A stretch of 33,303 bases of DNA from NCBI GenBank assembly GCA_002796025.1, contig PCVQ01000004.1, forward strand, positions 1-33,303, in the 5' to 3' direction. The stretch is from Candidatus Peregrinibacteria bacterium CG11_big_fil_rev_8_21_14_0_20_46_8. GTDB taxonomy: Bacteria; Patescibacteriota; Gracilibacteria; UBA1369; UM-FILTER-53-11. Position numbers and translations under genes: made by a program. Positions 1-33,303 of this stretch are shown one piece after another. The first letter of the stretch is position 1; each line of letters opens with the position of its first letter. The notes beneath the pieces are model-generated. The model was not told the origin of the DNA. It did no database searches and saw only the letters and a list, made by a program, of their open reading frames with translations.

Positions 1-385
1 TCTTAAGATGAGGAATGGCGAGCTGTGCGACTCGTGTAAACGCTTTGATATTGATGTCGATCATTTGATTAAAATCGTTCCAGTCGTATGCCTCAAAAGA
101 GCTTTTGCCTAAGGCAAGGCCGGCATTGTTAATAAGGACATCGATTTCTTTATCCTGAATTTCTTTAAAAAGAGTTTCGATATTCTCAAATTTGCATAAA
201 TCCACTTGATAGATGAGTACTTCAATTGAATATTTTTCTTCTAATTGTGATTTAATTTCTTCGAGTTTATTTTTTCTTCGTGCTACAAGAATTACATTTT
301 TGCCTTCTCGTGCTAAAGCCTCAGCGCAGGCCTTTCCAATGCCAGAACTCGCACCTGTAACAAGCGCAAATATTTTTTGATTCAT
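1..385 (-). CDS. Short-chain dehydrogenase/reductase (SDR), N-terminal part
   Basis: Partial gene that runs off the left edge; about 128 N-terminal codons are visible, and it is absent from the ORF track because it has no stop here. The translation starts MNQKIFALVTGASSGIGKAC, giving the TGxxxGIG dinucleotide-binding loop of classical SDRs at residues 10-17. The NNAG motif follows near residue 89. An Arg pair after the second beta strand (VARRKN) suggests NADPH preference. The Tyr-Lys catalytic motif lies outside the window, so the substrate cannot be inferred. A TATCAT box (395-400) ends 9 nt before ATG, so the transcript would have almost no leader. It is transcribed away from hicBA on the same strand, behind a 25-base gap. 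Confidence 0.9.
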   Translation of the reverse strand, partial: MNQKIFALVTGASSGIGKACAEALAREGKNVILVARRKNKLEEIKSQLEEKYSIEVLIYQVDLCKFENIETLFKEIQDKEIDVLINNAGLALGKSSFEAYDWNDFNQMIDINIKAFTRVAQLAIPHLK

Positions 386-410
386 GCCGTCGCTATGATA
401 GCATCATTCT

Positions 411-634
411 TTATTTTCTCAATTTTTCATACTCTTCGACGGTCAGTTTAATATCATTCAGTATTTTTCTTAGCAGTCCTTTACTGAGATCTCGATTGTG
501 GATTGGAAGAACAGTTGTTCTGCCATCATTATGTTTGAAAAAACATGAGAACCTTCGGCATCTCTTTGGTGAAAGCCAAGCTTCATAAGTATTTTGATGA
601 GCTTTTTGGGCTTTACTGGCACTAGCTTAGGCAT
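411..634 (-). pseudogene. hicA: HicA-family mRNA interferase toxin, frameshifted
   Basis: HicA toxins are small double-stranded-RNA-binding-like ribonucleases with a catalytic His in a GSH motif. Starting at 634 the frame reads MPKLVPVKPKKLIKILMKLG and reaches GSHVF, then leaves the family pattern. One extra base in the A-run at 538-543 (six A on the plus strand) would restore GSHVFFKHNDGRTTVLPIHN and a continuous 74-residue HicA ending at the TAA at 411-413. The uncorrected ORF is only about 54 codons, which is why it is not in the ORF track. The gene overlaps the last codons of hicB, the usual hicBA arrangement when antitoxin comes first. The break may be genuine decay, phase variation in a homopolymer, or an assembly indel. 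Confidence 0.8.
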
Positions 635-851
635 TTGAAAGTTCTAGATTTTGAATGCCTATAAATTTTGTTTTCAAAATTTGTTTTTTGTTTACATTTC
701 GTAAGCATAATTTCAAGACGTCTGAGAGATTTTTCATCATCTCTGCCTGGGTTTTACCTTCAGCATGACAACTTGGAACTGATGGAATGGAACCTATAAA
801 CATACCATCTTCATCTTGTTCAATATAAACAGTAAATTGCTTGATTTTCAT
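627..851 (-). CDS. hicB: HicB-family antitoxin
   Basis: This 74-residue protein has the HicB_lk antitoxin fold pattern. The N-terminal strand FTVYIEQDEDGMFIGSIPSV leads into PSCHAEGKTQAEMMKNL, the family signature P(x)GxxAxGxTxxEAxxNL with some substitutions. It lacks the extra C-terminal DNA-binding domain of long HicB proteins. It neutralises HicA by direct binding. The gene precedes and overlaps hicA. A promoter is visible upstream on the minus strand: TTGATA (880-885), 16-nt spacer, TATCAT (858-863), then 6 nt to ATG, implying a leaderless message. Since hicA is frameshifted, the antitoxin may be an orphan. Confidence 0.85.
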   Translation of the reverse strand: MKIKQFTVYIEQDEDGMFIGSIPSVPSCHAEGKTQAEMMKNLSDVLKLCLRNVNKKQILKTKFIGIQNLELSNA

Positions 852-857
852 AGCATA

Positions 858-885
858 ATGATATTAGACGATAAAAGTTTATCAA
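858..885 (-). promoter_or_regulatory. Promoter of hicBA (leaderless)
   Basis: On the minus strand TTGATA, 16 nt, TATCAT, then 6 nt to the hicB ATG at 851. Both hexamers resemble the housekeeping consensus. Confidence 0.6.
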
Positions 886-940
886 TTTTCTTATGATAAT
901 GCCAGTTTTTGAACATCGGCAGGTGCGTCCTCTTTTTGTA

Positions 941-1081
941 TTAATAGAAAGACAACGCTTCTTCTGAGAGTTCTCCATTGTATTCATTTCTTTCGGCCCA
1001 AAAGACGATTTCATTTTCAAAGTAAATATATAAGCCGGTAGGGTCGTCTTTGGATTGGTCATATAATTTTTTATCTTTCAT
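941..1081 (-). CDS. Possible small protein of 46 residues
   Basis: This frame is too short for the ORF track. It starts at ATG 1081, exactly abutting the stop codon of the DUF21/CBS gene at 1082-1084, and reads MKDKKLYDQSKDDPTGLYIY, ending at TAA 941-943. The composition is acidic and aromatic (FENEIVFWAERNEYNGELSE) and looks protein-like. The reading frame stays open for about 30 further codons after the TAA, so a longer ancestral protein with a nonsense mutation is possible. The 820-1062 ORF in the track overlaps it in another frame and looks like a shadow. I do not recognise a family. Confidence 0.4.
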   Translation of the reverse strand: MKDKKLYDQSKDDPTGLYIYFENEIVFWAERNEYNGELSEEALSFY

Positions 1082-2113
1082 TTAATACTCAACTTTAAAT
1101 TCCCCGATAATCGCCTCCAGTACGTCGTGAAAGCTGATAACGCCAACCGGTTTTTTTGTCTCTTTGTCGGTAACAAGTGCCATGCTTATGGATGATTTTT
1201 TCAGCCGGTCTATGGCTACAAGCGACGGAACATCGGCATGGATATTCATTACGGGCTGGATGAGAGATTTTAAATCCAGCTCCTCCGATTCATTTGTAAA
1301 AACATGGGTGAGAATATCGTTTGTTTCAATGGCGCCAATAGGATGATCTGTCCTTCCTTTGTATACAAGAAAAATAGATTTATCACTCGTGATGATTTTA
1401 TTTTTTATAATTGTAATAGGGTCATCAAGATCCAGCCAAACCACTTCATTATTCGGCGTCATGAAATCTTTAATGGGGCGGTTTCCCAAATGGAAAACAT
1501 TTTCCACCATTTTTTGTTCCGTTTTTTCAAAGACACCTTTTTCCGTTCCTTCAGCTATTAGCACTTTAATCTCTTCTTCGGTAATAGTTTGCTCTGTGGG
1601 GGCTTTAACATGCAGAAGTTTCAGGAATTTTTTTGTTGAAGTACTTACCAGTACTACCAGGGGTTTTGTAAATCTCATTAAGCTTGTGATGGTTCCCGCA
1701 ACTTTCAGAGACATTTTTTCCGCATTCGATAAGGCAATCTGCTTTGGTACCAGCTCTCCAATGATGAGTGAGAAATAGGTGATGACAAGTACAACTAAAG
1801 CTACACCGATCGGTTCGCCGTAATCGGCAAAGGACGGATACTGTTCCAGCCAATTTGCAATATATTCCGCTATGGTTGCTCCGCCAAAAGCTCCTGCAAA
1901 AATGCCGATCGTAGTAATGGCTATTTGAATTGTAGAGAGCATTTCTGACGAGTGATGCACCAAAAACAATGCTTTTTCAGCTTGTTTGTTGCCTTGTTTG
2001 GACAAGTGTTTGAGACGGCTTTTTTTTACACTTAAGAGAGCGATTTCCGATAATGAAAAATAGCCGTTTAAAAGTATGAGTCCTGCAATAATGAAAAGCT
2101 CAAGAGCTAACAT
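1082..2113 (-). CDS. DUF21/CNNM transmembrane protein with CBS pair (CorC/TlyC-like)
   Basis: A 343-residue integral membrane protein. The N-terminal DUF21 (CNNM) domain spans about residues 1-180 with roughly four hydrophobic segments. It carries the family motifs NGYFSLSEIALLSVKKSRL near the start and IIGELVPKQIAL around residue 115. A CBS pair occupies about residues 200-335 (DFMTPNNEVVWL, PVMNIHADVPSL, PVGVISFHDVLEAIIGEF). The usual CorC_HlyC C-terminal domain is missing, so the protein ends right after CBS2. Family members are linked to Mg2+/Co2+ export or homeostasis; older hemolysin labels are not informative. The start overlaps the end of the upstream aldehyde dehydrogenase by 14 nt, so the two are likely co-transcribed. 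A second member of this family lies at 3611-4594. Confidence 0.88.
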   Translation of the reverse strand: MLALELFIIAGLILLNGYFSLSEIALLSVKKSRLKHLSKQGNKQAEKALFLVHHSSEMLSTIQIAITTIGIFAGAFGGATIAEYIANWLEQYPSFADYGEPIGVALVVLVITYFSLIIGELVPKQIALSNAEKMSLKVAGTITSLMRFTKPLVVLVSTSTKKFLKLLHVKAPTEQTITEEEIKVLIAEGTEKGVFEKTEQKMVENVFHLGNRPIKDFMTPNNEVVWLDLDDPITIIKNKIITSDKSIFLVYKGRTDHPIGAIETNDILTHVFTNESEELDLKSLIQPVMNIHADVPSLVAIDRLKKSSISMALVTDKETKKPVGVISFHDVLEAIIGEFKVEY

Positions 2114-3467
2114 AAACTGTTTTTGTATTCACAAATTCACGTATTCCATAAGCGCCAAGTTCGCGGCCGTGGCCGGATTTTTTGACGCCGCCAAAGGGGA
2201 GGCGGGGATCACTCTTTACCATGCCGTTGATAAAAACTGCACCGGATTCTATTTGTGCGGCCAGCGCTTCTGCACGCTCGATGTCGCGCGTCCAGATGCT
2301 TGCGCCCAAGCCAAATTCAGAGTCGTTTGCCAGCTCCACTGCAGCATCTGCATCCCATACTTCGTACAGACTCAAAACCGGACCAAAGGCCTCTTCTCTA
2401 TATAAGCGCATTTTTGGGGTGATACCCCGGATAATTGTCGGCTCGTAAAAGGCACCGGCTTGGCCCCAGGGCTTGCCGCCGGTCAGACATTTTGCTCCTT
2501 TTTGTACGGCATCTTGCACCAGTGCATCGATGTCATCGCGAAAGCGCTTCTGTGCAAGCGGCCCAATATTAACCGTTTCGTCTAAGGGGTCGCCAATTTT
2601 TAAATTGGCATACAGCGCCAGCAATGTTTTCTCAAATGCTTCCATAACCGGCTTTTCTACAATAAACCGCTTCGCCGCAATACAGCTCTGGCCGTTGTTT
2701 TGGTTGCGCGCAGTCACTGCGGTCTCTGCAGCTTTCTCTAGATCTGCGTCTGCCAAGACAATAAAGGGATCGCTGCCGCCCAGCTCCAGAACAATTTTTT
2801 TCAAATGTTTGCCCGCGTTTGCTGCAACCGCCGCGCCCGCAGCCGTAGAGCCGGTTATCGTCACGCAGTCCACGGCATCTTCTTCAATCAGCATATTTGC
2901 CGTCTTTGCATCCACAAGCAGGGTGGTAAAGAGATGTTCAGGAAAGCCGGCATCGCGAAAGATTTCTTCCAGCTTCATAGCGCACTGCGGCACATTGCTC
3001 GCGTGCTTCAGTACAACGCCGTTGCCCGCAGCAATCGCCGGTACGGCTGCACGATAAACCTGCCAAAACGGAAAGTTCCACGGCATTATCGCCAATAAAA
3101 CACCCAGCGGATCAAAGCGTACATAACTTTTAGAGGCGTCGCTCTCGACAATATCGAGCGCTAAATGTTCAGCCGCATGTTGCGCATAGTACTCACAAAC
3201 CCATGCGCACTTCTCAACTTCGGCAACGGCCTGCTGAATAGGTTTGCCCATCTCCAGAGTTGCCAGCTTGCCGTACTCAGCGGCGCGTTCGCGCGTGAGC
3301 AACGCCAATTTTTGCAGCGGCTTTACGCGCTCTTCTATAGGTAATTCGCGCCACTTTTGTTGCGCAGCTCGGCACGCCTGTGTTGCCGCCACAGCTGCAT
3401 CGGCATCCATGCCCTCGAACTCACCAATTATTTCATCTGTTGCCGGATTTATCGACTGTAACTTCAT
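2100..3467 (-). CDS. sad: NAD(P)-dependent aldehyde dehydrogenase, succinate-semialdehyde (Sad/YneI) type
   Basis: Oxidises an aldehyde, probably succinate semialdehyde, to the acid. About 455 residues, matching the short YneI/Sad subgroup. It begins SINPATDEIIGEF and has the cofactor and oxyanion motif IMPWNFPFWQV around residue 130. The general base Glu lies in LELGGSDPFIVL, the catalytic Cys in NNGQSCIAAKRFIVE, and the C-terminal motif is PFGGVKKSGHGRELGAYG. These closely resemble E. coli Sad, as I recall it. The ORF track begins at 3488, but TACTAT (3475-3480) ends 7 nt before the ATG at 3467, so I start there. Codon use looks GC-richer than the AT-rich hicBA and DUF21 neighbours, which may reflect transfer. 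The substrate is inferred from family only. Confidence 0.88.
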   Translation of the reverse strand: MKLQSINPATDEIIGEFEGMDADAAVAATQACRAAQQKWRELPIEERVKPLQKLALLTRERAAEYGKLATLEMGKPIQQAVAEVEKCAWVCEYYAQHAAEHLALDIVESDASKSYVRFDPLGVLLAIMPWNFPFWQVYRAAVPAIAAGNGVVLKHASNVPQCAMKLEEIFRDAGFPEHLFTTLLVDAKTANMLIEEDAVDCVTITGSTAAGAAVAANAGKHLKKIVLELGGSDPFIVLADADLEKAAETAVTARNQNNGQSCIAAKRFIVEKPVMEAFEKTLLALYANLKIGDPLDETVNIGPLAQKRFRDDIDALVQDAVQKGAKCLTGGKPWGQAGAFYEPTIIRGITPKMRLYREEAFGPVLSLYEVWDADAAVELANDSEFGLGASIWTRDIERAEALAAQIESGAVFINGMVKSDPRLPFGGVKKSGHGRELGAYGIREFVNTKTVYVSS

Positions 3468-3474
3468 ATGAATC

Positions 3475-3480
3475 ATAGTA
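3475..3480 (-). promoter_or_regulatory. Putative -10 box of the aldehyde dehydrogenase gene
   Basis: TACTAT on the minus strand ends 7 nt upstream of ATG 3467, matching the leaderless spacing seen at other genes in this window. No clear -35 is visible. Confidence 0.45.
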
Positions 3481-3490
3481 ACAGGCATGC

Positions 3491-3496
3491 TATAAT
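3491..3496 (+). promoter_or_regulatory. -10 box of the DUF427 remnant
   Basis: A perfect TATAAT, 6 nt before ATG 3503; leaderless configuration. Confidence 0.5.
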
Positions 3497-3502
3497 TTTT
3501 CC

Positions 3503-3606
3503 ATGAAAGCGATGTGGATGCCGCTTGGTATTATCCGCAACCAAAAGAAGCAGCAGCTCAAATAAAAGATTATGTCGCTTTTTGGAAAGGGATTGAGGTG
3601 GTCTAA
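3503..3606 (+). pseudogene. DUF427-family gene with internal deletion
   Basis: A TATAAT (3491-3496) followed by 6 nt and ATG opens a short frame reading MKAMW, like the MKAIW start of the roughly 93-residue DUF427 family. In a different frame the sequence then matches the family C terminus: DAAWYYPQPKEAAAQIKDYV, then AFWKGIEVV and a stop at 3604-3606. About 55-60 internal codons are missing and the join is out of frame, so the product would be a junk peptide of 20 residues. The intact promoter, the intact first codons and the intact tail indicate an internal deletion in an otherwise complete gene. It is not in the ORF track. The family assignment is from memory of its consensus. Confidence 0.65.
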
Positions 3607-3610
3607 GCCG

Positions 3611-4594
3611 CTATGATATTCTCATCTTTTTAGCGTCTTTTTCGTCGATAATCTCACCAACAAGCTCTTCTAAAACTTCTTCGAGTGTTACCAAGCCGAC
3701 GGTTTTTCCATGATCTTTTACCACCGCAATATGCGTATGCTCTTTTTGGAACAAGAGAAGCAAATCATCAGCCTTCATGGTACAGAGAACCTTGGGAAGC
3801 GGACGAATCATCTCGCGGAGTTGTTTATCGTGCTCGTCGCGCGCAAGCGCTTCAACAAGGTCTGATTTCAAAACCATCCCCTCAATATGATCCAAGTCGC
3901 CTTTGAATACCGGCAGACGGGCGAAGTGATGCTTCATTGCTATTTTGGCCGCCTCCGCAATACTTACATGATGCTCCAGGCCAATAATCTTTGAGCGGGG
4001 AATCATAATGTCTTCAGCACTTTTATCGTTGAGCAAAAATACGCGGTGAATCAGCAGCCCTTCATCGGCCTCAATGTGTCCGCGGCGCCATCCCAGGCGT
4101 ACGAGTGAACGAATTTGGCTTTCGGTACCAATTTTGCGTTCTCCTTTTTGTAACATATTTGTGATCCACTCAAGCAAAAATATGATAGGGTAGAGAATCC
4201 ACATGAGTGCCGTAAGAATCGGTGCAATTTTTGGTGCAACAGCAGAGGCATAGTGCATTCCTAAGCTTTTCGGAATAATTTCTGAAAAGAAAATAACCGC
4301 AAATGTAAGTGCAGTGGATGCAACACCTAAAAATGCATCGCCATAGAGTGCAATTACGCTTTGTCCTACAAGAATGGAACCAATGATGTTGACTGCATTG
4401 TTCATAATAACAATGGCAAAGATGGCCCGCGAAGTTTTTTTTGTGAGCGTATGCAGTGTTTTTGCACCGATCATTTTTTTATGCATCATATCTTCCACCT
4501 CTCCAGGATTGACCGTTAACAGAGCGGCCTCTGCCCCAGAAAAGAAGCCGGAAAGTGTTAGAACAATGAGAATTAAAATAATGAGTGAAAACAT
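3611..4594 (-). CDS. DUF21/CNNM transmembrane protein with CBS pair
   Basis: A second, diverged member of the family found at 1082-2113; 327 residues. The N-terminal DUF21 domain has about four hydrophobic segments (residues 1-22, 55-80, 88-112, 122-145), with FFSGAEAALLTV and FFSEIIPKSLGMHYA as family motifs. The CBS pair follows at about residues 190-315 (DIMIPRSKIIGL, HIEGMVLKSDLVEALA, TVGLVTLEEVLEELVGEI). As in its paralog there is no CorC_HlyC domain after CBS2. It probably acts in divalent cation handling. It is divergent from the VKOR gene, and the two promoters share a -10 region. A TATTAT box (4607-4612) lies 12 nt upstream of its ATG, giving a very short leader. Confidence 0.88.
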   Translation of the reverse strand: MFSLIILILIVLTLSGFFSGAEAALLTVNPGEVEDMMHKKMIGAKTLHTLTKKTSRAIFAIVIMNNAVNIIGSILVGQSVIALYGDAFLGVASTALTFAVIFFSEIIPKSLGMHYASAVAPKIAPILTALMWILYPIIFLLEWITNMLQKGERKIGTESQIRSLVRLGWRRGHIEADEGLLIHRVFLLNDKSAEDIMIPRSKIIGLEHHVSIAEAAKIAMKHHFARLPVFKGDLDHIEGMVLKSDLVEALARDEHDKQLREMIRPLPKVLCTMKADDLLLLFQKEHTHIAVVKDHGKTVGLVTLEEVLEELVGEIIDEKDAKKMRIS

Positions 4595-4605
4595 ACAACA
4601 GAGTG

Positions 4606-4612
4606 TATAATA
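4606..4612. promoter_or_regulatory. Overlapping divergent -10 boxes
   Basis: TATAAT (4606-4611) on plus, 6 nt before the VKOR ATG, and TATTAT (4612-4607) on minus, 12 nt before the DUF21 ATG, use the same bases. RNA polymerase could engage only one direction at a time. Confidence 0.55.
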
Positions 4613-4617
4613 CGCTC

Positions 4618-5076
4618 ATGAAAGATAAAAATCGATCCCGTTATATATTTGCTGTGGTGCTTGCCTTGTTGGGAATGCTCGTTACCGTTTATCTTATTAA
4701 ACAGCACTATGCAGAGCCGGATACTTCATTTTGCAATGTGAGTGCTATTGTAAATTGTGATGTTGTGAATCAGAGTAAATATTCCACTTTTTTAGGTATT
4801 CCGGTAGCGATTTTAGGTTTCGGTACCTATACGGTTTTGTTTGTTGCAATGTTTGGAATGGTTTTTGGATGGTGGAAAAAATATAGTACTCGTGTTCTTA
4901 CGCTTATGACTGCATTTTCAGGTTTCGGTCTTGCATTCTCGCTCTATCTCACAATTGTTGAATTTTTTGTAATTGGTGCGGTCTGCATGTTTTGTTTAGC
5001 ACAGCAGTTTATTATTCTCGCTCTTTTCTTGCTTCTTTTTGCTATCTATCAGCGCCAGGCAGAGGCCGAAGTATAA
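4618..5076 (+). CDS. Vitamin K epoxide reductase (VKOR) family disulfide-forming membrane protein
   Basis: VKOR homologs reoxidise periplasmic or extracytoplasmic thiol oxidases and pass electrons to quinone. The 152-residue protein has about four membrane helices. The quinone-side active site is CMFC near residue 126. The loop cysteine pair is FCNVSAIVNCDVVNQSKYST, followed by the conserved FLGIPVAILGFGTY. There is no fused thioredoxin or DsbA domain and no partner gene next door. The ORF track starts at 4585; ATG 4618 is preferred because TATAAT ends 6 nt before it and family members begin with a short basic tail like MKDKNRSRY. It may oxidise the cysteine pairs of the secreted proteins at 25450 and 25873. 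Confidence 0.88.
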   Translation: MKDKNRSRYIFAVVLALLGMLVTVYLIKQHYAEPDTSFCNVSAIVNCDVVNQSKYSTFLGIPVAILGFGTYTVLFVAMFGMVFGWWKKYSTRVLTLMTAFSGFGLAFSLYLTIVEFFVIGAVCMFCLAQQFIILALFLLLFAIYQRQAEAEV

Positions 5077-5077
5077 T
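5072..5077 (+). promoter_or_regulatory. -10 box overlapping the VKOR stop codon
   Basis: A perfect TATAAT, 8 nt before ATG 5086. Its bases include the TAA stop of the upstream gene. Confidence 0.5.
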
Positions 5078-5085
5078 TATTTGCT

Positions 5086-6009
5086 ATGTCAATTGAGCGA
5101 CAAGAGCAGAGAAATCACAAAGAAAAGCAGGATCCAGATGCTTTATTATTAAGAGATATAGCTGATCCTGAGCGGGCACCGCGCACAAAGGCTGGCGCAC
5201 TTTTGGGCCGCCTTTATGAGCATGAGGCTCCCGAAAAACTTGCGTTTGCACTCTTTGGAGGCCAAGCAAAAATTGAAAATGTACATCAGGCGCGGGAGGC
5301 TCTCGAAAAGACCGAAAGTGTAATGCGAGATGATACAAAAAAAATGGAAAAATCGGGAGTAGAACCTAAAAAGTTACTGCAGGGTTTTAAGCTGGAGGAG
5401 CGTCATGCATTGTCTCGTGCACTTGAAAGGCATTTTAATCCGGTGGAGAGAGAGCCTAAAAATAAGGAGGAACGCAACGCGCTCGATTTAGAAAAAGCGG
5501 TACGTACAAAATTTGAATCTCGTTTGTCCAAATCTCAGGACGATCACTCCTTCGATCTCGATAAAATTCGCCTGCAGACTTTCGTTCTTTTAAAGCATGA
5601 TGAAGCACGTGAGGTGCAAAATACGATTGTGGCCATCGAGCAGCAAAAGATGGACGGATATGGTGATGTGGTAACAGCTATTCGGCGTGCCCGTGAAGTT
5701 CAGCAAACAAATGGCGGAGTACTTGGACGTGAAATTACTGCTGTTATGAAGCGTCGCGATTTATCTTCGGCTGAGCGTACGTTGGAGTTGGCGCAAATAC
5801 TCACTGCAGAAGAGATGCGGCCCCAGGACAAGCTCTTACAAGAAACAGTTTCTGTTGTCGATGCACAGCGGGAATTTTTTATGACATTGAATGCCAAAAC
5901 AAAAGAGGCACGGGTCCGCGTTCAAGATATTGAACATGCTATCGAGCGTGCGCGCGCTGAATCGATGGATTTTGAGAGTCCAGAAAAAGGCGCAGAAGAG
6001 GCTGCTTAA
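5086..6009 (+). CDS. Hypothetical charged helical protein
   Basis: 307 residues, highly charged (Glu, Lys, Arg, Asp), with no signal peptide or membrane segment. Long amphipathic stretches such as the region around [18 protein letters not shown] and the C-terminal [20 protein letters not shown] suggest coiled coils. It has no cysteine and no recognisable catalytic motif. Its TATAAT (5072-5077) overlaps the stop codon of the VKOR gene and ends 8 nt before ATG, so it has its own leaderless promoter despite the 9-nt gap. It converges on enolase and overlaps the enolase stop by 4 nt. I do not recognise a family; a structural or scaffold role is only a guess. Confidence 0.75.
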
Positions 6010-7286
6010 ATTTTGGCAAATGCATTTTTGCCGGCATAGCGGGCCCGTCGTCCGAGCTCTTCTTCAATACGCAGCAGCTCGTTATATTTTGCCACGCGGT
6101 CGCTTCGAGAGAGTGAACCGGTTTTAATTTGTCCGGTTTCCATACCTACGGCTAAATGCGCAATAGTTGTGTCTTCACTTTCGCCGCTGCGGTGTGACAC
6201 AACTTGCGTATATTTATGCTGGCGGGCCATTCGCATTACATCCAATGTCTCACTTAAGGTGCCGATTTGATTCAATTTAATAAGAATTGAGTTTGCAATA
6301 TGTTCATCAAAGCCCATTTGTAAACGTTTTGGATTCGTTACAAAAAGGTCATCACCGACGAGTTGCATCTTATTTCCAAGCCGGTCGGTGAGCCCTTTCC
6401 ATCCGTCCCAGTCGTCCTCTGCACAGCCATCTTCAATCGATACAATCGGATATTTATGAACAAGTTTCTCAAAATAGCCGATCAGTTCGGGAGCCTTTAC
6501 CTTCTTTTGTGCACCGTTCATTTTAAGATTATATACGCCACGCGAATAGAATTCAGAAGCTGCAACATCCAACGCGAGCCATACATTTTGTCCGGCTTTG
6601 TATCCGGCTTTTTCAATTGCCTTCATGAGAAGGTCCAAAGCTGCTTCATGAGATTTGAGCGGGGGAGCAAAACCTCCTTCATCGCCCACAGTTGTGGGCA
6701 TGTGTTTTTCGCCGATGAGCTTTTGTAATGTGTGAAAAATTTCTGCACCCATGCGCAATGCTTCGCGAAATGTAGCCGCGCCGGCCGGCACAATCATAAT
6801 TTCTTGAAATTCTAACCCGGAGTTGGCATGTACGCCGCCATTCATTACATTCATCATTGGAACGGGGAGAAGCGCCGCACGGTCACCAATCGATTTATAT
6901 AGTGGAACGCCGGCTTCGGCAGCTGCTAATTTTGCACATGCTAGTGAGACACCGAGAATTGCATTTGCTCCAAGATTCGACTTATTTTCGGTGCCATCCA
7001 TCGTAATAAGTAATTCATCAATGGCCTGTTGATTATGTACCTTCATTCCTCGCACCTTTCTTTTTATTTTATTATTTACATGATTTACTGCTTTCAAAAC
7101 GCCTTTGCCGCCAAAGCGCCGCTGATCGCCGTCCCGTAACTCAAGAGCCTCATGGGCTCCGGTTGAAGCGCCACTTGGCACGATGGCCCAAGCACGCTGC
7201 CGCTCCGATTCAGCAACGACTTCTATGGTCGGATTGCCCCTGGAATCTAAAACTTCGCGTGCAATAAGATTTTTTATAGTTGGCAT
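6006..7286 (-). CDS. eno: Enolase (phosphopyruvate hydratase)
   Basis: Interconverts 2-phosphoglycerate and phosphoenolpyruvate in glycolysis; cytoplasmic. About 426 residues, normal length. All key motifs are present: [38 protein letters not shown], the Mg2+ ligands in [23 protein letters not shown] and VGDDLFVTN, then the catalytic Lys in [15 protein letters not shown] and the [18 protein letters not shown] signature. The ORF track starts three codons earlier, but that ATG lies inside the -10 box TATAAT. ATG 7286 ([14 protein letters not shown]) sits 7 nt after the box, so I use it. It is divergent from the lactamase-fold gene at 7345 and convergent with the gene at 5086. Confidence 0.98.
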
Positions 7287-7293
7287 TGTAATC

Positions 7294-7299
7294 ATTATA
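7294..7299 (-). promoter_or_regulatory. -10 box of eno
   Basis: TATAAT on the minus strand, 7 nt before ATG 7286. It decides the start codon, since the upstream in-frame ATG overlaps it. Confidence 0.6.
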
Positions 7300-7331
7300 G
7301 CAAAAGACCTTGTTTAATTACTTTGAATCGC

Positions 7332-7337
7332 TACAAT
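7332..7337 (+). promoter_or_regulatory. -10 box of the lactamase-fold gene
   Basis: TACAAT, 7 nt before ATG 7345, with a possible -35 TTGTTT at 7310-7315 (16-nt spacer). Confidence 0.5.
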
Positions 7338-7344
7338 AGGCCCG

Positions 7345-7986
7345 ATGGATATTCAATGGCATGGACGCTCATGCGTCTCAATTAAGGGAAAAAGCGGTAC
7401 AGTTATTGTGGATCCTTATGATCAGAAAAAAGCAGGTTTCAAGCTGCCGAAAAGTTTAAAACCAGAGGTCGTGCTTTCAAATGAAGATGATCCTGAATTG
7501 GACGCTGCTCAGTTTGGTAAAGAAACGCATATCTTTGACTGGCCTGGAGAGTACGAGGCGTGCGGAATCCTTATTCAGGCGATTCAGGCATATGACCGTC
7601 CGCTCGAAAAAGACGAAGCGGGCAATAAACAGTCAACCAAGGCAAATTCGATTATGATTTATTCGCTCATGGTAGATGGTTTGCGCGTATGCCATTTGGG
7701 AAATATCGGTCATAAATTAACCCCCGAAATGCTTGAGCAGATTGGAGAGGTAGATGTTTTGCTGGTTCCCATCGGTGGTATACTTGGCCCAGAAAAAGCA
7801 CACGAAGTTATTGAGCAAATTGAACCGCGCATTAGTATTCCGATTTATTTTGAAGATCCGACTGCTTTCTTAAAGGAGGTTGGTGCGCAAAATTTAGAGG
7901 CGCAAAAAGTCGCCAAATTTCAGAGCCGCAGTACATTACCGAGCGACAAAATGGAGGTGAACTTGCTGGAGCAGGTTAATGGATAG
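7345..7986 (+). CDS. Metallo-beta-lactamase-fold protein (UlaG-like) with degenerate metal site
   Basis: 213 residues with the overall pattern of the Lactamase_B_3 / UlaG-like branch: an early WHGRSCVSIKG strand, TVIVDPYD, DWPGEYEACGILI, then LRVCHLGNIGHKL and VDVLLVPIGG. The canonical zinc ligands are gone. HxHxDH after the second strand is replaced by SNEDDPELD, the Asp of GDxGH is Asn (GNIGH), and the late PMHY His is Tyr (PIYFED). The fold is likely kept but a zinc hydrolase reaction is unlikely; a binding or regulatory role is possible. It is divergent from eno behind a short region with a -10 box on each strand. It encodes no signal peptide, so it is cytoplasmic. Confidence 0.8.
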   Translation: MDIQWHGRSCVSIKGKSGTVIVDPYDQKKAGFKLPKSLKPEVVLSNEDDPELDAAQFGKETHIFDWPGEYEACGILIQAIQAYDRPLEKDEAGNKQSTKANSIMIYSLMVDGLRVCHLGNIGHKLTPEMLEQIGEVDVLLVPIGGILGPEKAHEVIEQIEPRISIPIYFEDPTAFLKEVGAQNLEAQKVAKFQSRSTLPSDKMEVNLLEQVNG

Positions 7987-8039
7987 TTAGTGCGTACCTC
8001 ATTCTATTTTTGTTCATATCTTTCTGCGCGCTCGTTTTT

Positions 8040-8116
8040 TGGTACCCCGGGCAGGAGTTGAACCTACAACCTTTCCCTTAGGACGGGACTGCTCTATCCA
8101 GTTGAGCTACCGGGGC
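8040..8116 (-). tRNA. tRNA-Arg (CCT anticodon)
   Basis: The minus strand folds as a cloverleaf. The acceptor is GCCCCGG with CCGGGGT, the D arm GCTC/GAGC and the T arm GTAGG-TTCAACT-CCTGC. The anticodon loop GTCCTAA has CCT at positions 34-36, reading AGG. Discriminator A and an encoded CCA follow (8040-8042). One mismatch closes the outer anticodon stem pair. Confidence 0.9.
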
Positions 8117-8135
8117 TTATGTGCGGGGTAATAGT

Positions 8136-8165
8136 ACTATAGAATTTTTTATTGCGCGCCTACAA
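8136..8165 (-). promoter_or_regulatory. Promoter of tRNA-Arg
   Basis: On the minus strand TTGTAG (8160-8165), 18-nt spacer, TATAGT (8136-8141), with the tRNA 5' end about 20 nt downstream. Confidence 0.5.
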
Positions 8166-8172
8166 ACATAAT

Positions 8173-8213
8173 AAAAAAAATCTCCCGGGCACTATTGCGG
8201 CGGGAGATTTTTT
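8173..8213 (-). terminator. Rho-independent terminator after the H1-like gene
   Basis: Stem AAAAAATCTCCCG / CGGGAGATTTTTT around a 13-nt loop. T-runs flank it on both strands, so it could work in either direction. It lies directly downstream of the H1-like gene and upstream of the tRNA-Arg promoter. Confidence 0.8.
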
Positions 8214-8230
8214 AAAACGCTAAGAAAAAT

Positions 8231-8440
8231 TTATTTCTTCTTACGTCGAGCTGGCTTGCGTTTTGCAGCTGGCTTGCGCTTAGCTGGCTTCTTAGCCGCT
8301 TTGCGTTTTGCAGCTGGCTTGCGCTTAGCTGGCTTCTTAGCCGCCTTGCGTTTTGGAGCTGCCTTGCGCTTAGCTGGCTTCTTAGCCACTTTGCGTTTTG
8401 CAGCTGGCTTGCGTTTTGCAACGCGTTTTTTTGCTGGCAT
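8231..8440 (-). CDS. Histone H1-like Ala/Lys/Pro-rich basic protein
   Basis: 69 residues made almost only of Lys, Arg, Ala and Pro. After MPAKKRV the protein consists of about three and a half copies of a 15-residue unit of the form AKRKPAAKRKAAKKP, matching a 45-nt tandem repeat at DNA level, and it ends ARRKKK. It resembles the C-terminal tail of eukaryotic H1 and bacterial H1-like (Hc1/AlgP-type) proteins that bind DNA non-specifically and compact the nucleoid. It has its own promoter, a leader of about 75 nt ending with the TATTTTTTAACCCC block, and a strong terminator. High expression is therefore likely. The ORF at 8212-8421 is a frame shadow of the same repeats. Confidence 0.88.
   Translation of the reverse strand: MPAKKRVAKRKPAAKRKVAKKPAKRKAAPKRKAAKKPAKRKPAAKRKAAKKPAKRKPAAKRKPARRKKK
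8253..8421. repeat. 45-bp tandem repeat inside the H1-like gene
   Basis: About three and a half copies of a 45-nt unit beginning GCTGGCTTGCGCTTAGCTGG on the plus strand, with a few substitutions between copies. Being a multiple of three, unit gain or loss would keep the frame. Confidence 0.75.
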
Positions 8441-8726
8441 AAAGCAGGGGTTAAAAAATAATAAAAAAAATAGAAAACAGAAATTAAAAAAGAAAAATAA
8501 AAAAACTTTTTCTCAAGAAAAATTTTATCTCTTTTTCATTTCTCTGTAAACACTTTGCGCGCAAAATTTATTTTGCGTGTAAAGAAATTTTTTTGTGTAT
8601 GCGTGTTATAAAAATTTTAACATTTTTTGCACATTAGTTTTCCCTTTTAAAATAGAGGAAAAAACGGTGTGCATTTTTTTATTCGTTGCGGGTTATTTTT
8701 TTTCGTATCCCGTTGTAGCTAAAAAA
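8441..8726. promoter_or_regulatory. AT-rich intergenic region with H1-like gene promoter
   Basis: On the minus strand a near-consensus promoter is visible: TTTACA (8545-8550), 17-nt spacer, TAAAAT (8522-8527). It predicts a leader of roughly 75 nt that is almost pure A/T and ends TTTTTTAACCCCTGCTTT before the ATG. A perfect palindrome TTTGCGCGCAAA lies just upstream (8554-8565) and could be an operator. I see no gene in the remainder (8570-8726), which also lies downstream of the membrane protein gene. Confidence 0.6.
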
Positions 8727-9662
8727 CTAATTTATAAATTCTTTTGCTTTTTCATTTTCAATGAGTGCAAGAAATGTAAAAGTCCACACTGCATTTGAAA
8801 ATAAATTTAAAATTCCTGTGAAGTAAGATGCAAAAATTAATCCAACAATACTCAAAAGAATTCCAATCACAATTGCAATTTGGGTTGCAATTGCTGTGGC
8901 TGCAAAAAGTCCGATCGTAATAAAAAGTACCGTCGGCACAATGAGCACTGCAACAATGTTAATAATAATTCGAACGCCGATGAGCAGCATCAAAACTCCT
9001 ATAATAAATGTATGTTGCCAGCTTAAAAGTACGAGCTTGGCGCTTTTTGCCATGGCGCTAAGTACCGAACTGCGTTTTAGCACGATAAAAAATTCGGAAT
9101 AGGTAAAAAGCAGCGTGAGCAGAAACCCAATAAGACCGGCGAGTACAAAGAACGGAAGCAGTGTTTCAAGGGCACCAGGACCAAGATTTCGCAAAACGAA
9201 TGCAGCTTCGGTAAGAATAGCAAAGAGTGAAAACCCCCGAATCAGCAAGTTGTATTCAAAGAGGGGCAGAAAGACGACTAAACCAAGTCCTACACCGTCA
9301 CTTACACGAATTTCTTTGCCTTCGCGTGCCCGGGCAATGAGCTGAATAAGCCCGCCTTGGCAGAGTGTCGGCAGCAATGCATATATAATAAGGATAAGTG
9401 CTGTCACTAAAATGGCGGGTACAATTAATCCTCTATGTACACTTAGAAAGTCGTAAATATTGCCAGCGAGCTCTGCTAAAAAGCTTTGTTCGGCATCGTC
9501 AAAGAGCGCTGAGTATTTAAAGGCAAAGTACTGGTATATAAGGTAGATAATGCTTATGAGCGTTGTAAAAAGGGCTGGTAAAAATGCATACCACCACATT
9601 AAACGCTTATTTTGGCGCGTAAATGCCCAGGCCTCACTTATAATATGACGGGAGTTCACCAT
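8727..9662 (-). CDS. Hypothetical polytopic membrane protein
   Basis: 311 residues with about six hydrophobic stretches (near residues 25-45, 78-98, 130-150, 165-190, 215-250, 255-285). The N terminus MVNSRHIISEAWAFTRQNKR is a cytoplasmic amphipathic segment of the kind seen in membrane proteins of the glycerophosphoryl diester phosphodiesterase membrane-domain/DUF975-like group, but I cannot assign a family. There is no catalytic motif. A TATAAT on the minus strand (9675-9680) lies 12 nt before the ATG, giving a leader of about 5 nt; GTG at 9659 is an alternative start. Divergent from rpsO. Confidence 0.75.
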   Translation of the reverse strand: MVNSRHIISEAWAFTRQNKRLMWWYAFLPALFTTLISIIYLIYQYFAFKYSALFDDAEQSFLAELAGNIYDFLSVHRGLIVPAILVTALILIIYALLPTLCQGGLIQLIARAREGKEIRVSDGVGLGLVVFLPLFEYNLLIRGFSLFAILTEAAFVLRNLGPGALETLLPFFVLAGLIGFLLTLLFTYSEFFIVLKRSSVLSAMAKSAKLVLLSWQHTFIIGVLMLLIGVRIIINIVAVLIVPTVLFITIGLFAATAIATQIAIVIGILLSIVGLIFASYFTGILNLFSNAVWTFTFLALIENEKAKEFIN

Positions 9663-9698
9663 GGTGTCCGGGCTATTATATAGATTTTTTTAATAGTC

Positions 9699-9727
9699 TT
9701 GCAGGGAAACTGCCCATTTGTTAGAAT
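9699..9727 (+). promoter_or_regulatory. Promoter of rpsO-pnp
   Basis: TTGCAG (9699-9704), 17-nt spacer, TAGAAT (9722-9727). It predicts a leader of about 35 nt before rpsO ATG 9769, one of the few clearly leadered transcripts here. Confidence 0.55.
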
Positions 9728-9768
9728 TCGGCAGTATTCAAGCAGTATTAATAAAATATTTTTATAAC

Positions 9769-10032
9769 ATGAAAAGAGACAAGAAAAAGAAAGTGATCGG
9801 AGATCATGGGAGTCATCCTAAGGATACTGGATCACACCACGTTCAGGTTGCAATCCTGACCGAACGTATTAATGAGCTCAGTAAGCATTTGGAAACCCAT
9901 CCTAAAGATAACAGCAGCCGCCGCGGTTTGCTGATGATGGTTGGCCGTCGCCGCAAGCTGCTTAATTATGTTAAGGGTAAAGGCGCGGATACATACGAGT
10001 CGCTCCTTAAAAAACTCAAGCTGCGAAAATAA
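9769..10032 (+). CDS. rpsO: Ribosomal protein S15
   Basis: 87 residues, normal for S15, a primary 16S rRNA-binding protein of the small-subunit platform. Recognisable motifs are [40 protein letters not shown] and [19 protein letters not shown]. The ORF track starts at 9718, but the conserved product begins at [14 protein letters not shown], so ATG 9769 is used; no Shine-Dalgarno precedes it, only an A/U-rich leader. It lies upstream of pnp in the classical rpsO-pnp order, separated by 132 nt that form a long hairpin. Confidence 0.97.
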
Positions 10033-10043
10033 TCGTAGCTGTA

Positions 10044-10125
10044 GGAACAGGTGTAATAAGACAGGAAGATGTTTGTGCCTTCGGCAGTTGGGCTTAAACA
10101 CTTTCTTGTCTTCAAAACTTGTTCC
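10044..10125 (+). promoter_or_regulatory. Long stem-loop in the rpsO-pnp intergenic leader
   Basis: Outer arms GGAACAGGT (10044-10052) and ACTTGTTCC (10117-10125) pair with one G-U. After a small internal loop, inner arms 10058-10074 and 10096-10112 pair over 17 positions with two G-U and one mismatch, capped by a small GCC-TTC-GGC hairpin. In E. coli a long duplex in the pnp leader is cut by RNase III and is the basis of PNPase autocontrol. The location and shape here fit the same role, which is inference. Confidence 0.75.
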
Positions 10126-10164
10126 GTTTCCTATTCGTTAATGCGCATTGCGCAAATTTTTATT

Positions 10165-12384
10165 ATGGAACAAGTACATTCAGTACAAATGGATATTGGC
10201 GGTCGAGAATTTAAATTGACCTCCGGACTGTATGCATTTCAAGCACATGGAGCTGTTGTCGCTTCTTTTGGTGAGACGCAGGTTTTGGGTGCAACTACTA
10301 TGGCCGAAAAGGCAAAAGAAGGTATAGATTTTTTTCCGCTCTCCGTCGATTATGAAGAGCGCTACTACGCAACAGGAAAAATTAAGGGGAGCCGTTTTAT
10401 TAAGCGTGAAGGGCGTCCGTCTGAACAGGCGATTTTGGCATCACGCATGACTGATCGTCCGATTCGTCCGCTTTTTCCAAAGGGTGCAATGAACGATGTG
10501 CAATGTATTGCGACCGTTCTTTCTGCCGATATGGAGGTATCTCCCACAACAACTGCAACAAATGCAATTTCTGCCGCATTGATGGTTTCGGGTATCCCAT
10601 TTGCCGGGCCAGTTGGTTCAATACGTATGGGGTTGGTCGATAATCAACTCATTGTAAATCCAACCTATGAACAAGTTGAACAAGGCGGTTTGGATTTGGT
10701 AGTTGCCGGTACACTTGATGCTATTACAATGGTGGAGGCCGGTGCTCATGAAGTGCCCGAAGATGTTATGCTCGAAGCTCTTGCCAAAGCTCATGAAGTT
10801 ATAAAGCAGATTTGTGAATTGCAAATCCAGCTGCGGGACAAGGTTAATCCAACACCGCGTGTATTTACGATTCGTCAAAAGAATGAAGCAGCAGCTAATG
10901 CGGTCCAAAGCTATGTAACAGAAGATATGTTGCTCGGCGTAAACGGCAATACAAAGTTTGACGTAAAAGGAAAAATCCATGCTTTGGAAGACGCGCTTTA
11001 TGAGAAGTATGCTCCGCAAATTGAAGCGGGAGAGTTCGGTAAAGGTGATCTTGCCGATGCTTTAAACAGTTTGTTAGAGAAAGATATGCGGAAAAATATT
11101 CTGCAGCAGGAGCGCCGTATTGATGGCCGCTCACTCGATCAAATTCGCCCAATAGAGTGCCGTGTTGGTGAAATTCCGCGGACTCATGGTTCAGGTATGT
11201 TTCAGCGGGGAGAAACACAGGTATTAACGCTGACAACCCTTGGCGGGCCCGGTGCTGCACAGATTATCGATACTATGGATACTGATGAAGAGCGGCGTTA
11301 TATGCATCACTACAACTTCCCGCCGTATTCAGTGGGAGAGGTGCGTATGATGCGTGGTACTTCTCGCCGAGAAGTAGGACATGGAGACTTAGCTGAACGC
11401 GCGTTGCTTCCCGTGCTGCCGAAGAAAGAAGATTTTGCCTATACCATGCGCTTGGTTTCGGAGGTGCTTTCCTGTAATGGGTCAAGCTCTATGGCTTCGG
11501 TGTGCGGTTCTACACTTTCTCTTATGGATGCAGGTGTGCCAATTTCTCGTCCTGTTTCTGGTATTGCAATGGGCTTGGTAACGGGCGAGGATTTCGATGG
11601 TAAAAATGGTACCTATAAAATTCTTACAGATATCCAAGGTTTGGAAGATTTTGCCGGCGATATGGACTTTAAAGTTACTGGAACAAGTGAAGGAATTACT
11701 GCTTTGCAGATGGATATTAAAGTAAAAGGCCTCTCTCTCGATGTATTAAAGGAGGCATTAGAACGTGCACGGAACGCGCGCAACCAAGTACTCGAAGCAA
11801 TGCTCAAGGCAATTGCTACACCGCGCGATCATCTTAGTAAATATGCACCAATGATCAGCAGTATGCATATCGATCCAGATGATATTAAGCTTGTAATCGG
11901 CAAGGGCGGGGAAACCATTCAGAAAATTACCGCCGAGACGGAATGCGAGATCGACATTGAGCAAGATGGTTTAGTTATGATTACTGCAAAAGATCAAGAA
12001 TCGGGTCAGCGCGCTATGGATTGGATTAAAAAGATTACTTATAAGCCTGCGGTTGGAGATGTATTCGAAGGTAAGGTTGTTCGTATTATGGACTTCGGTG
12101 CCTTTGTAGAAATTACGCCGGGCAAGGACGGGCTTGTACATATTTCTCAACTCGATCACCATCGCGTAAACCGCGTTGAGGACGTAGTGCAGTTAGGCGA
12201 TATTGTTAAAGTAAAACTGATGGAAATCGATGATCAAGGACGCTATAACTTATCCCGAAAAGTCTTACTGCCTCGACCAGAAGGCATGCCTGAACAAAGT
12301 GAGAGCGACTTTGGCGGAGGCTACCGCCTAGGCGGGGCAGGTCGTCCATCTCGGCCACCACGTCGCGGTCCGCCACGTCGCTAA
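10165..12384 (+). CDS. pnp: Polyribonucleotide nucleotidyltransferase (PNPase)
   Basis: 3'-5' phosphorolytic RNA exonuclease of the degradosome. 739 residues from ATG 10165; the ORF track start at 10069 lies inside the leader hairpin and is rejected. Domains in order: first RNase PH (about 10-140), helical linker, and second RNase PH (about 315-545) with the catalytic region MASVCGSTLSLMDAGVPI and the metal site in DIQGLEDFAGDMDFKVTGT. A KH domain follows (about 555-615, VIGKGGETIQKI), then S1 (about 625-695, GKVVRIMDFGAFVEI) and a Gly/Arg/Pro-rich tail ending PSRPPRRGPPRR. The start is preceded by a U-rich TTTTTATT and no Shine-Dalgarno. It converges on the CDF gene with a 4-nt overlap. Confidence 0.98.
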   Translation: MEQVHSVQMDIGGREFKLTSGLYAFQAHGAVVASFGETQVLGATTMAEKAKEGIDFFPLSVDYEERYYATGKIKGSRFIKREGRPSEQAILASRMTDRPIRPLFPKGAMNDVQCIATVLSADMEVSPTTTATNAISAALMVSGIPFAGPVGSIRMGLVDNQLIVNPTYEQVEQGGLDLVVAGTLDAITMVEAGAHEVPEDVMLEALAKAHEVIKQICELQIQLRDKVNPTPRVFTIRQKNEAAANAVQSYVTEDMLLGVNGNTKFDVKGKIHALEDALYEKYAPQIEAGEFGKGDLADALNSLLEKDMRKNILQQERRIDGRSLDQIRPIECRVGEIPRTHGSGMFQRGETQVLTLTTLGGPGAAQIIDTMDTDEERRYMHHYNFPPYSVGEVRMMRGTSRREVGHGDLAERALLPVLPKKEDFAYTMRLVSEVLSCNGSSSMASVCGSTLSLMDAGVPISRPVSGIAMGLVTGEDFDGKNGTYKILTDIQGLEDFAGDMDFKVTGTSEGITALQMDIKVKGLSLDVLKEALERARNARNQVLEAMLKAIATPRDHLSKYAPMISSMHIDPDDIKLVIGKGGETIQKITAETECEIDIEQDGLVMITAKDQESGQRAMDWIKKITYKPAVGDVFEGKVVRIMDFGAFVEITPGKDGLVHISQLDHHRVNRVEDVVQLGDIVKVKLMEIDDQGRYNLSRKVLLPRPEGMPEQSESDFGGGYRLGGAGRPSRPPRRGPPRR

Positions 12385-13736
12385 ATATCGAGTATGAGGA
12401 GCTTTATTGTCTCGTGCACATCATCGATACCCACAAACTTTGGGTATACTTTGATGTTATTTAAGCGCAGGTTGTAATACAGCAGCGGTTCGACGCTATT
12501 TGTAATATAGATATTGGTCTTATTCTTTTGAAGAAACTCCGCCATTTTGACGGCATCGTCAGAATGAAAGCTTTCTGCGAGATGAAAATGGTCATGCACT
12601 TGCCCATCCTTTATATCGACAAAGAGGAATGTATAGTCGCTGTCGTCGTCGATGTCTATTTTTGCCGAAAGCCCATCAGCGGGATTTTGCACCGGAATAG
12701 CAACGCGGATTTTATCGGGCTTTGGTGCATCGATGTAGAGTACAAAATCGCCGAGATGCCGAATGTTTTCTTCAATAGAGTGATGCAGCCGGTGAATCTC
12801 ATTTCGTAAATCGATTGCATTACTAAATGGATTTGTTTCGAGAATTGCCTCGCCGAATAAAAATGTTCCCGTTTTTCTCAGTCGTATCTTTTTAATTTTT
12901 GTAACGATGCGTGACTTTTTTAGGAGCGTGCGAATTTTACGTGCAATCTTAGGATCGTCCCAGAAATCAAGTAAGTCGAGCAGGGATTCTTTTGCAAATT
13001 TTACTCCGCTCCAAATTATCAAAACAGAGATGAGTATACCCAGTATCGCTCCTGCATGCGCTATGCCAAACTTATCTCCTACGATACCGAGCAAAACGCC
13101 TCCGGAGACAAACATATCGTTGCGTTTGTCATAGGCGCTGGCGAGCATCGCTTTTGATTCAAGTTTCTCTCCCGCAGCTTTTTGATTGTAGTATGAGTAA
13201 CCGGCTGCAATGATTGAGATCGAAGATATAATGATACCGAAAATGTGGTTTGTAGTAATGCGTGCCGTGAATATAGAGTTAATACTTTCTAGAAAGAGCC
13301 GCCCGCCGATCACGAGAATGAAAAGCGATATGAGAAAGGAAATGAGTGTTTCGATTCTATGGTATCCGTACGAAAAACCATGGCCTGCGCGTTTCGTGGA
13401 GAGACGAAGTCCCATAAAAATTGCAATCGCGGCGAGGATATCGCTAAAGCTGCTTACAGCATCTCCAATTAAGGGAATAAAGTTAGTTATGTAGCCGGCC
13501 ACACCTTTGGCAATCGTTAAAGCTATGAGCAAAAATACACTTCTTCGGGCCACCCGCATCGCTTGCCGTAACTCTTCTTGATGCGCCGCTTTGAGCGGTG
13601 TTTTTGGTAAATCTTTAATTACCTTTACCTCACCGGTAGGATTACTCGGGTCCGGTTTAATATCTGGATTCTCTTTATTTGTTTCGACTTTTTGTGTGAC
13701 GATTTTTTCTGTTTCGTCCTTTTTTGCAGTTGGCAT
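12381..13736 (-). CDS. Cation diffusion facilitator with C-terminal NifX/NifB-like domain
   Basis: Efflux transporter for divalent metal ions coupled to proton entry. About 451 residues. The hydrophilic N-terminal 60 residues precede a CDF membrane domain of six helices (about 65-265). Putative metal sites are DAVSSFSDILA in TM2 and SAYDKRNDMFVS in TM5, where the common His-xxx-Asp is Asp-xxx-Asp; the signature GHGFSYGYHRIETL is intact. A CDF cytoplasmic domain (about 270-345) follows. The last 100 residues (RVAIPVQNPADGLSAKIDID to the end) look like the dinitrogenase iron-molybdenum cofactor-binding fold (NifX/NafY/NifB C-terminus). The ORF track uses TTG 13742; ATG 13736 fits the promoter and is preferred. 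Confidence 0.85.
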   Translation of the reverse strand: MPTAKKDETEKIVTQKVETNKENPDIKPDPSNPTGEVKVIKDLPKTPLKAAHQEELRQAMRVARRSVFLLIALTIAKGVAGYITNFIPLIGDAVSSFSDILAAIAIFMGLRLSTKRAGHGFSYGYHRIETLISFLISLFILVIGGRLFLESINSIFTARITTNHIFGIIISSISIIAAGYSYYNQKAAGEKLESKAMLASAYDKRNDMFVSGGVLLGIVGDKFGIAHAGAILGILISVLIIWSGVKFAKESLLDLLDFWDDPKIARKIRTLLKKSRIVTKIKKIRLRKTGTFLFGEAILETNPFSNAIDLRNEIHRLHHSIEENIRHLGDFVLYIDAPKPDKIRVAIPVQNPADGLSAKIDIDDDSDYTFLFVDIKDGQVHDHFHLAESFHSDDAVKMAEFLQKNKTNIYITNSVEPLLYYNLRLNNIKVYPKFVGIDDVHETIKLLILDI

Positions 13737-13744
13737 ATCCAAGT

Positions 13745-13773
13745 ATTATACCAGCAAAAAGGGGATTTGTCAG
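13745..13773 (-). promoter_or_regulatory. Promoter of the CDF gene (leaderless)
   Basis: CTGACA (13768-13773), exactly 17 nt, TATAAT (13745-13750), then 8 nt to ATG 13736. It is the best full -35/-10 example of the leaderless pattern. It overlaps the last codons of the ribbon-protein gene. Confidence 0.7.
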
Positions 13774-15317
13774 CTTTGCAGATAGCACTGTTCGCAGTGG
13801 ATTATTTCTGGTCTATCCGGTGCATATGCACTCTGAATTGGCATGTTACACTTCGCACACTGCCGTTTCCAGAGCAGACGCGGCGTGCGCTGAGCAAAAC
13901 GAGCAGAGTGCCGGCACTCAGGACATTTTTGAGGGAGCGGGATATCCTGTTTTTTGTAAAAATTCAGCTCTTTTGGAAGGATCTTGTAGGCTTTAGCACA
14001 GACAATACAGCGACCGGCTTCTTGTGGTAATGTGTGCTGCGTGATTTTTGTTTTTATTTGTTGAGGAAAGTAATCTGCTGCAACTGAATCTTGGTACGAA
14101 AAAGGGGAGAGCCCCATAGGGGGAAATTCGCCGTAAGTTTTGTCGGCATGCATATCGGCAATTATTTTTGCACGCAGCGTTTCATATTCTTGTTTTGTAT
14201 ATTGTTTATTGAGAATACAATATTTTTTATTTCTGAGTCCCACACAGCCAAAAAGATTTTGTGAACTTTTGCAGAAATCTGAATATTGGCAGTCTGCGCA
14301 TTCGCCACATGTATTGCAGAATTGAATATTGTTGTTTCCATAATAGCCAATATGCTCATAACAGAGTTCAAAGTGTTCGCAGTAGTTTACATCGTATGAA
14401 TCTTTGGCATCGATGATTTGGGCACAGTAGCGAACATCTTGAGCCTTTTTTACATCAAAGCAGTCGCGGGCATTTTTTGAATTTACAATATAGTTGCCGC
14501 TTACATTTTCGTTATTTAGATTTTGTGCATATTTATGAGGGAAATTGAGTTTGAATTTTGCAAATTTCTTAAGCAGTTCATCGATTCCTTTGCGTGTATT
14601 TAGTTTCAAATCCGTTTTTATATTCTCATACTCTTGTTGAGAATAAGCCTTATTGAAAATGTAATATTTTTTATTGCGCAGCCCAATGGAGGCAATACAA
14701 TTTTGTGATCCTTTACAGTCAAAACAGGCGATTAAATCTGAAGAAGTGGAGCAATCTTGGCAGTACTGGCATGCGTAGCATTTTTCACAATCTATGCACT
14801 CATAACAGAGTTCTGATTCACGTACTAAGAAACTATCATAGCAGTCACGCGATTCGTATGGAGATCCGTACATACAGTCTTCGATATGAATAGAACCGAA
14901 GCAGAGATAGCTGTTGTGAGCAAAGCCGACGTAATTGCAGTAATCACTATTTTCGGTGTTTACCGTTGCAAGATTAAGGCGTGGCACACGCTGCAGAAGA
15001 GCATGATATTGAGCGAAAAATGATTTTGAAGGTGAATATTCTTGTCCATGCTCCTGAGGATCCCATGCATCGCTCCACCAGCAGGTTTGGCAATAGACTG
15101 GAAAAGGGTGCCCGGGCGCATACATAGAAATTATTTTTTTGCCGCACAAACCGCATGTATCGTGATACAAATTGCGTTCATTGCGCCAAGCGAGCCTTCT
15201 CTGCATGCGGCATAGCGCACACAGTGTGGGGGCCGGCACATGTATTTTTGTATAGAATGCGCGATCCGAATCATCTATAACAAATTTCTTGCTGCAATGC
15301 GCACATGTTTTTTCCAT
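13770..15317 (-). CDS. Cysteine-rich double zinc-ribbon protein (paralog 1)
   Basis: 515 residues with about 41 cysteines, function unknown. The N-terminal 80 residues hold four CxxC pairs (5-8, 33-36, 55-58, 76-79), forming two treble-clef or ribbon modules. The same spacing and flanking words recur in the last 80 residues (CIVC, CPEC, CAKC, CEQC; YAPGHP versus YAPDRP), so the module is duplicated at both ends. In between, Cys appears every 3-12 residues in short strand-like units (CYECIDCEKCYACQYCQDC), and GLRNKKYxIxNKxYxxxEYE occurs twice, suggesting an internally duplicated solenoid. There is no signal peptide or membrane segment. It is divergent from the TrmB-type regulator; a paralog lies on its far side. 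Metal storage, metal sensing or nucleic-acid binding are all possible. Confidence 0.85.
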   Translation of the reverse strand: MEKTCAHCSKKFVIDDSDRAFYTKIHVPAPTLCALCRMQRRLAWRNERNLYHDTCGLCGKKIISMYAPGHPFPVYCQTCWWSDAWDPQEHGQEYSPSKSFFAQYHALLQRVPRLNLATVNTENSDYCNYVGFAHNSYLCFGSIHIEDCMYGSPYESRDCYDSFLVRESELCYECIDCEKCYACQYCQDCSTSSDLIACFDCKGSQNCIASIGLRNKKYYIFNKAYSQQEYENIKTDLKLNTRKGIDELLKKFAKFKLNFPHKYAQNLNNENVSGNYIVNSKNARDCFDVKKAQDVRYCAQIIDAKDSYDVNYCEHFELCYEHIGYYGNNNIQFCNTCGECADCQYSDFCKSSQNLFGCVGLRNKKYCILNKQYTKQEYETLRAKIIADMHADKTYGEFPPMGLSPFSYQDSVAADYFPQQIKTKITQHTLPQEAGRCIVCAKAYKILPKELNFYKKQDIPLPQKCPECRHSARFAQRTPRLLWKRQCAKCNMPIQSAYAPDRPEIIHCEQCYLQS

Positions 15318-15356
15318 AAGGATAGTTACAAGTTCATGACAGAGGGTAGAGCGAGT

Positions 15357-15385
15357 TTGTAAGATTGTCTATATTTCAGTACAAT
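15357..15385 (+). promoter_or_regulatory. Promoter of the TrmB-type regulator
   Basis: TTGTAA (15357-15362), 17 nt, TACAAT (15380-15385). The predicted start of transcription falls at about 15392, inside the palindrome that follows. Confidence 0.55.
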
Positions 15386-15388
15386 AGT

Positions 15389-15406
15389 TGTCACTATGCT
15401 GTGACA
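15389..15406. promoter_or_regulatory. Putative operator at the regulator transcription start
   Basis: A perfect inverted repeat TGTCAC-TATGCT-GTGACA directly after the -10 box and before ATG 15412. Its position suits autorepression and, since the ribbon gene is divergent, shared control. Confidence 0.5.
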
Positions 15407-15411
15407 GCACC

Positions 15412-16200
15412 ATGATAGATATTCCCCAAAAAATTAAGCAGACACTTCGTGATTTTGGTCTCAGTAAGGCCGAAATGTATGTATACGTAAGCGCTTTGCG
15501 GCTTGGAGCGCAACCCGCCAGCGTTATTGCAAAGCATGCGCTTTTGAAGCGTGGTCATACCTATAATATGCTTACGAGCTTAAAGGAAAAGGGATTGGTG
15601 CAAGAAATGATCAAGCGTAAAATTCGGCACTTTGCAGCATGTCGCCCCGAAACTATTCTCTCTGTTTTGCTACACCGCGAAGAAAAGATAGCGCATCAAA
15701 AGGAGCAAATTGCACAAATTATTCCACTCTTGCAGTCACTCAAAAATCCCGCAGTACAGCCTGCTCGCGTCCGATTTTTTGAGGGGTCTCAAGGTATTAA
15801 AGAGATTTATGAAGATACTATTCAAAATTCAAACGAAACCATATATGCAATTGGTGACTTCGCCTGTTTTTTCCCACAAGAAAAGGATCCGGTCTTAAAC
15901 GGCTGGATTTGGAAATATTCTCAGCGGCGTGCCGCAAAGGGAATTTGGTATTACGGAATCGCAAATAAATCGAAATATTCCGATATGGCTTTTAGAAAGC
16001 GTCTAAAACAAAAACGAAAATTAAAGATGCTGAAAGATGTGGAATTGCCTGTTGAAATCAATATTTACGGCAATAAAGTAGCGGTCATGTCCACATCAAA
16101 AGAAATGATTGGTTTTATTATTGAGGATGCACCCACTGCTGAAACGCTTCGTAATTTGCATAAGGCAATTTGGGGATTTTTGCCGGACTACGCTATTTAA
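15412..16200 (+). CDS. TrmB-family transcriptional regulator
   Basis: 262 residues from ATG 15412. The N-terminal winged helix (about 5-75) has the TrmB pattern: LRDFGLSKAEMYVYVSALRL, then a recognition helix region RGHTYNMLTSLKEKGLVQEM. A coiled segment (about 85-115) follows. The C-terminal effector-like domain starts RVRFFEGSQGIKEIYEDTI and includes a Trp/Tyr-rich patch, GWIWKYSQRRAAKGIWYYGI. This domain is the type found in PLD-like TrmB regulators rather than the sugar-binding one, so the ligand is unknown. It lies between two cysteine-rich ribbon genes, divergent from one and overlapping the end of the other by 4 nt. ORF-track TTG 15388 lies between the -10 box and the palindrome and is less likely. 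Confidence 0.82.
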   Translation: MIDIPQKIKQTLRDFGLSKAEMYVYVSALRLGAQPASVIAKHALLKRGHTYNMLTSLKEKGLVQEMIKRKIRHFAACRPETILSVLLHREEKIAHQKEQIAQIIPLLQSLKNPAVQPARVRFFEGSQGIKEIYEDTIQNSNETIYAIGDFACFFPQEKDPVLNGWIWKYSQRRAAKGIWYYGIANKSKYSDMAFRKRLKQKRKLKMLKDVELPVEINIYGNKVAVMSTSKEMIGFIIEDAPTAETLRNLHKAIWGFLPDYAI

Positions 16201-17624
16201 TACACCTCGGCCAAATAGCAGGTCTCGCAATATATTGTCTCTGGCCTGTTTGGAGCGTAACTTGTTTGGATTGCTTTTTTACACTTTGCGCATTCGCGTG
16301 TCCACAGACGCCACGGCGTTCTTATTTTGTTCCGCGCATTGTGCCGGCAATCTGGGCACTGTTTTGGAACCGGAATGCGCTGTGTCCGGTAAAATTTTAA
16401 CTCTTGTGCCGTGATGCGATAGTTTTTTGCACATATTTCACACGCGCAAATGCCTTTTGTAATCTCATCGGTGACCTCATCGATACTATTCGGAATTTGC
16501 ACAGTGGCCGGCTGAAATTCTTTTGAATCCTTTGGGCGCCAGCCCCAGCCTAATTCTTTTGCTTGCCCTTCATTCAGAGGAAAATGGTCTTGTGCAATGG
16601 TTTCATTGTAATTAAATGGTGAGAGCGAGGCCGGGAAAAATTCTCCCCATTCTCCGGTTTTTTGCATATGTTCAATAATACGTGCGCACATTTTTTCGTA
16701 TTCTTCTTTTGGATACTCTTTATTGAGGATTGTATGGCGCGCTTTATGAAAGCCAACAGTTCCAAAGCAATCTTGTGCAGAGGGTGACTGTACACAATAT
16801 AGAAGATTTTTTGCACCGTTCCAGTTATATACCGAAAGTACGATCCTGTATCCGGGTACGCCAGTTACGGTATTGTAATAAGATAATTCGGCCTCTTGAA
16901 TTCCGGTGATGTCGTAGCAATCAGAAATGGGTTTATCGCCGAGTGTTATAAACTTTGAATCTTGTGCACCGTTGGTGTCAAAACTTTGCTGTACATTTTT
17001 GCAGTTTGAAAGATTTGTACCGGTCGAATTTTCACAATTTGTAATTTGTGTAGCACGCATCGGAAATTTTAAACGGTGCTCTGTAAACATTTTCTTGGCT
17101 CGCTCAAGCCCCTCATGGGTATCTAGGCGGAGTTCTGCAATTCTTTTTTCATATTCTTCTTTGCTCAACTGTTCATTAAAAAAGCAATACTGTTTACCTA
17201 TGAGGTTTACGCTCCCAAAACAGTTTTGGCAGTTGCGGCAGCCTTCACAGAAAATACAATCAATGCAGTTTGTACAGTGTGTCGAATATTTGCATCCATA
17301 ACATTTGTTCACTTCCACACATTCATAGCAAAGCTCACTGTTATACGCAGTAAGACAATCTACTGAATCCTGGCAGCTCCATATATAGCTGGAGTACTGG
17401 CAATTTTCATTATCATTGCTGGCAAATATCAGATAGCAATCTTTGTTGTTATTACAAAAATTTACATAGTCGCTGTTGTATGATTTGTCTACGAGCAAAT
17501 CCATAAGGGGAACAGATTGAATCAGTTCGCGAAGCTGTGAAAAAAATGGACGATTGAAATCAAACTCTCGTCCATAGTCGCCGGCATCCCAAGTATCGCT
17601 CCACCATGCTTCTTTCTTATACAC
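16197..17624 (-). CDS. Cysteine-rich zinc-ribbon protein (paralog 2)
   Basis: 475 residues if translated from GTG 17624, homologous to paralog 1 along its length. Shared features are WWSDTWDAGDYGREFDFN (WWSDAWDPQEHGQEYSPS in paralog 1), a central cysteine-dense solenoid (CYECVEVNKCYGCKYSTHC), two copies of the KxYxxxNKxxxxEEYEK element and a complete C-terminal ribbon pair (CEIC, CPDC, CAKC, CETC with SYAPNRPE). The homologous N-terminal ribbon lies upstream in the same open frame (next entry), so the GTG is probably not the true start. It ends 4 nt inside the regulator gene, convergently, and lies 36 nt or so downstream of nth on the same strand. Function unknown. Confidence 0.78.
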   Translation of the reverse strand: MYKKEAWWSDTWDAGDYGREFDFNRPFFSQLRELIQSVPLMDLLVDKSYNSDYVNFCNNNKDCYLIFASNDNENCQYSSYIWSCQDSVDCLTAYNSELCYECVEVNKCYGCKYSTHCTNCIDCIFCEGCRNCQNCFGSVNLIGKQYCFFNEQLSKEEYEKRIAELRLDTHEGLERAKKMFTEHRLKFPMRATQITNCENSTGTNLSNCKNVQQSFDTNGAQDSKFITLGDKPISDCYDITGIQEAELSYYNTVTGVPGYRIVLSVYNWNGAKNLLYCVQSPSAQDCFGTVGFHKARHTILNKEYPKEEYEKMCARIIEHMQKTGEWGEFFPASLSPFNYNETIAQDHFPLNEGQAKELGWGWRPKDSKEFQPATVQIPNSIDEVTDEITKGICACEICAKNYRITAQELKFYRTQRIPVPKQCPDCRHNARNKIRTPWRLWTRECAKCKKAIQTSYAPNRPETIYCETCYLAEVY

Positions 17625-17876
17625 TTTATGCGGTTTGTCCGCTGCAATCCAAGAGATGATCGGCTCGCCCGTTGCATCGCAGTTTCGCCGGTAGAGGCTT
17701 CGTTCATTTCGAAACGCAAGGCGGTTTTGCAGGCGGCAGTCCGGACACTCTTTTGGCGGCGGAATTTCAAAAACTTGCCCGGCAAACGTAGGAGAAACGC
17801 GCTTATAAAATTCTAGATCTTCATCGCCAATGTGAAACGAAGTTCTGCATCGCCGGCATGTTTGTTCTAGAGCTAT
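17625..17876 (-). other. In-frame N-terminal extension of ribbon paralog 2 without a standard start codon
   Basis: The frame stays open for 84 codons upstream of GTG 17624 and aligns with the start of paralog 1: LEQTCRRCRTSFHIGDEDLE against MEKTCAHCSKKFVIDDSDRA, then CPDCRLQNRLAFRNERSLY against CALCRMQRRLAWRNERNLY. The Met of paralog 1 aligns with CTA (17870). The nearest non-canonical starts are ATA 17876 and ATT further in; no ATG, GTG or TTG exists before 17624. The second ribbon has lost three of four cysteines (NCDAT, VYKKEAWW). Either an unusual start codon is used or the N terminus is decaying. Confidence 0.7.
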
Positions 17877-17912
17877 TGTGTTGGGGTAAAGTGCCTGTCA
17901 ATTAAACAATAT

Positions 17913-18590
17913 TTATCTTTTTTCAACAAATTTTTCTTTGGAAAATTTCTTGGCAGCTAGGATTTTTTGTTGCGCCTTGCCAAAGGGGCAGTAGTCGAGC
18001 AATGGACACTCACTGCAGCGCGGTTTCGGCTTACAGATTTTGCGTCCATGGGAGATCATTTGAATGTGTGTGGAAATCCAATATTTTTTATCAATTGCAC
18101 GGCGCAAATCTAAATCGGCTTTGTCGGCTGTCGTTGCCCTTGTTAGGTCTAAGCGCAGCGCAACACGGTGTACATGGCGGTCCACAGGAAAGGCCGGCAC
18201 ACCAAATGCTTGTGTCAAAACTACGCTCGCGGTTTTACGTCCAACGCCGGGCAGTTTTTGCAGCGATTCTAAATTGTTCGGTACCTCGCCGCCATATTCT
18301 TCTAAAATTGCGTGCGCAGCTCCCAGCAAACTTTTAGTTTTTGCATTAAAAAATCCGGTAGTACGAATTAGTGCCATAACTTTGCGCGGTCCGAGGGCAA
18401 GTAGTTGTTCCGGTGTGCCCCCCACTTTGAATAACTCTTTGGTAACAATATTAACGCGCTCATCAGTACACTGTGCCGATAAAATCGTCGCAACGAGTAG
18501 CTGAAAAGGTGTCTCAAAATTTAAAAAAGGTCGGGGATTTGGATACTCTCTGTTGAGAATTCCTATGATTTTTGTTGTGCGCGCGTCCAC
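17913..18590 (-). CDS. nth: Endonuclease III
   Basis: Base-excision-repair DNA glycosylase/AP lyase for oxidised pyrimidines. 225 residues, normal length. The helix-hairpin-helix LPGVGRKTASVVL carries the catalytic Lys, and the catalytic Asp is in PVDRHVHRVALRLDL. The C-terminal 4Fe-4S loop CKPKPRCSECPLLDYC has the standard C-x6-C-x2-C-x5-C spacing. The start is GTG 18590, supported by TATAAT (18597-18602) ending 6 nt before it; no ATG is available at the right place. A divergent or upstream -35 is not evident. Cluster supply would come from the SUF genes at the right end of the window. Confidence 0.96.
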   Translation of the reverse strand: MDARTTKIIGILNREYPNPRPFLNFETPFQLLVATILSAQCTDERVNIVTKELFKVGGTPEQLLALGPRKVMALIRTTGFFNAKTKSLLGAAHAILEEYGGEVPNNLESLQKLPGVGRKTASVVLTQAFGVPAFPVDRHVHRVALRLDLTRATTADKADLDLRRAIDKKYWISTHIQMISHGRKICKPKPRCSECPLLDYCPFGKAQQKILAAKKFSKEKFVEKR

Positions 18591-18596
18591 GGACGC

Positions 18597-18602
18597 ATTA
18601 TA
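18597..18602 (-). promoter_or_regulatory. -10 box of nth
   Basis: A perfect TATAAT, 6 nt before the GTG start of nth. It confirms a leaderless GTG initiation. Confidence 0.6.
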
Positions 18603-18608
18603 GCGGAG

Positions 18609-19181
18609 TTATGCTGCTCGTGCTTCCGGTCCGGCATCGGTTTCTTTTTCTACACGTGCAGCTCGTATTTCTGTTTTTAACTCTTCATTCACTACTGCAA
18701 ATGCATCGCCGGCTTGGAATGCCGCATCGAGAAGAGGCTTTATTGCACGTACTTCCGGATCCAGCATCGCAGCTATCTTTACTAACCACTGTGCTGCATC
18801 ACTTCTTTCTTTGTCCATTTTTTGTATCTCTTCATCACTTACATTTTTAAGATCAAGAATTCCTACGCGTACAAGCTGTTGAATTTGATTTGAACCAGTA
18901 TATACGCCGCGCTGTACAATTCCTGGGATTTTTTCCCAAACTGTCCGTGTTGGTCCCATTGCTTTGTCTAGCAGTTTCCATAATCCGGCATAGAGCGGCC
19001 AGATGCTTTCATGTTGAATAATCTCGCGCGGTAATGCGGTCAGTTTTTGCGCTTCCTCTTTTTCGAGTGTTTCGCCGCCTTGTATTTTTTTTAGCAGCTC
19101 AGCGTATTGTAAAGTTTCCTTCGTTTCGTCCTGTTCGCCTAGATTTTCCGAAGGAGCCTGCTCAATTGATTCATTGTGCAT
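18609..19181 (-). CDS. Hypothetical acidic cytoplasmic protein
   Basis: About 190 residues from ATG 19181 (MHNESIEQAPSENLGEQDET); the ORF-track start at 19268 is rejected because TACTCT (19188-19193) lies 6 nt before ATG 19181. The N terminus is acidic and disordered. The middle is helical with hydrophobic patches (ESIWPLYAGLWKLLDKAMGP), and the C-terminal half is a charged helical region ending ETDAGPEARAA. No signal peptide, membrane segment or known motif. It ends only 6 nt upstream of the nth -10 box, so the nth promoter is squeezed into the gap. I recognise no family. Confidence 0.65.
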   Translation of the reverse strand: MHNESIEQAPSENLGEQDETKETLQYAELLKKIQGGETLEKEEAQKLTALPREIIQHESIWPLYAGLWKLLDKAMGPTRTVWEKIPGIVQRGVYTGSNQIQQLVRVGILDLKNVSDEEIQKMDKERSDAAQWLVKIAAMLDPEVRAIKPLLDAAFQAGDAFAVVNEELKTEIRAARVEKETDAGPEARAA

Positions 19182-19289
19182 ATCTGAAGAGTAGCACAAA
19201 TTTTGCTGTATTTGGAGCTTTTCGTAAGTTCTAGGCAAACTCTGCGTTTGTATCTCCGGTACGTCCACTATTTCTTAATTTTTCTCATT

Positions 19290-19697
19290 ATGATAGGAAA
19301 ATTCACCGCTTTTATAGCTGTCACCATCATGTTTGCAGGTGCCGCATATCCAGCAATCGCAGACTCTCTTCATAGAAATGCGGTAACGGTATCTACCGTG
19401 CCGGAGGTTTCAAGATCAAATACAGAGCAAACTGCCTCACCAGCTGCACCGACTACGCCAAATACTTCAACCGAGCCAGCTTCTCCACCAAGCCAGACGG
19501 TATCACCGGCTCCAAATCAAAATTCACCAACTTCAAGTACAGCTGGAAACAGCAATACCAATTTAAATACAGCAACGCAAAGCGGTACACAGGTAAACGG
19601 TAATACTCCTATTACACGCGCACCTCAAAATAACTTCCCAAGTACCTCTGCAACCGATTATAGATCACAATTTTTACTTGAGAACAGAGTTCAATAA
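19290..19697 (+). CDS. Secreted low-complexity Ser/Thr/Pro/Asn-rich protein
   Basis: 135 residues from ATG 19290. A signal peptide (MIGKFTAFIAVTIMFAGAAY, cleavage probably after AIADS) is followed by about 100 disordered residues rich in Thr, Ser, Pro, Asn and Gln (such as SPAAPTTPNTSTEPASPPSQ). The end has a somewhat more ordered SATDYRSQFLLENRVQ. Such composition is typical of cell-surface linkers or glycosylated stalk proteins. The upstream sequence TATTTCTTAATTTTT, 6 nt before ATG, resembles the block seen at other secreted genes here. A terminator follows about 80 nt downstream. Confidence 0.7.
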   Translation: MIGKFTAFIAVTIMFAGAAYPAIADSLHRNAVTVSTVPEVSRSNTEQTASPAAPTTPNTSTEPASPPSQTVSPAPNQNSPTSSTAGNSNTNLNTATQSGTQVNGNTPITRAPQNNFPSTSATDYRSQFLLENRVQ

Positions 19698-19901
19698 GCA
19701 TTTTGTAAGTTTTTCATATTGTCATCGTTTCAACAATCGGTGTCAGAGATGGCACCTAACATATCGAAGAGAGGGGGGTCACCACGTTGGGGAGGTGGCC
19801 CCCTTTTCATATGTGCAATTTTATGGGGGATTTGCTCTTAAAAGATTATTTTGTTAGGCTTCACCTTAGTGTGTGTTTTTATTTTTTTAACCCCCATATT
19901 T
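19698..19901. other. Intergenic stretch
   Basis: It holds the terminator above. Further right is an AT-rich leader ending TTTATTTTTTTAACCCCC just before the next gene. No RNA gene is recognised. Confidence 0.5.
19774..19807 (+). terminator. Rho-independent terminator
   Basis: A strong GC-rich stem GGGGGTCACC / GGTGGCCCCC with a 10-nt loop and TTTT. It lies 77 nt downstream of the secreted protein gene ending at 19697. Confidence 0.8.
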
Positions 19902-20105
19902 ATGTTTGACGATCAAAATGCTGCTATGGGCGGTGACAATGCCGGCCAGCAAGACGCAGGTGCTATGCCAGCAGGTGAAGGTGAAAACCAAGAAGGTCAA
20001 CACCAGGGCGGTGAGCATTCCGAAGGCGAATCTCAAAGCCATGAAGGCGGTGAGGCTGCCGGTGGAGATTCAGCTCCAGCTGCGGGAGGAGAAGGAGGCA
20101 TGTAA
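19902..20105 (+). CDS. Small Gly/Glu/Gln-rich disordered protein
   Basis: 67 residues from ATG 19902 (MFDDQNAAMGGDNAGQQDAG), strongly acidic and rich in Gly, Glu, Gln, His and Ala, with no hydrophobic segment. The ORF track extends to 19851, adding a hydrophobic leader that could be mistaken for a signal peptide. However, those bases are the conserved AT-rich upstream block (TTTTTTTAACCCCC) that precedes other genes at the same distance, so I start at 19902. A terminator follows at once, so the gene is a stand-alone unit. No family recognised; it is probably intrinsically disordered. Confidence 0.6.
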   Translation: MFDDQNAAMGGDNAGQQDAGAMPAGEGENQEGQHQGGEHSEGESQSHEGGEAAGGDSAPAAGGEGGM

Positions 20106-20122
20106 TTTTGCCAAATCTCGAT

Positions 20123-20154
20123 AAAAAAGAGCGCTCATTGAGTGCTCTTTTTTA
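20123..20154 (+). terminator. Rho-independent terminator
   Basis: AAAAAAGAGCGCTCA pairs with GAGTGCTCTTTTTT around a short loop, 17 nt after the small disordered protein gene. A/T runs on both sides allow bidirectional action. Confidence 0.8.
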
Positions 20155-20241
20155 GCAAAATATGCAACATAGAGCACAAATATCAATGGAGATTTAATAT
20201 TGCACATCAATCCTTCTTCGTTTGGGCGTCATAAATAAGTT

Positions 20242-20781
20242 ATGGCATACCATTATCAAGAATTGAGCAGATCTATAATTATAGCTGCCAAAAAAGGCAG
20301 TAGAGATGATTTTAATAGGATCGTGGAAAGATACCAGCGGCCGATCTATGGTTTTGTGAATAAAATGACGCATAGTCCCACGGAAACTGAAGATCTCACC
20401 CAAGAGATTTTTCTAAAATTATATCTTAATATTAAAAAATATGACCCGGAGAGGAGATTTTCGAGTTGGTTATTTACAATAGCCAGGAGAATTGTAATCG
20501 ATTATTTTCGAAAAAAAGGCCGTAATAAAGAGCTTTTTATTATCGATGATCCAGAAAATTATTTTGAACCTTCTATAGATCCTCCCAATATGGGGGATAA
20601 AATCGATATTCAGGAGGCTTTTTTGAATCTGAAACCACGATATCAGCGGGTACTTTTTTTAAGGTATTGGAAAGGAGAGAGCTACAGGAGTATTTCTCGA
20701 AAATCACATTTAAGTTTAAATACGGTAAAAACTTATATACGTCGCGGTAAAAAAGAATTGCGCAGAAAACTCCCGGATTAA
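20242..20781 (+). CDS. ECF-type RNA polymerase sigma factor
   Basis: 179 residues, normal for an extracytoplasmic-function sigma-70 factor. Sigma region 2 spans about residues 20-95 (DFNRIVERYQRPIYGFVNKM, TETEDLTQEIFLKLYLNI, FSSWLFTIARRIVIDYFRKK). Region 4 spans about 125-178 (LKPRYQRVLFLRYWKGESYR, then the helix-turn-helix SLNTVKTYIRRGKKELRRKL). No anti-sigma factor with a membrane helix is adjacent, which is unusual. The next gene downstream on the same strand, after 97 nt, encodes a secreted repeat protein and may be a target. CATAAA ends 6 nt before the ATG and could be a weak -10. Confidence 0.92.
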   Translation: MAYHYQELSRSIIIAAKKGSRDDFNRIVERYQRPIYGFVNKMTHSPTETEDLTQEIFLKLYLNIKKYDPERRFSSWLFTIARRIVIDYFRKKGRNKELFIIDDPENYFEPSIDPPNMGDKIDIQEAFLNLKPRYQRVLFLRYWKGESYRSISRKSHLSLNTVKTYIRRGKKELRRKLPD

Positions 20782-20878
20782 AATTACATTGAAACTTCCG
20801 GCAGTTCGCTGGCGTATGTTAATAGTGCGAAGGTCGACCTCGCTCCCCAATATACATATACCTTAACTTCCAAATATT
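20782..20878 (+). promoter_or_regulatory. Possible ECF-type promoter before the repeat protein
   Basis: GAAACTT at 20792-20798 resembles an ECF -35 (GAAC/AAC core), with GTATGTT about 16 nt downstream as a possible -10. The segment ends TTAACTTCC followed by 7 nt and ATG 20879. Low-confidence reading. Confidence 0.25.
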
Positions 20879-21808
20879 ATGAATACTACACAGAACATAA
20901 TCGGCGGAGTTGGCAGAAAATTTTTGTCAATCATTGCTATTTCAGCAATGCTCTTGTTTGCAGGAGCAATGAAAATTGCAAGTGCAGAAACAGATGTTAA
21001 TAGTGTCAATGAAAATAATATTAATGCTGAGACGAATAGTAGCGCAACCAGTGGCACCACCAATGGTACAACCAATGGCACGGTTGATGATACTACTGAT
21101 GATACCGAGTCTACCGAGACGGATAGCACGAATACTGATACTAACACCAATAACACCACTACGACCAATGGCAATAATCGCATCAATTTAGGAACAAATA
21201 GTGATAATAATTCTCAAAATATCGAAGAACTCTTTGTTTTAAAGGCGCTGTTTGATGATGAAAACGGCACGGTGAATAATACCAACATTGAAGATCTGTT
21301 TGTTTTGAAACAATTATTTGATGAGAATGGGAATGGAGGAGTTTTGAATAATGGAGGAGATAATCTAGAAGATCTTTTTGTGATTAAGGCACTGTTTGAT
21401 GATCAAAATGGAGACGGCATTTTAAACGGGAATGATAATCTAACAGATCTCATTGTGCTTCAAGCGCTATTTGATGATGATGAAAATGGAACTGGAACTG
21501 GAATCTTTAATGGAGACGATAGTAATTTAGAAGATCTTTTCATCTTATCAATTATTGATGATGACGATGGTACCGGTGACAGTGATTTAGTCGATCTTTT
21601 CGTCATCACAAAGCTGTTTGATGATGAAAATGGAACCGGAAGTGGAAATGGTCTCTTCAGTGGAGACGACAATCTAGAGGATCTTTTCATTTTGACTATC
21701 CTTGATGATGACGATGATAACGGTGGTACTGATTTAGTAGATCTTTTCGTCATTCGAGAGCTTTTCAATGATGATGAAGAGAACAATATCAATAATCTCT
21801 TAAACTAA
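20879..21808 (+). CDS. Secreted protein with eight LFVLKxLFDDxNG repeats
   Basis: 309 residues. The signal peptide with hydrophobic core FLSIIAISAMLLFAGAM is cleaved near ASAET. A Thr/Asn/Asp-rich linker (about 40-105) follows. Then come eight repeats of 20-29 residues built on NLEDLFVLKALFDDENGTGxx, with the Asp/Asn-rich loop varying in length. The clearest loop, DQNGDGILNGND followed by LTDLIVL, has the D-x-N-x-D-G-x5-D spacing of a dockerin or EF-hand calcium loop and helix. Other copies keep D/N/G content but not the full spacing. It probably binds Ca2+ at the cell surface (inference). A perfect 14-bp terminator follows. There is no membrane anchor or sorting motif, and no Cys or Trp. Confidence 0.82.
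   Translation: MNTTQNIIGGVGRKFLSIIAISAMLLFAGAMKIASAETDVNSVNENNINAETNSSATSGTTNGTTNGTVDDTTDDTESTETDSTNTDTNTNNTTTTNGNNRINLGTNSDNNSQNIEELFVLKALFDDENGTVNNTNIEDLFVLKQLFDENGNGGVLNNGGDNLEDLFVIKALFDDQNGDGILNGNDNLTDLIVLQALFDDDENGTGTGIFNGDDSNLEDLFILSIIDDDDGTGDSDLVDLFVITKLFDDENGTGSGNGLFSGDDNLEDLFILTILDDDDDNGGTDLVDLFVIRELFNDDEENNINNLLN
21211..21806 (+). repeat. Tandem coding repeats of the secreted protein
   Basis: Eight diverged units of about 60-87 nt encoding (N/D)LxDLFVLKxLFDDxNG. DNA copies share GATCTTTT(T/C) and TTTGATGATGAAAATGG words. Confidence 0.75.
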
Positions 21809-21858
21809 TTCTAATTTCTAACCTGCCAAATCCCTGTGCGAATACAAATACGCCCACA

Positions 21859-23037
21859 CTAACGAAGAACAGTCATCTTTGAATGACTGTTCTTCGCTTT
21901 TTTAGTATGAACTTCTTCAGGCACAACTACTATTACTTTTAACCCCTGTTTATTCAGCTCATTAACCAATCCTTCTTCGTGACCAGCACCGAATTGAAGC
22001 ATCCCGATGGTCTGATTTTGGTTGCGTAGCGCTGTAGCAAAGTTTTCTGCAGTTTCACGGTTCCTTTGATCAATTACTACCTCTTGAATTTTTTCTTTAC
22101 TGCGCTTTTCGAGTCCTTGTAATGTTTGTGTATCATCAATATCTGCAAACGGATTTTTTGTTCTGGACACAGTAGTTTTTTTATTCGTCTTCACTTCATT
22201 TTCTGCCTTCATCAATCGTGATGCCTCCGCTACTGCATCTTGAAACTCGCCAATTTGGCGGTACGCTTTATTATTCTTCTGTTCTTTTGCCATTATCTCT
22301 AGATCGTCGAGATCAGTGTCATTTTTTTTCTCTTTTTCATCATCTCTCGCATCCCGCAACTTTTTAAGCATTTCAAGCTTGAGCGCGAGTCCTTTGTTGT
22401 TGGATTTTTTTGGTTTGAGGCGATCTTTAATATAAATATATTCTCGTACAATTTTTGCACTTTCTTCACGAGTTTCTAAATTTTCTGCTCCAACCAATTT
22501 TACATCACTGTGTTGGCTCCAAACTGTATACGGTGCTCCTTTCAGCCAAATTTGTCTCTCTACATTGTGAATTGCTTTTTCAATTTTATTAAACAGCTCG
22601 CTTTGTGCCTCGCGGTCGACCGGGTTCGTTTCTAAAACTGCTTCCAGTCTTTCGTACTCTTGCTGCAAGAGCTCAAGTGCTTTTAATTCATTTTGTACGT
22701 CGTGACGCTCGCGCTGTTCGACATCTCCTGTTAACTCGCCTTCGACCATAATGAGATTGATGTCTTTTTCATCTACAAGATAATTCATGATTTCATACGT
22801 CTCTCTTTGAGTTCGCTCCGCCTTATCGTTTACATTGTCGCCGTTTTTACTTCCGGGTGCTTTATGATATTGAGGAAAATAAATTACCGTGCCCCAATTT
22901 TCACCAGGCGCTTCGCTTGTGTACGTTGTTCCGATGGGAAGTTGATTTTTGTTATTTGCTTGAGCAAAAGTTTGGTGTGTCATTAGCAGCATGGCTGCTA
23001 TAAGACCGCTACTAACTATTTTTTGAATGATTTGCAT
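21859..23037 (-). CDS. Secreted EreA/ChaN/TraB-like putative hydrolase with coiled-coil insert
   Basis: About 392 residues from ATG 23037; the ORF track adds 45 residues of intergenic sequence. The signal peptide (MQIIQKIVSSGLIAAMLLMT, cleavage near TFAQA) leads to VIYFPQYHKAPGS and NLIMVEGELTGD. A later VKLVGAENLETREE and the C-terminal IGMLQFGAGHEEGLVNEL then KVIVVVP follow. Paired motifs of the type GxxH and VEG/E resemble the EreA/ChaN/TraB (Tiki) superfamily of metal-dependent hydrolases. The middle (about 95-300) is a long charged, Lys/Glu-rich helical insertion. The last dozen codons are encoded within a terminator hairpin belonging to the convergent gene. Family placement is tentative. 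Confidence 0.55.
   Translation of the reverse strand: MQIIQKIVSSGLIAAMLLMTHQTFAQANNKNQLPIGTTYTSEAPGENWGTVIYFPQYHKAPGSKNGDNVNDKAERTQRETYEIMNYLVDEKDINLIMVEGELTGDVEQRERHDVQNELKALELLQQEYERLEAVLETNPVDREAQSELFNKIEKAIHNVERQIWLKGAPYTVWSQHSDVKLVGAENLETREESAKIVREYIYIKDRLKPKKSNNKGLALKLEMLKKLRDARDDEKEKKNDTDLDDLEIMAKEQKNNKAYRQIGEFQDAVAEASRLMKAENEVKTNKKTTVSRTKNPFADIDDTQTLQGLEKRSKEKIQEVVIDQRNRETAENFATALRNQNQTIGMLQFGAGHEEGLVNELNKQGLKVIVVVPEEVHTKKAKNSHSKMTVLR
21863..21902 (+). terminator. Terminator of the repeat-protein gene, inside the convergent gene
   Basis: A perfect 14-bp stem CGAAGAACAGTCAT / ATGACTGTTCTTCG with loop CTTTGA, then CTTTTTT on the plus strand. It overlaps the last codons of the minus-strand gene. 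Confidence 0.85.
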
Positions 23038-23258
23038 GTAATAGAGGTTAGTAAAATAGACACGGTCGCCCATCATAGTTGCTGGCGAACAGCATGCAAG
23101 GACAAATAAATTTCGTGTAGCAACAACAACCTGAAAACGCCTAGAACATAGGCAAATATCACATTGACGCAATGTGAGACTCTTGTTTTATTGGCTGTAA
23201 AAATCTGCACTTGTTGCAGCTTTGCCCGTCACGGCAAGCTGGTGTACTCTTCCAGAAA
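23038..23258. promoter_or_regulatory. Divergent intergenic region with two palindromes
   Basis: It separates the EreA/ChaN-like gene (minus) from the radical SAM gene (plus). It holds GCCTA-GAACA-TAGGC (23139-23153) and TCACATT-GACGC-AATGTGA (23159-23177), both perfect. TACTCT (23245-23250) ends 8 nt before radical SAM ATG 23259. On the minus strand TATTTTACTAACCTCT ends 5 nt before ATG 23037. No gene is recognised within it. Confidence 0.5.
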
Positions 23259-24536
23259 ATGAAAAGTAAATTGCTCGATCTTATTCCAAGCCGCGAATCG
23301 CTCTCTCGTGTTGCGGAAAATATGCCTTTGCCCGAACGCGAGAAGCGCCCCCTCGTTGTCGCTTTTTACCTTACATTTGATTGCAATGCGCGCTGTAAAT
23401 TTTGCAGCCAGGCGAAATATGTATATGGAGAAGCAAAGGGTAATTATGCACATGTTCGCCGCGATATCGAGCGCGCTAAAGAGATTTTGCGTGTTATTCG
23501 GCGCGATGTTCCGAATATTTATTTTGAAGGTGGTGAGCCCACAATTTATCCAGGTTTTGAAGAAATTTTGGCGGAGTGCAAGAGCCTAGAATTTGAAACA
23601 ATCGCCGTAAATACTAATGCAATCAAATTTTCTCCGGCGGTTTTGGAATACGCGGATCTCCTTGTAGTCAGTATGCATTCCGATGATCCGCGCAAAGTCG
23701 TTGAGATTTATGAAATCGCCGGGGGCATAGAGAGAGGCGCGGAAATTATCGATAACATCGCGCGGTACAACAATATGCGCGATAAGAAAAAGACGCGCAT
23801 GGTCATAAATTGCGTTGCTACTGCAGAGAACCTTACAGACATTGCCGAAGTTGCAAGTTTTGCGCAGAATCTTGGAGTTCAATTTAATTTGGCGCCTTCA
23901 ATTCAGCCCGACGGTACTCCGGATCCCGCATTAATAGACAATCCCGATTATCAGCTTTTTGTCGATTGGATGATGAGGCAGGGAATGTTTGTTGCAGCGA
24001 GCCAAAATTATTTGCGCACTATTCGAAATTTTGAACCTTTTATTTGTGCGCCGCACTTGGTGCCCGGGGTACATCCGGACGGCCGCATGATTGTACCGTG
24101 TCCAAATTTGCCCGAGGCACCTGAAATGGTGAATATTTTGGAAGCTGGTGGAGTCATTGAGGGGTTGCGCATAGGCCGTGAAAAATTTGAAGCACAGCAT
24201 GGAATTTTAGACACAGCCCGCCGCTGTGCGGACAGGTGTCATAAAATGTGTTTTGTAGATACAAGCGGAACGAGCTCCATTGCGGGGATTATGACTATGG
24301 TTCAAGAAGGTGTACGCGGCTTCCGCCGCCAATTAGCGGTAAAAGATAAAATCTCCAATCGCGCACCGCCTCATCTTCGGTCTCACTCCGCATGTTTATG
24401 CGATCCCTATTACGACAAATTTGCACCTTGGATGCCGGAAGGTACCGAGGCATGGTTAAATCGCCGCAATCACTGCCCTGCCGATACTCAGCAAAAAACA
24501 TCAGGACATCCAGCATTGCGGGTTATTGAAGAGTAA
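23259..24536 (+). CDS. Radical SAM protein with cysteine-rich C terminus
   Basis: About 425 residues from ATG 23259 (MKSKLLDLIPSRESL). The radical SAM cluster motif is CNARCKFC (CxxxCxxC) near residue 43, preceded by AFYLTFD. The SAM-binding FEGGEPTIYPGFEEIL follows, then the barrel strands TIAVNTNAIKF and DLLVVSMHSDD. The C-terminal half has further cysteines (FICAPH, VPCPNLPEAP, RCADRCHKMCF, CLCDPYYD), consistent with one or two auxiliary clusters as in SPASM/twitch enzymes. No peptide substrate is evident next door. A coenzyme or lipid-head modification role cannot be excluded. The SUF genes would supply its clusters. Confidence 0.87.
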   Translation: MKSKLLDLIPSRESLSRVAENMPLPEREKRPLVVAFYLTFDCNARCKFCSQAKYVYGEAKGNYAHVRRDIERAKEILRVIRRDVPNIYFEGGEPTIYPGFEEILAECKSLEFETIAVNTNAIKFSPAVLEYADLLVVSMHSDDPRKVVEIYEIAGGIERGAEIIDNIARYNNMRDKKKTRMVINCVATAENLTDIAEVASFAQNLGVQFNLAPSIQPDGTPDPALIDNPDYQLFVDWMMRQGMFVAASQNYLRTIRNFEPFICAPHLVPGVHPDGRMIVPCPNLPEAPEMVNILEAGGVIEGLRIGREKFEAQHGILDTARRCADRCHKMCFVDTSGTSSIAGIMTMVQEGVRGFRRQLAVKDKISNRAPPHLRSHSACLCDPYYDKFAPWMPEGTEAWLNRRNHCPADTQQKTSGHPALRVIEE

Positions 24537-24597
24537 TAATGGTGCAATTCTTTTTTGTGATGAAACGTCTCTCAATTATCACTTAAAAGAATTCATT

Positions 24598-25011
24598 ATG
24601 ACAAAACAAGTTTCGAGTATAGAAAGTTCTTACCAAAAAACTTTAGATTTGTTTCATGCTATAGAAAGGAAAACAGGCTGGAAAGAAAACCACGAAGTAA
24701 CGTACAAAGCACTGCGAGCAGTGTTGCACGCTTTGCGGGATCGTATGATACCCGACGAAGCGGTTCAATTTGGTTCACAACTGCCTTTAATTGTCCGTGG
24801 TATGTACTATGAAGGATGGAAGCCGAGTAAAACGCCTCAAAAAATGAGCAAGGATGAATTTATTCAAAGGATCCAGGGCGAAACATATATTGCCCAGCCA
24901 AATCCTGAGGAGATGGTGAAACATATTCTGGAAGGCATCGATGAATTCATGGCCCCAGGAACTGTTGAAAAAATCAAAAATACTTTGCCCAAGGATTTTT
25001 GGGTGCTTTGA
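24598..25011 (+). CDS. DUF2267-family protein
   Basis: 137 residues from ATG 24598; the ORF-track start at 24526 adds sequence that does not belong to the family. The pattern is that of DUF2267: a helical N terminus with KTGWKENHEVTYKALRAVLH and ALRDRMIPDEAVQFGSQLPL, then IVRGMYYEGWKPSKTPQKMS and a C-terminal helix with VKHILEGIDEFMAPGTVEKI. The protein is all-helical and cytoplasmic, and its function is unknown. It lies 61 nt after the radical SAM gene and could be read from the same transcript. No Shine-Dalgarno is visible. Confidence 0.85.
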   Translation: MTKQVSSIESSYQKTLDLFHAIERKTGWKENHEVTYKALRAVLHALRDRMIPDEAVQFGSQLPLIVRGMYYEGWKPSKTPQKMSKDEFIQRIQGETYIAQPNPEEMVKHILEGIDEFMAPGTVEKIKNTLPKDFWVL

Positions 25012-25024
25012 TTTGGGTGTTATC

Positions 25025-25099
25025 TGGAGCGAGTAAGGGGAATCGAACCCCTGTCCCCACCATGGCAAGGTGGTGTAATAGCCACTATACGATACTCGC
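25025..25099 (-). tRNA. tRNA-Gly (GCC anticodon)
   Basis: A cloverleaf on the minus strand: acceptor GCGAGTA/TACTCGC, anticodon stem CCACC/GGTGG with loop TTGCCAT (GCC), T arm GGGG-TTCGATT-CCCC. Discriminator U and encoded CCA follow (25025-25028). Confidence 0.95.
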
Positions 25100-25112
25100 G
25101 AAAGCAGGGGGA

Positions 25113-25140
25113 AATATAACATAGACTGCAAAAAACTCAA
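25113..25140 (-). promoter_or_regulatory. Promoter of tRNA-Gly
   Basis: TTGAGT (25135-25140), 16 nt, TATATT (25113-25118) on the minus strand. Confidence 0.5.
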
Positions 25141-25194
25141 CTTTTTTTAAGGTTGGGAATTCTAAAAGATGCGTTGCATCTCGAGAATATCTCT

Positions 25195-25200
25195 TATACA
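25195..25200 (+). promoter_or_regulatory. -10 box of tRNA-Phe
   Basis: TATACA about 27 nt before the tRNA. A small palindrome AGATGC-GTT-GCATCT lies just upstream (25167-25181). Confidence 0.35.
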
Positions 25201-25227
25201 CTGCCTCAGGTTCTTACTGACTGCTAC

Positions 25228-25302
25228 GCCAGGGTAGCTCAGTGGTAGAGCATGCGACTGAAAATCGCAGTGTCGGCAGTTCAATTCTGCCCCCTGGCAC
25301 CA
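25228..25302 (+). tRNA. tRNA-Phe (GAA anticodon)
   Basis: Acceptor GCCAGGG/CCCTGGC, D arm GCTC-AGTGGTA-GAGC, anticodon stem TGCGA/TCGCA with loop CTGAAAA (GAA), T arm GGCAG-TTCAATT-CTGCC, discriminator A and encoded CCA. Confidence 0.96.
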
Positions 25303-25449
25303 AAAGCTGGTTATAAAGGAGGTATTCCGGTTAAGGCTGAATAAAGCACATACCAAACCACGCTTTTTTGAAAGTTAACCTGAACATTGACGTCTTCTTT
25401 GTAAGAAGCGCGTGTTTCTTGAATCTCATATTTTTTAACCCCCAGTGTT

Positions 25450-25833
25450 ATGAAAACACTCAAACAATTTTTCGCGGCACTATTGGTCTCGGGGGTTATC
25501 TTCGCACCCATGAGCAGTGTATCTGCTCAAGAGAATACTACGAAGTTACCTCCAGAAGATATCGCCTGTTTTAGTGCGGCGATTGAGGCGCGGTCGAGTG
25601 CTTTAATCGATGCTCTTGATGAATGGCAAGGCGATGTAAAGGTCGCAATTATGGAACGAAACGATGGCATTATCGAGTCATTAGCGCTTGAGCGCGATGC
25701 CCGCTTTGATGCACGCCGTAACGTTTTTGTTGCGTATACGGAACAAGTCCGTTTGCTTGATGCGCGATATGAGCAAATGCGCAATAACGCTTTTGCCAAT
25801 TATCGCAGTGCAGTCAATGACTGCCGTTCATAA
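25450..25833 (+). CDS. Secreted helical protein with two cysteines
   Basis: 127 residues. The signal peptide MKTLKQFFAALLVSGVIFAP is cleaved near SVSAQ. The mature part is about 100 residues, nearly all helical and charged, with exactly two cysteines: one near its start (DIACFSAAIEARSSALIDAL) and one four residues from the end (VNDCRS), 85 apart. This looks like an antiparallel helical hairpin tied by a disulfide. The next gene encodes a longer homolog with the same Cys spacing. ATG is preceded by TTTTTTAACCCCC and 6 nt; the preceding 20 nt also resemble those of the next gene. No family recognised. Confidence 0.72.
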   Translation: MKTLKQFFAALLVSGVIFAPMSSVSAQENTTKLPPEDIACFSAAIEARSSALIDALDEWQGDVKVAIMERNDGIIESLALERDARFDARRNVFVAYTEQVRLLDARYEQMRNNAFANYRSAVNDCRS

Positions 25834-25872
25834 GCGTTTCTTTTGCTGTTTATTTTTTAACCCTCATTTTAT

Positions 25873-26553
25873 ATGAAGGTATCTAAATTCATTGCAGCCG
25901 GCAGTATTGCTTCGCTGCTCTTTGTACTCTCGGCTTTGCCGGTCTCTGCACAGAGCGAAAGTGAAGAGACAGCTCCGCAAGCCCAGCACCGTGAATGTAA
26001 GCAAGAAGCTCATGATGCATTCCGCGCAGCATATCGCGCAGCATTTGAAAAACGTGCAGAAGCAACTGCTAAGGCACGTGCTGAATATCACGCAGCTCTT
26101 GATGTCGAGCTTGAGGATGGTGAAGATGGTTTGATTGCAAGACTTCGTCTTCGTTTAGAAGCGCGTCAGGCATTTCATGCAGCAGTACGTGAGGCAAATA
26201 ATGAATTTATTGAGACATTAAAGGAAGCTCGTGCCGAATATAAAGATGTAAAAGAAGAGTGCCGTGATGAATTTAAAGCAGAACGAGAAGAGGCTCGATT
26301 AGAAGTTGATGGTGAAGTGGATACTGATGTTGTTGATGATAATAATGAGGAGAGCACTGACGACGATGAGGATGAATCTGAAGATGAACTTGAAGCTGAG
26401 GAAGGCCGTAGAATTGAGTCTGAAATAGACGTAAAGATAGAGCGCAAGGGCAGAGGCGGAGAAGTGAAGATTGAACAGCAGTCTCGTATAGAGGATAAGA
26501 AAAAGGCGGGTCTAAAATCGGGGTTACGTCTTCGTTCGAATTTGGAATTATAA
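25873..26553 (+). CDS. Secreted helical protein with acidic C-terminal extension
   Basis: 226 residues. The signal peptide MKVSKFIAAGSIASLLFVLS is cleaved near PVSAQ. The mature N-terminal part parallels the upstream gene product: Cys soon after cleavage (RECKQEAHDAFRAAYRAAFE) and a second Cys 88 residues later (DVKEECRDEFKAE), with Ala/Glu/Arg-rich helix between. A highly acidic linker (VDDNNEESTDDDEDESEDEL) and a basic tail follow. The two genes look like a tandem duplication. TTTTTTAACCCTC ends 7 nt before ATG. A terminator follows about 40 nt downstream. Confidence 0.72.
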   Translation: MKVSKFIAAGSIASLLFVLSALPVSAQSESEETAPQAQHRECKQEAHDAFRAAYRAAFEKRAEATAKARAEYHAALDVELEDGEDGLIARLRLRLEARQAFHAAVREANNEFIETLKEARAEYKDVKEECRDEFKAEREEARLEVDGEVDTDVVDDNNEESTDDDEDESEDELEAEEGRRIESEIDVKIERKGRGGEVKIEQQSRIEDKKKAGLKSGLRLRSNLEL

Positions 26554-26592
26554 TTGTATTATTTTTTGTATGTAATTAATTTGTTAGTGGGA

Positions 26593-26630
26593 GGGACCTC
26601 TGAGACACGCTCGGGGGTCCTTTTTATTTT
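26593..26630 (+). terminator. Rho-independent terminator
   Basis: GGACCTC pairs with GGGGTCC around a loop, followed by TTTTTATTTT. It ends the secreted-protein pair. Confidence 0.75.
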
Positions 26631-26751
26631 ATAAGCTTCGGCTTTTGCTCAGTCGTCGCTAAATTTGCGACTCCTTCGCTTCAGCCTACGCGCTCGGCCC
26701 GCGGCCTCGCATTTAATGTTATACTAATGTAAATAATCTTAATTATCTCTT
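26631..26751. other. Intergenic GC-skewed stretch and promoter
   Basis: Bases 26636-26711 are unusually GC-rich for an intergenic region and rich in CGC/GCG words, with a small hairpin GTCGC-TAAATTT-GCGAC. It may be a degenerate dispersed element. TATACT (26720-26725) is a likely -10 for the membrane gene at 26752. Confidence 0.4.
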
Positions 26752-27267
26752 ATGAACACATCGGAAGGTGGTAAACCACTTCAACAGCTCGAGCATGTTC
26801 TGGACGAATATTTGATTCATAAAGCACCATTTCAGCTGCCTGGCGGCTTAAAGCAGTTTATTGTAAAGGTAGCGCCTTGGCTCAATTTGCTGTTTATTAT
26901 TACACTATTGCCGGTGGTTTTATTTGCTTTAGGTCTCGGAGCCATCCTCTCTCCGTTCCTTTTGTTCGGAGATGCAGCGTACCATGCAGGTGCCGGTTTA
27001 TTTACGCTGATTTTTGCAGCCGGTTCAATTGTTTTACAGGCAATTGCAGTACCGGGACTCTTTAAGCGCAATGCGCAGGGATGGAACTTCCTTTACTATG
27101 CAACACTGCTTATGGCAGTCGCCGACATTGTTTATTTCAGTATTACCGGATTGATTGGGGTTTTGATTTCGCTCTATATTCTCTTTCAAGTGAAATCGTT
27201 GTATGCAGGCAAGACAGTTATGGCTGCGCCATCACCAAAAAGTCACCCACCAAAGCATCAAGACTAA
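26752..27267 (+). CDS. Hypothetical membrane protein with four helices
   Basis: 171 residues. A hydrophilic N terminus of about 38 residues contains PLQQLEHVLDEYLIHKAPFQ. About four hydrophobic segments follow (residues 40-72, 78-102, 113-130, 133-150), and the end is a short Pro/Lys/His-rich cytoplasmic tail. There is no catalytic motif and no recognised family. The gene has its own TATACT box about 26 nt upstream of the ATG and converges on the alpha/beta hydrolase gene with a 4-nt overlap. Confidence 0.7.
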   Translation: MNTSEGGKPLQQLEHVLDEYLIHKAPFQLPGGLKQFIVKVAPWLNLLFIITLLPVVLFALGLGAILSPFLLFGDAAYHAGAGLFTLIFAAGSIVLQAIAVPGLFKRNAQGWNFLYYATLLMAVADIVYFSITGLIGVLISLYILFQVKSLYAGKTVMAAPSPKSHPPKHQD

Positions 27268-28103
27268 GTTCGCAGCGCGTCAGAAATTGCCTGATTAATT
27301 TCTGCTTTATTGCGAACAATAGAGCGTGAGCTATGTTTTCCGGGCATAATTCTATGTTGGCCGGCCGTGCTAAAGCGGGCAACATTTGCATTTGTAACCA
27401 TGCGGTCCGTCTCAAAACCAAGTGAAGTAATAGGAACTTCAAGAGTTCGTTCCGGCAAATTCGCTTGTTCGGCATTTGCAAATGTATTTCCCGCAAATGC
27501 GAGAACATTTGTAGCTTCTTTATCGTTGCGTATTTCCAGCGAGGCAAGTTGTATGATACTTTTCGCTCCAGCCTCTGCAGCTCTCATTAATAATGAACGA
27601 GAGGCGTCTTTGACCCAGCGAAGTCGATCGAGCTCTATGCAATGCTTTGCAGCAAGTTGCCAAGTTTGGCTGAGATCATCTTGCATCACTGGAGCGCAGA
27701 GCGTAACGAGCTTTGTACACCGCCTAAAGAGCGCCGGATTTTTTTGTTGAAGATATTTAAGGAATTGAACTGCCGTAGAGCCTCCGAGCGACATTGCTGC
27801 AATACTAAATTCATTTGGATTTAGCTCTTCAATCATTCTCTCGTACTGCCAGAACAAAAAGTCGTGCCGTGTTTTTTGTGTAATTGCACGATGACTGAGA
27901 ACTGTATTTTGTTCAGGCTTCCAAAGCGTTGCATCTAAGCCGATACTTTGTGCTGAAATTCCGAATCCAGGAATAATGAATGTGAGTTTCCCATACTGCG
28001 GGCCTTGCAACCTTTCAAAAGCTGTTGGTGTGAGTCCATCGAATTCGTCAGGAAAATGTAATTCATCGATCTGTTCTTCATAGGGCGCAGTTGCTGTTTC
28101 CAT
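27264..28103 (-). CDS. Alpha/beta-hydrolase fold protein
   Basis: 279 residues. The first core strand and oxyanion region are KLTFIIPGFGISAQSIGLDA. The nucleophile elbow is SIAAMSLGGSTAVQFLKYLQ, where S in MSLGG is the likely nucleophile. A late acid candidate is TSLGFETDRMVTN, and a candidate His is in MPGKHSSRSIV. It has no signal peptide, so it is probably cytoplasmic, and the substrate is unknown. It begins 5 nt after the sufU stop on the same strand, so it is likely the last gene of the sufS-sufU transcript. An esterase or thioesterase role is only a guess. Confidence 0.75.
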   Translation of the reverse strand: METATAPYEEQIDELHFPDEFDGLTPTAFERLQGPQYGKLTFIIPGFGISAQSIGLDATLWKPEQNTVLSHRAITQKTRHDFLFWQYERMIEELNPNEFSIAAMSLGGSTAVQFLKYLQQKNPALFRRCTKLVTLCAPVMQDDLSQTWQLAAKHCIELDRLRWVKDASRSLLMRAAEAGAKSIIQLASLEIRNDKEATNVLAFAGNTFANAEQANLPERTLEVPITSLGFETDRMVTNANVARFSTAGQHRIMPGKHSSRSIVRNKAEINQAISDALRT

Positions 28104-28108
28104 ATTGT

Positions 28109-28477
28109 TTATTGTTTAATTTTTTTAACCGCTTCCTGAAGCGTTTCGAGTGCCAGCAGACCGCACTTGATTCGTGCCGGGCCGAGTTCTGTGCCGAGCC
28201 ATTCAAAGATATTGTGTGGGCCCCAATCTGAAATATCGTTAAGGAGAACGCCTTTGGCCTCTTCGGTAAGCAAACTCGCTGCAGCAATAGAAATTGCGCA
28301 GCCTTCGCCTTCAAAAGATAGATCGGTAATTTTCTCACTATCTTTTTTTATATATATTCGCACACGGTCGCCGCACGTCACATTTGCCCCGCTGTTCGTA
28401 ATATGGGCATCCGGCATCGACCGCTTGTTTACAGGGTTTTTGTAGAGATCAATAATGAGTTCGCGGTAGAGATTCAT
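28109..28477 (-). CDS. sufU: SufU/IscU-type iron-sulfur scaffold or sulfur-transfer protein
   Basis: 122 residues, within the SufU size range. The three conserved cysteines are present in the motifs NVTCGDRVRIYI, FEGEGCAISIAAASLL and ARIKCGLLALETL. There is an extended segment between the second and third Cys, as in SufU rather than IscU. SufU receives persulfide sulfur from SufS in Gram-positive and related bacteria. It overlaps the end of sufS by 4 nt, so translation is coupled. Confidence 0.92.
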   Translation of the reverse strand: MNLYRELIIDLYKNPVNKRSMPDAHITNSGANVTCGDRVRIYIKKDSEKITDLSFEGEGCAISIAAASLLTEEAKGVLLNDISDWGPHNIFEWLGTELGPARIKCGLLALETLQEAVKKIKQ

Positions 28478-29676
28478 GATTTGAAGATCTTTTTAACATT
28501 TCTTAAGCCGGCTGCCAAGCGGTCGATATCTTGTTCAGTATTATAAAGATAGAAGCTCGCGCGTACGGTTGCAGGCAGATTAAGCCGCTCCATAAGGGGC
28601 ATACAGCAATGGTGACCCGCTCGCACCGCGATATTATCTTCATTTAAAATTTCGGCAATGTCGTGGGGATGAATTCCTTCAATACCGAATGAAAGTACAC
28701 CGCTTTGCATTGCCGGATTATTTGGACCATAAAGCTGCACTCCATCAATTGCGCCGAGCGTTTTGAGTGCATAATGTAACAGCTGCTTCTCGTGATCGCG
28801 AATTTTATTCATGCCGATACTTTGTAAGTAGCGCATAGCGGCTGCCAATCCAATTGCCTCTGCAATAGGCGGCGTACCTGCCTCAAATTTATTCGGCGCC
28901 TTTTGAAAGGTGGATTTTTTAAGATGCACTTCTTTAATCATGCCGCCACCAAAGTGCCATGGCAGTTCAAGTTTTTCTTGTACGCGCTCTTTCATATAGA
29001 GCACTCCAATGCCGGTTGGCCCGCACATTTTATGACCGGAAAAAACAACAAAGTCTGCATCTAAATACTGCACGTCCAGCGGCATGTGCGGTGCGCTCTG
29101 TGCGGCATCTACAAGGACTTTTATGCCCGCAGCGTGCGCCTGCTGAATGATTTTTCGGAGCGGCACAATTGTGCCGAGTGCATTAGAAACATGTGTGATG
29201 GTGAGCAGGCGAGTTTGCCGTGAAAGCAGTTTTAAAAACTGTTCCTCGCGCAGCGTTCCGTCATCATTAACATCAATATGTTTAAGCGCGCATTTCTTTT
29301 CACGCGCCAACATTTGCCACGGAACGAGATTGCTGTGATGTTCTAGAACTGTGGTGAGAATTTCGTCGCCTTCGCGTACAAATTGTCGTCCCCACGATTG
29401 TGCTAAGCCATTAATTGCTTCAGTGGTGCCGCGCGTAAAGATAATTTCGTGCGCTTGTTTTGCATTGATAAATTCGCGCACAGTCTCTCTGGCTCCTTCA
29501 TATGCAACTGTTGCGCGCTCGCTTAAATCGTACAGTCCGCGGTGAATATTCGCGCTGAATCCGGTGTAGTACTCATTCATAGCATCGAGCACCGGCTGCG
29601 GCTTGAGCGATGTTGCGGCGCTGTCTAAATAGACAAGCTCCGGCTGCTTTTGCAATAGAGGAAAATCACTTCTCAT
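28474..29676 (-). CDS. sufS: Cysteine desulfurase SufS
   Basis: PLP enzyme releasing sulfur from cysteine for Fe-S assembly. About 400 residues from ATG 29676 (MRSDFPLLQKQPELVYLDSA); the ORF track adds 16 residues that overlap the promoter. The PLP Lys is in FVVFSGHKMCGPTGIGVLYM. The catalytic Cys loop is RAGHHCCMPLM, with a second Cys where many SufS have Ala. TRGTTEAINGLAQSWG and FEAGTPPIAEAIGL are further SufS marks. TATACT (29687-29692) lies 10 nt before the ATG. It is cut off from the sufCBD group by two inverted membrane genes. Confidence 0.95.
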   Translation of the reverse strand: MRSDFPLLQKQPELVYLDSAATSLKPQPVLDAMNEYYTGFSANIHRGLYDLSERATVAYEGARETVREFINAKQAHEIIFTRGTTEAINGLAQSWGRQFVREGDEILTTVLEHHSNLVPWQMLAREKKCALKHIDVNDDGTLREEQFLKLLSRQTRLLTITHVSNALGTIVPLRKIIQQAHAAGIKVLVDAAQSAPHMPLDVQYLDADFVVFSGHKMCGPTGIGVLYMKERVQEKLELPWHFGGGMIKEVHLKKSTFQKAPNKFEAGTPPIAEAIGLAAAMRYLQSIGMNKIRDHEKQLLHYALKTLGAIDGVQLYGPNNPAMQSGVLSFGIEGIHPHDIAEILNEDNIAVRAGHHCCMPLMERLNLPATVRASFYLYNTEQDIDRLAAGLRNVKKIFKS

Positions 29677-29728
29677 ATGAGCCACGAGTATAACGAAGGA
29701 GTATTTGGAAGTCCAGAATTGCATACCC

Positions 29729-29734
29729 TATAAT
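29729..29734 (+). promoter_or_regulatory. -10 box within a near-perfect palindrome
   Basis: TATAAT inside CCCTATAATAGGG (29726-29738), about 19 nt before ATG 29754. The GGG/CCC flanks could form an operator half-site pair over the -10. Confidence 0.45.
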
Positions 29735-29753
29735 AGGGAGTAGAATCTCACTA

Positions 29754-30287
29754 ATGGATTACATTTTTGTCACAGGAATTATCGGTTCACTTGTGCTTGT
29801 TACCGGCGCCGCGTGGCCGGAATCAAAAAAGGCGCGCCATCCGGTGCAATCTGCAAAAAATTGGCTCTTTGCAATCGGAGGTCTGATACTTTTACTATAC
29901 GCACTGCTTGGTTATTTGAACGGCGGCCCAATTTTCTTCGTCTTTTTAGAGGTGCTTATTTTGATCGCAAGTATTTTGATGATGCTCAATGTGCCGGACA
30001 GAATCGATATTCCGGTCATTCTTGGCTGTGCGGCTATTCTTATTATTTGGTCGTTAGCCCTTTTTGAAGATTATAGAACGATTATTTTTATTCTTGGTCT
30101 TGCGGGTGTCGGTTTAGGCTATGCATTTGATATGCGCTCTTTGAAGCGCGATGCAGCGCTCACCGGCGGCAGTATTTTGATTGCGTTTTTTAGTTATACT
30201 GAAGGCAGCTGGATATTCTTTTGGCTCAATGTCTTTTTTGCAATTTTTTCCGCCTTTTATCTATTTAAACACTTACAACGCACATGA
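29754..30287 (+). CDS. Hypothetical polytopic membrane protein
   Basis: 177 residues with about six or seven short hydrophobic segments of near-regular length and short loops (first helix FVTGIIGSLVLVTGAAW, last FFWLNVFFAIFSAFYLF). Basic residues cluster after helix 1 (PESKKARHPVQSAKNW). It resembles small unnamed membrane proteins, possibly SMR- or DMT-like in size, but I see no family motif. It overlaps the next gene by 4 nt (ATGA), so the two are translationally coupled and probably function together. The pair is inserted in the opposite direction between sufD and sufS. Confidence 0.7.
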   Translation: MDYIFVTGIIGSLVLVTGAAWPESKKARHPVQSAKNWLFAIGGLILLLYALLGYLNGGPIFFVFLEVLILIASILMMLNVPDRIDIPVILGCAAILIIWSLALFEDYRTIIFILGLAGVGLGYAFDMRSLKRDAALTGGSILIAFFSYTEGSWIFFWLNVFFAIFSAFYLFKHLQRT

Positions 30288-30718
30288 TTTTCTCATTTGA
30301 TGCAATCATTCTCTATTTAAAAATCGTTACTATTTTTATAGGATTTATGAGTTTCTATGGCATTTTTTTTCAAACATTTGATCCAACCGGATGGATGGAA
30401 AATCAGATGAGCAGAGCGATGTTTGGAAAAGATAAATTAACTGATGAACAAGCACGTGCGTTTCGCTTTCCAATGATGCTTTTTTGCTTGGCGAGTCTAT
30501 GTCTTGCAATCTTTATGTACGCTTTTATTCACTATGTTTTGGCAGAGCAGGTGCTGTGGGCCTGGTATATCTTTATGGCACCGCTCGTACTTTGGTTTGT
30601 TTTTGCCGGTTGGTATACACTTCGAAACGGACTGAGATTTTATTTTCTCTATTCGGTGATTCCTTTTGAACTTTTGTATGTGCCTGCTCTTCTGCTGCTG
30701 AAGCCTTATTTAGTGTGA
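30284..30718 (+). CDS. Hypothetical small membrane protein
   Basis: 144 residues with about four hydrophobic segments (near 8-28, 68-92, 95-115, 122-142). A soluble loop (about 30-65) contains FDPTGWMENQMSRAMFGKDK, the only part with possible functional residues. It is coupled to the upstream membrane gene by an ATGA overlap and converges on sufD with a 13-nt overlap of coding ends. No family recognised. Confidence 0.68.
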   Translation: MIFSFDAIILYLKIVTIFIGFMSFYGIFFQTFDPTGWMENQMSRAMFGKDKLTDEQARAFRFPMMLFCLASLCLAIFMYAFIHYVLAEQVLWAWYIFMAPLVLWFVFAGWYTLRNGLRFYFLYSVIPFELLYVPALLLLKPYLV

Positions 30719-31596
30719 AGCTTTAATGCATCTAATTTTGCCTCTACTGTCTTTTTTATTGTTGAGGCAAAGGGCATATTCGCATATGCGTCTTGCATAA
30801 AACCTTCGGCGATCATGTGGATGGCCTCTTCTTCTGGAATACCGCGGCTTGCGGCATAAAAGAGCTGTTCGTCGTCAACGCGGGTGATTGCGGCTGAATG
30901 TCCTGCAGTCACATCGTTCGTGTCGATTTTGAGTCGGGGAATTGCATCTATTTTGCACTCGCTTGAGAGGAGCAGCGCCTCTTCTTCCAGCTGGCCGTCG
31001 CAGCCGTGACCGGTCTGTTCTATAACGATACCGCCGTCGAAGCGGCCGTGTGCCGTGCCGTGGAGTGCGCCTTGTGCGGTGATCTGAGCCCGGCCGTTGA
31101 TGCCGCGCATGTAGGTTGTAGAAAAGATTTCGAAATTCTGCGTCTCGTTTCCAAAGAAAATATTGTGCTGCTTGAGGCGCGCTTCAGCGCCGGTCAGTGT
31201 TGTTTCTAAAATAAGCGTGCTCTGCGCAGCGCCAAATGTGCCGGTATAGCATTCGAGCTCAGCGCCCTCTTCAAGTTCGATTTGAAAAATCGCAAAGCCA
31301 TTTTCTGTTGATGCCAGATTTTGCAAATAAGGGAGGATGAGTTTGGAATTTTTTTTCTGTACAATGCTCACTGCGGTGAGGCCTGGAGTTGCTTCCAGTG
31401 TTGGCAGCTCTAGAGTTTGTCCTTCCGCGACGGTGATTGTTGCTGTGCGGATATTTTTATCTGCACGTTTCTCGGCTGCTCGCAGGCTGGCAGTGGCACG
31501 TTCATACCCTTTCATACGGAGTTGTTTTCCAGTTGGGTCCTGCGTAGGAATATGCGCTTTAATTTGCTCGCACGTTGTAGTTGTCCAGTGAATCAT
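30706..31596 (-). CDS. sufD: Fe-S assembly protein SufD
   Basis: About 296 residues from ATG 31596 (MIHWTTTTCEQIKAHI); the ORF-track start at 31632 lies inside the sufB end and hairpin. The SufBD core has the typical C-terminal block: CKIDAIPRLKIDTNDVTAGH then SAAITRVDDEQLFYAASRGI and EEEAIHMIAEGFMQDAY. The His of AGHSAAI corresponds to the conserved SufD His involved in cluster building. It is shorter than E. coli SufD because the N-terminal region is reduced. It lies 28 nt downstream of sufB with a hairpin between. Confidence 0.92.
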   Translation of the reverse strand: MIHWTTTTCEQIKAHIPTQDPTGKQLRMKGYERATASLRAAEKRADKNIRTATITVAEGQTLELPTLEATPGLTAVSIVQKKNSKLILPYLQNLASTENGFAIFQIELEEGAELECYTGTFGAAQSTLILETTLTGAEARLKQHNIFFGNETQNFEIFSTTYMRGINGRAQITAQGALHGTAHGRFDGGIVIEQTGHGCDGQLEEEALLLSSECKIDAIPRLKIDTNDVTAGHSAAITRVDDEQLFYAASRGIPEEEAIHMIAEGFMQDAYANMPFASTIKKTVEAKLDALKLHTK

Positions 31597-31599
31597 AAG

Positions 31600-31622
31600 A
31601 AAAAGCCTGCTTTCGGCAGGCT
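31600..31622 (-). terminator. Terminator-like hairpin between sufB and sufD
   Basis: On the minus strand AGCCTGC-CGAAA-GCAGGCT followed by TTTTCTT and the sufD ATG. The 7-bp stem with a T-run has the form of a weak intrinsic terminator or a processing/stabilising hairpin inside the operon. Confidence 0.65.
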
Positions 31623-31624
31623 GG

Positions 31625-33043
31625 TTATCCAATCGCTCCGGCCTCTTCCATTTCTAATTCGATAAGGCGGTTCATCTCTACCGCATATTCCAGCGGCATG
31701 GCTTTTACAATCGGTTCGATAAATCCATTTACAATCATCGCGATCGCTTCATCTTCACTTAAGCCGCGGCTCATCGCATAGAATAATTGCTCTTCACTGA
31801 TTTTTCCAACAGTAGCCTCGTGTGCAATCGAGATGTCGTTTTCTTCGATGCGTATGTCGGGGATGGTGTCTGAAATTGAGTGATCGTCGAGCAGCAATGC
31901 ATCGCAGCGCACCTGTGCTTTACTTCCTTTCGCGCCTTTCAAAATCCGCAGCAATCCCCGGTACACCGACTTCCCTCCATTTTTGCTGATACTCTTCATC
32001 ACAACTTTACTGCTGGTATTCGGCGCCGCATGAATTACTTTGGCGCCCGTATCTTGAATCTGATCTTTATTTGCAAATGCGATGCCAAGGTGATCGGCAC
32101 GCGCGCCCTCGCCGCGCAAAATAGAACACGGATAGAGCATTGTTGCACCGCTTCCCATGTTTCCGCCAACCCACTCCATAACACCATTGCGGTCTACTAA
32201 CGCACGCTTGGTATTCAAGTTATAGGTATTGCGGCTCCAGTTTTCTACAGAAGAGTAGCGGAAGCGTGCGCCCTCTTTTACAAAAACCTCGACCAATCCC
32301 GCATGAATTGAAGGTGATTCATATTTTGGCGCCGAACATCCTTCTATATATGAGCCCTGTGCACCATTCTCGACAATAATCAAAGTATGTTCAAACTGCC
32401 CCATAGACTGTGCATTCATTCTAAAATACGCTTGCAACGGCTGATCTACATTCACACCTTCCGGAATATATATAAACGTGCCGCCGCTCCATACCGCGCC
32501 GTGCAGTGCCGCAAACTTGTGGTCGTGCATCGGCACGCAGCGCATAAAGTACTGCTTCACCAAATCCGGATACTTTTGCAGTGCAGTATCCATATCCTCA
32601 AAAATTACACCTTTTTCGCCCCATTTCTCCTTTAAGCGGTGATAAACATTTTCGCTCTCGTACTGGGCTCCTGCGCCGGCAAGATATTTCCGCTCTGCTT
32701 CCGGAATTCCTAATTTTTCGAAAGTGCGTTTAATATCTGCGGGAACATCTTCCCAGTTGTGGCTTGGCTTAATTTCTCCTGGCCGCGCATAGTAAATAAT
32801 CTCATCTAAATTGAGTTTAGAAAGATCCGGACCCCAGCCTGGCATAGGTTTTTCTAAAAAAACTTTCAGTGATTTTAGGCGGTGCTCCAGCATCCACGGC
32901 GGCTCCTTTTTGTCTCCGGAAATGCGGCGTACTACTGCTTCACTCAAGCCGCGAACCGCGCCCTCCGCATATGCCGAATCATTCGCGCTATCGAGCGTTT
33001 CTCGATTTAAATTTCCAACATAGTCCAGGGTAACATTTGCCAT
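31625..33043 (-). CDS. sufB: Fe-S cluster assembly protein SufB
   Basis: 472 residues, normal for SufB. Motifs: KEPPWMLEHRLKSLKVFLEK, VPMHDHKFAALHGAVWSGGT, FIYIPEGVNVDQPLQAYFRM, IVENGAQGSYIEGCSAP, MGSGATMLYPCSILRGEGAR and the C-terminal EENDISIAHEATVGKISEEQ then LFYAMSRGLSEDEAIAMIVN. SufB forms SufBC2D with SufC and SufD and carries the nascent cluster. It starts 15 nt after sufC on the minus strand; the start is preceded by AAAAATTTTT rather than a Shine-Dalgarno. Confidence 0.97.
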   Translation of the reverse strand: MANVTLDYVGNLNRETLDSANDSAYAEGAVRGLSEAVVRRISGDKKEPPWMLEHRLKSLKVFLEKPMPGWGPDLSKLNLDEIIYYARPGEIKPSHNWEDVPADIKRTFEKLGIPEAERKYLAGAGAQYESENVYHRLKEKWGEKGVIFEDMDTALQKYPDLVKQYFMRCVPMHDHKFAALHGAVWSGGTFIYIPEGVNVDQPLQAYFRMNAQSMGQFEHTLIIVENGAQGSYIEGCSAPKYESPSIHAGLVEVFVKEGARFRYSSVENWSRNTYNLNTKRALVDRNGVMEWVGGNMGSGATMLYPCSILRGEGARADHLGIAFANKDQIQDTGAKVIHAAPNTSSKVVMKSISKNGGKSVYRGLLRILKGAKGSKAQVRCDALLLDDHSISDTIPDIRIEENDISIAHEATVGKISEEQLFYAMSRGLSEDEAIAMIVNGFIEPIVKAMPLEYAVEMNRLIELEMEEAGAIG

Positions 33044-33058
33044 AAAAATTTTTGTACA

Positions 33059-33303
33059 TTACGCATTCATGGGGACCGCCTCTGCATCTGCTTCTTTTTT
33101 AATCCAGTCGTATCCTTCTTGTTCCAGCTTTTCGCCAAGTTCCGGTCCGCCGCTCTTTACAATTTTGCCGTCTATCATAACGTGCACATAGGTCGGCTTA
33201 ATGTAGTGCAAAATGCGCTGATAGTGTGTAATGAGGAGCATACCGCGCTGCGGTGAGCGCAACTTCTCAACACCTTCTGCAACGATCTTCAGAGCATCAA
33301 CAT
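33059..33303 (-). CDS. sufC: SufC ATPase, C-terminal part
   Basis: Truncated at the right window edge. About 80 C-terminal residues are visible: [20 protein letters not shown] then [20 protein letters not shown] and [20 protein letters not shown]. The His of LITHYQR is the switch His of ABC ATPases, and DALK follows directly after the D-loop. The ORF-track version starts at an internal codon and is too short. SufC is the ABC-type ATPase of the SufBCD complex; gene order here is sufC-sufB-sufD. Confidence 0.93.

Follow-up and report, generated by a model that had tools for sequence, protein, structure and literature searches.

A Patescibacteria protein family in which two homologous zinc-finger-like modules bracket a duplicated, cysteine-rich interior

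The window, i.e. the whole 33,303-nucleotide stretch of a Candidatus Peregrinibacteria contig that was analysed, contains a cysteine-rich gene (P0001), a paralog of it, and a regulator gene between the two. The first-pass annotation had correctly placed P0001 at 13770-15317; its strand is minus. The features at the locus are as follows.

13770..15317, minus strand: P0001, 515 aa (ATG at 15317, stop at 13770), with the order module (Z), interior half A1, interior half A2, module (Z-A1-A2-Z)
15072..15317, minus strand: N-terminal module, residues 1-82, with two putative zinc sites (Cys 5/8/33/36 and 55/58/76/79)
14607..14984, minus strand: interior half A1, residues 112-237, a predicted Cys-ladder solenoid with the first KKY element (14625-14675) at its end
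14163..14540, minus strand: interior half A2, residues 260-385, homolog of A1, with the second KKY element (14181-14231) at its end
13773..14021, minus strand: C-terminal module, residues 433-515, a duplicate of the N-terminal one, with putative zinc sites at Cys 437/440/465/468 and 487/490/508/511
15388..16200, plus strand: TrmB-family transcriptional regulator (36.2 bits against PF01978), divergent from and head-to-head with P0001; its first ATG, at 15412, leaves ~94 bp between the two genes (15318-15411)
16197..17867, minus strand: paralog 2 (P0003 plus an upstream N module), Z-A1-A2-Z, second N-module zinc site lost

Cysteine makes up 8% of P0001 (41 residues), and all the words quoted from its translation in the first-pass annotation are found there. 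That annotation had read the protein as a bracketed duplication, and homologous end modules do stand around an interior that is itself duplicated; judged by sequence, the bracketed duplication is confirmed as real, and is stronger than was stated at first. In the paralog 2 region (16197-17880) the N-module frame is intact, but none of the start codons ATG, GTG and TTG precedes the CxxC, and a start at the first one listed (GTG 17624) would remove the module. Translation may begin instead at an ATA or CTA close ahead of the first CxxC, or the assembly may be in error here. Elsewhere in the window, positions 20879-21808 (plus strand) encode an acidic repeat protein that starts with a hydrophobic stretch, after which NLEDLFVLKALFDDENG-like units recur.

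AlphaFold2 modelled full-length P0001 with a pLDDT of 85 and a pTM of 0.85, the first coils (residues ~120-170) being of low confidence. Predicted alone, the interior fared worse (pLDDT 69, pTM 0.55), which is consistent with terminal caps, without proving them. The predicted interior is built of 4-residue strands with 2-residue turns, or of single bridges each 3 residues. Cys-Cys lags in A1 are enriched at multiples of 3 only (top lag 12), the same 3-residue register is seen in A2 (top lag 9), and the interior cysteines fall in one register in 11/14 (p 7e-4) and 11/11 (p <1e-5) cases, the other residues in that register being mostly small or hydrophobic. These models and patterns make it likely that the interior is a beta-solenoid capped at both ends by zinc modules.

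Fold comparison returned no whole-fold match at E<=1e-3 in the PDB or among viral models, and the sole match of P0001 in a sequence search of solved structures was a LIM protein (E 0.099). The top but non-significant fold matches are hexapeptide- and pentapeptide-repeat solenoids, which are beta-solenoids as predicted for P0001, but with 6- or 5-residue rungs where P0001 has a 3-residue register and a Cys ladder. In the 12-residue coil of the beetle antifreeze proteins TmAFP/DhbAFP, residues 2, 5, 8 and 11 point inward (PMC8038014); the P0001 interior likewise would place inward residues at each third position around a Cys-rich core, a resemblance of pattern only. The low-confidence interior-only model gave E 4.8 and TMt 0.30 against 1ezg, and E 5.2 and TMt 0.40 against 1l1i. 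Unlike TmAFP, P0001 appears cytoplasmic, has two halves with zinc-finger ends, and lacks a TCT ice-binding face (no TCT occurs in P0001).

Downstream of P0001, after 27 bp and on the same strand, comes a cation-efflux (CDF) gene, for which the listed TTG start (13742) probably lies too far upstream. A near-perfect extended -10 promoter-like site (CTGACA, 17, TATAAT with TG; 13745-13773, minus strand) sits at the P0001 end, before this gene. When the neighbouring ORFs of the closest P0001 homologs were read by eye, no CDF gene was recognised among them, and these neighbours look like ordinary housekeeping genes; given this and the gene's own promoter-like site, an operon with the cation-efflux gene was dropped as a functional clue. 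The 41 cysteines and the adjoining same-strand gene could still be read as a metal or thiol store, in which the cysteines act as a metallothionein-like buffer with the cation-efflux protein as partner. We regard such a store as unlikely, since interior cysteines are freely swapped for Ser, Ala, Val, Ile and Leu in register, as core packing predicts, and since both observations on the cation-efflux gene count against a partnership.

Named records of P0001 homologs come nearly all from Patescibacteria/CPR lineages, and the family was found in 31 of 40 relatives, with a patchy distribution across the wider phylum. The P0001 host genome (1.32 Mb in 70 contigs) has about a dozen family loci. Patescibacteria genomes are ~1 Mb in size, and because several of them hold a ~550-residue family gene in about ten or more copies, full or partial, the family is probably important to these bacteria. 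Tandem arrays reach about 11 family genes, several with an internal TrmB gene (L187 in G169:C1, L111/L112 in G024:C38, L115 and L113). Phage and plasmid records gave no family match, on which ground a mobile-element or phage origin was rejected; a single-pattern viral scan of low sensitivity gave one short viral-contig match.

The regulator beside P0001 has counterparts in the relatives, where, among the matches listed, 26 of 117 TrmB genes have a family gene within 1.5 kb, where 2.2 would be expected (p 2e-20, a statistic over related genomes that are not fully independent). Most of these linked genes are divergent (21 of 26, again among the matches listed), and ten of ten tested regulators belong to PF01978. 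Individual family genes or arrays may thus be switched by a divergent TrmB-type regulator. Tandem arrays, divergent paralogs and linked regulators might also be expected of a secreted or surface-exposed variable protein, as in switched arrays of antigen families, but no hydrophobic 19-mer (signal or TM) was found at the N terminus or elsewhere in any of 164 family members, which makes surface exposure very unlikely; the family is predicted to be cytoplasmic.

The KKYxIxNKxYxxxEYE element, previously reported as present twice in the interior, indeed recurs at residues 215-231 and 363-379, but is just the C-terminal end of a duplication of ~126 residues (112-237 vs 260-385). The two halves align with a score of 182 (146 with Cys masked, against a shuffle maximum of 56), and the A1 and A2 profiles match at E 6.8e-38, or 8.9e-32 with Cys masked. 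Short forms of the family carry both halves with one module, which is either fused (L182, 432 aa; L041, 422 aa) or encoded by the next ORF (L019, 356+102 aa, in the same genome as P0001; L087, 328+91; L181, 322+119; L131, 320+96 aa). The interior tree separates A1 from A2 with a support of 99, and short and long forms occur on either side. Because this split is common to short and long forms, the interior duplication, which appears to comprise a whole solenoid half, looks older than that of the module. Two copies each of Z and A, as in P0001, could also arise by tandem duplication of a Z-A unit (Z-A1-Z-A2), after which a third module was added or the middle one relocated to the end. We give this scheme very little credence: just residues 238-259 lie between A1 and A2, without a module remnant, the short forms A1-A2-Z hold both interior halves but one module, and short and long forms have the A1/A2 split in common.

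The cysteine spacing of the two ends, first described as nearly the same, is in fact identical (CxxC-x24-CxxC-x18-CxxC-x17-CxxC at both). BLASTP aligns the ends of P0001 without gaps at 36% identity over 76 residues (57 bits), and with the 8 shared cysteines left out, 19 of 68 positions are identical against a null of 4.15 +/- 1.96 (maximum 14 in 100,000 shuffles). The Smith-Waterman score of 136 compares with 36 +/- 8 (maximum 70) for Cys-preserving shuffles, and a score of 62 with Cys masked compares with 22 +/- 4 (maximum 40). With 93 full-length relatives, the profile of the N module matches that of the C module at E 1.3e-31; masking all Cys leaves 5.8e-24. Purely Cys-driven similarity, which the first-pass annotation had named as the outcome that would speak against it, was looked for in this way, and the likeness survives both masking and Cys-preserving shuffles. 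The two modules are almost certainly homologous; that they are merely Cys-rich zinc sites of convergent spacing, as might be thought from the alignment of all eight cysteines of one end with the eight of the other in a protein so rich in Cys, has next to no chance given masked and Cys-preserving scores far outside the shuffles and the masked profile match. Neither module profile showed similarity to A1 or A2.

In a tree of the modules (82 columns only, with ~100-aa single-module proteins as outgroup, support 100/99, and modules labelled solely by their position in the protein), the N modules (25) and the C modules (25) each group in a clade of their own, supported at 100/99 and 97/99 respectively; short-form modules sit near the N/C split. 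From these clades and the split in the interior tree it follows, as far as sequence can show, that A was duplicated first and that Z underwent a single duplication, ahead of the family's radiation. The N-terminal module was probably gained by a short form A1-A2-Z, e.g. by fusion with a neighbouring stand-alone module gene. At L041 such a stand-alone gene immediately precedes a full-length family gene, which suggests fusion as a possible route to the N-terminal module.

The module itself is of a known kind, i.e. a predicted treble clef like that of zf_Tbcl/TIGR04272 proteins. In the AlphaFold2 model both modules follow treble-clef order (CxxC knuckle, beta-hairpin, helix from the second CxxC), so that the duplicated 'ribbon modules' proposed at first are indeed duplicated modules but resemble treble-clef fingers in tandem more than simple ribbons. 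The module fold matched a predicted viral protein named as a zinc ribbon (43 residues, 0.6 A, E 0.81, prob 1.00). P0001 reaches no whole-protein cut-off in Pfam or NCBIfam: its N-module stretch scored 24.0 bits against zf_Tbcl (PF13451, cut-off 24 bits) in the genome search and was unlisted by whole-protein hmmscan, and the protein scored 12.7 bits (E 0.078) against TIGR04272 (cut-off 36 bits) and 14.2 bits against zf_Tbcl_2 (PF23477, cut-off 27 bits). The CxxC-x17-CxxC spacing of TIGR04272 is present at residues 55-79 and 487-511. Among 43 family members, PF13451 matches 12 (best 6e-9) and PF23477 18 (best 1.5e-6) at E<=0.1. LIM domains (PF00412) resemble the Z module in having two successive zinc fingers in one small module, but differ in spacing, and the ligands of P0001 would all be Cys; Pfam LIM gave no match for P0001 and weak matches for 4 of the 43 relatives (best 2.9e-4).

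Shorter single-module homologs, whose comparison had been suggested with the original observation, exist both as ~100-aa zf_Tbcl/TIGR04272-type proteins, which are widespread, and as the one-module short forms. The ~100-aa proteins (PF13451 and TIGR04272/PF23477) have the P0001 module's order of two four-Cys sites with near-identical spacing (CxxC-x25-CxxC-x18-CxxC-x17-CxxC in L120), and in a PF13451 scan those of other Patescibacteria aligned over the whole module (the C profile giving the best value, E 1e-19); they are one module without a solenoid, whereas P0001 has two around A1-A2. The bracketed Z-A1-A2-Z architecture occurs in none of the domain libraries searched, and we found no paper on it, nor any on PF13451, TIGR04272 or the 'CaiB/BaiF' annotation of such proteins, in literature that included few subscription journals. 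The family is large and apparently undescribed, and the libraries searched assign it no role.

All four zinc sites are present in P0001, as in several of the proteins most closely related to it, which come from other CPR lineages. Across 148 full-length proteins, complete four-Cys sites number 123 for N1, 55 for N2, 67 for C1 and 139 for C2; 36 of the 148 retain all four and 45 just N1 and C2. Loss of N2 is nearly always all-or-none, with 0-1 Cys remaining. On a tree of 80 proteins the minimum number of changes is at least 19 for N2 and at least 20 for C1, vs 13 for N1 and 7 for C2. The inner sites (N2, C1) thus appear more dispensable, having been lost repeatedly in most members, and the outer ones are mostly retained; the repeated loss shows that most paralogs can do without the full set of four. 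A correlated loss of N2 and C1 is not claimed (Fisher 1.6e-6 without tree correction; independent pairs, median p 0.125, non-significant). Zinc binding by the modules would follow from the retained four-Cys sites and the known families.

Overall, the best explanation, and one we think somewhat probable, is a cytoplasmic Patescibacteria-family protein in which a doubled Z stands around A1-A2 to form a zinc-capped docking scaffold switched by TrmB. The modules would be tandem treble-clef zinc fingers at either end of a beta-solenoid that is rigid and has a thiol-rich core; besides capping it, they would offer two surfaces on which a macromolecule, nucleic acid or protein, could dock. The genes or arrays would be controlled by the divergently transcribed TrmB-type regulator. 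An intracellular docking scaffold is only a tentative assignment for the function of P0001 itself. More speculative still is the wider proposal of CPR-specific intracellular zinc-capped Cys-ladder beta-solenoids with two nested duplications, arranged in TrmB-switched arrays, serving redox- or metal-responsive docking and having no described equivalent. The bracketed architecture, the order of the duplications, the four-site, ancestor-like P0001 and the TrmB linkage offer handles, in zinc stoichiometry, ligand and operator, on an otherwise uncharacterised family.

A few loci depart from the family pattern. One paralog in the P0001 genome (G000:C16:53576-54838) has a single in-frame TAA and is apparently a decaying copy, and L064 comprises many family fragments, apparently also decaying. 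In a MAG labelled Bdellovibrionales, the N module and the remainder of a family member (L067) lie in two overlapping ORFs of different frames; this is probably misbinned CPR sequence, or a transfer. A distant 263-aa ORF (L184, G103:C1:792221-792637) matches the interior only (E 1e-8), and is possibly a solenoid relative without zinc modules.
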